Positions 1 to 64,000 of a stretch of 64,000 bases of DNA are shown here, in pieces. Position numbers and translations under genes: made by a program. Under the pieces are notes generated by a model. It was not told the DNA's origin, did not search any database, and worked only from the letters and a program-made list of their open reading frames with translations. The stretch comes from an uncultured Hyphomicrobiales bacterium (GTDB lineage Bacteria > Pseudomonadota > Alphaproteobacteria > Rhizobiales > Devosiaceae), in the NCBI GenBank assembly GCA_903842455.1, contig CAIMLX010000161.1:1-64000 (forward strand), in the 5' to 3' direction. Each line of letters opens with the position of its first letter. Position 1 is the first letter of the stretch.

Positions 1-110
1 CCCACACCGCGATGAAAAAGGCGCAGCGCGAACCCGCGCTCGCGGCTCACCCGGCCAGCATCGGAGATAGCCCCGCGTCAGTGTGAATAGGACGGGCTAG
101 CAGCATCAGA

Positions 111-452
111 TCATGCAGGTCGCAACGACCCCATCTGGAGAACCCCGGCTCGGACTTCTTGGGGAGGTATTCCCGCGAGGATCATTTCGGCGGCCAAGTC
201 AACGTGCGGCAGCAGGTCCGGCCGGTCATGGAGGAGGACACCGGCCGCGCCGCACGCCTGTCGGTAACGGTCAATCTCGTCCCGCCGTTTGATCTCGGCT
301 TCGAGCTCGGCAATCTGAACCCGATATAGCGCGTGCACCTCCCGAGGACGCCATCGACACCCGCCAGCACCGCGGGGTCGGCAAGGTCGGGCAGTGCCGA
401 GTTTGTCCTGGAGCGCTCTGGCAAGGGCTGCAGCGGGGGAGGAGGCGGTCAT
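111..452 (-). CDS. hypothetical protein, unrecognised
   Basis: A 113-residue reading frame ending just before the window edge region. The middle (about residues 45-60) is charged and could form a short helix, and the C-terminal third is Leu/Ala-rich with a helix-like pattern (LAAEMILAGIPPQEVRAGVL). I do not recognise a family. It lies 18 bases downstream of a truncated kinase gene on the same strand, so it may be part of rearranged DNA. The first 40 residues are Arg/Pro-rich and may not be coding. It could be a chance ORF. Confidence 0.3.
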   Translation of the reverse strand: MTASSPAAALARALQDKLGTARPCRPRGAGGCRWRPREVHALYRVQIAELEAEIKRRDEIDRYRQACGAAGVLLHDRPDLLPHVDLAAEMILAGIPPQEVRAGVLQMGSLRPA

Positions 453-470
453 ATGGTAGGCTCCGTGAAA

Positions 471-1073
471 TTAATGGGGCGGCCAGTAGCCGCCCCGGTT
501 TCGGATGAGGATCAGTCGCGGCCGAAGGCCTTCGCCCATCCGCATCAACGCGGCCATGTTGTCGACATCGCTGTCGATGCTTGCGCGCACGCCAGGGTAC
601 TGCACCTTGATCGCAAGATCGCGGCCATCGGGCGTCACCGCCCGGTGCACTTGCCCGATCGAGGCGGCTGCAAAGGGGCGCACGTCAAAGCGGGCAAAGC
701 GGCCATTCCAGCCTGTGCCCCATTCGGCGTTCAGCGCGGATTGCAGCTGGTTGGGCGGCATGTGGCGGGCGTCATCGCGCATCCGGCCCAGAATTGCCGT
801 CAACTCGCCCGGCAGCACGACGCCGGTATCCATCGACAACATCTGCCCCAGTTTCAACGCGGCCCCGCGCAGATGCGACAGCCCGTCCGTCAGGCGCAAG
901 GTATTGGTTGGCGTCAGTAGAAGCTGTGCGATATCAGGCCGTTTGCCGCTGGCCAGCGCACGCAGACCCTCTGCCGCAACACTGCCCACAATACCTGCAG
1001 CCATGCCGCCAAACCGCAAGAGCCGCGCCGCGCGCCCCGTGGGCACCGAAGCGCCATCATCATCTTGGGGCAA
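471..1073 (-). pseudogene. UbiB/ABC1-family atypical kinase, C-terminally truncated
   Basis: The N-terminal half of an ABC1/AarF/UbiB kinase-like protein. It carries the family KxGQ motif (ALKLGQMLSMD) and the Ala-rich nucleotide loop (AAASIGQVHRA), followed by AIKVQYPGV and DSDVDNMAALM. Family members run to about 430-450 residues. This frame stops after about 200, and the last 18 residues no longer resemble the family. The kinase C-terminal half, including the catalytic Asp and the metal-binding DFG-like region, is absent from the window. The start chosen is TTG at 1073, with GGAGAGG just upstream; the frame stays open to 1253 but that stretch overlaps the DCC gene. It is probably non-functional, though a shortened product cannot be excluded. 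Confidence 0.7.
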
Positions 1074-1086
1074 GTTGCCTCTCCAG

Positions 1087-1479
1087 TCAGTGCGGAACCC
1101 GGGGGATTTGCCTACGCAGCCGGCGCAGGTGCCACCGATAAATGACCGGGGCAAGGACGTAGTCATAGGCGGCCGATGCGACCTGCAGAATACCCGGCAA
1201 CCCCACGACCCGTGCGAGCCAGCGATACCTCGGCATTTCCGCCCACAGCACAAGAAACGCCGGAATCCCAGATGTCAGCCTGCCCTTATGCAGCATGTAA
1301 AGGCGCCGGGCGGCGGTATCGGCATCCAGGCCCCATTGGTCCCGCGCGCCCGAGTTCAGATCGTCGAACCGGATCGGCAGGTCATTGGCAACTGCATATT
1401 GCGCGTAGTGCTGTATCTCAAAGTTACAGACCGGGCAGTTCCCGTTGAACAAGACCAAGGTTTTCGGGCTTTTTTCCAT
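1087..1479 (-). CDS. DCC-family thiol-disulfide oxidoreductase (DUF393)
   Basis: A 130-residue small protein of the DCC (DUF393, YuxK-like) family, which has a thioredoxin-like active site and usually undefined redox partners. The signature is near the N-terminus: LFNGNCPVCNFEI, giving a CxxC pair at residues 15 and 18. Further on, RFDDLNSGA and LYMLHKGRLTSGIPAFLVLW match the family's substrate-loop region. Length is normal and there is no signal peptide, so a cytoplasmic role is likely. It lies directly upstream of the truncated UbiB-like gene, with 13 bases between its stop and that gene's TTG start. The Shine-Dalgarno site is weak. Confidence 0.85.
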   Translation of the reverse strand: MEKSPKTLVLFNGNCPVCNFEIQHYAQYAVANDLPIRFDDLNSGARDQWGLDADTAARRLYMLHKGRLTSGIPAFLVLWAEMPRYRWLARVVGLPGILQVASAAYDYVLAPVIYRWHLRRLRRQIPRVPH

Positions 1480-1653
1480 TCTTTTGAAATAGGGCAGCGA
1501 AACTTGAAATCCATCCTTCAGGTCAGTATGCCGCAGGCCCCCCTGCCGAGGGCAACTGCGGCTTCATCATTCCGAAAGTTTGCAGCGCTGGCAGGCCGTG
1601 GCCTGCGGCAGCGGTGTCGCAGGGTCTGCAACGGCGTTTGAACACACGTAACG

Positions 1654-1680
1654 AAAAATGCCCGGAGCAAACTCCGGGCA
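1654..1680 (-). terminator. rho-independent terminator of the fasciclin gene
   Basis: A perfect 9-bp stem (TGCCCGGAG / CTCCGGGCA) with a 4-base loop, followed on the minus strand by five T residues. It lies 24 bases after the stop codon of the fasciclin gene. Confidence 0.9.
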
Positions 1681-1704
1681 CTCATCATGTCAGCCTGGGA
1701 CAGC

Positions 1705-2130
1705 TTAGTCCTTGGGCATCAGCACGGTATCGATGACGTGGATCACGCCATTGGTGCAGACGATATCCGCGCTCACGACCTTTGCGCCGTTGACCGTCAC
1801 GCCATGCGTGCCATCGACATGCAGCGCCTGACCGTTGACGGTGGCGGGCTCGAGCTTCTTGCCGGAGACGTCAGCAGCCATGACCTTGCCAGCCATCACG
1901 TGGTAGGTGAGGATCGCAGCGAGCTTGGCCTTGTTCTCGGGCTTGACGAGTTCTTCAACAGTGCCGGCGGGCAGCTTGGCGAAGGCGTCATCGGAGGGAG
2001 CGAACACCGTGAACGGGCCCTCGCCCTTCAAGGTGGCACCGAGGTCTGCTGCTGTGACGGCGGCAACAAGGGTCGTGAAGGTACCGGCAGCGACTGCGGT
2101 GTCAACGATATCATGAAGAACGGTTGTCAT
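1705..2130 (-). CDS. fasciclin-domain protein
   Basis: A single FAS1 (fasciclin) domain of 141 residues covering the whole protein. The H1 region reads [17 protein letters not shown], the central conserved histidine is in [11 protein letters not shown], and the H2 region ends with [12 protein letters not shown]. Such single-domain proteins are widespread in alphaproteobacteria and are linked to adhesion or surface functions. From this start there is no signal peptide, which is usual for the short form. The ATG at 2130 is chosen because the domain begins there ([18 protein letters not shown]); an open frame reaches 2502 but the added residues look non-coding. It is monocistronic, with a terminator at 1654-1680. 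Confidence 0.88.
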
Positions 2131-2604
2131 CTGGAAATTCCAATCGGTTTGAGAAAAGCGCACGACACTCCGCATGCAGAAAACCGCCCTGTCTGCGGCC
2201 TGCCTGGATGCTGAACTGAAGGCTGCGAAGACAAAGGCGGGGGCGCGATGCGCGCTTTCCAGTGCTATCTCCGTAACCTCATATGGGCATCGGTTTGTGT
2301 CAGTGCAATGAATTGCCCGGCCCTGCGACACCGTGACAGCAACGAACCAGGTCCGCACCGGCGTCCCCGGTCGAGAACACCATTGACGCGCCTTCGACCT
2401 CATTGGCCCGCCGGCGCGCGTCGGATCGCGGTCCAGCCCCCTCTGGCTGTTCAGCGACAACCATGATGGCCCGATGGCTCGCACGCGCGCGCCGTTTATC
2501 AAAGTGCTTCGAACTCACCACAAATCTTGACCAGGTCGGCGCAACGCATAGCCGGCTGTGCCTTGAACCGGACGACTACGGCATTTCGGCCCTTAGCCAC
2601 GCCG
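2131..2604. other. 474-base intergenic region, no gene recognised
   Basis: Separates the fasciclin gene from the end of the long leftward catabolic operon. Short frames on both strands are Arg/Pro-rich and match no family. It presumably holds the fasciclin promoter. No clear terminator with a T-run follows the SDR gene at 2605; only a small CGCCG-TAG-CGGCG dyad is visible there. Confidence 0.5.
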
Positions 2605-3336
2605 CTACGGCGCGTTGGCGAGCTCCTGCGATAGCGACCAGGCGTCGAGCCGATGCCCGTTTAGTGCCTGTAGCCGCTGCTCTGCCAGCAGGACGAAGGC
2701 CGGCGTCAGCAGCGCGGGATCCACCCATTTTTGCTTGAGCTCGGCTGGATAGTTCCGGGCAGACATCGGCGTCCGCATGTACATGCCGGGCGTGATCGTG
2801 TTGGCGGTGATGCCGAATGGCGCACCCTCCAGCGCCAGAGACTTGCAAAGGCCCTCCAAGGCGTGCTTTGCGGCGCAATAGGCGGACTCTTCGGCAAATC
2901 CCTCGATGCCCGAGCGCGAGGATACGAAAACAAGGGCGCCGCCGCCATTGTCCTGCATGCCCTGCCATACTGCGCGTGCCAGCTGAAACCCTGCCTGCAG
3001 GCCAACATTAAAGGTGCGGAAGAAGCTGTCGAAATCCTCATCGAGAAATCGCCTGGGTCGCAGAATGGCGGCGTTGTGGACCAGGGTATGGACCCGTCCG
3101 AGCTGGCCGAAGGTCTTGGCGATGGCGGCGCTGGTGGCGGCACGATCGCAGAGGTCGACCTGTATGCCAATGGCGCCCCCCCCGCAGGCACTGGTGGTCT
3201 CGGCCAAAGCCGCTGTATCATAATCCATCAGCGCCAACCGCGCCCCGGCGGCGGCAAAGCGAAGTGCGATCGCCGCTCCAAGCCCCTGCCCCGCTCCGGT
3301 GATGATGACCGTCTGTTGATCCAGCGGCAGCGTCAC
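2605..3336 (-). CDS. short-chain dehydrogenase/reductase (SDR)
   Basis: A classical SDR of 243 residues. The NAD(P)-binding motif TGAGQGLG is at residues 13-20, HNAA replaces the usual NNAG at 88-91, and the catalytic Tyr153 and Lys157 are in YCAAK. It is the last gene of the 16-gene leftward operon, and its ATG overlaps the stop of the preceding Gfo/Idh/MocA gene by four bases. The substrate is unknown. Its C-terminal third (ITPGMYMRTPMSARNYPAELKQKWVDP, then TPAFVLLAEQRL) closely parallels the SDR at 32109-32867, so the two are likely paralogues acting on related substrates in the same island. Confidence 0.9.
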   Translation of the reverse strand: MTLPLDQQTVIITGAGQGLGAAIALRFAAAGARLALMDYDTAALAETTSACGGGAIGIQVDLCDRAATSAAIAKTFGQLGRVHTLVHNAAILRPRRFLDEDFDSFFRTFNVGLQAGFQLARAVWQGMQDNGGGALVFVSSRSGIEGFAEESAYCAAKHALEGLCKSLALEGAPFGITANTITPGMYMRTPMSARNYPAELKQKWVDPALLTPAFVLLAEQRLQALNGHRLDAWSLSQELANAP

Positions 3337-4409
3337 TGGCGTTCTGCCGGCAGGTCGACCCAGGCCCGCGTGCGGGTCGACAGCTTGACCGCATCGAGCA
3401 CCTGCTGGTTTGCCAGGCCGTCAAAGAATGTCGCGCCGGCGCGCAATTTGCGGCCTTCGGTGATCGCGCCGGACAGTTCGCGCAGGGCGTCGACCACCGA
3501 GACATTCCAAATACCCTTGTTCAGCCCCTTAAGGGCTGCATTGGGATCAGGTGCGGTGATATCTTCGAAGCTGCCCCCTGCCTTCGCGAACAGCAGCTTC
3601 TCGTCGTCGTTATCGAGCAGGATGGTGCCCTTGGAGCCGAACACCTGGGTGAGGTTGCCGATATTGTTGGCCGCCACGCCGCTCATGAAGACCTGGGCCA
3701 GCGCGCCACTCTGCAACTGCAAGGTGAAATAGGACAGATCGTCGGCGGTGGCCGTCCAGGGCTCCCCGCTGGCCTTGTCGAGGCGATCGGGAATGATGGT
3801 CAGCGCCTGGCCCACGACCGACGCCACCGGCCCGAGCCACCAGCGCAGCATATCGACCTGATGGCTGCCATTGGCCCCCAGCCGGCCACCGCCGTGCTCG
3901 GCAAGGCTCCACCAGTCCCCCTTGGGGCGTCCGGCCGGATTGGCCCAGGACGCGCCGATATTGGCGATGTTGACGTGGCGGATCTCTCCCAGATCGCCAT
4001 TGGCGATCATGGCGGCAACCTTGACGCGATTGGGGTTGAAGCGCAGCTCGTGGTCGATCATGTGCAGCCGGCCGAGCGCTTCCGCCTTGTCCAGCATGGC
4101 AGCGGCTTGTCCGGCATCCATGGCAGTCGGCTTTTCGCACAGCACGTGAGCGCCCTTGTCGAGAGCCGCAATCGTGATCGGCGCGTGCAGGTCGGTGGGC
4201 GTGGCGATCAGCACCAGATCAAGCAGGTGCCGGTCCAGCATTTCCTGCCAATCATCATAGGCTACAGGCACGCCAAACGCGGCGGCTGCCGATTGCGCAC
4301 TTTCCAGCCGGCCCGAGGCCAGGGCGACGACTTCGGCGCCCTCGACATGGCGCAGGGCCGGAAGATAGGCGGCGCAGGCAAAGCTCGCGCCTACAATACC
4401 AACTTTCAT
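3333..4409 (-). CDS. Gfo/Idh/MocA-family oxidoreductase
   Basis: A 358-residue NAD(P)-dependent oxidoreductase of the Gfo/Idh/MocA family. The N-terminal Rossmann fold begins MKVGIVGASFACAAYLPALRHV, and the family signature CEKPTAMD carries the conserved Lys. The C-terminal alpha/beta domain includes GDWWSLAEHGGGRLGANGSHQ-type sequence, with the catalytic-region His in GSHQVDMLRWW. These enzymes oxidise or reduce sugars, inositols and amino-sugar or opine-like compounds. It overlaps the downstream SDR by ATGA and follows the permease genes by 24 bases. A second family member lies in the same operon at 9618-10691. Confidence 0.92.
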   Translation of the reverse strand: MKVGIVGASFACAAYLPALRHVEGAEVVALASGRLESAQSAAAAFGVPVAYDDWQEMLDRHLLDLVLIATPTDLHAPITIAALDKGAHVLCEKPTAMDAGQAAAMLDKAEALGRLHMIDHELRFNPNRVKVAAMIANGDLGEIRHVNIANIGASWANPAGRPKGDWWSLAEHGGGRLGANGSHQVDMLRWWLGPVASVVGQALTIIPDRLDKASGEPWTATADDLSYFTLQLQSGALAQVFMSGVAANNIGNLTQVFGSKGTILLDNDDEKLLFAKAGGSFEDITAPDPNAALKGLNKGIWNVSVVDALRELSGAITEGRKLRAGATFFDGLANQQVLDAVKLSTRTRAWVDLPAERQ

Positions 4410-4433
4410 TTTCTTGCTCTTTTCGTTGGAGGG

Positions 4434-5357
4434 TCAGGCCATGGTCTTGAGGCGTGGATCGAGGAAGTCGCGCAGCCAGTCCCCCAGGATATTGAAGGCC
4501 AGCACGGTCAGCACGATGGCAATGCCCGGGAAGAAGGCGAGCCACCACTTGTTGGCCATCAGCTGATCGCGGCTATCGGCCAGCATGGCGCCCCATGTCG
4601 GCACATTGGGCGGCACACCGAGCCCGAGGAAGGACAGCGAGGCTTCCGACAGGATCACCGATGCAACGTTGAAGGAGGCAATGACAGTCAATGGCGCGAT
4701 GATATTAGGCAGGATGGTGCGGAAGATGATGAGGAAGGTGCTATCGCCGAGCGCACGGGCGGCTTCGACATATTCCTTTTCGCGCAGCGACAGGGTCTGG
4801 GCGCGCACGATGCGGGCATAGGTTACCCACTGCCCGACGCCGAGCACGATAATGATATTCATCACCCCCGGGCCCAGTATCACCAGAAACATGATGGCCA
4901 AAAGGATAAAGGGAAAGGCGAGCTGGATGTCGCCCAGGCGCATGATCACGTCATCGATCCAACCGCCGAAATAGCCGGCGACGAGGCCCGCAACGACACC
5001 AATCGTGCCGCCGACCAGAATGGCGCAAATGCCCACCAGCAATGAAATGCGGGCGCCATAGAGCAGCCGGGACAGCACATCGCGGCCCAGTCCGTCGGTG
5101 CCGAGAACAAAGAAGGCATTGCGGCGCCCTTCGGTCAGCGGATCGGCGAGGCGCATCATGATGTCCTGCCGGTTCGGGTCAAGCGGAGAGATCCATGTGC
5201 CAAAGACGGCAGCGATGGCAACGAGCAGCAGAATGACCATGGCAACGAGCGGCCACCTGGCCTGGACCATGGAGCGCACCGCGCGGCGAAATTCGCGGCG
5301 ACCGTGGGACATCGGCCTGGCGATGACAGGCGTGGACGGAACAACTTCAACCGACAT
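4434..5357 (-). CDS. peptide-type ABC transporter permease (DppC/OppC family)
   Basis: A 307-residue inner-membrane permease of the nickel/dipeptide/oligopeptide class. The short N-terminal OppC-type region has one membrane segment (residues 35-55, LVAMVILLLVAIAAVFG) and the family motif DPNRQDIMMRLADP. Five further segments follow. The cytoplasmic EAA loop reads EYVEAARALGDSTFLIIFRTILPNI and contacts the ATPases. It pairs with the DppB-type permease immediately upstream (9-base gap). The matching ATPases are on the other strand at 28331-30369. Confidence 0.95.
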   Translation of the reverse strand: MSVEVVPSTPVIARPMSHGRREFRRAVRSMVQARWPLVAMVILLLVAIAAVFGTWISPLDPNRQDIMMRLADPLTEGRRNAFFVLGTDGLGRDVLSRLLYGARISLLVGICAILVGGTIGVVAGLVAGYFGGWIDDVIMRLGDIQLAFPFILLAIMFLVILGPGVMNIIIVLGVGQWVTYARIVRAQTLSLREKEYVEAARALGDSTFLIIFRTILPNIIAPLTVIASFNVASVILSEASLSFLGLGVPPNVPTWGAMLADSRDQLMANKWWLAFFPGIAIVLTVLAFNILGDWLRDFLDPRLKTMA

Positions 5358-5366
5358 GCAGGCCTC

Positions 5367-6341
5367 CTAGAGTTTCACGCGCGGATCGATCTTGGCGTAG
5401 ATCAGATCAACAATGAGATTGAGTGCGATGAAGACAAGGGCCAGGACGACCACCGCCGCCTGCACCACGGGAATGTCGCGCTGGTTGATGGCATTGAACA
5501 CCAGCCGACCGATACCCGGCCAGGAGAACACCATTTCCACCACGACAACGCCGCCGATCAGGAAGCCGAATTCCAGACCGATCATGGTCACGACCGGCAA
5601 CCAGGCATTGCGCAAGGCATGCCGGACGACGACAGCGGTTTCGCTGATGCCCTTGGCACGCGCGGTGCGGACAAAGTCCTGACCCAGCACTTCGAGCATG
5701 GACGAACGCACGAGGCGCGCATTGCGCGAGATGGAATAGAAGGCCACGGCAAATCCGGGCATTATCAAATAGTAGAGTGCCTGCGGCAGGTTGGTAAAGG
5801 CTTCCACAAAATTGCCCTGCACCAGTGGGGTGATGAAGGGCACGTGTCCCGAAATCGGCAGGATGCGCAGTTGCAGCCCAAAGAACATGATCATCATGAT
5901 CCCCAGCCAGAAACTGGGGATCGATTGACCTAGCATCCCCATCGTCATGATCGAGCCATCCACCGGGCTGCCGCGGTTGAGCGAGGCGACCACACCGAGC
6001 GGGATGGCGACGACGATGGCCAGCATCATGGCGAACAGCGTCAGCTCCAGGGTCGCCGGCAGCGCATCCATCACCGCTTCGATGGCCGGGCGCTTGTAGG
6101 ACAGCGAGTTGCCGAAATCGCCCTGTGCCAGCTTGCCCAGGAAGGTGAGGTATTGCTCTGGCAAAGGCTTGTCGAACCCCAGGGCCACACGGGTGCGCTG
6201 GATTTCTTCGTCGGTGGCCCGCTCGCTCACATAAAGATAGGTCGGATCGCCGCTCATTTGCAGCGCCGTAAACGTGATGAGCGTTACCCCGATGATCACG
6301 ATGGCACTCTGCAGCAGGCGCCGGATTATAAATGTCCACAT
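5367..6341 (-). CDS. peptide-type ABC transporter permease (DppB/OppB family)
   Basis: A 324-residue inner-membrane permease. The N-terminal helix MWTFIIRRLLQSAIVIIGVT is typical of the DppB family, followed by a large periplasmic loop and a C-terminal bundle. The EAA loop reads DFVRTARAKGISETAVVVRHALRNA. An upstream ATG at 6356 is in frame, but the family consensus starts at MWTFIIRRLL, so 6341 is preferred. Neither start has a strong Shine-Dalgarno site. A 13-bp hairpin (6368-6398) separates this gene from the binding-protein gene, suggesting the permeases are made at lower level. Confidence 0.93.
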   Translation of the reverse strand: MWTFIIRRLLQSAIVIIGVTLITFTALQMSGDPTYLYVSERATDEEIQRTRVALGFDKPLPEQYLTFLGKLAQGDFGNSLSYKRPAIEAVMDALPATLELTLFAMMLAIVVAIPLGVVASLNRGSPVDGSIMTMGMLGQSIPSFWLGIMMIMFFGLQLRILPISGHVPFITPLVQGNFVEAFTNLPQALYYLIMPGFAVAFYSISRNARLVRSSMLEVLGQDFVRTARAKGISETAVVVRHALRNAWLPVVTMIGLEFGFLIGGVVVVEMVFSWPGIGRLVFNAINQRDIPVVQAAVVVLALVFIALNLIVDLIYAKIDPRVKL

Positions 6342-6367
6342 TGGCAATCGGCCCATCTAGAAGGAGG

Positions 6368-6398
6368 AAGGATGCGCTGCGTCTGGCAGCGCATCCTT
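6368..6398 (-). other. intercistronic hairpin after a binding-protein gene
   Basis: A perfect 13-bp inverted repeat (AAGGATGCGCTGC / GCAGCGCATCCTT) with a 5-base loop, starting 9 bases past the stop codon of the binding-protein gene. There is no T-run, so it is more likely an mRNA 3'-end stabiliser or processing site than a full terminator. Confidence 0.75.
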
Positions 6399-6407
6399 TG
6401 GTTCTGG

Positions 6408-7958
6408 CTATTTCAGGGTGGCAGCGAAAAGTTCGATTTCCTCGTCGCGCCGGGGCGTCCAGTCGATGCGGCTGGACACGCCGTACAAATCGGGCTGGAA
6501 GTAAAGCTGCAGCCAAGGACCTTCGTCGTAGAAAAGCTTGAGCATTCGGTCGATGATGGGGCGTGCGGCCTCGACGGTGTCCGCGTCGATGGCCAGCTTC
6601 CAGTCGTCGAACCAGCGCTGATCCGTCCAGCTCTGGTAGTTGGTGGCGCCATCGGGGGTAGAGAACAGGCTCATGTCATAGAGCGGGTTCCAGGTGACGC
6701 CGCCCTGCCCCAGGAAGAATAGCGGCCCCATTTCCTTGGTGCGCAGCAGCGGCGAATAGACCGAAGCCCATTCGAGCAGTTCGACCTCGGTCTCGATGCC
6801 GACGTCATTGAGATACTGGCCGATTGCCTGAACCACATTGGCGTCGTTGAGGTAGCGGCCGCGCGGACCCTGAAGGCGGATGCTGAAGCGGACGCCGTTC
6901 TCGGCGCGAGGATAGCCGGCCTCGTCGAGCAGCGTCTCAGCCATCTCCGGGTCGTAGGGTATGGGCACAAGGTCTGGATTGCCGTTGGGCGGGTTGACGA
7001 GGCTTGTCATGCGGGTGCATTCGGCGCCCAGCAGTTGCGTACAGATGCTGGGCACGTCCACCGCATACTGCAAGGCGAAGCGAACCTTGGGGTCCTGGAT
7101 CTCAGCAGCACCCGGCATACCTTCGACGCCCTTGCCGAGGTTGAAGCCAACCTGCATGCGCCGCGTGCCGTTGACCTTCTCGACCGTTGCAGAACCCGAT
7201 GCATCGATGGCCGGGACCTGGTCAGGCGCCACATTGGTAATGATATCGACATTGCCGGCGATCAGTTCTGCCGTTCGCGTCGAAGCTTCAGGAATGATGC
7301 GCCAAATGATCGTATCGAAGGTGCCGGGATCCTTGACCTTTTCGAGCACGATCTGGGAGCCGCGCTCCCATGAGGCCAGACGATAGGAACCCGAGCCGAT
7401 CGGGGTGGCCGCCGCTTGTTCAAGCGTCATCGCCTCGTAGCTGTCTTTGCAGTGGATCAAGACCTGCGCCATCATGCCCGGGGCCAGGGTCGTCTTGGCG
7501 GTCACGTTTATGGTGACGTTCAGATCATCAACGACCTCGGCAGATTTGAAGCCCAAGGTCGTGTACACGAAGCCCGGCGTATTGCCGGTAAAGGCATTGG
7601 CCGGATCGGCCGCGCGGTTGAATGAATAGGCCACGTCCTCGGCCGTCAGGGGTTCGCCGTCTTCGCAGGTCAGGTCGGGCTTGATGGAAAAGGTATAGGC
7701 GAGCCCATCTTCGCTGATGGTCGTGGTATCCACGAGATAGGGTTCGACAGCGCCTTCGAAGTTCACCTTGAAAAGGCTCGCAAAGATGTGCTTGGCGATG
7801 TTGGAATTGTCGCGGCTCGATATCTGGGCCGGATCGAAGGTGGACGCATCTGCGCTCAGGCCGACAACGATGGTATCATCGGGCGGCGCGGCTTGGGAAA
7901 GGCCCGGCAGGGCTGCCGCCAAGGCACCGGCGAATAGGAAGCGATTGATAGCTTTCAT
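6408..7958 (-). CDS. peptide-type ABC transporter substrate-binding protein (copy 2)
   Basis: A 516-residue periplasmic solute-binding protein of family 5 (SBP_bac_5). A Sec signal peptide of about 25 residues ends at LSQAAPP. The mature part carries family features: VVGLSADASTFDPAQISSRDNSN, the CEDGEPLTAEDVAYSFNRA region and ASWERGSQIVLEKV. The start at 7958 is chosen over the in-frame ATG at 7964 because AGGGG lies 7 bases before 7958 but only one base before 7964. It is strongly similar along its whole length to the preceding gene (8062-9621), a tandem duplicate. The ligand cannot be read from sequence; the context points to a peptide-like or amide compound. Confidence 0.93.
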   Translation of the reverse strand: MKAINRFLFAGALAAALPGLSQAAPPDDTIVVGLSADASTFDPAQISSRDNSNIAKHIFASLFKVNFEGAVEPYLVDTTTISEDGLAYTFSIKPDLTCEDGEPLTAEDVAYSFNRAADPANAFTGNTPGFVYTTLGFKSAEVVDDLNVTINVTAKTTLAPGMMAQVLIHCKDSYEAMTLEQAAATPIGSGSYRLASWERGSQIVLEKVKDPGTFDTIIWRIIPEASTRTAELIAGNVDIITNVAPDQVPAIDASGSATVEKVNGTRRMQVGFNLGKGVEGMPGAAEIQDPKVRFALQYAVDVPSICTQLLGAECTRMTSLVNPPNGNPDLVPIPYDPEMAETLLDEAGYPRAENGVRFSIRLQGPRGRYLNDANVVQAIGQYLNDVGIETEVELLEWASVYSPLLRTKEMGPLFFLGQGGVTWNPLYDMSLFSTPDGATNYQSWTDQRWFDDWKLAIDADTVEAARPIIDRMLKLFYDEGPWLQLYFQPDLYGVSSRIDWTPRRDEEIELFAATLK

Positions 7959-8025
7959 GGTCATTCCCCTTGTGTGACTTCCCGCAAAATAATCTTCTTA
8001 CTGCCGGCTATCGCACGGCTGAAGG

Positions 8026-8052
8026 GCATGCGGGGTATTGCACCCCGCATGC
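8026..8052 (-). other. intercistronic hairpin between the two binding-protein genes
   Basis: A perfect 11-bp stem (GCATGCGGGGT / ACCCCGCATGC) with a 5-base loop, 9 bases after the stop of the first binding-protein gene. It has no T-run. Its position mirrors the hairpin after the second copy. Confidence 0.75.
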
Positions 8053-8061
8053 TGGGTCGGG

Positions 8062-9621
8062 CTATTGCGTCAGAGCGACGTTGAAGAGGTAGACCTTCTC
8101 GTCACGGCGGGGCTCGAAGTCGACGCGCGTGGAGACGCCGTAGAAGTCAGGCTGGAAGTAGAGCATCAGCCACGGTGGATCGTTGTAGAAGACTTCAAGC
8201 ATACGATCGATCACGGCGCGCTGATCTTCCGGGGTCGCCGCGGCGGCGATTTCCGGCCAGCCTGAGAACCAGTCAGGGTTCTGCCATTCGGTGTAGTTGG
8301 TGCCTGCACCGACAGCCGACAGATCGGCCATGTCATAGAGCGGGCTCCAGGTGCCGCCGCCCGAACCGAGCAGGAACATCGGGCCGACATCGTGCTTCTG
8401 GATCAAGGGCACATAGACCGATGCCCATTCCATCAGTTCAACATTGGTCTTGACGCCGATGTCATCCAGATACTGGCCGATGGCCAGGGCGACGTTGGCG
8501 TCGTTGAGGTAACGGCCGCGCGGTGCCTGGAAGGTGATCTCGAAACGGGTGCCGTCTTCGCCACGCGGATAACCGGCAGCGTCGAGCAGGGCTTCAGCCT
8601 GATCCGGGTCATAGGGATAGGGCTCGAGGTTTGGATTGTCGTTGGGCGGATTGACCAGGCCGGTAGCGCGCTTGCATTCGAAGTTCAGCAACTGGCTGCA
8701 GATGGCTTCGACGTCAACGGCATACTGGAGAGCGACACGAACGTCGGTCTTCTGGACTGCTTCACCACCCGGCGAGCCGGTGGCGAAGGATTCCTTCATG
8801 TTGAAACCGACATAGATGCGGCGTGTACCCTGGACGCTCTTGACCGTTGCAGCACCGGAGGTGTTGACGGCATCGAGCTGGTCTGGTGCCACGTTGGTGA
8901 TGATGTCGACATTGCCGGCAATCAGTTCGGCCGAACGGGTCGAGGCTTCCGGAATGATGCGCCAGATGATGTTCTGGAAATTGCCGGGGTCCTTGATCTT
9001 TTCGAGCACGACCTGCGAACCGCGATCCCACGATGCCAGGCGATAGGAGTTGGACGCAACGGGCTTGGCAGCGGCATCTTCGAGGCTCATCGCCTCGTAG
9101 CTGTCCTTGCAGTGCACAAAGACTTCGGCGATCAGACCAAACGAGACAGGGTTCTTCTTGCTCAGGTTGATCTTGACCTCGAGGTCGCTGACCGCTTCCG
9201 CGCCATCGAAACCGATCGAGGAGTAAACGAAGCCAGGTGTGTTGCCGGTGAAGGCATTGGCTGGGTCGCCGGCCCGGTTAAACGAATAGGCCACGTCTTC
9301 GGCGGTCAGCGCTTCACCGTCTTCACAGGTCAGACCGGAATTGAGCGTGTAGGTATAGCTCAGACCGTCTTCGGCTTCGACATAGGACGCCGCCATCTGG
9401 GGCACGATGTTGCCTTCAGGATCGATCTCATAGAGCGTTCCGAAGATGTGCTTGGCCATATTGGAGTTGTCACGGCTGCTGATGGCAGCCGGGTCGAACG
9501 TCGAGGCATCGGCAGAAATGCCGACGACCAGGGTATCTGCAGGCGGAGCGGCGTAAGCAGGAGCCAGTGGCGCGACGAGCGCGACGGTTCCTGCCATGAG
9601 AAGGCTTCTCATGGTCTTCAT
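8062..9621 (-). CDS. peptide-type ABC transporter substrate-binding protein (copy 1)
   Basis: A 519-residue periplasmic family-5 solute-binding protein. The signal peptide is MKTMRSLLMAGTVALVAPLA with cleavage near AYA|APP. Conserved blocks match its paralogue at 6408-7958: SADASTFDPAAISSRDNSN, LTCEDGEALTAEDVAYSFNR, ELIAGNVDIITNVAPDQ, and the C-terminal YFQPDFYGVSTRVDF. The first ATG (9621) overlaps the stop of the upstream oxidoreductase gene and has AAAGGA seven bases upstream. The two copies differ most around residues 240-290 (numbering approximate), which may alter ligand preference. It works with the permeases at 4434-6341. Confidence 0.93.
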   Translation of the reverse strand: MKTMRSLLMAGTVALVAPLAPAYAAPPADTLVVGISADASTFDPAAISSRDNSNMAKHIFGTLYEIDPEGNIVPQMAASYVEAEDGLSYTYTLNSGLTCEDGEALTAEDVAYSFNRAGDPANAFTGNTPGFVYSSIGFDGAEAVSDLEVKINLSKKNPVSFGLIAEVFVHCKDSYEAMSLEDAAAKPVASNSYRLASWDRGSQVVLEKIKDPGNFQNIIWRIIPEASTRSAELIAGNVDIITNVAPDQLDAVNTSGAATVKSVQGTRRIYVGFNMKESFATGSPGGEAVQKTDVRVALQYAVDVEAICSQLLNFECKRATGLVNPPNDNPNLEPYPYDPDQAEALLDAAGYPRGEDGTRFEITFQAPRGRYLNDANVALAIGQYLDDIGVKTNVELMEWASVYVPLIQKHDVGPMFLLGSGGGTWSPLYDMADLSAVGAGTNYTEWQNPDWFSGWPEIAAAATPEDQRAVIDRMLEVFYNDPPWLMLYFQPDFYGVSTRVDFEPRRDEKVYLFNVALTQ

Positions 9622-10691
9622 AGGGACGTCCTTTGCTGGAGTGCGTTTTGGTTGAAGGGGCCGATCTCTCGCTTCGCACCCAAGTCGAGATCGGCTGGAT
9701 TAATCGCTTGGCCAAGTTGGCTTGACAGAATGCAGGCCTGAACCATGCGAAGTGAACTGAGGTGGTCACGCCCCGAGCACAGCAGCGGCGCCGTGCCGCG
9801 CAGGGCGGCGACGAAGGCGGCGAGTACAGCCACCGCGTCATTGATCCATTGCTCATAAGGCGGCAGCGGCACGCTGGTGAGCGTGGCGTCGCTATGGAGC
9901 GCGTAGTTGAGATCACCGAACTGATCGTTCTGAACGACGACGCCACGGGCGCATTCATTGCGCCACTGGAAGCCAGGCGCCTGCCAGTTGGACTGCCAGA
10001 GGCCTTGATAGTTGACCGTGACCCCACTGGCGAAGGTGATGAGCGCGGACACATTGGCGTCGTCGCGATACATCGACCAGCTCGGATTGAAGGTCTTGCC
10101 GAAGAGCAGAACGGGCTCGGACTTGTACACGTAGCGCATCAAGTCGAAGTGGTGGATCGACTGCTCCCACAGCATGGGCTGATCCATGGTCAGCGGATAC
10201 TTGTTGAAATTTGGCTTCCAGCCATCGCGCCAGCGCTCATAGGTGAAGCGACCAAATTCGGGCAGCCCGACCTGTTCATCGAACAGCTTGAGCACTTTCT
10301 GCGTCACTGGCAGAAAGCGGAAATTAAGCCCCACCATCAGCGGCACGCCGGCTGTTTCGGCCATCTCGACATAGCGCGCCGCCAGCTCGACGCCATCGGC
10401 CAATGGCTTCTCCGCCAGGATCGGCAGACCCGCTGCGCAGGCGGCTTCCATCTGCGCTTCGCGGCCACCAGGCGGCGTCGCCAGCAACACGGCGTCAGCC
10501 TCTATCTGGCCGAGCAGGCTAACATCGGCGGCAGCGGTAGCCAGGGGCCATTGTTCCAGCGCCCGGCTGCGCGCAGTTTCCGAGGGATCGACCAGCCCAA
10601 CAATGGTACAATCGGGATTGTCGCGGACGACCCGCATCCAGAATTGTGCGCGCGCACCAAGGCCGACAAGGATGATGCGAAGCGGGCTCAT
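9618..10691 (-). CDS. Gfo/Idh/MocA-family oxidoreductase
   Basis: A 357-residue NAD(P)-dependent oxidoreductase. The N-terminal Rossmann motif is ILVGLGARAQFWMRVV, the nucleotide-edge region VGLVDPSE, and the family Lys is in ILAEKPLADG. The substrate-domain motif is LWEQSIHHFDLMRYV, with the conserved His pair. It differs clearly from the second operon member at 3333-4409, so the two probably act at separate steps. It overlaps its neighbours by four bases at both ends, so it is translationally coupled to the epimerase-like gene upstream and the binding protein downstream. Substrate unknown. Confidence 0.9.
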   Translation of the reverse strand: MSPLRIILVGLGARAQFWMRVVRDNPDCTIVGLVDPSETARSRALEQWPLATAAADVSLLGQIEADAVLLATPPGGREAQMEAACAAGLPILAEKPLADGVELAARYVEMAETAGVPLMVGLNFRFLPVTQKVLKLFDEQVGLPEFGRFTYERWRDGWKPNFNKYPLTMDQPMLWEQSIHHFDLMRYVYKSEPVLLFGKTFNPSWSMYRDDANVSALITFASGVTVNYQGLWQSNWQAPGFQWRNECARGVVVQNDQFGDLNYALHSDATLTSVPLPPYEQWINDAVAVLAAFVAALRGTAPLLCSGRDHLSSLRMVQACILSSQLGQAINPADLDLGAKREIGPFNQNALQQRTSL

Positions 10692-11602
10692 CGTGTCGCC
10701 TCCACAGCCAAGGTTTGGGCGAGGCCCTGCCTCAGCGGCGTCCAGGCATACAGGGCGGTAAGGTCGAGGCGGTCGCTGGCCATTGGCAGCCGCGCCGGCT
10801 CATTGGCGGGTTCGACGCGAATGGAGACACCATCGACGAGATCGGCCACCATGTGCGCCAGCTGGAGGTTGGAGACGATCTCGGCCGAGGTCAGATGCAG
10901 CACACCTGAAACCTTGGGCTCGACCCGCAACAACGCATCCACCGCACGCGGCAGGTCCGGCGCAAAGGTCCAGTCGCGCCGCTCGTCGGGCATCTGAACA
11001 ATGATGGGTTGGTCGGACGCCACCATGTCCAGCCAGCGTCGGACCTGGGAGACGATGCGGCGGCTATCGCGCACCATCTCATGGGCACCATAAATCGGGC
11101 CAAGCCGGACGGAGATGGCGCGCAGCGACGGGCCGTTGGCCGCCGACGTCGCATCCTCGCCGGCCCGCTTCGCCATCGCATAGGCCAGGGTCGCGGTCGG
11201 CATGACGCTTTCGAGATGCACACCCTTGCCATCGTCGCGCGCAAACACACCAGAGGAAGACAGAAAAACGAAGTCGGCGGCGCCATGGGACGAGGCAAGC
11301 TGCAAACCGGTGCGCAGCAGGTCAACGTTGAGGTTGATATGGTGCTGGGCACTCAAGCCGAGCGCCTCAGGCGGCGTGGTGATGGCGGCGCCGTGGATGA
11401 CGAGGTCAATCTGCCGACCGGCAGCCAGAACATCGGCACGCATTATGGCCTCGACCAGTTCCGCCTTCGCAAGGCGAACGCGCGTGGTGGCGTCGAACTG
11501 GGTGTCGAGCGCGATAACCCTGTCGCCCATGGCGCAAAAGCCTGCGGCCATGTGTGAACCGACAAAGCCACCTGCCCCTGTAATCAGGACCGTGCGCGTC
11601 AC
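10688..11602 (-). CDS. NAD-dependent epimerase/dehydratase-family protein (extended SDR)
   Basis: A 304-residue extended SDR. It starts with the NAD-binding motif TGAGGFVGSHMAAGF (TGxxGxxG), has HGAAIT at about residue 70, the Ser-rich FLSSSGVFA and the catalytic YAMAKRAGE (Tyr and Lys four apart). Family members act on nucleotide sugars or on 4-carbon sugar acids (for example DenD-type D-erythronate dehydrogenases, which have a similar length). The exact substrate is not clear. It is the gene directly after the GntR regulator and overlaps it by four bases. Confidence 0.87.
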   Translation of the reverse strand: MTRTVLITGAGGFVGSHMAAGFCAMGDRVIALDTQFDATTRVRLAKAELVEAIMRADVLAAGRQIDLVIHGAAITTPPEALGLSAQHHINLNVDLLRTGLQLASSHGAADFVFLSSSGVFARDDGKGVHLESVMPTATLAYAMAKRAGEDATSAANGPSLRAISVRLGPIYGAHEMVRDSRRIVSQVRRWLDMVASDQPIIVQMPDERRDWTFAPDLPRAVDALLRVEPKVSGVLHLTSAEIVSNLQLAHMVADLVDGVSIRVEPANEPARLPMASDRLDLTALYAWTPLRQGLAQTLAVEATR

Positions 11603-12276
11603 GGCGCAATCCCCAATTCTTCCGGGGCGATCTGCGAAGCCGAACGCGTATGGTCAGAGATCAGCGAAATCGCCAGAATCATGTCGCGCTTTTCGATCGC
11701 AGCGATAATGGGCGGATGGTTGCGCGCCACGGCCCGCAGGTCGCGGTTGGCGCTGTTGCGCAGCGCCATGATCTGGCGGATGCGCAGGTAGAGATTGTCC
11801 CATATCGACAGCATCAGGCCGTGATCCGCCAGCCGGATCAGGGTCCTATGAAACGCCTCGTCGGCGACGTTTAGCGCCGCCAGATCGCCGCGTTCGGCTG
11901 CGGCGAACATGGTGTCGGAGTGGCTATGCAGTTCGGAGACGTCAACATGGCGCTCCACGATTCGGCGGATGGCAAAGGCCTCGAACTGCTCCCGCAGGCT
12001 ATAGAGATCTTCGACTTCCTTCAGCGTCAGCGGCTTGACCCGCTTGCCCTTATAGGGTTCGCTTTCGATCAGCCCATCGGCCTCGAGGATTTGGATGGCT
12101 TCACGCACCGGCGCGCGAGACACGTTGAGCTGCTCGGCCAGGGCCATTTCGACCACTGGCGTGCCTGGGCGCATCGTACCGTTGAGGATGGCCTGCCGAA
12201 TGATGTCGGCAACAGAAACCCGCAGCGGTACGTTTTCGATACGACCCATATCGGTGGCCTGGGGTTCGATATTCAT
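11599..12276 (-). CDS. GntR-family transcriptional regulator (FadR/FCD subfamily)
   Basis: A 225-residue regulator with an N-terminal winged helix (residues about 15-75; VEMALAEQLNVSRAPVREAIQILEADGLI) and a C-terminal FCD ligand-binding domain. That domain shows the helical pattern and metal-type His residues (DEAFHRTLIRLADH, and NHPPIIAAIEKRD). It sits inside the leftward operon, so it probably autoregulates it. The likely target is the palindrome at 18926-18941, whose TTGTCGACAA core fits FadR-type operators. ATG 12276 follows the DapA-family stop by one base. The frame is open to 12384, but those residues overlap the neighbour and lie outside the domain. Confidence 0.9.
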   Translation of the reverse strand: MNIEPQATDMGRIENVPLRVSVADIIRQAILNGTMRPGTPVVEMALAEQLNVSRAPVREAIQILEADGLIESEPYKGKRVKPLTLKEVEDLYSLREQFEAFAIRRIVERHVDVSELHSHSDTMFAAAERGDLAALNVADEAFHRTLIRLADHGLMLSIWDNLYLRIRQIMALRNSANRDLRAVARNHPPIIAAIEKRDMILAISLISDHTRSASQIAPEELGIAP

Positions 12277-12277
12277 C

Positions 12278-13177
12278 TTAGTGTGCGCCACCAAAGGCCA
12301 GTTCGGCCGCGCGCTCGATCTGGGCTGCATGCGTGTCGGCAAGCTTGACGAAGGGCGGGCGGACGATGGCATAGGCGGGGTCATTGTGGCGGCGGGCGGT
12401 GGCGGCCTTGATCGCGGGGATCAGCGGCAGGCCCTCGAAGATCTTGCGCAGTTCGGTTACGCCAGCGGCGATTTCGGCTTCCTCAGGCGTGCCCAAGGCA
12501 TGCATCAAGGCGACGATGTTGCGGGCATTGACGTTAGCCGAGGCACTGATGCAGCCGGCCCCTCCGGCCGCCACGTTCTGCGGAACGAGGGCTTCGGATG
12601 CGGAAAAGATATCAAGCTCGGGGAAGGCCTTGATCACCGCGTGGGTATTGTCCCAGTTGCCCGAGGAATCCTTAAGCCCGACAAACACGCCTGGATGCCT
12701 GGCGAGCAGCTTTTCGATCAGCGTCAGGGTGATCGGCACGCCGGTCATCTGGGGAATGTGATAGAGATAGATCTTGAGCCTGGCGTCGTCGACCGCGTCG
12801 ATGATGGCTGAGAAGCTATCGACTAGCCCTTCCTCGGGGACACCCTTATAGTAAAAGGGCGCCAGTGTCAGCGTGCCGAGCACACCGCGCGACACGGCAT
12901 GCTTCGTCAGAGCGATGGTATCGGTCAAGGCAGAACAACCGGTTCCGGGAATGAGACGATCGGCGGGTAACCCCGCGTCGAGCAGCGCATCGAGCAGTTC
13001 GATCCGCTCGCGGACGCTCATCGAATTGGCTTCGCTGGTGGTGCCGAATGGGGCTAGGCCATCGGCGCCGTCGGCGAGCAGGGCCAGGCAATTGGTAATG
13101 AAGCGCTGGACATCTATGCTCAGATCGCCGTTGAAGGGCGTGATGGCCGGCACGTAGAGCTTGGGGATCCGCGTCAT
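12278..13177 (-). CDS. DapA/N-acetylneuraminate lyase-family aldolase
   Basis: A 299-residue class I aldolase of the dihydrodipicolinate synthase family (TIM barrel). The Schiff-base lysine is Lys169 in GLKDSSGNW, the catalytic tyrosine Tyr139 in YLYHIPQ, and the substrate-carboxylate loop is FGTTSEANSM at 44-53. A true DapA is unlikely here because the catabolic setting and GTTSEA (not the usual GTTGES) point to a 2-keto acid aldolase or dehydratase. Such members cleave or dehydrate 2-keto-3-deoxy acids or similar compounds. It overlaps the AllA-like gene by four bases. Confidence 0.88.
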   Translation of the reverse strand: MTRIPKLYVPAITPFNGDLSIDVQRFITNCLALLADGADGLAPFGTTSEANSMSVRERIELLDALLDAGLPADRLIPGTGCSALTDTIALTKHAVSRGVLGTLTLAPFYYKGVPEEGLVDSFSAIIDAVDDARLKIYLYHIPQMTGVPITLTLIEKLLARHPGVFVGLKDSSGNWDNTHAVIKAFPELDIFSASEALVPQNVAAGGAGCISASANVNARNIVALMHALGTPEEAEIAAGVTELRKIFEGLPLIPAIKAATARRHNDPAYAIVRPPFVKLADTHAAQIERAAELAFGGAH

Positions 13178-13659
13178 GCACTTGGTCCTTGGGAGATCAA
13201 AACTGTCGGGGCGATATCGGCAAACACATCGTCCTCACTGGCGCCGCGCCACATCAGCACGGCAAAGGCACCTGCCCGATCGAGCACGGTGACGCCGGCG
13301 TGCCACACGCCTCGCGCATAGATGACGCCGACGGTGCCCGGCAGCAGAAAGCTCCTGAGGCCCGACAGGTCGGCTGAGCCGTCAGGCAGCGACGGCGCCA
13401 CGCTCACCAGATAACGGCTGACATCGAGCGGAACGAAAAGCTGCGCCGCGTGGGGGTGGCGCTCGAGGCTTCTCAATGTCAGCGGCAGGGTGGCGGGCAA
13501 CACACGGTTGACGTGGAAGACCGGCGCAAGACCGTCCGCGCCGAGCCATTCGGAATAGAACTGCCGCTCCCCGACCTGGCTGGGACGATCAATGAATGTG
13601 CCGAATGGCGCGAAGTCCTCGGCGGCATAGCTCTCGGAAATGACCGCGCACGGGTTCAT
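13174..13659 (-). CDS. ureidoglycolate lyase family protein (AllA-like)
   Basis: A 161-residue protein of the AllA family, which releases urea from ureidoglycolate to give glyoxylate. Matching features are the N-terminal FAPFGTFID, the core ERHPHAAQLFVPLDVSRYLV and the C-terminal ARGVWHAGVTVLDRAGAFAVLMW cupin-like strand pair. Length is normal. ATG 13659 is chosen because it overlaps the upstream stop (ATGA) and matches the family N-terminus. It is next to a PuuE-type allantoinase, but allantoate hydrolases and uricase are missing, so it may act on another ureido compound. Confidence 0.88.
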   Translation of the reverse strand: MNPCAVISESYAAEDFAPFGTFIDRPSQVGERQFYSEWLGADGLAPVFHVNRVLPATLPLTLRSLERHPHAAQLFVPLDVSRYLVSVAPSLPDGSADLSGLRSFLLPGTVGVIYARGVWHAGVTVLDRAGAFAVLMWRGASEDDVFADIAPTVLISQGPSA

Positions 13660-14564
13660 GCGGCGTCTCCCAAAGCGGGCATGACGGCGCGCCAATGCGC
13701 GGCGATGTCGGCGCGCCGCGCGATCCAGACATCAGCTTGGCGAGCAATATGGTCGAGGAACTTGATCAGCCCGACAACGCGGCCTGGATGGCCAATCACA
13801 CGGGGATGAAGCCCGACCGACATCATGCGTGGCGTGGTGCGGCCTTCCGCTGCCAGCATGTCGAAACTGTCGATCAGGAACTGGGCATAGTCAGCGGCAT
13901 TCTCGATGCCGCCGCCGGCCAGGATCTTGGCATCGTTGGTGACCAGCGAATAGGGAAGCACCAGATGGCTGGCGCCCGCCACCTCGACCCAGTACGGCAC
14001 CTCGTCATTATAGGCATCGCTGTCATAGCCAAAGCCACCATGCTCAACGACAAGTCGGCGGGTATTGGCAGTGGGACTGTAGCGGCAGTACCAGCCCTGT
14101 GGCGCCCGGCCGATGCTTGCCTCGATACTCGAATAGGCTTTGGCGATATGCTCGCGTTCGGTCGCCTCATCGAGATGATAGTGCTCAATCCAGCGATAGC
14201 CGTGGGCAACCAGATCCCAGTCGGTCTCGGCAATGGCCTTGGCGACTTCCGCATTGCGCTCCAGCGCCAGGGCAGCGGCGAAGATCGTCAGCGGCAGACC
14301 ACGCTCGCGGAACAGTCGATAGACCCGCCAGAAGCCAACGCGCGAACCGTATTCATACATGCTCTGGGACGCGAGATCGGGACTGCCCGGCGGGACGCGC
14401 GCGGCATTCACTTCGATCAGCGCAGATTCTGAACGCCCGTCGCCATCGGCCAGCGAGTACTCCGATCCCTCTTCATAGTTCAGCACGAAGTTGACCGCCA
14501 CGCCGGCATTGTTGGGCCAGCGTGTCGTCGGCGGTCTGTTGGCGTAGCCGATGAAGTCGCGCAT
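13656..14564 (-). CDS. puuE: PuuE-type allantoinase / polysaccharide-deacetylase-fold hydrolase
   Basis: A 302-residue protein of the PuuE branch of the carbohydrate esterase 4 (NodB) fold. Known PuuE enzymes hydrolyse allantoin without a metal. Matching blocks are RDFIGYANRPP at the start, VNFVLNYEEGSEYSL, MYEYGSRVGFWRVYRLF, HGYRWIEHYHLDE, GWYCRYSPTANTRRL and SVGLHPRVIGHPGR. Start 14564 matches the family N-terminus (RDFIGY) and has GGAG nine bases upstream; the frame extends to 14639. It overlaps allA-like by ATGA. Because the rest of purine breakdown is absent, an allantoin-like cyclic ureide is possible but not proven. Confidence 0.88.
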   Translation of the reverse strand: MRDFIGYANRPPTTRWPNNAGVAVNFVLNYEEGSEYSLADGDGRSESALIEVNAARVPPGSPDLASQSMYEYGSRVGFWRVYRLFRERGLPLTIFAAALALERNAEVAKAIAETDWDLVAHGYRWIEHYHLDEATEREHIAKAYSSIEASIGRAPQGWYCRYSPTANTRRLVVEHGGFGYDSDAYNDEVPYWVEVAGASHLVLPYSLVTNDAKILAGGGIENAADYAQFLIDSFDMLAAEGRTTPRMMSVGLHPRVIGHPGRVVGLIKFLDHIARQADVWIARRADIAAHWRAVMPALGDAA

Positions 14565-14590
14565 ATGTGTTGCTCCCGACGCTGTCTGCC

Positions 14591-15592
14591 TTACGGCGTC
14601 CAGCTGCGCGGTCCCTCGACCTTGTTGAAGAAACAGCACCAGTCGCCGGTATTGACGTTGGGCAAGGCGCGGAGGCCGAAGAACATGCCGTCGGCAGGCG
14701 CCACGAGATGGGCCATCTCGTCACCGAAGATATTGATGATCTTGGCGAGGCTATCGCCCTTCTTCATAGGCTTGAGGAAATCCACGCCCGGCGTCGGCAC
14801 GAAAATGCCCGAGGCCGGCGCCAGCAGCGCCTCCTGCTGCCCCTTGGTGGCATCGGTGGGATAGGTCGGCGTGCCCGGATACATCTTGTAGTGGCGCAGG
14901 ATGTTGATGATGGAATCGGCCAGGTGGCGCGACACTTCGGCGAACTTTTCCGGTGAGGTCGCCGAACGTCCACCCAGCTCGACCGTGATGCCGGTCTTCC
15001 CGATCTCCTTCATCTGCGCCATCGGGCTGCCCTTGGGCAGGAAATTGCTCATGATGCAGCCCCAGCCTTCACCCATGGCCATGGCCAGCTCGACCGAAGC
15101 GGGCGTCTCATCGACGAAGATTGCCTTGGCGAGGAAGGAATGGGCGCCGCCGGAATGGATCGAGATCTCGAGGTCGGCGACCTTGCTCATCCATTCCGAA
15201 TGAGCCCAGGCGACGCGTTCGCTGAGGTAGCCACTGGCGCGGCCGGGATAGATGCGGTTCATGTCGAAGGAAAATGTATCGAGCGGATTGCCGCGATTGG
15301 CATTCTCGAAAGCCATGACGTTGAGCACTGGCACCATGACCAGCGTGCCGGCCAGCTGCGCCGGATCAACCTCCCTCAGGGCAATCGCGCAGGCCATTGG
15401 CCCTTCAGGCTCATCGCCGTGTATGGCGCCATCGACCCAGAAGACCGGGCCGGGCTTGGCACCATTGACGATGACCAGGGGGATTTCGACCTTGGTGCCG
15501 CCGGCCAGCTCAGTGACCGGAATGACGCCGCGGACGATGGTGCCGGGCGCTGCGGTAGCGGTGCCGACGGTGATGGTTTTGGCTTCGGACAT
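14591..15592 (-). CDS. succinylglutamate desuccinylase/aspartoacylase-family hydrolase
   Basis: A 333-residue zinc-dependent deacylase of the AstE/ASPA family (M14-like fold). The zinc ligands are His58 and Glu61 in AIHGDEPEG and His146 in ISIHSGGA. The substrate-binding NxxR-type region appears as FSFDMNRIYPGR, and a C-terminal beta-domain (from about residue 245) follows, as in longer family members. These enzymes remove acyl groups from N-acyl amino acids. Four bases separate it from the VOC gene. Its product would suit the operon's aminotransferase. Confidence 0.88.
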   Translation of the reverse strand: MSEAKTITVGTATAAPGTIVRGVIPVTELAGGTKVEIPLVIVNGAKPGPVFWVDGAIHGDEPEGPMACAIALREVDPAQLAGTLVMVPVLNVMAFENANRGNPLDTFSFDMNRIYPGRASGYLSERVAWAHSEWMSKVADLEISIHSGGAHSFLAKAIFVDETPASVELAMAMGEGWGCIMSNFLPKGSPMAQMKEIGKTGITVELGGRSATSPEKFAEVSRHLADSIINILRHYKMYPGTPTYPTDATKGQQEALLAPASGIFVPTPGVDFLKPMKKGDSLAKIINIFGDEMAHLVAPADGMFFGLRALPNVNTGDWCCFFNKVEGPRSWTP

Positions 15593-15595
15593 GGA

Positions 15596-16081
15596 TCAGA
15601 TACCCTTCACGGCCTTGTATTTTTCGAGCTCTTCGGCGGTATAGACCTGCATGAATTCGATCTCGATGCCGCCGGCGTCGTTGTCGAGGAAGGCCACAAA
15701 GCCCTCGGGATGGGCGTGGGAGCCATAGACGCCGCAGGCCTGGCAGATGCGCAGATCGGCGCCCTGCGACTTGGCGTGCTCAAGCGCCTCGTCGATATTG
15801 TCGACGGCGTAGCAGATGTGATGGAGGCCCTCGGCACCACCGCGCTGTTTCATCCAGGCGTTGAAGCGACCACCCTCCTCCATCGACTGGCAGAGCTGGT
15901 ATTCGATGCCGCCGAGCTCGAAGAGCGCCACGCGGTTCTTGGACTTGGGATAGTCGATGATCGCGGTATCGGTGGGAACGTCGAGGAACTTCGAATAGGC
16001 TTCGAGCGCGACCTTGGCGTCCTTGACGCCGAAGGCCATGTGCTTGATAGAGAGGACGTTGGGGTTGGTGGACACAGACAT
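15596..16081 (-). CDS. VOC-superfamily protein (glyoxalase/bleomycin-resistance fold)
   Basis: A 161-residue two-module vicinal-oxygen-chelate protein. The first beta-alpha module begins LSIKHMAFGVKDAKVALEAY (His ligand). The second starts EGLHHICYAVDNIDEALEHA (His ligand), and a metal Glu follows in GGIEIEFMQVY. The pattern resembles methylmalonyl-CoA epimerase-like members, but the function here is unknown; an epimerase or a lyase acting on a pathway intermediate is plausible. It lies between the deacylase and aminotransferase genes with very short gaps. Confidence 0.85.
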   Translation of the reverse strand: MSVSTNPNVLSIKHMAFGVKDAKVALEAYSKFLDVPTDTAIIDYPKSKNRVALFELGGIEYQLCQSMEEGGRFNAWMKQRGGAEGLHHICYAVDNIDEALEHAKSQGADLRICQACGVYGSHAHPEGFVAFLDNDAGGIEIEFMQVYTAEELEKYKAVKGI

Positions 16082-16090
16082 GTTTGCTCC

Positions 16091-17293
16091 TTAAGCGGCA
16101 GACGCTTTGCGCTCTGCGCGGATGGCGTTGACGACGGTTTCGATGCGGCCCATGGCCTCGCGGATGCGATCAACCGGCTGGGTAAGCGACATGCGGACGA
16201 AGTCGTCGGTGTAGTCGCCATAAATTGTGCCCGGGTACATCAGCACCCGACCCTCGGCGAGCAACCGCTCGCAAAAGGCACTGGCCGGCAGGCCCGTCGC
16301 CGAGACATTGGCATAGACGTAGAATGCACCCTGCGGCTCGGCGTAGGGAATGCCTAGGGCGTCGAGGCCCTCGCAGAGCGCCTTGCGGCGCTCGTCATAG
16401 ATGAGGCGCATCTCTTCGACGCAGTCCTGCGGGCCGGTCAGGGCGGCCAATGCGGCGTGCTGGCTGACGGAGGCGACCGAGATGGCGAAGGCATGGTTGA
16501 TCTCTGCCATGGCCACGATCAGCTCGCGGGGGCCGGCAAAATAGCCGATGCGCCAGCCGGTCATGGCATAGGCCTTGGAAAATCCCGACAGCGTTATGGT
16601 GCGCTCTTTCATGCCGGGTAGCGAGGCCACTGGCTGGATGCGCTGGTTGCCATAGGTCAGTCGCGCATAGATTTCGTCGGAGATGACGATGAGATCATGC
16701 TCGATGGCCAGCATGGCGATCTTTTCGACCTCGTCTGGCGCGGTCACCGTGCCGGTCGGATTGTTGGGATTGATCAGCACCAGCACCTTGGATTTGGGCG
16801 TAATCGCCGCCTTCACCATGTCGGCGGTGAGCGTGAAATTAGTCTCCATGCTCATGCGGATATTGACGACGGTGGCATCGGCCAGTTCGGCTGCCTGGCC
16901 ATAGGGATTGTAGCCTGGGCATGGCACGAGGATCTCGTCGCCGGGATTGAGCAGGGCCAGAGCGATGACGAACATGGCGTGCTGGCCACCAGGGGTCACG
17001 ACGATCTCGTCGATCACATAGTCGGCGCCGCCATAGTCCTTGATGTTCTTGGCAATCGCCGTGCGCAAAGCCGGCAGGCCAAGCGGATGACCATAATGGG
17101 TCTCGCCACGGCCCAGCGCATCCTGACCGGCCTTGACGATATGGGCAGGCGTATCAAGGTCCGGATCGCCGCGTCCAAGCTTGATGACATCATCAAGCCC
17201 AGCCGCGATGTCGGTCATCTTGGTGATGATATGGGCGTCCTTGAGCTTGACGCGGTTGGCCAGCCGGTTGGCGTGCATGTCTGATGCTTGCAT
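16091..17293 (-). CDS. pyridoxal-phosphate aminotransferase, class I
   Basis: A 400-residue fold-type I aminotransferase. The PLP Schiff-base lysine is Lys240 in SGFSKAYAMTGWRIGY. Other motifs are NPNNPTGTV, the PLP-ring aspartate in ISDEIYARL, and the carboxylate-binding arginine near the C-terminus (VRMSL). ATG 17293 has GGGAGGG seven bases upstream, whereas the longer open frame (to 17434) runs into the M32 gene. It closely resembles the aminotransferase on the rightward arm (24290-25471), so both arms carry a copy. Amino donor unknown. Confidence 0.93.
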   Translation of the reverse strand: MQASDMHANRLANRVKLKDAHIITKMTDIAAGLDDVIKLGRGDPDLDTPAHIVKAGQDALGRGETHYGHPLGLPALRTAIAKNIKDYGGADYVIDEIVVTPGGQHAMFVIALALLNPGDEILVPCPGYNPYGQAAELADATVVNIRMSMETNFTLTADMVKAAITPKSKVLVLINPNNPTGTVTAPDEVEKIAMLAIEHDLIVISDEIYARLTYGNQRIQPVASLPGMKERTITLSGFSKAYAMTGWRIGYFAGPRELIVAMAEINHAFAISVASVSQHAALAALTGPQDCVEEMRLIYDERRKALCEGLDALGIPYAEPQGAFYVYANVSATGLPASAFCERLLAEGRVLMYPGTIYGDYTDDFVRMSLTQPVDRIREAMGRIETVVNAIRAERKASAA

Positions 17294-17306
17294 GACGCTT
17301 CCCTCC

Positions 17307-18827
17307 CTAAAGGCTGTAGAGTTCGGTGTATTTTGCGGTGAGATGGGCAATGTAGGGATCGGGATCGAGCTTGCGGCCCGTCGCCTTGACCAGCAGATCG
17401 TCACGCATGTAGCGGCGGCCATGCTGGTGCACATTCTCGATCATGTAGGCGCGCAACGGCTCGTAGTCGCCGCTGGCCAGGCCGTTTGCAATAGTTGCGT
17501 CCTGCTTGGCCGTTTCAAACAGCTGGCCGGCCATCACATTGCCAATCGTGTAGTTGCAGAAGGTGCCGATCTGGCCGGATGACCAGTGCACGTCCTGCAG
17601 CACGCCATTGGCGTCATTCGGCACATCAAGACCGAGGTATTCCTTGATTTTGGCGTTCCAGGCCTCGGGCAGATCCTTGACCTTGAGCGATCCGTCGATC
17701 AGCGCCGCCTCGATGTCGGTACGCAGCATGACGTGGAAATCATAGGTCAGCTCATCGGCCTCCACGCGGATGAAACCGGGCTTGCAGCGGTTGACGGCGC
17801 GGAAGAACTCTTCGGCGGTCACATCCGACAGCTGGTCGGGATAGAATTTTTGAGCTTCGGCGAAGTTGACGGCCCAGAACTCACGGCTGCGGCCAACGTG
17901 ATTTTCCCAGAGGCGCGACTGCGACTCATGAGCACCGAAACTGACGCCGCCGACAGCATAGAGACCTACCAGGTCGGTGGCGAAAGGCGTGCGCGTATAG
18001 GCGGGATCAACACCCTGCTCATACAGCGCATGACCGGCCTCGTGCAGCGCGCCAAACAGACTTGCCGACATGTAATTGGGGTTGAAGCGGGTGGTGATGC
18101 GCACGTCGTTGCGGGTGAATGACACTTCGAAAGGGTGCAGCGTGGTATCAAGCCGACCACGGTTGAGGTCGTAGCCAACCTTTTGCGCCATCGACAGCGC
18201 AAAGGCATGCTGCTGGTCCACAGGATAATGACGCTCGAGGAAATCAAAGCGCGGCTGTTTCTTTTCACCGATCGCCTTGACCAACGGGATCAGCGCCTCG
18301 CGCAGACGCGCAAACAGCGGCTTGAGCGTCGCGACGGTCTCGCCCGGCTCGAAACGATACATTAGGGCATCATAGGGATGAGCCTCGTAGCCAATCGCTT
18401 CCGCCATTTCGCGGTTGAGGGCGACTGTCTGCTCGAGAATTGGGACGAACTGGTTAAAATCGCTCTCGGCGCGGGCCTTCGCCCAGACGGCATGGCCGTT
18501 GGAGCCGAGCTCGGCGCGCTTGCGGGTCAGTTCGGCAGGAATGGCCAGGTGCCAGTCGATGGCTTCGCGGACCTGGGCGACCATGACCTTTTCCACAGCT
18601 TCGTCAGGCATGGCAGCAACTTCCGACTCAGCCTTGTCCAGCTGGCTGCGTGTCGACGCGGAAACGAGCAGGTCGCGCGTCAAAACCGACAGCGTCGCCA
18701 ACTGCTTGCCACGTGTCTCATGGCCCCCATGAGGCATCATGGTGCGCGAGTCCCAACTCAGGATCGACTGGGCGTTGAGCAGGTCGTTCACCTGCCCTAC
18801 CGTTTCCATCAACTGCACGTAACTCAT
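17307..18827 (-). CDS. M32-family carboxypeptidase (Taq-type)
   Basis: A 506-residue zinc metallocarboxypeptidase of family M32. The HEXXH motif is HEAGH at residues 262-266, the third-ligand motif HESQSRLWEN follows about 28 residues later, and the family start reads VNDLLNAQSILSWDSRTMMP. There is no signal peptide, so it is cytoplasmic and would remove C-terminal residues from imported peptides or peptide-like conjugates. It is the first gene of the leftward operon. ATG 18827 starts the family match; the frame extends to 18911 with a non-matching Arg/Ser-rich stretch. The regulatory palindrome lies about 100 bases upstream. Confidence 0.94.
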   Translation of the reverse strand: MSYVQLMETVGQVNDLLNAQSILSWDSRTMMPHGGHETRGKQLATLSVLTRDLLVSASTRSQLDKAESEVAAMPDEAVEKVMVAQVREAIDWHLAIPAELTRKRAELGSNGHAVWAKARAESDFNQFVPILEQTVALNREMAEAIGYEAHPYDALMYRFEPGETVATLKPLFARLREALIPLVKAIGEKKQPRFDFLERHYPVDQQHAFALSMAQKVGYDLNRGRLDTTLHPFEVSFTRNDVRITTRFNPNYMSASLFGALHEAGHALYEQGVDPAYTRTPFATDLVGLYAVGGVSFGAHESQSRLWENHVGRSREFWAVNFAEAQKFYPDQLSDVTAEEFFRAVNRCKPGFIRVEADELTYDFHVMLRTDIEAALIDGSLKVKDLPEAWNAKIKEYLGLDVPNDANGVLQDVHWSSGQIGTFCNYTIGNVMAGQLFETAKQDATIANGLASGDYEPLRAYMIENVHQHGRRYMRDDLLVKATGRKLDPDPYIAHLTAKYTELYSL

Positions 18828-18918
18828 TGACCTGACTAGCCTTCTGGATCGCTGCGACGGTTTTTGCCGCTTTGTTGATCGGGTGCTTGACGACGCCCGT
18901 TCGGTGTGCACATTTGTC

Positions 18919-18948
18919 GTTCATCAGATTGTCGACAATCTAACGAAC
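18919..18948. promoter_or_regulatory. palindromic operator in the divergent promoter (GntR/FadR type)
   Basis: A perfect 16-bp palindrome, AGATTGTCGACAATCT (18926-18941), lies inside a longer dyad whose outer arms GTTC and GAAC also match. The centre is between 18933 and 18934. It sits in the 195-base gap between the leftward operon (start 18827) and the rightward operon (start 19023). The TTGT-CG-ACAA core is like known operators of FCD-type GntR regulators, so the regulator at 11599-12276 is the likely binder. Position between both starts fits joint repression of both arms. Confidence 0.75.
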
Positions 18949-19022
18949 TAATGTTGGACAGGGAATCTGATGGTTGTCAAGCGATGCAAAACGGGGCGTC
19001 CGAAAATAGTGGAACCGCAGAA

Positions 19023-19904
19023 ATGAGCACCGATCTGGGGGGGCTTACCTCCAATTCCGACGCCCTCGTGGCCATGGCTGTGTGCGGCTATGTCAGTACG
19101 CCCGGCCTGCGTCCGGGGCACTACACGCACTATCCTGATGGCAAGGGCGTCATTCTGCCCGGGATGTTCGGGGTGACCTATAATGCAAGTGTCGGTGACC
19201 GCGCTTTTGGCTGGGCGGGCGACCATGTCGAGCCCGGCGTCTCCATCGCGCACCCGGATGAAAAGTCCGATATGGCGCTGCATTACCTCAGCTGCGTGGG
19301 CAATGAAGCCACCGTCATGTCCGGCCTTGCCAAGGGCGCCAAGGGCACGGTGACCGGCGAACACGCCCGCCTGCTGGTGGCCTTTCCCGCCGAGGTCAAT
19401 GATCTGCTGAACATTGGCGATCAGATCCAGATCGAGGCCGTGGGCCGGGGGATTGCGCTCGAAGAATTCCCGCAGGTCGAATTCAAGAAGACCAGCCCCA
19501 AGTTGCTTGAAGCGCTGCGCCTGACGCGTGCCGGCAATGGCGCGCTCAAGCTGCCCGTCGCCATCGAACTGCCGATCGAAATCATGGGGTCGGGCGCCGA
19601 GCTGAACTCGGAATATGTCGACCAGGACCTGATGAGCGGCGACCGCCAGCTGATGGCGGACCTGGGTATCGACCAGATGCGGCTGGGGGACATCATCGCC
19701 ATCCGCCATGCCGACCACCACTTTGGCCGCTCCTATCGCCAGGGCGCTGTTTCCATCGCGATCTGCATCCATGGCGATTCGATCATGACCGGTCACGGGC
19801 CCGGCATCATGACGCTGATGAGCTGCGCCGAGGGCGGCATCGAGTTCGATATCGACCAGACCGCCAACATTTCCAACTATTTCCGTATCGGAGCCGCCAA
19901 ATGA
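19023..19904 (+). CDS. DUF4438 family protein (copy 1)
   Basis: A 293-residue protein of DUF4438, a family with no assigned activity to my knowledge. Typical blocks are KGVILPGMFGVTYNASVGDRAFGWAGDHVEPGVS, GNEATVMSGLAKGAKGTVTGEHA, LGDIIAIRHADHHFGRSY and GHGPGIMTLMSC. It is conserved in layout with the next gene, a tandem paralogue. ATG 19023 is used because the family match begins soon after; in-frame ATGs at 18951 and 18984 are possible but weakly supported. It is the first gene of the rightward operon and overlaps the next by ATGA. Confidence 0.85.
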   Translation: MSTDLGGLTSNSDALVAMAVCGYVSTPGLRPGHYTHYPDGKGVILPGMFGVTYNASVGDRAFGWAGDHVEPGVSIAHPDEKSDMALHYLSCVGNEATVMSGLAKGAKGTVTGEHARLLVAFPAEVNDLLNIGDQIQIEAVGRGIALEEFPQVEFKKTSPKLLEALRLTRAGNGALKLPVAIELPIEIMGSGAELNSEYVDQDLMSGDRQLMADLGIDQMRLGDIIAIRHADHHFGRSYRQGAVSIAICIHGDSIMTGHGPGIMTLMSCAEGGIEFDIDQTANISNYFRIGAAK

Positions 19905-20779
19905 CCATTCGTTTCAACGAAGCGGACCTCGTTGCGGTATCGGTTGGCGGCGTCATCGCCCATCCCGGCTTTCCGGGCCTGCCGGCCGAGCCCTATCGTC
20001 TGGCCGCTGACGGCACACCCTTCCTGCTCCCGGCCTGGGGCGGCATTGTTTACAATGTGTCGGTTGGTGACCGCGCCTTTGGCTGGGCGGCTGACTGCAT
20101 CCACCCGGGCGTCTCCATCCGCGGCACAGACGATCTCAAAAACCGCGGGCTCAACGTCTTCGCCTGCCTGGGCAACACCGCGACGGTCATGACCGGCCAG
20201 GCGCAGGGCGCCAAGGGAGTCGTGACTGGCAAGTCGGGACGCTTTTCCGAGCAGGTGATCGTCCATTTTTCTAAGGAGATCCGCAAGAAGATGGCGGTCG
20301 GTGACCAGATCCTGGTCAAGTCCTACGGCACAGGTATCTCCATCCACGACCACGAAGCCATCAACTGCAAGGGGCTATCGCCTGACCTGCTCAAGGCGCT
20401 GCCGAGCAGGCAAGAAGATGGCGTGCTCAAGTTCGGCGTCGTCGCCACTGTCCCGGCTTTCCTGGTCGGTGCGGGCGCCGGGCTTACCAGTGAAGGCGGG
20501 AGCCTGCATATGCAGTCCACCGATAAGGCTGCGCTCAAGGAAGCTGGGCTTGATCAGCTCAAGCTGGGTGATGTCGTGGCGATCGAAAACACCGACAGTC
20601 GCTACAATCACGGTTATCTGCGCGGGGCGATGAGCATTGGCATTGTCGGCCAGACCGATGGTCCCCGCTCAGGCTATGGGCCCGGTATGACGGTGATCAT
20701 GACAGCGCCCAAGGGTGAGCTCGGCGCCTATGTGGATGCTTCGGCCAATATCGCCTCCCTGCTCAAGCTCGAGGCGTAA
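19901..20779 (+). CDS. DUF4438 family protein (copy 2)
   Basis: A 292-residue DUF4438 protein, paralogous to the preceding gene over its whole length. It shares FLLPAWGGIVYNVSVGDRAFGWAADCIHPGVS, GNTATVMTGQAQGAKGVVTGKSG, LGDVVAIENTDSRYNHGY and GYGPGMTVIMTAP. The His pair HADHH of copy 1 is ENTDS here, so a possible active-site or ligand residue differs. Tandem, translationally coupled copies suggest a two-subunit complex. Three bases separate its stop from the dehydrogenase gene. Function unknown. Confidence 0.85.
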   Translation: MTIRFNEADLVAVSVGGVIAHPGFPGLPAEPYRLAADGTPFLLPAWGGIVYNVSVGDRAFGWAADCIHPGVSIRGTDDLKNRGLNVFACLGNTATVMTGQAQGAKGVVTGKSGRFSEQVIVHFSKEIRKKMAVGDQILVKSYGTGISIHDHEAINCKGLSPDLLKALPSRQEDGVLKFGVVATVPAFLVGAGAGLTSEGGSLHMQSTDKAALKEAGLDQLKLGDVVAIENTDSRYNHGYLRGAMSIGIVGQTDGPRSGYGPGMTVIMTAPKGELGAYVDASANIASLLKLEA

Positions 20780-20782
20780 GCC

Positions 20783-21865
20783 GTGACCATCACTCTGACC
20801 AATGTCGACAAGCCCAGCCTTGAACGTTTCATGGCGGAAGGCTTTGAAGCCCTGGGCCTATCCGGCGGCGACGCCAAGCTCTTTGCTGACGCGCTGATAT
20901 TCTCCGAACTGCGCTTCCACCCCGGCCATGGCCAGGGCGTGCGTAGGTTGCGCCGTTATCAGGAGCGGATCGGAGAAAAGCTGGTCGATCCGCGCGCCGA
21001 GTTCGAGATCGTCAAGCAGAGCCCTGCCCTGGCTTTGGCCGATGCGCACAATGGAATTGGCACTGTCGCTGCGGCCAAGGCGATGAAGCTCGCTATCGAG
21101 AAGGCCAAGGTCTGCGGTATCGGGCAGGTCATCGTGCGCAATTCCACCCATTATGGCTCTTCGGCTGTCCATGCCTGCCAGGCGATGGAAGCGGGCTGCA
21201 TTGGCATCGCCTATACCAATGCCGGTCCCGAGATGGCGCCCTGGGGCGCCCGCGAAGGCGCTGTCGGCACCAATCCCTGGGGCATAGCCGCCCCCACCAA
21301 TCTCGGTTTCCCCGCCGTCATGGATTTTGCCCTGACCACCGCAGGCAAGGGCATGATGCTGTGGCACTCCCGCGAGGGTAAGAGGATGCCGCTCGACTGG
21401 GCGCTGACACCGGATGGCGAGATCACCGACGATCCCGATGCCGCGATGAAGGGCGCCCTGCTCGGCATCGGCGAATACAAGGGCTATGGGTTGGCCTTCA
21501 TGACGGACGTTTTGACCGGCGTTATTGGCGGCGGCGGCTTCGGGCTAACGCCCTATGCCGACCAGGGCAAGCTCGACGTGTCACACAGCCTCACCGCGAT
21601 CGACATCGAATGGTTCATGCCGTTCGAGACTTTCAAGGCGCGCATGGGGGAATTCTCCCAGATGGTCAAATCCCGCCAGACCCGCCCTGGCTTTTCCGAA
21701 GTGCTGATCCCCGGCGAGCAGGAAGCCCGTCGCGTTGCCAAGAAATCAGCCGGCGGCGTGCCGCTTGACGATGAAGTGCTGGCGGATCTGCAGGCGCTGG
21801 GCAAGGAACTGGGTCTTACCGCTGAAATCACCGTCCTTGGCCCCTATCGGGAGAAACGGCTTTGA
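20783..21865 (+). CDS. malate/L-lactate/ureidoglycolate dehydrogenase family (Ldh2/AllD-like)
   Basis: A 360-residue NAD(P)-dependent oxidoreductase of the Ldh2/MDH2 family, whose members oxidise malate, L-lactate, sulfolactate, ureidoglycolate or reduce cyclic imino acids. Family features are FSELRFHPGHGQGVRRLRRY, the catalytic His in VRNSTHYGSSAVHA, GTNPWGIAAPT and the C-terminal GYKGYGLAFMTDVLTGVIGGGGF. It uses a start codon GTG. The AllA-like gene on the other arm makes AllD-type ureidoglycolate oxidation tempting, but other hydroxy or imino acids fit equally well. Confidence 0.9.
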   Translation: MTITLTNVDKPSLERFMAEGFEALGLSGGDAKLFADALIFSELRFHPGHGQGVRRLRRYQERIGEKLVDPRAEFEIVKQSPALALADAHNGIGTVAAAKAMKLAIEKAKVCGIGQVIVRNSTHYGSSAVHACQAMEAGCIGIAYTNAGPEMAPWGAREGAVGTNPWGIAAPTNLGFPAVMDFALTTAGKGMMLWHSREGKRMPLDWALTPDGEITDDPDAAMKGALLGIGEYKGYGLAFMTDVLTGVIGGGGFGLTPYADQGKLDVSHSLTAIDIEWFMPFETFKARMGEFSQMVKSRQTRPGFSEVLIPGEQEARRVAKKSAGGVPLDDEVLADLQALGKELGLTAEITVLGPYREKRL

Positions 21866-23043
21866 CGCTGACCAGCCCAGCCATCCGACCTGTCAAACCG
21901 CTGGGCGAGGACTTCCGCCAATCGGTTCGGAACGCCTTGCGCAAAAGTGCTGCGGCGCGGGGGCTTGATGGCGTCCTGCTGCTCTCGCCCGCCAATGTGT
22001 TTTATGCCTGCGGTTTCAATTTCTCGGTCAATGAGCGCCCGATCGGGCTTTATGTGCCGGTCGATGGAGAGCCCAAGCTCTTTGTGCCATTGCTCGAACT
22101 GGAAAATGCCGAGCCTGTGCAGGGTGTCCAGCTCGGCATTTATGAGGAGTTTCCGGGCCTCGTGCATCCGGTCGTCTGGATGGTGTGCCAGTCCAAGGCG
22201 AGCCGCATTGCCATCGATATGCTCGACGCCCGCCAGATGGCGCCGCTCAAGACGCTGATCGACGAGGTCATGCTCGAAGACCTCGCAGCGCCCTTGCGCT
22301 TTGTCAAAACCGCAGAGGAACTCGAACTGACGCGGATTGCTGCCACCTACGCCGACCTCTGCCTTTCGCGATTGCATGCCGAGGCTGGAAACGTCATCAG
22401 CCAGGGTGGGACCGAGCTTGATCTGCTGGCCGATTCCACCGGCTTTGCGCTCGCCGCCCTCAAGCGAGCCTATGGCGCCGCCTTTGCCGGCACCAAGTTA
22501 GGGATTTCCGCCTCGGTCCATTCCGGGCCGCGCGCCGCCCTGCCCCATGGGTCGACCAGTTCGCGCCAGCCGCAGTTAGGCGACACGCTGATCTCGGGCA
22601 TCGGCTGTAGCCTGGGCGGCTATCACGCTGAAAGTGGCACGACGCTCATTATCGGCGACATCACTTCCGAACAACGCCGCGTCATGGTGGCGATGGACCA
22701 ATGCAACGACGCTGCCGTCAGTGCGCTCAAACCCGGCGCCCGCTGCCAGGATGTCAATGACGCAGCGCTCGAGGCGCTCAAAGCTGCCGATCTGGGTAAC
22801 GCGATCCGCCACCGCATCGGCCATGGCATGGGGCTTGAGGGGCACGAAGCGCCCTGGCTCGCCCCCGGCGACATGACTGAAGTGCTGCCCAATATGGTCT
22901 TCTCCAATGAGCCCGGCGTCTATCGCCCTGGCCGGGACGGCTATCGCACCATCAACACCATGCTGGTCCACGCCGACCACGTCGAAATTCCGAGCCGCTT
23001 CCTGGCGGATACCCCAATCGACCAGCGCGTCATCGCGCTCTAG
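21862..23043 (+). CDS. M24-family creatinase/aminopeptidase-fold hydrolase, metal ligands altered
   Basis: A 393-residue pita-bread-fold protein, with an N-terminal creatinase-like domain (to about residue 150) and a C-terminal M24 domain. The catalytic His is kept (His321 in GHGMGLEGH) and so is one Glu (Glu350 in FSNEPG). Of the five metal ligands of M24 aminopeptidases, three are changed by my alignment: first Asp to Gly246, second Asp to Glu257, last Glu to Ile364. That pattern resembles metal-free creatinase rather than Xaa-Pro aminopeptidase. It probably hydrolyses a creatine-like, guanidino or cyclic amide substrate. Its TTG start overlaps the previous gene. Confidence 0.88.
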   Translation: MTLTSPAIRPVKPLGEDFRQSVRNALRKSAAARGLDGVLLLSPANVFYACGFNFSVNERPIGLYVPVDGEPKLFVPLLELENAEPVQGVQLGIYEEFPGLVHPVVWMVCQSKASRIAIDMLDARQMAPLKTLIDEVMLEDLAAPLRFVKTAEELELTRIAATYADLCLSRLHAEAGNVISQGGTELDLLADSTGFALAALKRAYGAAFAGTKLGISASVHSGPRAALPHGSTSSRQPQLGDTLISGIGCSLGGYHAESGTTLIIGDITSEQRRVMVAMDQCNDAAVSALKPGARCQDVNDAALEALKAADLGNAIRHRIGHGMGLEGHEAPWLAPGDMTEVLPNMVFSNEPGVYRPGRDGYRTINTMLVHADHVEIPSRFLADTPIDQRVIAL

Positions 23044-23060
23044 CCACATAAGAAGAGACC

Positions 23061-24290
23061 ATGCCTGAACCCGTTGCCTGGCACTATACCAAGATCACCA
23101 AGCCCATGTTCGACCTCAAGCCGGTCGATCAGGTGCTGGTCGGCCGCATCATCACCGCCACGGGCGACGAGATCATCGAAGACGGCTTTGTCGAGGTCAT
23201 CGGCGGCAAGATCACCCGCGTCGGGCTGCGCGCCGAGATGGGTACACCGACGATCACTGTCGTCGATACCGGCGGCAAGACCATCATGCCCGGCCTCATC
23301 CAGTCGCATGGTCACCTGTCCTGGGACGGCGTGCATGAGCTGAGCTGGCAGTCGATGCATGACAGCCCGGAAATCCGCGCCTACAAGGCCGCCGGCAATA
23401 TGCTGAAATCGCTTCGGGCGGGCGTGACGCTGGTGCGCGACCTGGGCGTGCACAATGCCAATCTTTTCGCCAAGCAGGCGGTCGCACAGGGTTTCTTCCC
23501 CGGTCCGCGCCTGCTGGTTTCCGGCGAAAGCATCATCCAGACCGGCGGCCATACCTATTGGGTGTGCCGGGAGGCTTCGGGTGCCGACGAAATGCGCCGC
23601 GCGGTGCGCGACCAGGTCAAGGGCGGCGCTGATCTCATCAAGATCATGGCGTGCCACGACACGCTGGAGTTCACCGATGCCGAGCTCGAGGCCGTGATCG
23701 ACGAGGCCCATCGCAACCGCCTGCCTGTCACGGCGCACGCTACCTATGACGCCTGCATCAAGCGCGTCGTCGAGTTTGGCGTCGACTGCGTCGAGCATGG
23801 CGGGTCGATGAGCGATGAAACTATCCAGCTGCTGCTCGACAAGAAGGTGCCCATCGTCACCACGTTTTCAGCGCTAGTCATGCAGGCCAAGCCAGAAATC
23901 GCCCGCGCTTTCGGGATTCCCGAGTGGAAGATCGCCGAGCGGCAGAAGGCCGTTGGCGACAAATCGCGGTTTGATGGCCTCGTGCGTGCCGCCCAGGCCG
24001 GTGTGCCGATCGTCTTCGGCACCGATGCCGGCAGCCCCGCCGTCGAGCATGACCAGATCGCGCCAGAGCTCGACTTCATGGTCGAGGTCGGCGTCTGCCC
24101 CAACCGGATGGACGCGCTGCGCGCCATCACCATCCGCGGGGCGCAACTGTCAAAAATGGACCACAAGATCGGCACGGTCGAGGTCGGCAAGGAAGCCGAC
24201 CTGATCGTCGTCGACGGCAAGCCCGATGAGGATCTATTCGCGCTGGAGCGCGTCATGATGACCTTTATCGCTGGCAAGAGGATGCACTAA
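23061..24290 (+). CDS. amidohydrolase-superfamily protein (prolidase/imidazolonepropionase-like)
   Basis: A 409-residue metal-dependent amidohydrolase. Metal ligands are His83 and His85 (HGH), a bridging Lys194 in LIKIMACHD, His226 in TAHATYD, His246 in VEHGG and Asp322 in GTDAG. This binuclear pattern is that of the Xaa-Pro/Xaa-Arg dipeptidase group (for example Sgx9260/Cc2672-type prolidases) more than of dihydroorotase. There is no signal peptide. AGAAGAG precedes the ATG. In this island it could cleave an N-acyl or dipeptide intermediate. Its stop overlaps the following ATG (TAATG). Confidence 0.9.
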   Translation: MPEPVAWHYTKITKPMFDLKPVDQVLVGRIITATGDEIIEDGFVEVIGGKITRVGLRAEMGTPTITVVDTGGKTIMPGLIQSHGHLSWDGVHELSWQSMHDSPEIRAYKAAGNMLKSLRAGVTLVRDLGVHNANLFAKQAVAQGFFPGPRLLVSGESIIQTGGHTYWVCREASGADEMRRAVRDQVKGGADLIKIMACHDTLEFTDAELEAVIDEAHRNRLPVTAHATYDACIKRVVEFGVDCVEHGGSMSDETIQLLLDKKVPIVTTFSALVMQAKPEIARAFGIPEWKIAERQKAVGDKSRFDGLVRAAQAGVPIVFGTDAGSPAVEHDQIAPELDFMVEVGVCPNRMDALRAITIRGAQLSKMDHKIGTVEVGKEADLIVVDGKPDEDLFALERVMMTFIAGKRMH

Positions 24291-25471
24291 TGAGCGCGAT
24301 CGCTAACCACCTGACCAACCGCATCGTCGAGGAGGACCTGTCCTTACGGTCCAAGATGCTCGCTATTGCGGGCAGCATGACCAATGTCATTGCCATGGGG
24401 CGCGGCGACCCCGATTTCCACACTCCGGCCCACATCACCGAGGCCGCGAAGAAGGCGATCGACGACAACCAGCATCACTATACCGGCCCCACCGGCCTGC
24501 CGCAGTTGCGCTCGGCGATAGCGACCGACCTTAAGGCGGAGTATGGCCTCGACTACACGGCCGACGAGATCATCGTCACGGCCGGCGTGCAGGAATCGAT
24601 CACGCTGATCATGCTGGCTCTGGTCAAGCCAGGCGATGAGGTGATGATCACCTCCCCCCGCTTCATGACCTATGACACGGCGGTCGGCTTTGCCGGCGGC
24701 ATCCCGGTGCCGGTACCGACATTCGAGAAGGATGACTTCGCCCTCGACATCGTCGAGATCGAAAAGCGCATCACGCCCAAGACACGCATGTTCGTGCTGG
24801 TGTCACCCAACAATCCGACGGGCGCAGTCACCCCGCCCGACGTCATCCGCAAGATCGCCGACCTCGCCATCAAGCATGACATCATCATCGTCTCCGACGA
24901 GATCTATGCCAAAATCATCTACGAGGGGAACGAGCACCTTTCCATCGGCACCCTGCCGGGAATGAAGGAGCGGACGATCACGCTCAACGGCTTCTCCAAA
25001 ACCTATGCCATGACCGGCTGGCGCGTTGGTTATCTGGCGGCCCCGGCAGACTTTGTCACAAAGGTCACCGAGATGCGCCATACGCTCTCGATCAACACCT
25101 GCACGATCTCCCAGCATGCGGCGCTCGCTGCGATCACCGGCCCCAAGGAACCGATCCAGGCGATGATCGACGATTACACCGCGCGCCGGGCCTATCTGCT
25201 GCCGGCGCTGGACGAGATGGGCCTCACCTATGGCAATCCCGGCGGCGCCTTCTACGTCTATATCAATGTCTCCAGCACCGGCATGTCGACGCCCGACTTC
25301 TGCGAGAAACTGCTGCGCGAAACCGGCGTCATGCTGTTTCCCGGCACGATGTTCGGTGACCACGACCCCAGCTACATCCGCATGTCGTTCCTGCAGCCGC
25401 TGCCGCTGATCAAGGAAGCCGTCGAGCGCATGAAGGGCTTTATCGCCAAGCACGGAAAGGCCGCTGCATGA
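24290..25471 (+). CDS. pyridoxal-phosphate aminotransferase, class I
   Basis: A 393-residue fold-type I aminotransferase. PLP lysine is Lys237 in NGFSKTYAMTGWRVGY, with PNNPTGAV, VSDEIYAKI and the C-terminal YIRMSFLQP arginine. It is clearly related to the aminotransferase of the leftward arm (16091-17293): both start with an IxTxM/MLAIAGSM-type helix and share RGDPDxxTPAHI. Divergent copies on both arms suggest two transamination steps or different amino acids. It overlaps neighbours at both ends. Confidence 0.93.
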   Translation: MSAIANHLTNRIVEEDLSLRSKMLAIAGSMTNVIAMGRGDPDFHTPAHITEAAKKAIDDNQHHYTGPTGLPQLRSAIATDLKAEYGLDYTADEIIVTAGVQESITLIMLALVKPGDEVMITSPRFMTYDTAVGFAGGIPVPVPTFEKDDFALDIVEIEKRITPKTRMFVLVSPNNPTGAVTPPDVIRKIADLAIKHDIIIVSDEIYAKIIYEGNEHLSIGTLPGMKERTITLNGFSKTYAMTGWRVGYLAAPADFVTKVTEMRHTLSINTCTISQHAALAAITGPKEPIQAMIDDYTARRAYLLPALDEMGLTYGNPGGAFYVYINVSSTGMSTPDFCEKLLRETGVMLFPGTMFGDHDPSYIRMSFLQPLPLIKEAVERMKGFIAKHGKAAA

Positions 25472-26895
25472 TCGACAAGCCCAATCAGGCCGAGAAATTC
25501 GTCGGCATCCAGGTCAGCCCGATCAACTTCATCGACGAGGGCGTCGAGACCGTTCTCGACATCCTCAAGGACCGCGTCGGCGTCAATGTGCTGATGTTGG
25601 GCACTGTGTCCTGGCTGGGTCTCAAGACCGGTCGCTCGATCTCCTACAAGCTCGACGGCTGGCCGGACCATGGCGTGCCCGAACCCTTCGCCATGAAGGG
25701 CGGCGCCTATTTCCAGCCAGATCCCGCCTACTACAACGGCACCTTCATCAAGGACTATCGCGCCAAGGACCCAGAGTTCGAGGGCAAGGACATCCTCGAC
25801 ATGGTGATCCGGCCCGCCCATGACCGCGGCATGAAGGTCTTCATCGAGCTGATGGAGCCCTTCTTCAAATATACCGGCCATGGCTCCACCAATACGGTGG
25901 ATATTCCCAACCTGGCCCAGGCCATGGAGGTCGATATCTTCGGCCGCCTTGGCAGTGATCCCTCTACCAGTCATCCCGACTACCGCAACTGGATCCTCTC
26001 CATGGTCGAGGACCAGGTGCGCAACTATGACATTGACGGCGTCATGTGGTGCAATGAGCGCAATAGCCCGCTCGATACGCTGATCCAGGGCGGCGCGCCG
26101 GGTGATTTCTCGACCCATGCCCGCAAGGAAGCCATGGAGCGCGGCATCGACGTCGAAGCCTGCCGCCGGGCGCTGCTCAACCTTTACGACTTCATGCAGG
26201 AGGCCGCCTCCGGGAAGGATTTTGCCGACGGCGCCTTCATCACCTTCATCCGCATGCTTATGGCCAATCCTGAAGCCTTGATCTGGGAGAAGTTCTGGCT
26301 CGAGCGCAACAAGGACCTCGACCGCGAACTCTATGGGCTCGTCAAGTGGTGCAAGCCCGGCCTCAGCTTTGGCCTCAATGTGTGGAACCGCAACCACTTC
26401 AACATTTTCCGCCGCGCCCAGTGGCCCTGGGAAGAGCAGACCCTTTATGCCGACTGGGTCAAACCGATCACCTACCAGCATCAGGCCGGCGAGGTGTTCA
26501 CCAAGGAACTAGGCTTTTTCCAGAAGACCATTCTGCGGGACTTCTCGCCCGATGAAGCCACGGCTGTGCTCTACCGCATCCTCGGTCTCAAGGAAGCCCC
26601 CTATGGCTCTGTCATTGCCGCGGGAATGGATCCGGACACCTATGTGTTCGGCCAGTGCGCAGACGCTGTCAAAGGCGTCAATGGCAAGGCCAAGGTCTTC
26701 ATGGGCCTTGGCGTGGATGCCCCGCGCACCAAGGCGGAAACAGCCAAGATGACACCCGATATCGCCTACCGATCCGTGATGGCGACGTACCGGGCCGGCG
26801 GGCACGGCGTCGTGCTCGCTCCCAACTATGCCAGCATGCACCTTACCAATCTCGACGGCGTGGCCAAGGCCCTGACAGAACTGGGGCTTAAATAG
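25468..26895 (+). CDS. predicted (beta/alpha)8-barrel protein, glycoside-hydrolase-like, unknown function
   Basis: A 475-residue soluble protein. The alternation of hydrophobic strands and helices and motifs such as IRPAHDRGMKVFIELMEP and YDIDGVMWCNERNSPLD suggest a TIM barrel like the hypothetical glycosyl hydrolase (GHL) groups. The acidic/polar end of strand 4 (DGVMWCNER) would be the active-site edge. I recall relatives with a Cys-rich segment after that strand; here it reads GDFSTHARKEAMERG, without cysteines. No signal peptide. It lies between an aminotransferase and an allantoinase-like gene, coupled to both, so a role in breaking a glycosidic or N-glycosyl bond of the substrate is possible but unproven. 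Confidence 0.6.
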   Translation: MIDKPNQAEKFVGIQVSPINFIDEGVETVLDILKDRVGVNVLMLGTVSWLGLKTGRSISYKLDGWPDHGVPEPFAMKGGAYFQPDPAYYNGTFIKDYRAKDPEFEGKDILDMVIRPAHDRGMKVFIELMEPFFKYTGHGSTNTVDIPNLAQAMEVDIFGRLGSDPSTSHPDYRNWILSMVEDQVRNYDIDGVMWCNERNSPLDTLIQGGAPGDFSTHARKEAMERGIDVEACRRALLNLYDFMQEAASGKDFADGAFITFIRMLMANPEALIWEKFWLERNKDLDRELYGLVKWCKPGLSFGLNVWNRNHFNIFRRAQWPWEEQTLYADWVKPITYQHQAGEVFTKELGFFQKTILRDFSPDEATAVLYRILGLKEAPYGSVIAAGMDPDTYVFGQCADAVKGVNGKAKVFMGLGVDAPRTKAETAKMTPDIAYRSVMATYRAGGHGVVLAPNYASMHLTNLDGVAKALTELGLK

Positions 26896-28301
26896 TGGCG
26901 ACATACGAGACCATCATCCGCAATGCCGACGTGCTCACACCTGAGGGGTCGCGTGAGATCGACGTCGCGCTCCTCGACGGAAAAATCGCCGCTCTGCTGC
27001 CGCGCGGCGCCGGGGCGGCGGGGGAAACCATCGACGCCACCGGCCAGCATCTGTTGCCTGGGGCGATCGACATCCACTTTCACGTTCGCGCGCCAGCCTA
27101 TCCGGAGCGCGGCACGGTCGAGAGTGAAACACGCGCGGCAGCGGCCGGGGGCATCACCACCCTATTTGAGATGCCGATCTCCAAGCCATGCTGCAACACG
27201 GCCGAACGGGTCGCGATGCGGCAGCGGCATTTCTCCGAGCACGCCTTCATCAACTTTGCTATCTTTGGTGCGCCCGGCGACCTGCAGCCGGCCAGCATCG
27301 CCGCCATGGCGGATGCCGGAGCCATTGCCTTCAAGATGTTCACCACGCCGCCCCCCGAAGGCCGTGACGACGAGTTCCTGGGGCTTTCGCTACCCGATGA
27401 GGCCGATCAGATGCGGGCCCTCAAGGCGGTCGCCGCATCGGGACTGCCGCTGGTCGTCCATGCTGAAAGCGCGCAACTGCTGGCTCTTGGCGAGCAGGAA
27501 ATCCGTGGTCTCGATCTGGCCGATACCGAGACCCACCTGCTGGCGCGACCGGCGATTTGCGAAGCCGTCGCCGTCGCCAAGCTGCTGACCCTGAATATCG
27601 AGGCTCAGGCCAAACTGCACATCGCCCACGTTACAAGCGCACTGACCGTGGATATTCTCCGGCGCTTCAAGGGGTCGTCCGATTTCACGGCCGAGACCTG
27701 CCCACATTATCTCTTTCGCACGCACCATGACGTCAAACGCGCTGGCGTTTTCGGCAAGATCAACCCGCCGGTCCGCAGCCTGGCCGACCAGGACGCGCTG
27801 TGGTCGGCTATCGCCGACGGCACCATTACCCACGTCACGACCGACCACGCCGCCTTCTCTCACGCCGAGAAGCTCGCCGGCGCGCACAACATCGTCGACG
27901 CGCCCCCCGGCTCGCCCGGATCGGAAATCCTGGTCCCTGCCATGCTCGATGCGGTGGCACATGGCAGGCTGTCGCTGGCGCATGCATCAGCCCTGCTCAG
28001 TACCAATGCGGCCAGCCGGTTTTCCCTGCCAGGCACGGGGCGCATCGCCGTGGGCGCAGCGGCCGACCTCATCCTCGTTGACCTTGGTGCCGTAACAGAA
28101 ATCAGCGCCGATAACCTTCTCAGCTTCGCCCGCGACGTCGCGCATCTGTATTACGGCGCCCGTTTCACGGGCCGGGTCACGCAAACCTGGGTGCGCGGTC
28201 GCCAGGTCTACGATGGCAACATCACTGGCCAGCCCGGTTGGGGCCGCTACGCTGTCCCGACCCGCACGCTGCCGTCGCCCGGCCGCACACCAAGAGCTTG
28301 A
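26895..28301 (+). CDS. allantoinase/dihydroorotase-family amidohydrolase (hydantoinase-like)
   Basis: A 468-residue cyclic-amidohydrolase. It has a complete binuclear zinc site: His61 and His63 (DIHFHVR), carboxylated Lys147 (AFKMFTT), His189 (VVHAES), His245 (HIAHVTS) and Asp317 (TTDHAAF). The closest functional groups are allantoinase AllB, dihydroorotase and D-hydantoinase, all of which open cyclic ureides. A GTG start at 26895 overlaps the preceding stop (TAGTG). Together with the PuuE-type allantoinase, the island has two unrelated enzymes able to open hydantoin-like rings. Confidence 0.9.
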   Translation: MATYETIIRNADVLTPEGSREIDVALLDGKIAALLPRGAGAAGETIDATGQHLLPGAIDIHFHVRAPAYPERGTVESETRAAAAGGITTLFEMPISKPCCNTAERVAMRQRHFSEHAFINFAIFGAPGDLQPASIAAMADAGAIAFKMFTTPPPEGRDDEFLGLSLPDEADQMRALKAVAASGLPLVVHAESAQLLALGEQEIRGLDLADTETHLLARPAICEAVAVAKLLTLNIEAQAKLHIAHVTSALTVDILRRFKGSSDFTAETCPHYLFRTHHDVKRAGVFGKINPPVRSLADQDALWSAIADGTITHVTTDHAAFSHAEKLAGAHNIVDAPPGSPGSEILVPAMLDAVAHGRLSLAHASALLSTNAASRFSLPGTGRIAVGAAADLILVDLGAVTEISADNLLSFARDVAHLYYGARFTGRVTQTWVRGRQVYDGNITGQPGWGRYAVPTRTLPSPGRTPRA

Positions 28302-28330
28302 CCCCGACCACCCGCCACGGAGGCCACCCT

Positions 28331-29352
28331 ATGACGCCCACCACAGACCTCGCGCCGCCCCTGCTGGAAGTGGACGATCTGCAGACTTCGTTCATCGTTG
28401 GCGAAGGTCAGGATGTGCGCGCCGTCGATGGCGTAAGCTTTGTGGTCAATGCCGGCGAAACGCTCGCCATCGTTGGCGAGTCGGGCTCCGGCAAGTCGGT
28501 TACCAGCCTGGCCATCATGCGCCTCCTGCCCAAGAAGATCGGGCGGATCTCCCGCGGATCTGTGCGCCTGCGGGGCCAGGATCTGGTTGCCCTGCCTGAT
28601 CGCGAGATGCGGGCCATTCGCGGCAATGACATCGGCATGATCTTCCAGGAACCGATGACCAGCCTCAACCCGGTCCATACCATTGGCACCCAGATCGCCG
28701 AGGTCGTGATGCAGCACGACAAGCTCAACAAGAAGGCGGCCCATCAGCGCGCCATCGAAATGCTCGAACTGGTCGGCATTCCCGAGCCGGCCAAGCGGGC
28801 CGACCAGTTTCCCCACCAGATGAGCGGCGGCATGCGCCAGCGCGCCATGATTGCCATGGCGCTGGCCTGCGAGCCGAGCGTGCTCATCGCCGACGAGCCG
28901 ACAACCGCGCTCGATGTCACCATCCAGGCGCAGATCCTCGATCTGATGCGCAACCTGCAGCAGAAGATGGGCATGGCCATCGTCTTCATCACCCATGATC
29001 TCGGCGTTGTCGCCGAAATAGCCGACCGGGTGGTGGTTATGTATGCCGGCCAGGTAGTGGAAACCGGCACAGTGGAAGAGATCTTCACCCGCCCCCTAAT
29101 GCCCTACACATCGGGCCTGATGCAGTCGATCCCGCGCATGGGCGAATCCGAGTTAAAGGTCCGGCTCCAGACCATTCCCGGCTACGTGCCGCTGCTCACC
29201 AAGCTGCCGGGGGGCTGCCGTTTCCGCACCCGCTGCGCTTTCGCCCAGGATCGCTGTGCAGCCGCCGAACCACAACTTGAAGTACTCGAGGGCGTGCGCA
29301 GCGTGCGCTGCATTCGCTGGCGGGAACTCGAACTCAAGACAAAGGCCACAGC

Positions 29353-29356
<4 letters not shown>
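28331..29356 (+). CDS. peptide-type ABC transporter ATPase (DppD/OppD family)
   Basis: A 341-residue ATPase of the dipeptide/oligopeptide class. The Walker A motif is GESGSGKS, the Q-loop [11 protein letters not shown], the signature MSGGMRQR, and Walker [14 protein letters not shown]-terminal oligopeptide-transporter extension carries cysteines typical of a 4Fe-4S-like cluster ([14 protein letters not shown]). ATG 28331 has GGAGG eight bases upstream; the open frame from 28238 is read-through. It pairs with the next gene and must work with the permeases on the opposite arm (4434-6341). Confidence 0.95.
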
Positions 29357-30369
<1,013 letters not shown>

Positions 30370-30393
30370 ACCCTTGTCGACCAGGACACTTTC

Positions 30394-32067
30394 ATGACCG
30401 ATCTGGACGTAAAATTCGACCGCTACTACACCTATGACGAGATGACCGAGCGGTTGCGCAGCCTCGTCGCCGCCTATCCGCATCTGGCCACCATGACCTC
30501 GCTGGCCAAGAGCTTTCAGGGCCGCGATGTCTGGCTGATCGAGATCACCAATCCCGCTACCGGCCCGGCTGCCGAAAAGCCCGGCTACTATATCGACGGT
30601 CAGATCCACGCCGAGGAACACGCCACCTCCGCCGCCGCGCTCTATGCCGTCTGGCACCTGCTGACCAGCTATGGCACCGACGAGGAGGCCACCCGCCTTC
30701 TCGATAGCCAGGTGTTCTATATCCTGCCGCGCATCAACCCCGACGGGGCGGAACTGTCGCTGGTCCCGCCCTATTACAACTGGTGCGGCAATGGCCGTTT
30801 CATGCCCGGCGCCGACCGCCTCGAGGGCCTCATCCCCGAAGATATCGATGGCGACGGCTATATCGTCTGGATGCGCGTTCCCGACAGCAAGGGCGAGTGG
30901 AAAAAGAGCGCCGGCAATCCTGACATCATGGTGCAGCGCACGCCGGGCGAAGAAGGCGGGCAATATTACCGCCTCTATCCGGAGGGCACCGTGCGCAATT
31001 TCGATGGCGTCAACGTGCCGGTCGAAAAGCCATTCGACGGCAATATGAACCGCAACTTCCCCACCCATTGGTCACCGCAGGAATATGGCGCGGGCAATCA
31101 CCCGCTCTCCGAGCCGGAAGCCTTCGGCATGGCCAAGTTCATCCTGGACCATCCCAATATCTGCGGCATGTGCGCCTATCATACCCATGGCGGCATCATC
31201 CTACGCCCCTCCATGACCAAGCCCGACAGCGCCATGAGCGCGCGCGACATCAATCTCTACAAGGAGATCGGCAAGGTCGGCACGGCGATGACAGGCTATC
31301 CCACCGTCTCGATCTACGAGGAATTCACCCCCGATAAGTCGGTCGTGCGCCGCGGGGGGCTGATGGACTGGACCTATGAGGAAATGGGCATCATCTCCTT
31401 TGGCACCGAGCTCTGGGATCTTGAACGCACCGCCGGCGTGCCCAAGGAAGGCTATTACAACCTCTATCCGCGCAATGAAGAGGTGCAGCAGAAGGTCTAT
31501 GCCTATGTGAAGGCCAATATGGCCGAAAAAGGCTGGCGCGACTGGAAGAGCTTTGACCATCCCCAGTTGGGCCCGATCGAGATCGGCGGCATGGTCAATA
31601 TCTGGAGCTACCGCAATCCGCCGGGCAACCTGCTCGCTGACATGGTTCGCCAGAATGTGCTGTTCAACCTGCGCCACGCCGCGGCCGCGCCGCAGATCAA
31701 GGTCGACGACGTCAGCATCACCAGCGTCGGCAACGATCTCTACAAGGTCCGCGCCGTGGTCTCCAACCATGGCTACCTGCCGTCCAACCTGTCCGATGTC
31801 GCCATCGCCAACAAGGTGGCCAAACCGGTCACGGTCAGCATTGCAGTGGAGGGTGGCGAACTCGTGATGAACCCGCAGACGGCCGACCTCGGCAATCTTG
31901 CCGGCCGCAACGAGCGGCTTTACCCCTGGTCACCCTGGGGCCAGCAATGGACCGCCAATGGCCGTCCGGTCGAATGGCTGGTGCGGGCACCGGTCGGCAG
32001 CACGGTGACCGTGACCAGCCACTCGGAAAAGGGTGGCACGCATCGCCTGAACGCGACGCTAAACTGA
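30394..32067 (+). CDS. M14-family zinc carboxypeptidase
   Basis: A 557-residue protein with an M14 peptidase domain (about residues 10-400) and a C-terminal beta-rich domain of about 130 residues (DDVSITSVGNDLYKVRAVVSNHGYLPSN onward). Zinc ligands are the HxxE of QIHAEEHATS and the His of CAYHTHGG; a catalytic-type Glu appears in SFGTELWD. There is no signal peptide, so it is probably cytoplasmic, which is unusual for M14 digestive-type enzymes and fits peptide catabolism after import. It is the last gene of the rightward operon, ahead of a strong terminator. Confidence 0.9.
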   Translation: MTDLDVKFDRYYTYDEMTERLRSLVAAYPHLATMTSLAKSFQGRDVWLIEITNPATGPAAEKPGYYIDGQIHAEEHATSAAALYAVWHLLTSYGTDEEATRLLDSQVFYILPRINPDGAELSLVPPYYNWCGNGRFMPGADRLEGLIPEDIDGDGYIVWMRVPDSKGEWKKSAGNPDIMVQRTPGEEGGQYYRLYPEGTVRNFDGVNVPVEKPFDGNMNRNFPTHWSPQEYGAGNHPLSEPEAFGMAKFILDHPNICGMCAYHTHGGIILRPSMTKPDSAMSARDINLYKEIGKVGTAMTGYPTVSIYEEFTPDKSVVRRGGLMDWTYEEMGIISFGTELWDLERTAGVPKEGYYNLYPRNEEVQQKVYAYVKANMAEKGWRDWKSFDHPQLGPIEIGGMVNIWSYRNPPGNLLADMVRQNVLFNLRHAAAAPQIKVDDVSITSVGNDLYKVRAVVSNHGYLPSNLSDVAIANKVAKPVTVSIAVEGGELVMNPQTADLGNLAGRNERLYPWSPWGQQWTANGRPVEWLVRAPVGSTVTVTSHSEKGGTHRLNATLN

Positions 32068-32108
32068 CGTCAGACCCGCGACACACTCTCGAAATTCCTG
32101 TCCCAACT

Positions 32109-32867
32109 CTACCCCGGGCCGCAAGGCCCGGGGTTTTTTTGGCCTTGCGCCGTGAGGTCCTGCACCATGTCCCAGGCGCGGATGCGCTGGTCATTGATCC
32201 CGCTGGCATCCTGCAGCGCCAGGTGCACAAAGGCCGGCGCCAGCTCCATCGGATCCTTCCAGATCTTGCGGGTCTCTTGGCTATAGGTGCCCTCGCTCAT
32301 CGCCGTATGCATCGGATGGCCAGGCGTGATTGTGTTCACCGATACGTTGAACGGCGTGAACTCCTGAGCCAGCGCCCGCGACAGGCCTTCGAGCCCGAAT
32401 TTGGACGCGCAATAGGTGGACTCGTCGAGCCCACCCACCACGCCGGCATTGCTCGATACATTGATGATGGCGCCGGACCGCCGCTGCTTCATGCCGGGCG
32501 CCACCGCCCGCACGCACAGAAACGGCCCGCGCAGGTTCACCGCCAGCAGAAGGTCCCAGTCGTCGACGCTGACATCCTCGACGGGCTTGAAGAAGATGAT
32601 GCCGGCATTATTGACCAGCACATCGATGCGGCCGGCCTCGGCCTCAATGGCCGCCAGCGTTTTCGCCACATCATCGGCATCGGTCACATCCATCGCCCTT
32701 GGCCGGATGTCCCCCGGTTCGCCGACTAGCGTCCCGACCTCATCGCTGAGCCGGTCCAGCGCATAAACCAGCGCGTCCTCCTGGGCATAGAGCCGCGCGA
32801 CCGCCCGGCCAAGCCCGCGTGCCGCGCCCGTGACCACCGTCACCTTGCCTGCCAGCAGTCCGCTCAC
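32109..32867 (-). CDS. short-chain dehydrogenase/reductase (SDR)
   Basis: A 252-residue classical SDR. The cofactor motif is TGAARGLG at 13-20, with NNAG at 86-89, and Tyr152 and Lys156 in YCASK. Start is GTG at 32867, which overlaps the upstream stop as GTGA; the frame to 33002 runs inside the neighbour. Its C-terminal third resembles the SDR at 2605-3336 (ITPGHPMHTAMSEGTYSQETRKIWKDP), so these are paralogues. Its last ten codons are read through the opposite operon's terminator hairpin, and the final residues (QKNPGPCGPG) look accidental. It is last of a hyuA-hyuB-SDR-SDR operon. Confidence 0.9.
   Translation of the reverse strand: MSGLLAGKVTVVTGAARGLGRAVARLYAQEDALVYALDRLSDEVGTLVGEPGDIRPRAMDVTDADDVAKTLAAIEAEAGRIDVLVNNAGIIFFKPVEDVSVDDWDLLLAVNLRGPFLCVRAVAPGMKQRRSGAIINVSSNAGVVGGLDESTYCASKFGLEGLSRALAQEFTPFNVSVNTITPGHPMHTAMSEGTYSQETRKIWKDPMELAPAFVHLALQDASGINDQRIRAWDMVQDLTAQGQKNPGPCGPG
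32112..32140 (+). terminator. rho-independent terminator of the rightward operon
   Basis: A perfect 9-bp stem CCCCGGGCC / GGCCCGGGG with loop GCAA and seven T residues, 44 bases after the M14 stop codon. It overlaps the coding end of the convergent SDR gene. Confidence 0.93.
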
Positions 32868-33628
32868 GTCGCGATCCTCCCCCCGTCGATCACCAGTCCG
32901 ATGCCGGTGACGAAGGATGACTGTTTGGACGCCAGGAACAGCACCGCCTCGCCGATCTCGTCTCCCGTCCCCATGCGGCCCAGCGGCGTAATGGACCGCC
33001 ATTTCTGCTCCAGCGCCGCCGGATCGTCGGCCAGCGCCATGTTGCGCTGGTTCATGCCAGTATCGATCACCCCAGGATTGATGGCGTTGCAGCGGATATT
33101 GCGGCTCGCATATTCGATGGCGATCACCCGCGTCATGCTCATGATCCCGCCCTTGGAGGCGGCATAGCTGAGATTGCCGCCGACATTGGCAAAGGCACTG
33201 ACCGAGGAATTGTTGACAATGGCCCCCCCGCCATTGCGCAGCAGCGCCGGGATGGCGTGCTTACAGCCAAAGAACGTGCCCTTGAGATTGATGTCGATGA
33301 CGCGCTCGAAAAGGTCTTCGGTTATCGCATCAGAGGCCGTTACCGGCTGCTCGATGCCGGCATTGTTGAAAATCGTATCGAGCTTGCCGTAATCGGCCTC
33401 TGCCTTTGCCACGAGCGCGGCCACATCTGCCTCGTGCGAGACATCGGTGCGCAGAAAGCCGATCTCGCCGCCCAGGGCCGCCGCCTCCGCCACCAGCGCG
33501 GCGCCACCGTCCATGTCGACATCGCCGACCACCACCTTGGCGCCCTCGCGGGCGAACAGCAGCGCCGTGGCGCGCCCCATGCCGCCGGCCCCGCCGGTGA
33601 CGATGGCGACCATGTCTTGCATTCTCAT
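32864..33628 (-). CDS. short-chain dehydrogenase/reductase (SDR)
   Basis: A 254-residue classical SDR. The motif TGGAGGMG is at 11-18, NNAG at 88-91, the catalytic Tyr155 and Lys159 in YAASK, and the family C-terminal end is GIGLVIDGGRIAT. An acidic residue at the end of strand 2 (GDVDMD) suggests NAD preference. It overlaps hyuB (ATGA) and the downstream SDR (GTGA). The substrate is unknown; an alcohol or hydroxy acid released by the HyuAB enzyme is plausible. Confidence 0.92.
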   Translation of the reverse strand: MRMQDMVAIVTGGAGGMGRATALLFAREGAKVVVGDVDMDGGAALVAEAAALGGEIGFLRTDVSHEADVAALVAKAEADYGKLDTIFNNAGIEQPVTASDAITEDLFERVIDINLKGTFFGCKHAIPALLRNGGGAIVNNSSVSAFANVGGNLSYAASKGGIMSMTRVIAIEYASRNIRCNAINPGVIDTGMNQRNMALADDPAALEQKWRSITPLGRMGTGDEIGEAVLFLASKQSSFVTGIGLVIDGGRIAT

Positions 33629-35355
33629 GACTGGTTTCCTTCGTTGCGATTGAGGGCCGCCGCGACCAGAGCGACACCATAATCGCGTTCGGCAGCAGCG
33701 CGGGTAACCTTCTCCTCGCGCAAGTCCTGGGCCAGGGCGTCGAGGGAGCGCTCTGCCGGGTCACCGAAGCCGCCACCGCCCAAGGTCTCGACGCGGATGA
33801 TCTCGCCCGCCATTAAGGTCAGCCCGGAGGCCTTGGAGTGCAAGGCCGCCTCCCGGCCTGTGCCGGGATTGCGCAGGATGCGTGTCACGTTGGAGGATCT
33901 GCCACCCTGCACGCCGGGCGCCGGGATGATGTGGGCGTCGGAGCGCGCCGAGAAGGTCGTGTTGTCGTCGCGCACGCGAATCTGGCGCGCCATGCCCATG
34001 CCGCCGCGATGTCGCCCTGCCCCGCCGCTATCGGGCACGAGACAATACTCCTCCAGCAGCAACGGATATTCGACCTCGAACGCCTCGGCCGGCAGGTTGG
34101 TCGAATTCACCGTATGGACGTGAACCGCATCCATGCCGTCGCGATCCGAGAAGGCTCCGGCGCCACCACCCATGCTCTCGGGATAGACGTAAGTAGCGTT
34201 ACGGCCCGAATGCCAGCCCGAGACGGATACCGCCGAGGTGGAGTCGTTGCACGAAGCCATGACCCGCTCGGCCGGCATGGCCTGGTAAAGCGCGCCGAAC
34301 ACCGCGCCGCACAGTCGATTGGAGGTGACTGCCCGTCCCGCCACGGCGGCAGGGGCGTTTGGATTGACGATGGTGCCGGCAGGCGCGGTGATAACGATGG
34401 GGTCAATGATGCCCTGGTTGGGCATCAGGCCCGGGTCAAGCACAGCCTTGACGCAATAGTAGATCGAGGCCTTGAGCGCGCTGTCGGGCAGGTTGATGGC
34501 GCCACGCGCCTGCGGACCGGAGCCCTCGAAGTCGAACGACAGCGTATCGCCGGCAATGGTTGCAGTGCACACGATCGGGACCGGCTCGCCGGGAAAGCCG
34601 TCATCGTCCATCGAGCGCTCGAAGCGATACACTCCGTCAGGGAGCGCTGCGACACGGTTGCGCAGGCGGCGGCGGGTATAGGTCAGGATGTCTTCGACCG
34701 CCTGCTCCACTGCAGCCCAGCCCATCCGCTCGATGAGCTTTACCAGCATGGTGCCGCCGCGCACATTGGTGCCGATCTGGGTACGCAGGTCGAGCAGCCG
34801 TTCTTCGGGGTCGCGGGTGTTGTGGGCGATCAGTTCAAGTAGGTCCTCGTCGATCTCCCCGGCGCGGGCGATCCGGATGATGGGCAGGCGAATGCCCTCT
34901 TCGAAAATCGAGCGCGACGTGCCCGAAGTCGAGCCCGGAGTCTTGCCGCCGACATCGGCATGGTGGGCAATGTTGCCGCAGAAGAACCGCACCTCGGCGT
35001 CGTGGTGCACCGGTGTGATGATGGATATATCGGGCAGGTGGCTGCCGCCCGCCAGATAGGGATCGTTGGCGATGTAGGCGTCGCCCGGCTGCATGGAATC
35101 CAGCGGATAGCGCTTGAGCATGGCTTCGACGGCGCCGATCATGGCCCCGAGATGAATCGGGATGTGATCGGCCTGGGTGATGAGCCGTCCCCTGGCATCG
35201 AACAGGGCCGTCGAACAGTCGCGGCGCTCCTTGATATTGGAGGAAAACGACGAGCGGATCAGGATCGAGCCCATGTCCTCGGCAATGGCCAGTAGCCGGT
35301 TGGAGAATACCTCCATCTGGATGGCATCGGCGATGGTGTCGGCGGTCATGCTCAT
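33625..35355 (-). CDS. hyuB: hydantoinase/oxoprolinase family protein, subunit B (HyuB)
   Basis: A 576-residue HyuB-type subunit of the ATP-dependent hydantoinase/5-oxoprolinase/acetophenone-carboxylase family. Family blocks include ILIRSSFSSNIKERRDCSTALFD, QADHIPIHLGAM, DAYIANDPYLAGGSHLPDI, FCGNIAHHADVGG and GRGAGRHRGG-like SGGAGRHRGGMGMARQ. Metal-binding Asp/His residues are in the DPYLAGGSHLPD and HHADVGG stretches. It functions only with HyuA, which lies just upstream with a four-base overlap. Start 35355 is the overlapping ATG; ATG 35349 is an alternative. Confidence 0.94.
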   Translation of the reverse strand: MSMTADTIADAIQMEVFSNRLLAIAEDMGSILIRSSFSSNIKERRDCSTALFDARGRLITQADHIPIHLGAMIGAVEAMLKRYPLDSMQPGDAYIANDPYLAGGSHLPDISIITPVHHDAEVRFFCGNIAHHADVGGKTPGSTSGTSRSIFEEGIRLPIIRIARAGEIDEDLLELIAHNTRDPEERLLDLRTQIGTNVRGGTMLVKLIERMGWAAVEQAVEDILTYTRRRLRNRVAALPDGVYRFERSMDDDGFPGEPVPIVCTATIAGDTLSFDFEGSGPQARGAINLPDSALKASIYYCVKAVLDPGLMPNQGIIDPIVITAPAGTIVNPNAPAAVAGRAVTSNRLCGAVFGALYQAMPAERVMASCNDSTSAVSVSGWHSGRNATYVYPESMGGGAGAFSDRDGMDAVHVHTVNSTNLPAEAFEVEYPLLLEEYCLVPDSGGAGRHRGGMGMARQIRVRDDNTTFSARSDAHIIPAPGVQGGRSSNVTRILRNPGTGREAALHSKASGLTLMAGEIIRVETLGGGGFGDPAERSLDALAQDLREEKVTRAAAERDYGVALVAAALNRNEGNQS

Positions 35356-37397
35356 TGGTTGGTGCTCACGATCAGATTGCCCCAACGATCCACCAGCACG
35401 GTCTGGCCCGGAAGGATCAGCGAGGTGGCGCTCATTTCATTGATGATGGCGGGACCGGAAAATTCAGTCTCGGCCGGCAGCGCGCCGCGATGAAAGATCG
35501 GCGTAGCGAGCCAGCCGTGGGTAGCGCCGAAATATACAGGGCGGGACCCGGCTTGGGCGCCTTGGAGGCTTTTGCCTCCCTTAACTTCCGCCTGTGGAGC
35601 CTTGGGCACTTTACCGATCGCCTGTAACCGCACCGAGACGAACTGGATGGCGCGATGACGGATGTCGTAGCCATATTCCCTTGTGTGGGCGGCGTGGAAG
35701 CGCTCTTCGAGCTCGGCCAGACCGCCTGGCCCGATACCGTCGCAATCGACCTTCACCTCGAAATTCTGCCCCCGGTAGCGCGCATCGAGCACGCGTTTGT
35801 AGCGGCGGCTCTCGATTGGCACGTCTTCCTTGTCGAGCCAGGCCTCGCCATCCAGAGCCATGGCCTCGAACAGCGTCAGAACCTGATGCAAGGTCTCGGC
35901 GGTGGAGTCGGCAAAATAGCTGCGCACATAATCCGAGCTCAGATCCGTCAACAGCATGCCGCGCGCGCAAAGCGTGCCGGGTTCGCGCGGGATCAGAATG
36001 CGGGGGAGGCCGCATTCGACGGCGACTTCGGCGGCGTGCAGCGGCCCCGCGCCCCCGAAGGCACAGAGCGCAAACTCGCCCATGTCGTAGCCTTTTTCCA
36101 CCGATACGGAGCGGATGGCCCGGCTCATATTGGCATTGGCAATCTGGATGATGCCATGCGCGGCTTGTTCGAGGGTCAGGCCCAGCGGATTGGCGATGGC
36201 GTTGCGGATGACGCTGCGGGCTGCCTCCAGGTCGATCTGCATGCGGCCGCCGAGCAGCGTGCCGGCGTCGAGCCGCCCCAGGCATAGATTGGCATCGGTG
36301 ATCGTTGGCTCGGTGCCCCCACGGCCATAGGCCACCGGCCCGGGCGCGGCGCCGGCCGAGCGTGGCCCGACCTTCATCGAGCCGGCATCGTCGATCGCGG
36401 CGATCGATCCGCCGCCGGCACCGATGACGTGAATGTCCAGCATCGGCGTCTTGACCGGATACCCGGCAACCAGCCGGGCACTGGTGAACAATGGGGTGGC
36501 ATCGGCGATCAGTGAAACATCGGTCGACGTACCGCCAACGTCGAAGGTAATCAGATTGGGCAGGTCGGCGGTGCGCCCGATTTCCGCCGCGCCGACAACG
36601 CCCGCTGCCGGACCCGAAACACAGGTGCGCACCGGATTGGCATAGACCGTGTCGGCCGACATCAGCCCACCGTTGGAATGGATGGTGTAGGGCTCGACCG
36701 GGATGCCGACATCGCGGACGCGGTTGCGGAATTTTTCGAGATAAGCGCCCATTTTGGGCCCGACAAACGCATTGACCGCCACGGTCGACATGCGCTCGAA
36801 TTCGCGAAACTCCGGCAGTATTTCGGACGACAGGGTGATGTAGGCGTCGGGCAGGATGGCCTCGACGACGGCGCGGGCACGCGCCTCATGCTCGGGCCGG
36901 CGATAGCTGTGCAGGAAGCAGATGGCGACGCTTTCGACGCCCAGCGCGGCCAGCTTACGCACGGCCGCTTCAAGCGATGCCTCGTCCAGTTCGGTCAGGA
37001 TCTCGCCGGCTGGTCCGACGCGCTCGATCACCTCGACGCGTCGGTCGCGCGGGATCAGTACGGGTGGTTTTTCCACGCGATAGTCATAGATCGATGGCCG
37101 TGCCTGGCGCCCGAGTTCGAGCACGTCGCGGAAGCCCTTGGTGGTGACAAGACCCGTCCGCGCGCCGCGCCGCTCGATGACGATATTGGTGGCGACGGTC
37201 GTACCATGGCCCAGGTAGCTCACATCGGCCGGGTCAAGTCCAAGCGCATCCAGCATGCCCCGCAGGCCGTTCTCGATGGCCTCGGACGGGTCATGTGGTG
37301 TCGAGGGGGTCTTGTAAAAGTCTATTTGTCCGCTTGTTTCATCAAGCAGAGTGAAATCGGTGAATGTGCCACCGACGTCGACACCAATGCGGTACAT
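35352..37397 (-). CDS. hyuA: hydantoinase/oxoprolinase family protein, subunit A (HyuA)
   Basis: A 681-residue HyuA-type ATP-binding subunit, partner of HyuB. It starts MYRIGVDVGGTFTDFTL, the phosphate-1 motif of the actin-like ATPase fold, and has a second one at FDVGGTSTDVSLI. The GHGTTVATNIVIERRGARTGLVTTKGF segment is typical. The enzyme family opens N-methylhydantoin, 5-oxoproline or carboxylates ketones at ATP cost; which applies here is unknown. ATG 37397 matches the family start. It is preceded by a 131-base gap containing a dyad, then the GntR gene at 37529. Confidence 0.94.
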   Translation of the reverse strand: MYRIGVDVGGTFTDFTLLDETSGQIDFYKTPSTPHDPSEAIENGLRGMLDALGLDPADVSYLGHGTTVATNIVIERRGARTGLVTTKGFRDVLELGRQARPSIYDYRVEKPPVLIPRDRRVEVIERVGPAGEILTELDEASLEAAVRKLAALGVESVAICFLHSYRRPEHEARARAVVEAILPDAYITLSSEILPEFREFERMSTVAVNAFVGPKMGAYLEKFRNRVRDVGIPVEPYTIHSNGGLMSADTVYANPVRTCVSGPAAGVVGAAEIGRTADLPNLITFDVGGTSTDVSLIADATPLFTSARLVAGYPVKTPMLDIHVIGAGGGSIAAIDDAGSMKVGPRSAGAAPGPVAYGRGGTEPTITDANLCLGRLDAGTLLGGRMQIDLEAARSVIRNAIANPLGLTLEQAAHGIIQIANANMSRAIRSVSVEKGYDMGEFALCAFGGAGPLHAAEVAVECGLPRILIPREPGTLCARGMLLTDLSSDYVRSYFADSTAETLHQVLTLFEAMALDGEAWLDKEDVPIESRRYKRVLDARYRGQNFEVKVDCDGIGPGGLAELEERFHAAHTREYGYDIRHRAIQFVSVRLQAIGKVPKAPQAEVKGGKSLQGAQAGSRPVYFGATHGWLATPIFHRGALPAETEFSGPAIINEMSATSLILPGQTVLVDRWGNLIVSTNQ

Positions 37398-37528
37398 GAG
37401 CAGCCCACGCCATTGCGAGAAAAGACAGGGTCGGCACTCAGCCGACGTCAAACCTTGTCATACAATATACAATGAGACAACTGACGACGCAGATCATTTT
37501 GTCGGTCTTGCGTCCACTTGCCTGGCGA
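37398..37528 (-). promoter_or_regulatory. hyuA upstream region with TTGT-N3-ACAA dyad
   Basis: A locally AT-rich stretch (37451-37480) contains TTGTCATACAA (37455-37465) and nearby repeats TACAATATACAAT. The dyad resembles GntR-type operators but has a 3-base centre, unlike the TTGTCGACAA site in the main divergent promoter. The regulator encoded immediately upstream (37529-38236) is the obvious candidate to bind here. No clear -35/-10 pair is asserted. Confidence 0.45.
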
Positions 37529-38236
37529 TCAGCGCGAGATAGAGACGGCGCCCTTCTTCTTGCGGGCAATCAGCAGCATGTGGTTCTCGAGCTCGGTCTG
37601 TATGTCGGTAAACGGCGTTTCGGCTTGTGCGACCTGTTTTTCGATCCAGCCGAGAAATTGCTCGTGCTGCTTGGGAATGGCTTCTAGATCTTCGTCTCGG
37701 AAGCGTTCGAAATTGAAAACGATCAGCACATGACGCGCGATGGTGTCCCATAGCGTGCCGACGATCGGATTGTCGGCAGCCTGGCGGATACGGCGATGAA
37801 ACTCTAGATCGGCGATCAGCGAATTGCGAAGGCTGCCAGCCTTGGCGGAGGCGCGCATCTCATCGATCGATTTCGACAGAATGGCCGGACTGCCCTTGCC
37901 TTGGCGCCAACTTTCGATGGCATCGCGCAGCATGAAGGATTCTAGGCTGAGCCGGACCTCCATGATCTGCTGCGTGACATCGGCCCCGAAAGCCGCGACG
38001 CGATAGCCGCGATGGCCGCCGCCGCTGATGATGCCCTGAGCATGCAGCACCTTGAGCGCTTCGCGTATGGGGACCCGGCTGACCCCGAGTTTTTCGACGA
38101 GCGTCGTTTCAACAATCCGCTCGCCTGGAGAGATGATCCGGGTCGAGATAGCCTCGGCTATTGTATCGGCAACGCTCTCGGATAGTGAAATGCGCCTAGG
38201 CTGCGCCAACTCAAACCCAATATTTTCGCCTTTCAC
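37529..38236 (-). CDS. GntR-family transcriptional regulator (FadR/FCD subfamily)
   Basis: A 235-residue GntR regulator. The winged helix covers about residues 15-80 (TTLVEKLGVSRVPIREALKVLHAQGII). The FCD domain follows, with metal-type residues in ADLEFHRRIRQAADN and IPKQHEQFLGWIE. It lies upstream of hyuA in the same direction and probably controls hyuAB-SDR-SDR. It is only distantly similar to the other GntR in the island. Confidence 0.9.
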   Translation of the reverse strand: MKGENIGFELAQPRRISLSESVADTIAEAISTRIISPGERIVETTLVEKLGVSRVPIREALKVLHAQGIISGGGHRGYRVAAFGADVTQQIMEVRLSLESFMLRDAIESWRQGKGSPAILSKSIDEMRASAKAGSLRNSLIADLEFHRRIRQAADNPIVGTLWDTIARHVLIVFNFERFRDEDLEAIPKQHEQFLGWIEKQVAQAETPFTDIQTELENHMLLIARKKKGAVSISR

Positions 38237-38404
38237 GCCTATTCTCCAGAATCAGCTGCGATCGTTGTGAAGCTGCCGAGGGATTGATTTGTGCCGCCGA
38301 GGCTTACAGCATAATCCACCGAGAGGTCACGCGCGCTCCTACAACATTGTGCCGGTAACGCACAAGCTGCGCGGGGGTGAGCCGTCCGAGCTGCGTTGAG
38401 CCTG

Positions 38405-39355
38405 TCATGCTAGGCGTTCGACCACGGCGAAATCATCGGCGTAAATGCCCGTGCTGAGCGTGCCATCGGCCGCAATGGCGCCGCGATACATGCCCTCGGT
38501 ATTGTGCGGCATGGCGATATTGCCCGCTGCGTCCACCGCAACGAGGCCGGCGCCGCAGCCATCTTCGGTCAGTTCGGCAATCGCGGCATTGGCGACGCTG
38601 GCGAGATCATCGCCGCGATAGCGGATACGGGCCGCAATGTCGTGTGCCGTGCCACGGCGGATAAAGTATTCGCCCAGGCCCGTGCAGGACACGGCAACGA
38701 CGCCGTTGCACGCATAGGTGCCCGCGCCGATCACCGGCGTATCGCCGACCCGACCCACGCGCTTATAGGTATAGCCGCCGGTGGAGGTGGCGGACGCCAG
38801 ATTGCCGAGATTGTCAAGAGCGACCGCCCCCACAGTGCCGTGCTTTTCAGCTTCGCTGCGGGCGCGGGTGAGCAGGCCGGCTTTTTCCTCTTTGGCGCGG
38901 AGCCAGTGTTGGCGGCGCAATTCGGTGGTGAAATAGTCTTGATCGACCATGTCCAGGCCCTGCTCGCGGGCAAAGGCATCCGCGCCGGAGGCCGACAGCA
39001 GCACACAATCACTGTCTTCCATCACCCGGCGGGCTGCGATTACTGGGTTGCGGATGGCGCGGGCCGAAGCAATGGCGCCGGCGCGCCGGTCGCGGCCGTC
39101 CATAATGGCTGCATCCAGTTCATGATCCCCGGCCGCATTGAGCACGGCGCCATGCCCGGCATTGAAGCTGGGGTGGTTTTCCAGCGCCGCCACCGCCGCC
39201 TCTACCGCATCGAGCGCTAGCCCGCCTTTGCCCAGCATCGCCCAGCCGACACGCAAGGCATCGCGCAGACCGTCACGGGCCTGCTGGTAGCTCTGCGCGC
39301 TGAAGCTGGCGCGCGGCATGGTCCCGGCGCCGCCATGGATTACGAGGCAGGCCAT
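38405..39355 (-). CDS. iaaA: isoaspartyl peptidase/L-asparaginase (Ntn-hydrolase)
   Basis: A 316-residue plant-type asparaginase precursor. It is expected to cleave itself before Thr174 (KHGTVGAVALD), giving alpha and beta subunits. The N-terminal LVIHGGAGTMPR and the FNAGHGAVLNAAG loop match the family, as do GYTYKRVGRVGDTPVIGAGTYA and SCTGLGEYFIR in the beta part. Such enzymes hydrolyse beta-aspartyl dipeptides and asparagine in the cytoplasm. It is divergent from the creatininase-SDR pair and transcribed toward the GntR gene, with a 168-base gap. Confidence 0.92.
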   Translation of the reverse strand: MACLVIHGGAGTMPRASFSAQSYQQARDGLRDALRVGWAMLGKGGLALDAVEAAVAALENHPSFNAGHGAVLNAAGDHELDAAIMDGRDRRAGAIASARAIRNPVIAARRVMEDSDCVLLSASGADAFAREQGLDMVDQDYFTTELRRQHWLRAKEEKAGLLTRARSEAEKHGTVGAVALDNLGNLASATSTGGYTYKRVGRVGDTPVIGAGTYACNGVVAVSCTGLGEYFIRRGTAHDIAARIRYRGDDLASVANAAIAELTEDGCGAGLVAVDAAGNIAMPHNTEGMYRGAIAADGTLSTGIYADDFAVVERLA

Positions 39356-39508
39356 GAATTTGCTCTCGCTGCTGATGACGTGGAAAAGGTCCGCGGGGCA
39401 AATTTTCCGCTTGCGTCAGCTACTCCGCTGCCCGACCGTATAATACAAATTATCCAAGTCAGACTGCGCCAGTCAATCCCGCCTCAGGCCATCCAGAACC
39501 ATCCGCAA

Positions 39509-40213
39509 GTGAAAATATCTGAAATGAACTGGTTTCAGGTCGAGAGCTACCTCAAGACCGACGATCGCGCCATCGTGCCGCTGGGGTCTACGGAACAGCA
39601 TGCCTATTTGAGCAACTGCGTGGACTCTATCTTGGCAGAAAAAGTCGCGGTCGAGGCTGCCGCACCCCTGGGCGTGCCGGTATTTCCAGTGCTTGCCTTC
39701 GGCATTACGCCGTATTTCGCAAATTATCCGGGCAGTATTTCACTGCGCATGGACACCTATGCGCGCATCATCACTGATGTGCTCGATAGTCTGGCGACCA
39801 CCGGCTTTCGCCGCATCCTGTTCGTCAATGGCCACGGCGGCAATTCGCCCGGCCAGACGGCGGCGCTGGAATGGCTCAATGGGCATGCCGAATGCCGCAT
39901 CCGCTGGCACAGTTGGTGGAGCGCACCGCAAACCATGGGCAAGGTGCAGGCAATCGACCCCGTGGCGTCACATGCATCATGGATGGAAAATTTTCCGTGG
40001 ACCCGGCTGCCCAATATCGGCATGCCGAGCGAGCAGAAGCCAATGGCCGATCTCGACAAGCTTAAGACCGTCGGGTCCAAAGGCGCCAAGGCGATGCTTG
40101 GAGACGGCAATTTCGGTGGCTATTACCAGCGGTCCGACAATGAAATGGCGGCGATCTGGGACGTGGCGATTGCCGAGACGCGCGGCTTGATCGAAGACGG
40201 GTGGGCGAAGTGA
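39509..40213 (+). CDS. creatininase-family amidohydrolase
   Basis: A 234-residue creatininase-family protein, slightly short for the family (about 250-260). Metal ligands are visible as Glu29 and His31 (PLGSTEQHA), Asp39 (NCVDSI) and His109 (VNGHGGN), with a Glu in GMPSEQKP. Members open creatinine, deaminate formamidopyrimidines or process mycofactocin; the substrate here is unknown. The GTG at 39509 (KISEMNWFQVESYL) is preferred because the family usually starts a few residues before that Trp; the in-frame ATG 39524 is an alternative. Confidence 0.87.
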   Translation: MKISEMNWFQVESYLKTDDRAIVPLGSTEQHAYLSNCVDSILAEKVAVEAAAPLGVPVFPVLAFGITPYFANYPGSISLRMDTYARIITDVLDSLATTGFRRILFVNGHGGNSPGQTAALEWLNGHAECRIRWHSWWSAPQTMGKVQAIDPVASHASWMENFPWTRLPNIGMPSEQKPMADLDKLKTVGSKGAKAMLGDGNFGGYYQRSDNEMAAIWDVAIAETRGLIEDGWAK

Positions 40214-40968
40214 GTGCCTTCGATTTTGCCGGCAAGCGCGTGGTGGTGACCGGGGCGGCGCAGGGCATCGGGCGGGCAATCGTTGCTGGCATGGCCGTGG
40301 CTGGCGCGAAAGTTGCGGCACTCGATCTTGATAAGTCGGGGCTGGGAACGGCGCGCGAAGCCGGCGCGGCGCGGATCGACACCCTCGATCTCAGCGACCA
40401 GCGGGCGGTCAAGGAAACCTTCGATGCGATCGGCGCTGACTTTCGCGGCATCGATATCCTGGTTACGGCGGCCGGCGGCGTTCGCGGACAGGCGGCACAA
40501 CCGCTTGACCTGGTCAGCGACCAGATGTGGCGGCAACTGTTCGAGGCCAATGTCGATGCAGCATTTTTCTGCGCACAGGCAGTGGCGCCGCAGATGAAGG
40601 CACAGGGCGCCGGGCGGATTATCACGATCTCTTCTGGCGCAGGGCTGCGGCCGAGCCTGACCGGCATTCAGGCCTATAGTGCTGCCAAGCATGCGCTGGT
40701 TGGACTGACCAGGCAGTTGGCGCTGGAACTCGGGCCGCATGGCATCACCGTCAACAGCGTGGCGCCGGGCTTTGTATTGTCCAATCCGGCGACGCAGCGG
40801 CAGTGGGAGAGCTATGGCGACGCTGGCCAGCAGCGGCTTATCGAGGGCACGCATATGCGCCGGCTGGGCACGCCCGAGGACATCGCCAATGCCGTGCTTT
40901 TTCTGGCCTCCGATCGTGCCGGCTGGATTACCGGCCAGATCCTGAGCGTTGATGGTGGGCGCGCTTAG
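40210..40968 (+). CDS. short-chain dehydrogenase/reductase (SDR)
   Basis: A 252-residue classical SDR. The motif TGAAQGIG is at 14-21, TAAG replaces NNAG, the catalytic Tyr156 and Lys160 are in YSAAK, and the C-terminus WITGQILSVDGGRA is typical. GTG 40210 overlaps the creatininase stop (GTGA); an in-frame GTG at 40201 is also possible. It forms a two-gene unit with creatininase and marks the right end of the catabolic island. Confidence 0.9.
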   Translation: MSAFDFAGKRVVVTGAAQGIGRAIVAGMAVAGAKVAALDLDKSGLGTAREAGAARIDTLDLSDQRAVKETFDAIGADFRGIDILVTAAGGVRGQAAQPLDLVSDQMWRQLFEANVDAAFFCAQAVAPQMKAQGAGRIITISSGAGLRPSLTGIQAYSAAKHALVGLTRQLALELGPHGITVNSVAPGFVLSNPATQRQWESYGDAGQQRLIEGTHMRRLGTPEDIANAVLFLASDRAGWITGQILSVDGGRA

Positions 40969-41175
40969 CCTATGAGGCATTCAAGCACAGCGTAGGCCAC
41001 TTGATAGATCTCACCCAGATGCAATTGTGGACCGATGGGCAGGCCGAGCAGCGGGTCGCAGAAGCCTTCGCTGACAGGTAAAATGCCTCGGTCCACGCCA
41101 ATATCGGCCAACACGGCCTGTAGGTGCAGGGGGGCGCGTAGGTCGGGTTGGTCGCGACACCACGGTCGCGTAACC
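40965..41175 (-). pseudogene. remnant of a DegT/DnrJ/EryC1-type sugar aminotransferase (C-terminus only)
   Basis: On the minus strand two frames give pieces of the C-terminal end of a DegT-family PLP aminotransferase. One frame reads LRDRGVATNPTYAPP (about 41173-41129). The other continues APLHLQAVLADIGVDRG, then LPVSEGFCDPLLGLPIGPQL. Joined by a frameshift near 41130 they match the usual order of that family's last 70 residues. The N-terminal catalytic part is absent. The fragment overlaps the SDR stop by four bases. It is a decayed gene end. Confidence 0.6.
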
Positions 41176-41413
41176 GTTCGTTCCCCCGCAATCCACTCTG
41201 CAGCGAGCGACAGACCCGTCCCGTTCGGCAAATCACGAGTGGAAACATGCGGTCTCTGCCTTGGCGGGCTGCTGCGCAAAACAGCGGAAACGCCCAAGAT
41301 TCTTGCTTCGCGCAACCCTACCCCGCGCTTCGCTTCATCCCGCCGAGAGAGTTGGTTGCCAGCGCCACTCCCTCCGCCACCCCCACTCCTGCGGAGCTTC
41401 GGGTGGCAGGCCA
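41176..41413. other. non-coding junction region
   Basis: About 240 bases without a supported gene, between the DegT remnant and the quinone oxidoreductase. Codon-like structure is absent in all frames. It marks the boundary between the catabolic island and housekeeping genes. No tRNA, direct repeat or integrase is visible. Confidence 0.5.
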
Positions 41414-42385
41414 CTAGGGGATCAGCACTGTCGAGCCAGTCGTTTCCCGCGCTTCCAAGGCAATATGCGCCTCCACCGCCTCGGCCAGCGGGCGGCGCTG
41501 GTCGATCGAGATGGTGATCTTGCCGTCGGCGATCATCTGGAACAGCGCGGCGGCCGCGGTCCGCAGGTCCTCGGGGGTCCGGAAGTACGATGCGCCCGTG
41601 GGGCGGGTGACGTAGAGGCTGCCCTTTTCTGCCAGGATGCCGAGCCGCGGCAGCGACACCGGACCCGAGGCGTTGCCGAAGCTGACCATCAGGCCGCGCG
41701 GGCGCAGGCAATCGAGCGATGGCTCGAACGTCGCCTTGCCGACACCGTCATAGACCACATCCACGCCGCGCCCGCCGGTGAACTCCTTCACATGGGTGAC
41801 GAAGTCGCTGGTCTTGTAGTCGACGACCAGATCGGCGCCGAGGTCGCGGACCAGTTCGCATTTCGCTTCGGAACCGGCGGTCGCGATCACCGTGGCGCCG
41901 ATCGCCTTGGCCCACTGGACAAGGATCTGGCCGGTGCCGCCGGCTGCGGCATGGATCAGCACGATCTCGCCGGCCTTCAGTTCATGCGTCCAGTGCAGCA
42001 GGTAGAAGGCGGTCGTCCCCTTCAGCAGGGCTGCCGCCGCCACCTCGTCGGAGATGCCATCCGGCACAGGCACGGCCTTTTCCGCCGGCAATAGCCGCTC
42101 ATCGGCATAGGCACCGACGGGCCCCTGGTAGGCGATCCGGTCGCCCGGAGCGAAGCCGGTTACGCCAGGCCCGACGGACAGGACCTCGCCAGCGCCTTCG
42201 TTGCCGGCGACAAACGGAAGGGGCGTCGGATAGAGGCCCGTGCGCTGGTAGACGTCGATGAAGTTCAGCCCGATGGCGCGGTTGCGGACCTTGATCTGGC
42301 CGGGCCCCGGCGCCGGAACTTCGAGTTCCTCGAGTTGCAACTGCTCGGGGCCACCATTTTCTCGGACAACGAAAGCACGGCTCAT
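41414..42385 (-). CDS. qor: NADPH:quinone oxidoreductase (zeta-crystallin family)
   Basis: A 323-residue zinc-free medium-chain dehydrogenase of the quinone-oxidoreductase branch. Its features are NFIDVYQRTGLYPTPLPFVAGNEGAGEV, the NADPH-binding AAAGGTGQILVQWAKAIGA and VDVVYDGVGKATF. It reduces quinones, probably one electron at a time, in the cytoplasm. ATG 42385 is one base past the TerC stop; the extended frame to 42466 lies inside terC. Confidence 0.94.
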   Translation of the reverse strand: MSRAFVVRENGGPEQLQLEELEVPAPGPGQIKVRNRAIGLNFIDVYQRTGLYPTPLPFVAGNEGAGEVLSVGPGVTGFAPGDRIAYQGPVGAYADERLLPAEKAVPVPDGISDEVAAAALLKGTTAFYLLHWTHELKAGEIVLIHAAAGGTGQILVQWAKAIGATVIATAGSEAKCELVRDLGADLVVDYKTSDFVTHVKEFTGGRGVDVVYDGVGKATFEPSLDCLRPRGLMVSFGNASGPVSLPRLGILAEKGSLYVTRPTGASYFRTPEDLRTAAAALFQMIADGKITISIDQRRPLAEAVEAHIALEARETTGSTVLIP

Positions 42386-42386
42386 C

Positions 42387-43262
42387 CTACTTCCTCGGCG
42401 CCGACTTCGGGCGCGACTGGGCACGAGCGGCCGGTGTGGCCTTCGGCCTCGGCTTCGGGGGGACAATTGCTGCCGCTGCAGCGTTGTCCGGCACCATCGC
42501 CGCAGCCTCCCGCTTGGTCGGGGCTATGGGATGACCGGCTGCCGCTGCGCGAGCGAGCCGGCGCTGCTTGGAGATGATGTTGAAGGCTTCGACCAGCACC
42601 GAGAAGCCCATGGCGGCGTAGATGTAGCCCTTCTCGATGTGGAAGCCCGCACCATCGGCAACCAGCGAAACGCCGATCAGCAGCAGGAACGCGAGGGCCA
42701 GAACCTTGGTCGTCGGGTGCTTCGCCACGAAGCTGGCAATCGGCCCCGAGGCGATGAACATGATGCCCACTGCAACAATCACAGCGGCGACCATCACCTC
42801 GATCTGCTGCGCCATACCCACTGCGGTAATGATCGAGTCGATTGAGAACACCAGGTCGATGATGATGATCTGCACGATGATGGCCGAGAAGGCATTCGAC
42901 GCAGCCTGCTTCAGTCCGGGCTCGTGCGGCTCCTCGATCTCGGCGTGCATCTCGTGCGTCGCCTTGTAGATAAGGAACAGGCCGCCGGCGATCAGGATGA
43001 TGTCTTTCCAAGAGAAATCCTGGCCAAACGCCGAAAAGAGCGGCTGGCTGAGGCCGATGATCCAGGTGAGGAGGAAGAGCAGCGCTATCCGGAAGACCAG
43101 CGCCAGCGCGAGGCCGAGCTTGCGGGCTCTGTCCGCCTGCTCTTTGGGCAGGCGTGACACGAGGACCGAGATGAAGACGATGTTGTCGATACCGAGAACG
43201 ACCTCCATCACCGTCAGAGTGGCGAATGCCGCCCACACATTGGGATCGCTCAGCAGTTCCAT
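42387..43262 (-). CDS. TerC-family integral membrane protein
   Basis: A 291-residue inner-membrane protein with about seven helices and a disordered, Pro/Ala/Lys-rich cytoplasmic tail (from about 235). The conserved acidic sites are in LGIDNIVFISVLV and FSIDSIITAVG, which are the metal-binding positions in the family. TerC proteins export manganese or support metal loading of secreted proteins; which applies here is not known. No manganese riboswitch is seen upstream. It is co-transcribed with the quinone oxidoreductase. Confidence 0.92.
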   Translation of the reverse strand: MELLSDPNVWAAFATLTVMEVVLGIDNIVFISVLVSRLPKEQADRARKLGLALALVFRIALLFLLTWIIGLSQPLFSAFGQDFSWKDIILIAGGLFLIYKATHEMHAEIEEPHEPGLKQAASNAFSAIIVQIIIIDLVFSIDSIITAVGMAQQIEVMVAAVIVAVGIMFIASGPIASFVAKHPTTKVLALAFLLLIGVSLVADGAGFHIEKGYIYAAMGFSVLVEAFNIISKQRRLARAAAAGHPIAPTKREAAAMVPDNAAAAAIVPPKPRPKATPAARAQSRPKSAPRK

Positions 43263-43468
43263 CGTCTATCGTCCTCAACAACCGGATTTTGGCGTGGCGA
43301 CATACTTAGGGCGGAGCGGGGCGGCTGGGAAGAGCGCGATAGGCGCTTCTACCGGGTGCTTTTTTCCGTTCACGCCCTATGCCGTGGCATGAACACGCAG
43401 CGCACGGACTGGCTGCAGTTCGCCAAGGGCGATAGAATATCGTTCTCTTTTGCACAGACAGGTCTTCC

Positions 43469-43927
43469 ATGGACTCTTTCTCCCCCATTCCTGCGCTGCT
43501 TGGCGGCGCCCTGATCGGGCTCGCCTCGGCCGTACTCTGGCTCGGCAATGGCCGGATCGCCGGTATTTCGGGCATCTTCGGACAGTTGCTGCCGCCTGCG
43601 CGCACCGTGGTGTGGCGCATCGTGTTCCTGCTGGCACTGGTGCTGGGCACGCTGGCTGCCGCATGGCTGTTCCCGGGGCTGGGCGTAGGTGGTCCGGGTG
43701 GCCGGCCCGCAGAGCTGGTCGGCGCCCCTGCTGCCTGGGGCATTCCAACGCCTGTCTGGCTGGTGATCGCCGGGCTCCTGACCGGGTTTGGCACCAAGAT
43801 CGGCAATGGCTGCACGTCGGGGCATGGCGTGTGCGGCATCGCCCGGCTGTCGCTGCGCAGCTTCGTGGCGGTCGGGATTTTCTTTTCCGTCGCCATCGTC
43901 ACCGTCGCCGTGACAGGGGTGGTGTGA
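43469..43927 (+). CDS. YeeE/YedE-family membrane protein (sulfur-transport type), first half
   Basis: A 152-residue membrane protein with four predicted helices. It has the family's conserved cysteine motif GFGTKIGNGCTSGHGVCGIARLS. In YeeE/YedE transporters such cysteines carry thiosulfate or sulfur compounds. Here the transporter is split into two small genes, of which this is the first; the stop overlaps the next start (TGATG). A small dyad CGATA-GAA-TATCG lies at 43430-43442, just ahead. Confidence 0.9.
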   Translation: MDSFSPIPALLGGALIGLASAVLWLGNGRIAGISGIFGQLLPPARTVVWRIVFLLALVLGTLAAAWLFPGLGVGGPGGRPAELVGAPAAWGIPTPVWLVIAGLLTGFGTKIGNGCTSGHGVCGIARLSLRSFVAVGIFFSVAIVTVAVTGVV

Positions 43928-44400
43928 TGAGCCAGACCACTCGCCTGCCCTACCTCGCCACCGCCGCCCTGAGCGGCCTGCTGTTCGGCGCCGGGCTCTA
44001 CGTCTCGCAGATGGTCGATCCGTTGAAGGTGCTGCGCTTCCTGGACTTTGGCGCAATCCCTGCCGGCGGCTGGGACCCGAGCCTGGCGTTCGTGATCGTA
44101 GCCGCGATCGGGGTGATGTTCGTGGCGGTCCGCATCGGCCGCAAGCAGAAGGCACCGCTTTTCGACCTGGCGTTCAACGAGCCAGAGTTCAAACGCATCG
44201 ACTCCCCCCTGGTCGTGGGCGCCGTACTTTTCGGCATCGGCTGGGGGATGTCAGGCATTTGCCCGGGGCCCGCCCTCTCGTTGATCGCCTTCTGGCCTCC
44301 GGACCTGCTGATCTTCCTGGTCGCCCTGTTTGCCGGCTCCTATGCCGGCGGCATGATCATCCCAAGCGGCCGCGACAGGCGGATGGCGGTGGCACGATGA
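43927..44400 (+). CDS. YeeE/YedE-family membrane protein (DUF6691 type), second half
   Basis: A 157-residue membrane protein with four predicted helices and the matching motif FGIGWGMSGICPGPALSLIAF, including one cysteine. It is the partner of the preceding half. ATG 43927 is chosen for the overlap with the upstream stop; the open frame from 43450 is out-of-frame read-through. It overlaps the monooxygenase gene by four bases. Confidence 0.9.
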   Translation: MSQTTRLPYLATAALSGLLFGAGLYVSQMVDPLKVLRFLDFGAIPAGGWDPSLAFVIVAAIGVMFVAVRIGRKQKAPLFDLAFNEPEFKRIDSPLVVGAVLFGIGWGMSGICPGPALSLIAFWPPDLLIFLVALFAGSYAGGMIIPSGRDRRMAVAR

Positions 44401-45554
44401 GCGCCCCGCAGGCCATCGTCGTCGGCGGCGGGCTTGCCGGGATTGCCGCAGCCATCGCCGTGGCGAAGTCGGGCCTCCGGACGGTGCACCTCGCGCCGAA
44501 AGGCCCGCCCGATCGCAGGACCTCGGCGCTGATGCTGCCGACTGTGGACTATCTGCGGTCGGCCGGCCTGATCGCCAGCCCTTCGAGTATCGGTCACCCG
44601 CTGACGCAGATACGCATCATCGACGCGACCAGCCGATTGATCCGCGCCCCGGAAACCCTGTTCGACAGCAAGGAGGCGGGCCTCGATGCGTTCGGCTGGA
44701 ACTTCTCGAACGTGAAGCTCCTCGAGAGTTTTGAGGCGGCCCGGTCAAACCTCACCAACCTTCAAAGCATCGAGCAGGTCGTCACCGCCATCGAGAACGT
44801 CGGCGGCGTCTGGCGGGTGGAACTGGCGGACGGCAGCAGCCTCAGTGCGCCATTGCTCGTCGGCTCGGATGGCAAGAAGTCACGGGTACGCGTGGAGGGG
44901 GGGGTTCGCGCCCGGGAGAACGGATTCACCGAAGCCGCGCTGGTCTGCGACCTGGAACTGGGCCGGCCGCTCGGGGGAGCGTCGGTGGAGTTCCACTACC
45001 CGCACGGTCCCTTCACACTTGTACCCGCTGGAGGCCAGCGGGCAAACCTCGTCTGGATCGACGACCGGGACGTGCTGAAGGCCGCCCAGGCTGGGGGTCC
45101 CGAGCGGCTGCGACCAACCTTCATCGAGAAGTCGCAGCGACTGTTCGGCGACATCAAGCTGCTCACCCCGGCGCATATGTTCCTGCTGTCGACGTTGAGC
45201 GTCGACGAGGCGGGTCGCGATGGCGTGGTTCTGGTGGGCGAGGCGGCCCATGCGTTCCCCCCGATCGGGGCGCAGGGGCTGAACCTGGGACTGCGCGATG
45301 TCGCCGACCTGTCCGCGTCCCTTGCGGATGTCGATTTGGCAGCACCCGGCTGGGCGGTGCGGGCCAGCGAGAACTATTCACGGCGCCGCGCTGCCGATCT
45401 CAGCCGGACAGGCACGATGGTCGATACGCTGTTCCGCTCGCTTCTCACAAGCATGCTGCCTGCGCAAGCAATGCGGGCGGGCGGCCTCTGGGCGTTGAAA
45501 CTGAGCCCCCAACTGAGGACGCAGGCGTTCTCGGTCGGGATGGGCGTTCGATAG
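44397..45554 (+). CDS. FAD-dependent monooxygenase, UbiH/UbiF/COQ6 family
   Basis: A 385-residue flavoprotein hydroxylase. The FAD-binding Rossmann motif is VVGGGLAGIAAAIAV near the start, the second motif ends VLVGEAAHAFPPIGAQGLNLGLRDVADL (FAD ribityl/aromatic pocket). These enzymes hydroxylate the ubiquinone ring; an exact position cannot be assigned. The ATG at 44397 overlaps the YeeE-type stop, so the three genes form one operon, an unusual pairing. A terminator follows at 45569. Confidence 0.9.
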   Translation: MSAPQAIVVGGGLAGIAAAIAVAKSGLRTVHLAPKGPPDRRTSALMLPTVDYLRSAGLIASPSSIGHPLTQIRIIDATSRLIRAPETLFDSKEAGLDAFGWNFSNVKLLESFEAARSNLTNLQSIEQVVTAIENVGGVWRVELADGSSLSAPLLVGSDGKKSRVRVEGGVRARENGFTEAALVCDLELGRPLGGASVEFHYPHGPFTLVPAGGQRANLVWIDDRDVLKAAQAGGPERLRPTFIEKSQRLFGDIKLLTPAHMFLLSTLSVDEAGRDGVVLVGEAAHAFPPIGAQGLNLGLRDVADLSASLADVDLAAPGWAVRASENYSRRRAADLSRTGTMVDTLFRSLLTSMLPAQAMRAGGLWALKLSPQLRTQAFSVGMGVR

Positions 45555-45568
45555 GGCCCTAAAGAAAC

Positions 45569-45593
45569 AAAGGGCGCCCGAGGGCGCCCTTTT
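45569..45593. terminator. bidirectional terminator between convergent genes
   Basis: An 11-bp inverted repeat AAAGGGCGCCC / GGGCGCCCTTT, with T residues on both strands, separates the UbiH-like gene (+) from the ialB-type gene (-). It can serve both. Confidence 0.85.
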
Positions 45594-45613
45594 CAGTTCC
45601 GGCTCACCGTGCC

Positions 45614-46312
45614 CTACTGCGCGGCAGGCGCGGGCGTAGTGCCTTCGGCGGGCGTCTCGCCAGCGTCGAGCTGCTTGCGAAGCTCCTCGGCGCGGTCCTG
45701 CAACTGCTGCTCGAGCGCCGACGGGCCGGTGGTCTGGTTGTTGAATTCCTCGAAGGTCATCGCCGCCTCGCCGTCATAGACGGACGTGAAGCCGGCGAGC
45801 GTGATGTCGATCACCAGATCCTTGTTCTGCCGGTTCTTGGCGGTGAGCTTCAGCGTGCCGCCCTTCTTGAGGCTGTTTACGTAAGCCTCGTTGATCACCA
45901 GCTGGGTGGCGCACGATGTCGGGTCGCACAGCATGAAGGGGACGCGGATCGGCTTGCCGCCATCGATCTGCCAGGTAAGGCCGAAGGGCAGCAGGACGCC
46001 AAGCGGTACCGCCGCGACGGCGAGCAGGCGGCTCTCCTGGCCCGGGTCGTCGCGCAGCAGGAACGAGCCGAGGAACTGACCGTTGGCGACGATGACCTGC
46101 CGCATGATGCAGGCCTTCTTGCCGTCGGCAAGCGGATCACAAACCTTTAGCCAGTTCGTAGCGGGTGTCGCAGCAGCTGCCGGAGCGGCAGGCGTAGCTG
46201 CACCCTCAGCAGGGGCCGCCGGAGTGGCGTTGTCCTGCGCGAGCACCGACATGTTCGGCAGCATCAGCGCGGCGACCGCAAGGCCGGCAACAACGAGCTT
46301 CTTGAGGGTCAT
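45614..46312 (-). CDS. invasion-associated locus B (IalB) family protein
   Basis: A 232-residue secreted or periplasmic protein. A signal peptide (MTLKKLVVAGLAVAALMLPNMSVLAQ) is followed by an Ala/Pro-rich linker, then an IalB domain: WLKVCDPLADGKKACIMRQVIV, LLPFGLTWQIDGGKPIRVPFMLCDPTSCATQLVINEAYV, and TAKNRQNKDLVIDITLAGF. Four cysteines (two pairs) probably form disulfides. The C-terminal 30 residues are charged and Pro-rich. Family members are common in Hyphomicrobiales, with poorly defined function despite the name. Confidence 0.9.
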   Translation of the reverse strand: MTLKKLVVAGLAVAALMLPNMSVLAQDNATPAAPAEGAATPAAPAAAATPATNWLKVCDPLADGKKACIMRQVIVANGQFLGSFLLRDDPGQESRLLAVAAVPLGVLLPFGLTWQIDGGKPIRVPFMLCDPTSCATQLVINEAYVNSLKKGGTLKLTAKNRQNKDLVIDITLAGFTSVYDGEAAMTFEEFNNQTTGPSALEQQLQDRAEELRKQLDAGETPAEGTTPAPAAQ

Positions 46313-46424
46313 CGAGTATCCTTGTGGTTTCTACCAGTCGGTGGCTCCCCGGCCACCCTGAATTTCCGCGTTCTTGAAGGCACGAAATCGGGCAATAACA
46401 TGACGCTCCTTCATTCCGGAAGAC

Positions 46425-49400
46425 TTATCCCGCAAGTGTTGCCACCGCGCCCGTTTCCCCGGCAATCCGGGCCATCCGGGACAGAATCGCCGCCGTTCCC
46501 TTCAGCCTCGCATCAGGAGTTGGCCAATCTCGGGCAAACACGAGTTTCTGATCTGGTCGTACACGCACCTGCATCTGCCGATCGGAGATCAGCCGGACGA
46601 GCCCTGCAGGATTGGGGAACTCGTTGTTGCGCAGCGTGATGATCGCACCCTTGGAGCCGGCATCGACCTTTTCGACATTGGCCTGCCGGCAGAGCGCCTT
46701 GACCAGAATGGTCTTGAGCAGCGCTTCGACCTCGGGCGGCAGCGGTCCGAAACGATCGATGAGTCCCGCGCCGGCCTCGTCGATATCGCGCATGTCGGTG
46801 AGGTCGCCGAGCTGGCGGTACAGCTGCATACGCACCTGCAAATCCGGCACATAGTGCTCGGGAATCGCCACCGGCATGCCGAGCGAGATGGTGGGGCTCC
46901 ACTCGCCCTTTTCCTCGAAATCGGTGTCACCGTTGCGTAGCGCTGCGACGGCCTCTTCAAGCATCGCCTGGTAGAGTTCGAACCCGACCTCGCGAATGTG
47001 GCCCGACTGCTCGTCACCCAGCAAGTTGCCGGCGCCGCGAATATCGAGATCGTGGCTGGCGAGCTGAAAACCCGCTCCCAGGCTTTCGAGCGACTGCAGA
47101 ACGCTCAGGCGCCGTTCGGCCGTGTCGTTGAGCTTGCGGTCGGGCGGGATGGTGAAGAGCGCATAGGCGCGCTGCTTGGCCCGGCCGATGCGGCCGCGGA
47201 TCTGGTAGAGCTGGGCGAGCCCGAAATTGTCGGCGCGGTGCACCACCAGCGTGTTGGCGTTCGGGATGTCGAGGCCGGATTCGACGATGGTGGTCGCCAC
47301 CAGCACGTCGAACTTGCCGTCGTAGAAATTGTTCATGATGTCGTCGAGTTCGGTTGGCGGCATCTGGCCGTTGGCGACAACGAACGACACCTCGGGCACC
47401 TGCTGGCGCAGGAACTCCGCGATGTCGGGCTGATCCTTGATCTTGGGCACGACATAGAACGCCTGCCCGCCGCGATACTTTTCGCGCAGCAGCGCCTCGC
47501 GGACGCTGAGCGGATCGAAGGGCGAGATGAAGGTGCGTATGGCGAGGCGATCGACCGGCGGCGTCGCCAGCAGGCTGAGATCGCGAACGCCGGTCAGGGC
47601 GAGCTGCAAAGTGCGCGGAATCGGTGTGGCCGTGAGCGTCAGCACATGGACGTTGCCCTTCAGTTCCTTCAGCCGCTCCTTGTGGCCAACGCCGAAGTGC
47701 TGCTCCTCGTCGATGATCAGCAGGCCGAGGTCCTTGAACTCGACCGACTTGCTGAGCAAGGCGTGCGTGCCGATGACGATGTCGAGTTTGCCGTTCTTCA
47801 GCTCTTCCTTGGCTCCCTTGAGCTGCTGCGCCGAGACGAGGCGGGAGGCCTGCGCCACCCGCAGCGGCAGACCGGCGAAACGATCGCGGAAGTTGCGGTA
47901 GTGCTGGCGCGACAGCAGCGTCGTCGGCACGACCACCGCCACCTGGCGGCCTGACATGGCGACGGCGAAGGCGGCGCGGAGGGCCACCTCGGTCTTGCCA
48001 AAGCCGACGTCGCCGCAGACGAGCCGGTCCATGACCTTGCCAGACGACAAGTCCTCGAACACGGCGTTGATGGCGACGAGCTGGTCCTCGGTCTCTTCGT
48101 AGGGGAAGCGGGCGGCGAACTCCTCGTAGAGGCCGGGCTGGATGTCGATCGGCGGCACTAGTGTGAGCGCGCGCAGCGCAGCAATCTTGATCAGCTGGTC
48201 CGCCATCTCGCGGATGCGCTTCTTCAGCCGGCTCTTCTTGGCCTGCCAGGCTACGCCGCCGAGCTTGTCGAGTTCGCCGACATCGGTGCCGTAGCGGGTG
48301 AGAAGCTCGATGTTCTCGACCGGCAGGTAGAGCTTGGTGTTCTGCGCATATTCGATCTCGACGCAGTCGTGCGGGGCGCCGGAGACATCGATCGTCTTCA
48401 GCCCGAGAAAGCGGCCGATGCCGTGATCGACGTGCACGACCAGGTCACCGGCAGCGAGGCTGGCGGCTTCGGTGAGCGCGTCGGAGGCTTTCTTGCGCTT
48501 CTTGGGGCGCAGCAGGCGCTCGCCGAGAATGTCCTGCTCGGCCAGCACCAGCATATCGTCGGTGGCAAAGCCGGTCTCGAGGCCGAGCACGACGATGGCA
48601 GTCGTGTCGGCTGAGGTGGTCTCGGCGTCGAGCCAGTTCTCGGCAAGGCGGGGGTGCTCGAGGCCGTGATCCTTCAGCACCTGGACCATGCGGTCGCGCG
48701 AGCCTTCGGACCAGCAGGCAATAATGGTGCGGCGTTTCTTCTTCTGTTCGGCCTTCAGCAGGTTGACCACGGCGGTGAACAGGTTGACGTCCTGCGCCTG
48801 CCGCTCGGCGGCGAAGCTATGGGTCAGCCGGCCGCCGGCATCGTCGCTCTTTTTGCCGTCGGGCGCGAGGAAGGGCGACAGCTGCAGCACGCCGCCCTTG
48901 GGGGCCAGGGCGTAGAGCGGCTGCTCCATCTCGTAGAGCAGATCGGGCTTTACCGGCTTGTAGGGAGCGGCGCCGCCGGTGTTTTTCTCGTGCCGGGCCT
49001 ATTCGCGAGCCTCGTAGTAGTCGGTGATCTGGGTCTGGCGGTCCGCGTAGGCTTCCTTGGCCTGCTCGTCGAAAACGAAGGGAGCCTCGTCGGTATAAGC
49101 GGTGAGGTGGTCGAGGCGCTCGTAGAAGAACGCCAGCCAGTGCTCGACGCCGGGGTAGCGCTGGCCTGCGCTGACGGCGGCGTAGAGCGGATCGTCCACC
49201 GTGTTTCCGCCGAAGGTAGCGGTGTAGCGCTGGCGGAAGCGCCTGATACCGTCTTCGGTGAGCAGCACCTCGCTCATCGGAGCGAGCGCCATGCGCTTGA
49301 GGTTGCCCGTGGTGCGCTGGGTATCGGCGTCGAAGGTGCGGATGGACTCGAGCTGGCGACCGAAGAAATCGAAACGGAGCGGGGCTTCCTGCCCTGCGGG

Positions 49401-49919
49401 ATAAAGGTCCACAAGGCCGCCGCGCACGGCATATTCGCCCTGCTCACGCACCGTGGGCACGCGGAGGTAGCCGTTGCCGGAGGCCCAGGCGATCAGCTTG
49501 TCGCTGTCGACGACCTGCCCGGCGGCTGCCGAAAAGCTCATGCCGCGCACGACGTCGAGCGGCGGCAGCTTCTGCACCAGCGCGTTGACCGTGGTGAGGA
49601 CGATGGCGCCTTTCACGGCGCCCGAGGCAATCGCCGAGAGCGTCGTCATGCGGGCGGCGATAGTGACGCCGTTGGGCGAGACGCGGTCGTATGGCAGGCA
49701 GTCCCAGGCGGGGAGTTGGAGCACCGGATGACCGGGCATCAACTGCTCGAGGATCTCCGACATGCGCTGCATTCGGCGGCCGTCGCGCGCGACGAAGACG
49801 GCGGCAACCGGTTGATCCGCATTGCCTTTCAGGCGGTTCTCGACGAGGCGTGCGAGCACTACCGGCTGCATGCCATCGGGGACATTGGAGATAGTGCGGT
49901 CAGGCTTGATGTCGGTCAT
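46425..49919 (-). pseudogene. mfd: transcription-repair coupling factor Mfd, interrupted by an in-frame TAG
   Basis: Mfd removes stalled RNA polymerase and recruits UvrA. The N-terminal part (306 residues, 48999-49919) covers the UvrB-homology region. A TAG at 48999-49001 ends it (residue 307), but the same frame continues without gap: codons 48998-48930 read ARHEKNTGGAAPYKPVKPDLL and on into MEQPLYALAPKG, and then 834 residues. That second part has the CarD-like RNA-polymerase-interacting domain (DLVVHVDHGIGRFLGL), Walker A (GDVGFGKTEVALRA), a DEEQH box and the TRG-containing C-terminus. Total is 1165 codons, a normal length. A single CAG-to-TAG change would explain it. It could be a recent mutation, a sequencing error or read-through. 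Confidence 0.9.
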
Positions 49920-50197
49920 GACGCGGTCTTGAAGGCCAGGAGGTCGGCAAGGAGGTCCCTGTCGGCGTCAGGCGGCATCGGCAGGCTGCCCATCAGCCAG
50001 TCGAGGAGGTCGGTATCCATTTCCTCGAGGAGTGCCTCGAAGCGATCGAGCTCCGCTGGCGACATGGTCGGCAGCCGGGCATCGGCGTAGGGCCCGAGCA
50101 TCAGGTCCATTTCGCGGGTGCCGCGGTGCCAGGCACGGTAGCGCAGGCGGCGCAGCCGCATAGACAGTTCTTCACCGGCTGCTTTTTCAGGGGCCAT
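49916..50197 (-). CDS. sdhE: succinate dehydrogenase assembly factor 2 family (SdhE)
   Basis: A 93-residue small protein that helps attach FAD to the SdhA subunit. The hallmark RGTREMDLMLG is at residues 25-35, preceded by LRRLRYRAWH. It overlaps mfd by ATGA, an arrangement shared with other alphaproteobacteria. The gene is divergent from recG. Confidence 0.93.
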   Translation of the reverse strand: MAPEKAAGEELSMRLRRLRYRAWHRGTREMDLMLGPYADARLPTMSPAELDRFEALLEEMDTDLLDWLMGSLPMPPDADRDLLADLLAFKTAS

Positions 50198-50284
50198 GAG
50201 CGGGTCGTCTCGGGGAATGGTTGCCTCTGATACGCGGTTCTCCCCGGCCTGTCACGAGCCCATGGAATCCAATACGTTGTTGCT

Positions 50285-52393
50285 ATGTCCCGCCCCCCTG
50301 CCCTCGATCCACTGTTTCGTTCGCTCCACTCCATCAAGGGGGTTGGTCCGCAGCTTTCCGCCCTGCTGACGCGGTTCTTCGGGGCGCCGGAGGGACAGGA
50401 GGCCATTGCGCTCGACCTGTTGATGCACATGCCGACCGGGGTGGTGGACCGGCGGCGGATGGATGGCATTGCCGGGACGTTCCACAACCAGGTGGCGACG
50501 CTGAAGCTGCATATCGACCGGCATTTGCCGCCGCCGCGGGGGCGGCCGGGCGTGCCGCACCGAGTGTTCGCGCATGACCAGACCGGGGAAATCCAGCTTG
50601 TCTACTTTCGGGCGCAGGGCGGTTGGGTGGAAAAGCTGCTGCCGGTCGGGGAGGACCGGTATGTCTCTGGGACCATTGGTTTTTTCAACGGCGATAAGCA
50701 GATCACGCACCCCGACTACGTCGTCGAGGCCGACAAGTTCGACGAGATGCCGCTGGTGGAGCCGGTCTATCCGCTGACGCAGGGACTGAGCTCCCGGGCG
50801 CTGACCAAGCTCACCCGGCAGGTGCTCGGGACGCTGCCGGAGCTGCCGGAATGGGGGACGCCGGAGACGCTCGCCAACTTCAAATGGCCGAGCTTTTTCA
50901 AGGCGATGCACCTCGCGCATGAGCCGGAGACACCGGACGATGCGCAGCTCTGGTCGCCGGCGCGGATGCGGCTCGCCTATGACGAGTACCTGGCAGGGCA
51001 GCTGGCGCTGCTGATCGTCCGCTCGCAACTGGTCGCGCCTCGCGGAATAGCGCGGACTTTCAACGGGTTGATCACCGGGGCGGTGACGGCCGCCCTGCCT
51101 TATACGCTCACTGAGGGACAGCGGCTGGCGGTCGAGGACATTCTCGCCGATCTCGCCGCGCCTGAGCGGATGTCGCGGCTGGTGCAGGGTGACGTGGGGG
51201 CCGGCAAGACCGTGGTGGCCCTGATGGCGATGGCGGCGGTGGCCGAGAGCGGCGCCCAGTCGGTGATGATGGCGCCGACGGAACTGCTGGCAAATCAGCA
51301 CTTTAGGTCCCTTGCGCCGATCTGCGTGAAGGCGGGCCTCGGGATCGAACTGCTGACCGGGAAGATGCCGGCGGCGGATCGGCGGGCGGCGCTGGAGCGG
51401 CTGAAGTCCGGGGAGAGCACCATTGCGGTGGGGACGCATGCGCTGTTCCAGAGCGGGGTGGAGTTTCACAACCTGGGGCTGACGGTGGTGGACGAGCAGC
51501 ACCGGTTCGGGGTGCACCAGAGATTGGCGTTGTCGGAGAAGGGGTTACATGCCGACCTGCTGGTGATGACAGCGACGCCGATCCCGCGGACGCTGGTGCT
51601 GACGCACTTTGGCGACATGGCCGTGTCGATCATCCGCGACAAGCCGCGTGGACGGCAACCGATTGATACGGCTGTACTTTCCATCGGCGAGTATGGTCGG
51701 GTGGTGCAGCGGTTGCAGGCGCGGATTGCCGAGGGGGCGCAGGCGTTCTGGGTCTGCCCGCTGGTGGAGGAGAGCGAGCACCTCGAGGTGATGGCGGCAG
51801 AGGAGCGGTTTGCCGAACTGAAGAAGGTGTTCGGCGACCAGGTGGTGCTGGTGCACGGCAAGATGTCGGCGGCGGCAAAAGCTGATGCGATGGAACGGTT
51901 TAGCCGGAACGACGCAAAGGTTCTGGTGGCGACGACGGTGATCGAGGTGGGGGTGGATGTGCCCAATGCCTCGATCATGATCATCGAGCATGCCGAGCGG
52001 TTCGGGCTGGCGCAGCTGCATCAGTTGCGGGGGCGCGTCGGGCGCGGCAGCCAGCGGTCGGCGTGCCTGCTGCTCTACAAGGAGCCGCTGTCGGAGACGG
52101 CGACGGCGCGACTGGAGACGATCCGGAAGACTGAGGACGGGTTCGAAATTGCCGAGAAAGATCTGGAGCTTAGGGGCCAGGGCGACGTGCTGGGGACGCG
52201 ACAGTCGGGCATGCCGGGGTATCATTTGGCGGTGCCGGACGTGCACCGGCATCTGCTCGAGTGGGCGCATGCGGACGCCAAGGCGGCCCTGACGCGTAAC
52301 CCGGGACTGACCGGTCCGGAAGGCGAAGCGCTGCGAACGCTGCTTTATCTGTTCCGCAAAGACCTGGCTTTGCCACTCATTCGTGCGGGTTAG
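50285..52393 (+). CDS. recG: ATP-dependent DNA helicase RecG
   Basis: A 702-residue replication-fork-reversal helicase. The N-terminal wedge/OB domain (to about residue 200, HMPTGVVDRRRMDGIAGTF) is followed by the helicase core: Walker A GDVGAGKTVVALMA, motif II DEQH, HRFGVHQRLALSEKG, and the C-terminal RecG helical hairpin with LRGRVGRGSQRSACLLLY and LELRGQGDVLGTRQSGMPGY. Length is normal. It is divergent from sdhE-mfd. Confidence 0.96.
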   Translation: MSRPPALDPLFRSLHSIKGVGPQLSALLTRFFGAPEGQEAIALDLLMHMPTGVVDRRRMDGIAGTFHNQVATLKLHIDRHLPPPRGRPGVPHRVFAHDQTGEIQLVYFRAQGGWVEKLLPVGEDRYVSGTIGFFNGDKQITHPDYVVEADKFDEMPLVEPVYPLTQGLSSRALTKLTRQVLGTLPELPEWGTPETLANFKWPSFFKAMHLAHEPETPDDAQLWSPARMRLAYDEYLAGQLALLIVRSQLVAPRGIARTFNGLITGAVTAALPYTLTEGQRLAVEDILADLAAPERMSRLVQGDVGAGKTVVALMAMAAVAESGAQSVMMAPTELLANQHFRSLAPICVKAGLGIELLTGKMPAADRRAALERLKSGESTIAVGTHALFQSGVEFHNLGLTVVDEQHRFGVHQRLALSEKGLHADLLVMTATPIPRTLVLTHFGDMAVSIIRDKPRGRQPIDTAVLSIGEYGRVVQRLQARIAEGAQAFWVCPLVEESEHLEVMAAEERFAELKKVFGDQVVLVHGKMSAAAKADAMERFSRNDAKVLVATTVIEVGVDVPNASIMIIEHAERFGLAQLHQLRGRVGRGSQRSACLLLYKEPLSETATARLETIRKTEDGFEIAEKDLELRGQGDVLGTRQSGMPGYHLAVPDVHRHLLEWAHADAKAALTRNPGLTGPEGEALRTLLYLFRKDLALPLIRAG

Positions 52394-52429
52394 TGCGCGC
52401 GTAGGCCAGAAACTTCTGCCAGTTCTTCG

Positions 52430-52816
52430 TCAGTCGACGGAGTATCGCCGGAGGACGTCGATTTCGACATAGCGGAGGACGCTCTGATGGGTGGCGGCGA
52501 GCACCACGCGCGGGGCCATGCCGGCTTCAAGGGCTTCGATCCAGCGGGGGGCGAGGAGGCACCAATGATCGCCTGCCTTGAGGCCGGGGAAGGCGTATTC
52601 GGGCATCGGGGTGGAGAGGTCGTTGCCCTTCGATTTCGAGAAGGCGAGAAAGGCGTCGGTGGCTTCGATGCAGACGGTGTGTCGCGCCTGGCCGTCGGGG
52701 CCGGTGATGCAATGGCCGGTGCGGTAGAAGGCGGTGAGCGGGCTCATGGAGCACGGCCTCAGCGGCTCGCCGAAGACGTTGAGTTCGGGCGGACCCTCGA
52801 AGAACGGCTTATTCAA
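52430..52816 (-). CDS. DUF2237 family protein
   Basis: A 128-residue conserved protein of unknown function. The family motifs are LNVFGEPLRPC, PLTAFYRTGHC, GQARHTVCIEATDAFLAFSKSKGNDLSTPMPEYAFPGLKAGDHWCLLAPRW and VLAATHQSVL. Four conserved cysteines are visible, so a metal or redox role is possible. Its start overlaps the glmS stop by 8 bases, so it is translated as part of the glmS operon. Confidence 0.9.
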   Translation of the reverse strand: MNKPFFEGPPELNVFGEPLRPCSMSPLTAFYRTGHCITGPDGQARHTVCIEATDAFLAFSKSKGNDLSTPMPEYAFPGLKAGDHWCLLAPRWIEALEAGMAPRVVLAATHQSVLRYVEIDVLRRYSVD

Positions 52817-54635
52817 CGGTCACGCTCTTGGCGAGGTTACGCGGCTGGTCGACGTCCGTGCCCATGAAGGTGGCGGTGTGGTAGGCGAGCAGCTGCACCG
52901 GGATGGTGGCGAGGATCGGGGCGACGAAGCTCGAGACCTTGGGGAGCACGATGATCTCGGCGACGCCGTGGCCGACGGTCGCCGCGCCCTCTTCGTCGGT
53001 GATGAGGATGATCTTGCCGCCGCGGGCTGCGACTTCCTGCATGTTGGAGAGGGTCTTTTCCATCAGATCGTCGGACGGGGCGACGACGATGACCGGCATC
53101 TGCTCGTCGACGAGCGCGATGGGACCGTGCTTCAGCTCGCCGGCGGCATAGCCCTCGGCGTGGATGTAGCTGATTTCCTTGAGTTTCAGGGCGCCTTCCA
53201 TGGCGATGGGGAACATCTGGCCGCGGCCGAGATAGAGCACGTCCTTGGCCTTGCTCAGCCCCTTGGCGATGCGTTCGATCTCGGCTTCGGTGCCGAGCGC
53301 CTGCGAGATAGCGGAGGGGAGTTCGACGAGGGCGCGGACCAGTTCCTCCTCCTGCCCCTCAGCCAGCGTGCCGCGGGCAACGGCAGCGGCTACAGCGAGC
53401 GAGGCAAGCGCCGTCAGCTGGGCGGTGAAGGCCTTGGTGGAGGCGACGCCGATTTCGGGACCGCAAAGGGTCGGGAACACTACCTGGCTTTCCCGCGCGA
53501 TGGTGGACTCAGGCGAGTTCAGCAGCGCCGTGATGTACTGGCCTTCGCGGGCGCAGTAGCGGAGCGCGGCGAGGGTGTCGGCGGTCTCACCGGACTGCGA
53601 GATGAAGAGGCTGGCGCCGCCCGGCGACAGCGGCGGCTCGCGGTAGCGGAACTCGCTCGCCACATCGACATCGACCGGCAGGCGGGCGTAGCGCTCGAAC
53701 CAGTATTTCGCGACCAGGCCGGCATAGTAGGCGGTGCCGCAGGCGGAGATGGTGAGGCGGGTCAGCGACTTGAAATCGAAGGGCAGCTCTTCACGCAGCG
53801 CCACCTTTTCGGCACCCATATCCACGTAATGGCTGAGGGTGTGCGAGATGGTTTCGGGCTGCTCGTAGATCTCCTTGGCCATGAAATGGCGGTGGTTGCC
53901 CTTGTCGACCAGCAGCGCCGAAGCGTTGGAGACCAGCATCTCGCGCTTGACGATGGCATCCTCGCCGTCGCGGATGGTGACGCCATCCTTGGTCATCACC
54001 GCCCAGTCGCCATCGAGCAGGTAGCTCAGCCGCGAAGTGAAGGGGGCGAGCGCCATGGCGTCGGAGCCGAGGTACATTTCGGTTGCGCCATAGCCGATGG
54101 CGAGCGGCGCGCCGCGGCGGGCGGCGATGAGCAGCGCATCCTGGCCCTTGAACATGAAGGCGAGCGCGAAGGCGCCGCGCAGCGATTTCAGGGTGCGGGC
54201 GACCGCCAGCTCGGGATCGAGGCCGCGATCGAGTTCGCGGGTGACCCAGAGGGCGACGGATTCGGTGTCGGTCTGGGTTTTCGGGAGGTAGCCGTCCTTG
54301 GCCAGGTCTTCCAGCAACTCGCGGAAATTCTCGATGATGCCGTTGTGGACGACGGCGACCTTGTCGGTGGCGTGCGGGTGGGCGTTGCCCTCGGTGGGGG
54401 CGCCGTGGGTGGCCCAGCGGGTATGGCCGATGCCGATATTGCCGCCGAGCGGCTCGAAATCGAGCTTGGCGCGGAGGTTGCCGAGCTTGCCTTCGGCGCG
54501 GCGGCGGCTGATCTGGCCGGACTCGAGCGTCGCGACGCCGGCGCTGTCGTAGCCGCGGTACTCGAGACGCTTCAGGGCGTCGACCAGCCGGGGCGCGACG
54601 GGTTCAATGCCGATGATTCCGACGATGCCGCACAT
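52809..54635 (-). CDS. glmS: glutamine-fructose-6-phosphate aminotransferase (GlmS)
   Basis: A 608-residue cytoplasmic enzyme that makes glucosamine-6-phosphate from fructose-6-phosphate and glutamine. The nucleophile is Cys2 (MCGIVGIIG), followed by a class II glutaminase domain (to about 220; HTRWATHGAPTEGNAHPH). Two SIS domains follow (SACGTAYYAGLVAKYW; SQSGETADTLAALRY; YLGRGQMFPIAMEGALKLKEISYIHAE) and the typical end KSVTVE. Upstream lies an inverted repeat rather than a glmS riboswitch. Confidence 0.97.
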   Translation of the reverse strand: MCGIVGIIGIEPVAPRLVDALKRLEYRGYDSAGVATLESGQISRRRAEGKLGNLRAKLDFEPLGGNIGIGHTRWATHGAPTEGNAHPHATDKVAVVHNGIIENFRELLEDLAKDGYLPKTQTDTESVALWVTRELDRGLDPELAVARTLKSLRGAFALAFMFKGQDALLIAARRGAPLAIGYGATEMYLGSDAMALAPFTSRLSYLLDGDWAVMTKDGVTIRDGEDAIVKREMLVSNASALLVDKGNHRHFMAKEIYEQPETISHTLSHYVDMGAEKVALREELPFDFKSLTRLTISACGTAYYAGLVAKYWFERYARLPVDVDVASEFRYREPPLSPGGASLFISQSGETADTLAALRYCAREGQYITALLNSPESTIARESQVVFPTLCGPEIGVASTKAFTAQLTALASLAVAAAVARGTLAEGQEEELVRALVELPSAISQALGTEAEIERIAKGLSKAKDVLYLGRGQMFPIAMEGALKLKEISYIHAEGYAAGELKHGPIALVDEQMPVIVVAPSDDLMEKTLSNMQEVAARGGKIILITDEEGAATVGHGVAEIIVLPKVSSFVAPILATIPVQLLAYHTATFMGTDVDQPRNLAKSVTVE

Positions 54636-54723
54636 GTTTACCCTCGTGAGTTTCGAGCGCGGCGTTGCAACCGCGCCTCCTCGCCCCTGGCGGGAGAGGA
54701 TAGTGGAGCTTGGCGGCTTGGCC

Positions 54724-54791
54724 GCCTAGCGGAACTGAGGAGAGGGGGTGTGCGCGGGTTGCGAGACCCCCTCTCCTCAGCTTCGCTAGGC
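54724..54791. repeat. intergenic inverted repeat (26-bp arms)
   Basis: Left arm 54724-54749 and right arm 54766-54791 are reverse complements with two mismatches out of 26, separated by 16 bases. The arms carry GAGGAGAGGGGGT and ACCCCCTCTCCTC. A further CCCCCACCGAGGGGGAGG block follows at about 54817. It sits between glmU and glmS, and looks like a dispersed REP-like or mobile intergenic element. Confidence 0.75.
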
Positions 54792-54886
54792 CGCTTTGCG
54801 ACCAGCTTCGCTATGCTCCCCCACCGAGGGGGAGGAGGCGCGACGGCCAGACTGTGCCACAAGACACCCCGCCAAGATTTGCATGT

Positions 54887-56242
54887 CTACTTCCCAGCTT
54901 TCGCGCGTTTGATGGCTTCGGCGCGGGCGCGGAGTTTTGGCGCGTAGCCGGGCTTGTTTTCCTGCCGGGCGCGGCTGATGGCCAGCGCTTCGGGCTCGAC
55001 GTCCTGGTTGATGGTGCTGCCTGATGCCGTGTAGGCGCGGTCGCCCACCGTGACCGGGGCGACCAGCGAGGTGTGGGAGCCGATGAACACGTCCTCGCCG
55101 ATGACGGTCTTCGACTTGTTCACGCCATCGTAGTTGGAGGTGATGGTGCCAGCGCCGATATTGGTGCGGGCGCCGATCTCGGCATCGCCGAGATAGCTCA
55201 GGTGGCCGGCCTTCACGCCGTCGCCGAGCGTTGATTTCTTGACCTCGACGAAGTTGCCGAGGTGGACGTTCTCGCCCAGGGTGGCGCCGCCACGGATGCG
55301 GGCGAACGGGCCAATGCTGGCGCCCTGCCCGATCACAGCATCCTCGATGTCGCAGAAGGCGCGGATCTCGACGCCATCGCCGATCTTCACGCCAGGGCCG
55401 AAGACGACGTTGGGGAAGATGGTGACGTCGCGGCCGATCTCGGTGTCGTAGCTGAAGTAGACGCTGTCGGGGTCGCGCAGGGTGACGCCAGCGCGCATGA
55501 AATCGTCGCGGCGGAGCTGCTGGAACTGCGCTTCGGCCTGGGCGAGCTTGCGGCGATCATCGACGCCGATGACCTCGTTGGCGTCGGCCTCGACGAACTC
55601 GACGCGGCGGCCGTCGGCATTGGCGAGCTCGACGGCGTCAGTGAGGTAGAATTCGCCCTTGAGGTTGGCATTGCCGATGCGATCGATCACCGAGCGCAGG
55701 GTAGCGGCGCGAAAACCCATGATGCCGGAATTGCAGAGGCCGACCTGGCGTTCGGCCTCGGTGGCATCCTTGTGCTCGCGGATGGCGAGGAGGCGGCCGT
55801 TCTCGGTGAGCAAGCGGCCATAGCCGGTGGTATCGACGGGGCGGAAGCCGACGACGACGATGTCGGCGCCGGCATCGAGCCGCTCGGCGATGCCCGAGAG
55901 CGTCGCCTTCGAGACCAGCGGCGTATCGGCATAGAGCACGATGACGTGGCCGGCGGCATCCTTGTAGACCGCTTCGGCCTGGCGGACCGCATGGCCGGTG
56001 CCCTTGCGCTCATGCTGGGTAGCGAAGCTGGCGCTGGGGGCGATGCCGGCCACCATCTGTTGCACCGCGTCGTGGCCGGGGCCGATGACCACGGCAAGCG
56101 AGGTGCTGCCAGCGGCGACGGCGGTGCGGACGGCGTGGCCGACCATGGGCAGGCCGCCGACCTGGTGGAGGACCTTCGGGAGTGCCGATCGCATCCGGGT
56201 GCCTTCGCCGGCGGCAAGGATGATCGACAGCAGATCAGTCAT
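54887..56242 (-). CDS. glmU: bifunctional GlmU (N-acetylglucosamine-1-phosphate uridyltransferase/acetyltransferase)
   Basis: A 451-residue enzyme that acetylates glucosamine-1-phosphate and then forms UDP-GlcNAc. The N-terminal uridyltransferase has LAAGEGTRMRSALPKVLHQVGG and LYADTPL; the left-handed beta-helix acetyltransferase carries the hexapeptide repeats (FPNVVFGPGVKIGDGVEIRAF; IGARTNIGAGTITSNYDGVNKSKTVIGEDVFIGSH). Start 56242 is the family start; the open frame to 56410 is extra. It lies near glmS, same strand, separated by the repeat. Confidence 0.95.
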   Translation of the reverse strand: MTDLLSIILAAGEGTRMRSALPKVLHQVGGLPMVGHAVRTAVAAGSTSLAVVIGPGHDAVQQMVAGIAPSASFATQHERKGTGHAVRQAEAVYKDAAGHVIVLYADTPLVSKATLSGIAERLDAGADIVVVGFRPVDTTGYGRLLTENGRLLAIREHKDATEAERQVGLCNSGIMGFRAATLRSVIDRIGNANLKGEFYLTDAVELANADGRRVEFVEADANEVIGVDDRRKLAQAEAQFQQLRRDDFMRAGVTLRDPDSVYFSYDTEIGRDVTIFPNVVFGPGVKIGDGVEIRAFCDIEDAVIGQGASIGPFARIRGGATLGENVHLGNFVEVKKSTLGDGVKAGHLSYLGDAEIGARTNIGAGTITSNYDGVNKSKTVIGEDVFIGSHTSLVAPVTVGDRAYTASGSTINQDVEPEALAISRARQENKPGYAPKLRARAEAIKRAKAGK

Positions 56243-56395
56243 TGATGGTGGCCCCTGGCACCTGAAGCATTCCGGCGCTCGCTTCGCGCCCACGCGTCGC
56301 GGAATCGCGGTTTCCCCTGCGTTTATGGCACCAAGATGTTGGGAATCCGATAACGCGGTTAGCCAGTGGTAAACTGCGTTGCCGATTCGTGGCCG

Positions 56396-57196
56396 ATGGA
56401 GACCCCGCAAGTGAAGGCCGCCGACCAGTTCCGCTCCTCCGACGTCACCAAGTGGGGCATCACCGCCCTAGTCGTCTGGGGCATTGCGGTGCTGAGTGCA
56501 AACCTGAGCGGCCTGGTGCCGGCGGGCATCATGGCGTCGCTGCACGCCTCGCGGATCGAGGGCGCGACGATGAACCAGTTGCGCGCCCAAGTGGCGGCGC
56601 TGCAGGACGAAACGGCGCGCTCGAAGCGCGAGGCGAGCGAACTGCTGGCGCGTTTCAACATGAACGAGGATTCGACCAGTCTGGTGACCAAGCGGGTCGG
56701 CGCACTCGAAGCGAGCATCCCCAAGCTGGTGGAGCAACAACTGGCGAGCGCCAACATCCAGCGCGTCGATCCGACCGCGACGGGCTCAATCGAAGCGCCC
56801 ATCACCTTCGAGGTCGACGGGGGCACGGTGGAAGTGCGACAGGTTCCGCTGACGCCGGGGTCGCCGGACGTGAAGTTCAAGGCAATGCCGCTGGCGGCGG
56901 CAATGCCGGACGAACTGGAGCCCAGCGGCTCGGCGATGGGCGTGGGCCTCGGCTTTCCGGTGGCGGCAGACGAAGCGGAGCCGGCGTGGCAGGCGATGCT
57001 GGCCGATGCGGGCACCATGCTGATGGGGCTCAAGCCGGTGCTGGCGGAAGCCGACGGCACGCCCAACAAGCTGATCATCGCCGGACCCATTACCGACAAG
57101 GCATCGGCGCTCGACCTGTGCAAGCGGCTGGACCTGCAGGGCATTCCCTGCCAGGCCCTGCCCTATGCCGGCGCGCCGCTGCCGCTGCTGAACTGA
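56396..57196 (+). CDS. membrane-anchored protein with coiled coil and SPOR-like C-terminus
   Basis: A 266-residue protein, not firmly assigned. After about 18 cytoplasmic residues there is one hydrophobic segment (TALVVWGIAVLSANLSGLVP), then a coiled-coil-like region (MNQLRAQVAALQDETARSKREASELLARF), and a C-terminal stretch (LIIAGPITDKASALDLCKRLDLQGIPCQALPY) resembling an SPOR domain, which binds bare peptidoglycan. The ATG at 56396 is chosen over 56366 because the first ten residues of the longer form are not typical. It is divergent from glmU and precedes the tRNA. Confidence 0.65.
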   Translation: METPQVKAADQFRSSDVTKWGITALVVWGIAVLSANLSGLVPAGIMASLHASRIEGATMNQLRAQVAALQDETARSKREASELLARFNMNEDSTSLVTKRVGALEASIPKLVEQQLASANIQRVDPTATGSIEAPITFEVDGGTVEVRQVPLTPGSPDVKFKAMPLAAAMPDELEPSGSAMGVGLGFPVAADEAEPAWQAMLADAGTMLMGLKPVLAEADGTPNKLIIAGPITDKASALDLCKRLDLQGIPCQALPYAGAPLPLLN

Positions 57197-57300
57197 CGCG
57201 GGGCCTTCGGCGGCCTGCCCCGCCCGCGATTGCGATTGACAGGCGGGGCACAATCCCTATGTTCCGCGCCGTTCCACCAAGGCCGCAACCGGCCGTTCGG

Positions 57301-57375
57301 GCGCCCGTAGCTCAGTGGTAGAGCATCCGACTTTTAATCGGATGGTCGATGGTTCGAATCCATCCGGGCGTACCA
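57301..57375 (+). tRNA. tRNA-Lys (anticodon TTT)
   Basis: A full cloverleaf: acceptor GCGCCCG pairs with CGGGCGT, D-arm AGCTCAGTGGTAGAGC, anticodon arm ATCCGACTTTTAATCGGAT with anticodon TTT, T-arm GATGGTTCGAATCCATC. The CCA end is encoded (57373-57375). The variable loop is short. It stands alone between protein genes. Confidence 0.97.
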
Positions 57376-57438
57376 CTGGAACCGTTCCCCCGACCGCGGC
57401 GCCAGTTTTGGGCAGCATTGTGCAAGGCAGGAGACGCC

Positions 57439-57855
57439 ATGAGCCTATTCGACAAGGTTTCCAACGCCATCTCGCAGGGATCGGGGAAGGCAGTGACGTT
57501 CGTCGCGGCCTGCGGGCTGATCGTCGCCTGGGGCGTGTCGGGGCCGTTCTTCGGGTTTTCCGAGACGTGGCAACTGGTGGTGAACACGGCGACCACGGTC
57601 ATCACCTTCCTCATGGTGTTCGTCCTGCAGCACACGCAGAACCGCGACGGCGAGGCGGTTCAGGCGAAGCTCGACGAGCTGATCCTGCACGTGAAGCACG
57701 CGGATAACAGGCTGATCGGAGCAGAGCGGCTGGACGTCAAGGAACTGCACAAGCTGCGCGAACTGATCGCGGCGCAGGTGGAGCGAGGCAGGCACAGGCT
57801 CGAGGAGATCGACGCCACCGCCTCGCGGCTCAAGGCGCGCCGAAGCGACGAATAA
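57439..57855 (+). CDS. low-affinity iron permease family protein
   Basis: A 138-residue protein of the low-affinity iron permease (Fet4-like) family. Two helices (VTFVAACGLIVAWGVSG and TATTVITFLMVFVLQHTQNRDG) are followed by a charged C-terminal helix (RLDVKELHKLRELIAAQVERG). QNRDGEAVQAKLDELI is the family signature. Iron uptake is not proven for bacterial members. ATG 57439 has GGCAGGAG upstream; a longer open frame from 57349 covers tRNA sequence and is not used. Confidence 0.87.
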   Translation: MSLFDKVSNAISQGSGKAVTFVAACGLIVAWGVSGPFFGFSETWQLVVNTATTVITFLMVFVLQHTQNRDGEAVQAKLDELILHVKHADNRLIGAERLDVKELHKLRELIAAQVERGRHRLEEIDATASRLKARRSDE

Positions 57856-57927
57856 GTACTTCCCGCGCGCAACCATTTCGCCGCAGCGACACTTCTTTGT
57901 GAACCAAACGCGTCAAAGGAGTGTCGA

Positions 57928-58002
57928 ATGAACGGCGTCATTTATCTCGTCGGCCTGGTTGTAGTGGTCCTGGCCATCCTGTCCTTCTTCGGTCTGCGTT
58001 GA
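57928..58002 (+). CDS. 24-residue single-helix membrane protein
   Basis: A very small ORF: MNGVIYLVGLVVVVLAILSF and then FGLR. AAAGGAG lies six bases before the ATG. It is one hydrophobic helix, probably inserted in the inner membrane. It precedes a 299-residue membrane protein by 11 bases. Function unknown, but similar 24-25-residue proteins are frequent in this order, as I recall. Confidence 0.75.
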   Translation: MNGVIYLVGLVVVVLAILSFFGLR

Positions 58003-58013
58003 GGTCGTCGGTT

Positions 58014-58913
58014 ATGAGCGATCTTGCGCAAATGGACGTCGTCGTCTCGCCAGAGGCGGACGACAAGACGTCATATGTAGACTGGCCCGCGATCATTGCG
58101 GGTATCGTGCTGGCTTCGGCGATCTCGCTGGTGTTGCTCACCTTCGGGTCGGCGCTGGGGCTGAGCTTCATCAACTTCCGGGCCGGCGAAAACGTGCTGC
58201 CGATCTGGGTAGCGATTGCGGCGGCAAGCTGGCTGCTCTGGGTGCAGGTGTCGGCCTTCATGGCGGGTTCCTACCTCACGGGTCGGCTTCGCAAGCGGCA
58301 CCACGATGCGACCGAGCATGAGTCGGACGTGCGTGATGGTGCGCATGGACTGATCGTCTGGGCCGGTGGCCTGGTAGTCGGTGCAATCATCGCGGCGGGC
58401 GGCGTTTCGGCGGTCGCGAATGCTGTCGGTTCGGCGGCATCGACGCTGACGACGGCCGCGTCCAACGTTGCGGACGATGCCGCGGCAATGGATCCGAGCG
58501 CCTACTTTGTCGATACGCTGTTCCGGCCGGGTGCCGATGCGGCTCCCGTGGCTCCGGGCACCGACACTTCGGCGCAGCGGGCAGAGGCCGGACGGATCGT
58601 GGCGCAGGGCGCCCTCGAAGGTTCTGTCTCCGAGGCCGACCGCGCATATCTGGGGCAGCTGGTGTCGCAGACGACAGGCATGCCGGCTGACCAGGCCAAT
58701 GCCCGGGTCGGTGAGGTGATGACCGCGATCGACAACGCCAAGGCCGAGGCCGAGCAGGTTGCCGAGGATGCCCGGCGGACCGGTGTGCTCGCGGCCTTCC
58801 TAACGGCGGCTTCGCTGCTGGTCAGCGCTGCGGCAGCCTTCTGGGCGGCCCAGAAGGGCGGCAACCATCGCGACAAGGGGACTGCGTTCCCCGAAATGTT
58901 CCGGCGCTACTAA
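58014..58913 (+). CDS. conserved membrane protein, function unknown
   Basis: A 299-residue inner-membrane protein. Helices are near residues 24-48 (DWPAIIAGIVLASAISLVLLTFGS), 62-85, 113-138 (LIVWAGGLVVGAIIAAGGVSAVAN) and 250-272 (GVLAAFLTAASLLVSAAAAFWAA). A large Ala/Asp-rich loop lies between the third and last. The YVDWPAIIAG start is typical of a Hyphomicrobiales family with no assigned role, as I recall. ATG 58014 is 11 bases after the small ORF; the frame from 57921 is read-through. Four genes from 57928 to 59003 form one unit ending at a terminator. Confidence 0.8.
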   Translation: MSDLAQMDVVVSPEADDKTSYVDWPAIIAGIVLASAISLVLLTFGSALGLSFINFRAGENVLPIWVAIAAASWLLWVQVSAFMAGSYLTGRLRKRHHDATEHESDVRDGAHGLIVWAGGLVVGAIIAAGGVSAVANAVGSAASTLTTAASNVADDAAAMDPSAYFVDTLFRPGADAAPVAPGTDTSAQRAEAGRIVAQGALEGSVSEADRAYLGQLVSQTTGMPADQANARVGEVMTAIDNAKAEAEQVAEDARRTGVLAAFLTAASLLVSAAAAFWAAQKGGNHRDKGTAFPEMFRRY

Positions 58914-58925
58914 GGAGAACGCACC

Positions 58926-59003
58926 ATGTTTCGCGCACTTGGACTGTGGATGCTGGGGATCCCGATCTGGCTGATCATCATCATCTTCCTGTTCATCAAC
59001 TGA
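58926..59003 (+). CDS. 25-residue single-helix membrane protein
   Basis: A tiny ORF: MFRALGLWMLGIPIWLIIII, then FLFIN. AAGGAG lies 9 bases upstream. One hydrophobic helix of about 18 residues. It follows the 299-residue membrane protein by 12 bases and is followed directly by a terminator. Function unknown. Confidence 0.75.
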   Translation: MFRALGLWMLGIPIWLIIIIFLFIN

Positions 59004-59009
59004 ACAGCC

Positions 59010-59036
59010 GAGGCGGACCCCAGGGTCCGCCTCTTT
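59010..59036 (+). terminator. rho-independent terminator
   Basis: An 11-bp stem GAGGCGGACCC / GGGTCCGCCTC with a 2-base loop and TTT, six bases past the tiny membrane-protein stop. It may also act for the convergent gene ending at 59041. Confidence 0.85.
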
Positions 59037-59040
59037 CGTT

Positions 59041-59262
59041 TCAGGCAGCGCGACGGGGAGCAGCCCAGATGCGGCGCGGGGAGCCGCCCTCGTCGCTGAC
59101 AAAGACTTCGGACCGGCGGTCCGCGTCCCCATAGGTAATGGCGATGCGGACCGCCTCGATCTGAGCCTCGTCGCGGGTCGTGAACGGGCCGTAGGCCTTG
59201 CCTTCGCAGTCGACCCACCACTGTCCCATACTGTAAATGACGATGAACCAGCAGGTTCGCAT
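59041..59262 (-). CDS. small conserved hypothetical protein (DUF2188-like fold possible)
   Basis: A 73-residue soluble protein. It begins MRTCWFIVIYSMGQWWVDCEG and has YGPFTTRDEAQIEAVRIAITY, a pattern seen in small DUF2188-like proteins. GGGAG precedes the ATG. No function can be assigned. Confidence 0.6.
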   Translation of the reverse strand: MRTCWFIVIYSMGQWWVDCEGKAYGPFTTRDEAQIEAVRIAITYGDADRRSEVFVSDEGGSPRRIWAAPRRAA

Positions 59263-59320
59263 GTCCGCTCCCTTTCATGTTGCGAGGGGGCAACCGTGCC
59301 GCGTGGCAGAAGGTTGCGGT

Positions 59321-59701
59321 TCAGCGCCCCGCCGCGGTGCGTTCCGCACCGGTCAGCGGCGAGAACAGCCGGGCGATGCGTGCCGCACCGATCCCGTCGT
59401 CAAGGCACGCAAACGCTTCGGCGAAACACGGCTCGGGGCCGATATCGGCCTGGAGGCTGGCGATGGGTATATGAGTCTCGGCCTGCTGCCACGCCCGATC
59501 GGCAGAGAATGAATAGCTGACGATCAGCGTAAGGCGGCGACCCGGCAGGTCGGGCTGCAACTGTACGAGCAGATACGGGCATCGGGCCGCATGGCGCGCG
59601 AGGAAGCGGAGCTTCTGGCGCTCGAAGGCGGCGGTGATCTCGCCGACAGGACCGGCGGCTACGGGAAGTTGGATGGTCGGCTCTCGTCGCTTGCCAGACA
59701 T
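59321..59701 (-). CDS. hypothetical protein, unrecognised
   Basis: A 126-residue protein with normal codon use for this genome (third positions mostly G or C) and GGGAG upstream. The central strand-rich part reads CPYLLVQLQPDLPGRRLTLIVSYSFS, followed by helices. There is no signal peptide or membrane segment. I do not recognise a family. It stands alone between the small gene at 59041 and the methionine aminopeptidase gene. Confidence 0.55.
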   Translation of the reverse strand: MSGKRREPTIQLPVAAGPVGEITAAFERQKLRFLARHAARCPYLLVQLQPDLPGRRLTLIVSYSFSADRAWQQAETHIPIASLQADIGPEPCFAEAFACLDDGIGAARIARLFSPLTGAERTAAGR

Positions 59702-59974
59702 CGGGTGGCTCCCGTCGGGTCTTCAGGAGCATTTCACGCTAGGTCGCCAGTATGGCTGGGCAACGGCTCAATTGGGGCGGAAGCGCGATGGGGGCAATTG
59801 TAACGAAATCGCAACCGGTCGCGGTTGGCGACGTTAGACGAACGAAGCGATGCGCCCGCGTGCCAACTGGCCGCGATGGAGAAGAGGAACAGGGCGATTT
59901 TGCCAGTTTCCCGCCCTGGCCAACGAAACGGCAGACGAGCCTCTCACCTGTCCGCGGCGTATCGCTTCACCCCC

Positions 59975-60727
59975 TCAGGCGGTCGTGACGACCAGGGCGC
60001 CGCGCCTGGTGGCGACGATGGTGTGCTCGAACTGCACGGTCGGCGCTGCAGGGTCGGCCCAAAGGGTGAAGCCGTCCTCAGGCTCGGCATCGATCGCGTA
60101 GCGGGCGCCCAGCGACAGGAAGGGCTCGACGGTGAAGACGAGGCCATCGGTGATGCGGCGGCGCTCCTTGCGATCGGGCCAGGTGGAAATTTCGCCTGGT
60201 TCGTCGTGCAGCGAGTTGCCGACGCCGTGGCTCGCGAGGTTCTCGATGAGGGTATAGCGGTGCTTCTTCGCAAAGGCGCCGATGGCGTTGCCGATATCGG
60301 CGAAGGCGCCGCCGGACTTGACCGCGCGGATGCCCTCCCACATGGCGCGCTTGCCGTCGCGGCAGAGCGCGGCGAGCTTCGGATCGGCGGTGGGCACGAC
60401 GAAAGACGCGCCGGTGTCGGCGAAGACGCCGCTCAGCTCGGCCGAGACGTCGATGTTGACGAGGTCGCCCGCGGCGATGACGCGGCCGCCCGGGATGCCG
60501 TGGGCCACGACTTCGTTGACCGAGATGCAGGAAGCACCGGGAAACCCGTAGGTGATTTCGGGTGCCGAGCGGGCGCCGTGTTCGTCGAGGACCGCGCGGA
60601 CGATGGCATCGAGCTCGGCGGTTGTGATGCCGGGGCGGAGCGCATCGGCGGCCTTGTCGCGGGCGATGGCGCAGACCCGGCCAATGGCCTTGAGGGCCTC
60701 GAGTTCGTCGTCGGTGGTAATGGTCAT
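59975..60727 (-). CDS. map: methionine aminopeptidase, type I
   Basis: A 250-residue cytoplasmic metalloprotease that removes the initiator methionine. All five metal ligands are visible: Asp in VNIDVSA, Asp in GVFADTGASF, His in ASHGVGNSLHDEP, Glu in FTVEPFLS and Glu in VQFEHTIVA. The N-terminal zinc-finger extension of longer forms is missing. GHGIG is replaced by SHGVG. A fairly divergent copy, so possibly not the only map in the genome. Confidence 0.93.
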   Translation of the reverse strand: MTITTDDELEALKAIGRVCAIARDKAADALRPGITTAELDAIVRAVLDEHGARSAPEITYGFPGASCISVNEVVAHGIPGGRVIAAGDLVNIDVSAELSGVFADTGASFVVPTADPKLAALCRDGKRAMWEGIRAVKSGGAFADIGNAIGAFAKKHRYTLIENLASHGVGNSLHDEPGEISTWPDRKERRRITDGLVFTVEPFLSLGARYAIDAEPEDGFTLWADPAAPTVQFEHTIVATRRGALVVTTA

Positions 60728-60784
60728 TTCGGCGTTTTGCGCCGGGTTTACGGCGGCGTCAACGGCGCCGCGGATACAAAAGTG

Positions 60785-60814
60785 CCGGCCCCGCCGGGAG
60801 AAACGCGGGGCCGG
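60785..60814 (-). terminator. probable terminator of the Spy-like gene
   Basis: A perfect 10-bp stem CCGGCCCCGC / GCGGGGCCGG with a 10-base loop, followed on the minus strand by CACTTTTG. The T-run is short, so termination may be partial. It lies 19 bases past the stop of the gene at 60834. Confidence 0.65.
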
Positions 60815-60833
60815 GCGTCGTGGTGGCGCCGGG

Positions 60834-61547
60834 TTAGCCGGCGGTCACCGCCGAGGTGGGTTCGGTGGACAGGTCGATCATGCTGTGACGGCCATCGTGA
60901 CGGCCCTTGCCACGGCCACGCTCGTCACCGCGATCGTCGCGGCGGCTGGCGCGGTCGTCACCACGGTCATCGCCGCGCAGGCCGCGGTGCTGGCCGGCCA
61001 GCGGCAGCAATGCCGCCTTCTGGGTGTCGTCGAGGCTGTCGTAGAGCGCCTCGAAACTCGGCAGCACGGCATTGAGCGCTTCAAGCGAGGCGGTCTGGCG
61101 GATCTGGCGGTTCTTCATCATGGTCAAAGCATCCGGTCCGGTGCCGGTGGCGGCGGGCTGCACCATGGCACAGGCTTCGGCGAAGCTGGTCTGCGCGGTC
61201 AGCGCGGCGGCCTTGTAGTCATCGAACAGCGGCTGCTGCTCGTTGGTGAGCTTCAGCTGGGTGGCGAGATCGCCTAGCCGGGTCTCGAGGCGGGTAGCGC
61301 CGTCGGTGCTGCAGATCAGGCCGGCAATGCCACCACGCTTGTCGGCGCGATGTTCAGCGCGATGCTCGCCGCGACGCTCACCCCTGGCACCGGCGGGACG
61401 CTGGCCACCATTGTCGTCGGCCTGGGCCATCGGGGGCGCATCGGCGGGGGCGCCCACATCCTGGGCGAAAACGGTCGGGGCGAGCAGCGTCAGGCTCATG
61501 AGCCCGGCGAAGCCGGTGGCAAGAAGCAGGCGGGGCGACATGGTCAT
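60834..61547 (-). CDS. Spy/CpxP-like periplasmic protein (LTXXQ motif)
   Basis: A 237-residue secreted protein. The signal peptide is MTMSPRLLLATGFAGLMSLT with cleavage after VFAQ-type sequence. An Arg/Glu/His-rich linker follows (RGERRGEHRAEHRADKRGG). The helical middle resembles Spy/CpxP chaperone-like proteins: LATQLKLTNEQQPLFDDYK and LDDTQKAALLPLAGQH, the LTxxQ-type repeats. The C-terminus is a striking low-complexity Arg/Asp/Gly tail (RGDDRGDDRASRRDDRGDERG). ATG 61547 is used; an ATG at 61541 is near. Confidence 0.8.
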   Translation of the reverse strand: MTMSPRLLLATGFAGLMSLTLLAPTVFAQDVGAPADAPPMAQADDNGGQRPAGARGERRGEHRAEHRADKRGGIAGLICSTDGATRLETRLGDLATQLKLTNEQQPLFDDYKAAALTAQTSFAEACAMVQPAATGTGPDALTMMKNRQIRQTASLEALNAVLPSFEALYDSLDDTQKAALLPLAGQHRGLRGDDRGDDRASRRDDRGDERGRGKGRHDGRHSMIDLSTEPTSAVTAG

Positions 61548-61697
61548 TGTAGTCTTCCTCTGTGCTGGCCGGCTTGGGCAGGCCGGCTCTTTCGCTGCGG
61601 TGTCGCTGCGATGTGAGTGCAACTAACCATTCGAAGCTGTCGGCGACCTTGCGGGGTAGAGGATTTTTCGTAAGCCTCGCGACAGGTTGGCGGGACC

Positions 61698-62780
61698 GTG
61701 CGCCCCGTCATCCGGGCTGAACCAGCGTTCTGCAGCCTGCTGCGGCACTGGCCAAGGGAGTTGAGGAAGGCGCTATCCGATGGCGTTGACGACTGCCCGT
61801 TTCTGTGGCCCTTGAGCGTCCGGGGGGCACGTCCGTTCATGCCATCGTTCTTCTTTCATGAGCTGTTTTCCGATCCTTTCGTCTTTGTGGTGCCGGTAGG
61901 CTGGGATTTTTTCCATGGCCTTGCGCATTGCCGCGAGCGGGCCGGTGGACGTCCATTTCACGTGGTGATGCCGACCCAGTGGGACGTGACCGCCACGCGC
62001 GAGGAATATGCCCGCATCTGGACCAAGACCCGGCATATCTGTCCGGAGGCCACGATGCTGTGGCTCGTTCCCCGGCACAGCGATGCCGAGCTGCTTGCGA
62101 GCATGGGTATCGATGTCATGCACTGCCACAAGAACGCGTTTCTCGACGAAACGATCTTCCGGCCCGACAAGAACGCGACCAAGCGCTACAGCGCGGCTTT
62201 CAGTGCCAACTCCGCTGCCTTCAAGCGGCACGAACTGGCGTGGGGCGTCGAGCGTCTGGCGCTCGTGACCTACATCTTCCCTGGGGCAGAGAGCCTTGAG
62301 CTGGTGAAGGGGTACCGTGATCTCGCTTACAGCAACTACGACCGCGAAACGAACACCATGACCTCGCTCTCTGCCAACGGGGTCGCCGCGGTGCTGACAC
62401 AGGCGCAGTGCGGCCTGATGCTCTCGCAGGTGGAAGGTGGCAACTACGCTTCGGCCGAGTACATGCTTTGCGGCCTGCCGGTGATAACCACACCGTCAAC
62501 CGGCGGTCGGCATGAGCTTTGGGATTCCCGCCAGGTCCGGGTGGTTGCGCCGACGCCGGCGGCAGTCGAAGCGGGTGTCGCTCAGTGCCTCGACTGGCCA
62601 GTCGATCCGGAAGAACTGCACGCGCTGGCGCTCGCAAAGGCCATACCCCACCGTCGCCGCCTGCTGGACTGGCTGAGCCGTGTGATCGAACGCGATGCGC
62701 ACGCAATGGCGAACGCCAATGCGTGGCTGCCGAGCTTCCGCGACAAGCTGCGCGCGCTTCATCAGGCCAGCCCGGCGTGA
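61698..62780 (+). CDS. glycosyltransferase-like protein (GT4-type C-terminal domain)
   Basis: A protein of 360 residues if started at the GTG 61698; an ATG at 61839 gives 313 residues, and a TTG at 61759 lies between. The start is uncertain. The C-terminal half has the nucleotide-sugar region (GLMLSQVEGGNYASAEYMLCGLPVITTPSTGGRHE), where Glu residues fit the GT4 E-x7-E pattern. The N-terminal half (VMPTQWDVTATREEYARIWTKTRHICPEATMLWLVPRHSD) is not recognised. It is likely involved in surface polysaccharide. It is followed after 51 bases by another glycosyltransferase-like gene. Confidence 0.65.
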   Translation: MRPVIRAEPAFCSLLRHWPRELRKALSDGVDDCPFLWPLSVRGARPFMPSFFFHELFSDPFVFVVPVGWDFFHGLAHCRERAGGRPFHVVMPTQWDVTATREEYARIWTKTRHICPEATMLWLVPRHSDAELLASMGIDVMHCHKNAFLDETIFRPDKNATKRYSAAFSANSAAFKRHELAWGVERLALVTYIFPGAESLELVKGYRDLAYSNYDRETNTMTSLSANGVAAVLTQAQCGLMLSQVEGGNYASAEYMLCGLPVITTPSTGGRHELWDSRQVRVVAPTPAAVEAGVAQCLDWPVDPEELHALALAKAIPHRRRLLDWLSRVIERDAHAMANANAWLPSFRDKLRALHQASPA

Positions 62781-62831
62781 CGGGGGAACGGGCAATCCCG
62801 TAATACTGAACGAAGCACGCGAGGGCGCGGC

Positions 62832-64000
62832 ATGTCGACAGCATTCATTATCGATCCGCCGCTTCGCAATTCGGCGGGGCACCACCGCGCACTCGCATCC
62901 GGTTGGGGCGCGGCGGCGCACGAGAATGGCTATGACGTCCAGATCCTTGCGCACGAGGACTGGCCATCCGATAGCCTAGACGGCTTTGAGGCAAAGCGGG
63001 TGTTCAGCGGCGAGTACTATTCGGTTGCCAGTGACCGTGACTTGCCGCTCGCGACGCAGTTGCGCCTCCGGCAGACTGCGTTCCGTGACACCTTGGCCAA
63101 GCCGCTCCGCGGCATAAGCCGTGACGACGTGCTCGTGCTCACTTATCCCACTGCCTATACGATGAACGGTGTAGCCGCCTGGGCCGCCGGGTTGCCGGAG
63201 GAGCGTCGACCGAGTCTGCTCGTCTGGCTGCTCTACGGCCCTACCGACGATGAGTTTTCGACAGCAATGAACTCGACCGACATCGCCATTGCCGCCTATG
63301 ACCGGCTGCGGCGCCTGTTCGGCGACCGGGTGACCTTTCTCGCTTCTACCCAAGTCATCGCGGCAGAATGCCGTCGCCTGGGCGCGGGTGACTTTTCGGT
63401 CCTTCCGTTTGTCGCATTGCGCGCCCCAATGTCGCCGCTTCCCACTGGCGCGGTTGCGTCGGCGCCACTGCTCGGCGTCGTGGGCGACATCCAGCCGCAG
63501 AAGGGCTCGGGCTACATCGCCGCGATCGCTGGGGCCATCGAGCAGCAGGGCCTCGCGGCTCGCTGGCTTGTAGCAGGCTCCGCACGCTATGCCCCGACAA
63601 CCGATCGCGACGCGCTGGAAAGGCTGGCCAAGCGCGATGGCGGTCGGTTTGCGCTCGAACTGCAGCCCGACGGTCTGGAGGACTATGACGGTACCCTGCG
63701 CACCCTCGATCTCGTCGTGCTGCCCTATTCGCCTCAGCACTACGCGACGCGCGGTTCCGGCGTCGCCGAGGAAGCGGCATTTCTGGGCGTGCCGATTGTT
63801 GCCCCATCAGTCATTGCAAAGGACAGGCCCGGCACTGTTGCATTCGAGGACTGGACCGCGGAGGCGATCTCGGCAGCCGTGGCCGAGGCGATACGCAGGC
63901 TGCCGGAACTGACCGAAGCGGCGCGAAGCGCGGCCCGCCTGCAGGCCTCGACGCTAACCCGGGAGCGCATGGCGCTGCTTTTGAGGCTGTTTCCTTCGCC
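62832..64000 (+). CDS. glycosyltransferase family 4-like protein, partial (runs off the window)
   Basis: An open frame from ATG 62832 to the window edge (389 codons, no stop). GAGGG lies 6 bases upstream. The start reads AFIIDPPLRNSAGHHRALASG, like a GT4 acceptor-domain start. The C-terminal domain has LLGVVGDIQPQKGSGYIAAI, then LDLVVLPYSPQHYATRGSGV and AEEAAFLGVPIVAPS, typical of the GT-B donor-binding site. Together with the preceding gene it suggests the left end of a polysaccharide cluster beyond the window. Confidence 0.75.
   Translation, partial: MSTAFIIDPPLRNSAGHHRALASGWGAAAHENGYDVQILAHEDWPSDSLDGFEAKRVFSGEYYSVASDRDLPLATQLRLRQTAFRDTLAKPLRGISRDDVLVLTYPTAYTMNGVAAWAAGLPEERRPSLLVWLLYGPTDDEFSTAMNSTDIAIAAYDRLRRLFGDRVTFLASTQVIAAECRRLGAGDFSVLPFVALRAPMSPLPTGAVASAPLLGVVGDIQPQKGSGYIAAIAGAIEQQGLAARWLVAGSARYAPTTDRDALERLAKRDGGRFALELQPDGLEDYDGTLRTLDLVVLPYSPQHYATRGSGVAEEAAFLGVPIVAPSVIAKDRPGTVAFEDWTAEAISAAVAEAIRRLPELTEAARSAARLQASTLTRERMALLLRLFPS

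Follow-up and report, generated by a model that had tools for sequence, protein, structure and literature searches.

In this genome mfd, the conserved DNA-repair gene for the transcription-repair coupling factor, is interrupted at codon 307 (of 1164) by a single in-frame TAG, which we read, with a probability of roughly one-half, as a private and very recent GAG-to-TAG nonsense substitution in an otherwise ordinary gene. The TAG is present in the deposited sequence, deep within a 93,741-base contig whose first 64,000 bases make up the stretch analyzed here (the window). On the minus strand, mfd runs from an ATG at 49919 through 306 codons to the TAG, and from there through 857 open codons to a stop at 46425; an ATG at 48929, separated from the TAG by 23 sense codons, opens 834 codons. 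When the letters were re-read, the original prediction of a lone TAG in an otherwise intact mfd (306 + 23 + 834 codons) was borne out, and the two explanations it had put first, a real mutation or a sequencing error, were upheld as the leading ones. The mfd features in the window are as follows:

48999..49001, minus strand: in-frame TAG, mfd codon 307 of 1164, as read from the sequence
48999..49919, minus strand: N-terminal open frame of mfd, 306 codons, with UvrB_inter (PF17757, residues 132–217)
46425..48998, minus strand: remaining mfd frame, 857 codons, with MFD_D3, CarD_TRCF_RID, DEAD, Helicase_C, and TRCF
48927..48929, minus strand: first ATG past the TAG (codon 331), a candidate internal restart, weak by sequence

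When read through the TAG, the protein matched the mfd model TIGR00580 in one stretch (residues 149–1085) at 952 bits. The separate parts scored 76 bits (N-terminal) and 870 bits (C-terminal), such that the read-through protein and the C-terminal part alone both exceed the 800-bit cut-off for Mfd. In tblastn searches, the mfd genes of relatives aligned uninterrupted across codon 307. Because the TIGR00580 stretch and the tblastn alignments both bridge the TAG, mfd is one gene, and we ruled out two neighboring genes. E. coli Mfd (6X26, 2EYQ) aligned one-to-one with the read-through frame over residues 40–1140, the difference being the one extra in-frame TAG found here. The read-through frame has the same full domain order as Mfd proteins of the TIGR00580 family, with UvrB_inter 5′ of the TAG and D3, RID, DEAD/Helicase_C, and TRCF 3′ of it; as sequenced, the chain stops at residue 306 and does not unite the UvrA-contacting domain, RID, translocase, and TRCF. 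By a hand count from the alignment, codon 307 corresponds to E. coli Leu300, which we take to lie inside the UvrB-homology module. The TAG would then fall within that module and not, as first described, in a normal Mfd linker, there being no loose linker between finished domains at this point.

We asked how relatives read at the same position. Our comparison of residue 307 drew on 115 loci, with 111 alignment rows covering the residue, two of them the genome's own copy; none of the 109 rows from other loci (one of which has a gap, and at least two of which, L028 and L036, look like one gene entered twice) had a stop there. The comparison with close relatives suggested earlier has thus been run, and the TAG looks private to this assembly, with the rest of the gene intact. 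Residue 307 is variable among relatives (E, D, Q, A, T, K, S, R, V, N). The sister gene, in genome G012, shares 95% amino acid and 88% nucleotide identity and has GAG at codon 307. Among named relatives, those nearest by mfd are Devosia species (77%–78%), and we therefore take the organism to belong to Devosiaceae. When 30 mfd genes were placed in a tree with codon 307 left out, the sister pair had a support of 1.000; the adjoining clade has GAT, GAC, or GAG. Judging by these codons of the sister and the clade, the source change was most likely GAG (Glu) to TAG, a single G-to-T transversion. The original prediction had assumed a CAG-to-TAG change; a route through CAG would take two steps from the GAG state, and CAG was rejected as the source codon, since sister and neighbors all have GAN. 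Given a GAG source, the C at the codon's first base that it proposed to look for in the reads is also the wrong base.

The gene is under strong constraint on both sides of the TAG (dN/dS of about 0.05 vs. the sister). Against G012, dN/dS was 0.056 for codons 1–306 (dS 0.75) and 0.049 for codons 308–1164 (dS 0.51), which argues that the TAG is either young or an error; dN/dS averages over the entire branch and therefore excludes only an old loss. Across 66 family genes, 557 columns have no more than one deviant, and mfd in this genome is the lone deviant at 0 of them; this is mild evidence and weak for dating because 42 of the 66 genes also score 0. Everything cited here for youth would be equally expected of a one-base error.

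An error of one base in the assembly consensus, with the organism's own mfd intact, is a substantial possibility to which we give somewhat less than even odds. The source genome is a 4.56-Mb draft in 280 contigs (100% complete, 0.95% contaminated), mfd has no other decay by dN/dS or by the lone-deviant columns, and G-to-T changes are a known class of library damage, arising from oxidized guanine. On the other hand, few random errors produce a stop, and one nonsense error would therefore imply further errors around it, yet only the mfd break stood out in the 25,919 codons we compared. In this comparison, 69 ORFs of G012 were set against 943,306 bases of the genome and eight were flagged, with mfd the only one broken inside a recognizable gene. 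The seven others comprise three whose Pfam domains start past the break, one whose stops all fall within residues 1–50, one without a Pfam match, and two from L204 assessed only by visual inspection. In the reverse direction (this genome's ORFs against G012), five of 73 were flagged, every one by comparison with a single G012 stretch, L204. A codon-usage scan for same-frame stops yielded 31 candidates here (659,863 bp scanned), 11 in G014 (400,000 bp), and 14 in G012 (378,356 bp); because the candidates viewed by eye were mostly gene-to-gene boundaries, the scan cannot tell breaks from boundaries. The case matches a lone nonsense pseudogene and a consensus error alike, namely, a single private substitution in a gene that is otherwise intact, with no difference noted. 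Titles and abstract openings retrieved in a literature search on natural mfd nonsense alleles, or on stops in assemblies, held nothing on this case.

Disruptions of mfd elsewhere in the family bear on both readings. At a threshold of E 1e-120 or better, an Mfd match was found in 132 of 136 family genomes, the other four being 55%–85% complete, and in all 119 of the better genomes. Mfd loss is thus not common in the family, which counts against a real null allele. We then placed the breaks in 73 loci, covering all genomes with listed internal stops plus two with broken coverage and leaving out partial Mfd matches in G021, G062, G122, and G135. The mfd of G088 (L255; one contig, 98% complete, from another genus of the family) likewise has a lone in-frame TAG, but at codon 592 in the window's numbering. 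The mfd frame was in pieces in G157 (L278), G064 (L279), G070 (L281), G118 (L282), G068 (L283), and G095 (L284). The remaining relatives with counted stops had them at residues 1155–1163 or beyond the BLAST-aligned end, or had none in the aligned part. The broken frames in G068, G070, G095, and G118 (1–6 contigs, 84%–93% completeness) suggest indel errors of long-read assemblies. With the G088 TAG and at least six broken-frame genomes, lone mfd disruptions do occur in such assemblies, in keeping with a consensus error here.

A second, diverged Mfd of about 1090–1100 aa, 40%–43% identical to Mfd, occurs in at least 11 of the 136 family genomes (G031, G070, G073, G093, G094, G101, G105, G121, G122, G135, and G137) and also in G040, from the same order. 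Two of these genes are

L295:7117-10413, minus strand: diverged Mfd with UvrB_inter, RID, DEAD, Helicase_C, and TRCF
L296:6406-9675, plus strand: diverged Mfd with UvrB_inter, RID, DEAD, Helicase_C, and TRCF

We found no second or diverged Mfd in the genome under study, where the next match of the C-terminal part was a RecG-like neighbor of mfd. The genes upstream of mfd in the window are

49916..50242, minus strand: sdhE frame (PF03937), start provisional
50285..52393, plus strand: divergent RecG-like helicase ORF, 702 aa, 38% identical to the Mfd motor

The RecG-like name is putative: recG models match the Mfd motor, and the ORF was named by comparison with them. Many of the listed relatives also have a RecG-like match within a few kilobases of mfd. 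The TGA of sdhE overlaps the mfd ATG as ATGA (window 49916–49919), which suggests an sdhE–mfd operon with coupled translation.

Could full-length Mfd be made despite the TAG? Decoding of the TAG as an amino acid, by a suppressor tRNA, recoding, or readthrough, would agree with a frame that is open on both sides, but we find it scarcely credible: the genome has an unbroken release factor 1 gene (prfA) that scores above its cut-off, and a pattern for CUA anticodons, of unproven sensitivity, gave four matches (vs. 33 for a control pattern), none of them a tRNA by ARAGORN. A second tRNA pattern, intended to serve as a control, did not come out clean (13 matches vs. 14 for its own control).

We also think it very improbable that the gene has become a functional split, in which residues 1–306 and a restarted 331–1164 (834 aa) are both made or, in a variant of the same reading, two Mfd halves work in trans. 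Both halves are open and constrained, but no relative has the split: the residue-307 alignment and the break placement on the 73 family loci led us to reject a split common to relatives. The cut would also fall within the UvrB-homology module and not at the module's end. The restart proposed at 48929 drew little from the sequence. ATG 331 lies 69 nt past the TAG, with no GTG or TTG in the 23 codons between them; its Shine–Dalgarno pairing is 0.3 kcal/mol (none), against a median of −2.4 at 400 random places in mfd, and it sits in a stable hairpin (−28.3 kcal/mol over 80 nt, vs. −11.6 for the native one). Pairing is weak at the native start as well, at only −1.5 kcal/mol, but this start may be coupled to the sdhE stop, which ATG 331 cannot be in the same way. 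Of 72 rows, just 15 have methionine at residue 331, against V in 23, L in 18, I in 12, and T in 4; the start is thus not conserved.

In E. coli, Mfd lacking domains 1–3 or the UvrB-homology module has deregulated ATPase and translocation activity, and transcription-coupled repair is abolished (PMC3025350); movement of the module is among the subjects of PMC7385628. Because these deletions free the motor from autoinhibition, any protein that did restart at ATG 331 would displace polymerase as a deregulated motor, and the phenotype of the module deletion favors a functional split to that extent. The 834-aa product would resemble the laboratory construct lacking the module (PMC3025350), but is predicted to retain residues 331 to the module's end. 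We think it very doubtful that the 834-aa half serves as an RNA-polymerase-displacing translocase without the N-terminal brake and without UvrA recruitment; if it did, polymerase eviction would be naturally uncoupled from repair.

We return to the nonsense substitution, whose source codon, recent date, and effect on function we infer. Translation would end after residue 306, inside the UvrB-homology module, leaving a piece that would keep the UvrA-contacting domain. Because the truncated product would be without the RNA-polymerase-binding domain and the translocase, Mfd-dependent transcription-coupled repair would be lost. Global excision repair by UvrABC would remain; uvrA, uvrB, uvrC, and prfA all scored above their cut-offs and have no internal stops. 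The event is of an ordinary kind, and nothing points to a new mechanism. As it stands, the finding is of little consequence, being confined to one nonsense change or one wrong base in a single draft assembly. If the change is real, the organism would be naturally Mfd-deficient in a family whose better genomes all have an Mfd match, and the strain would be useful for comparing UV tolerance and mutation rate.
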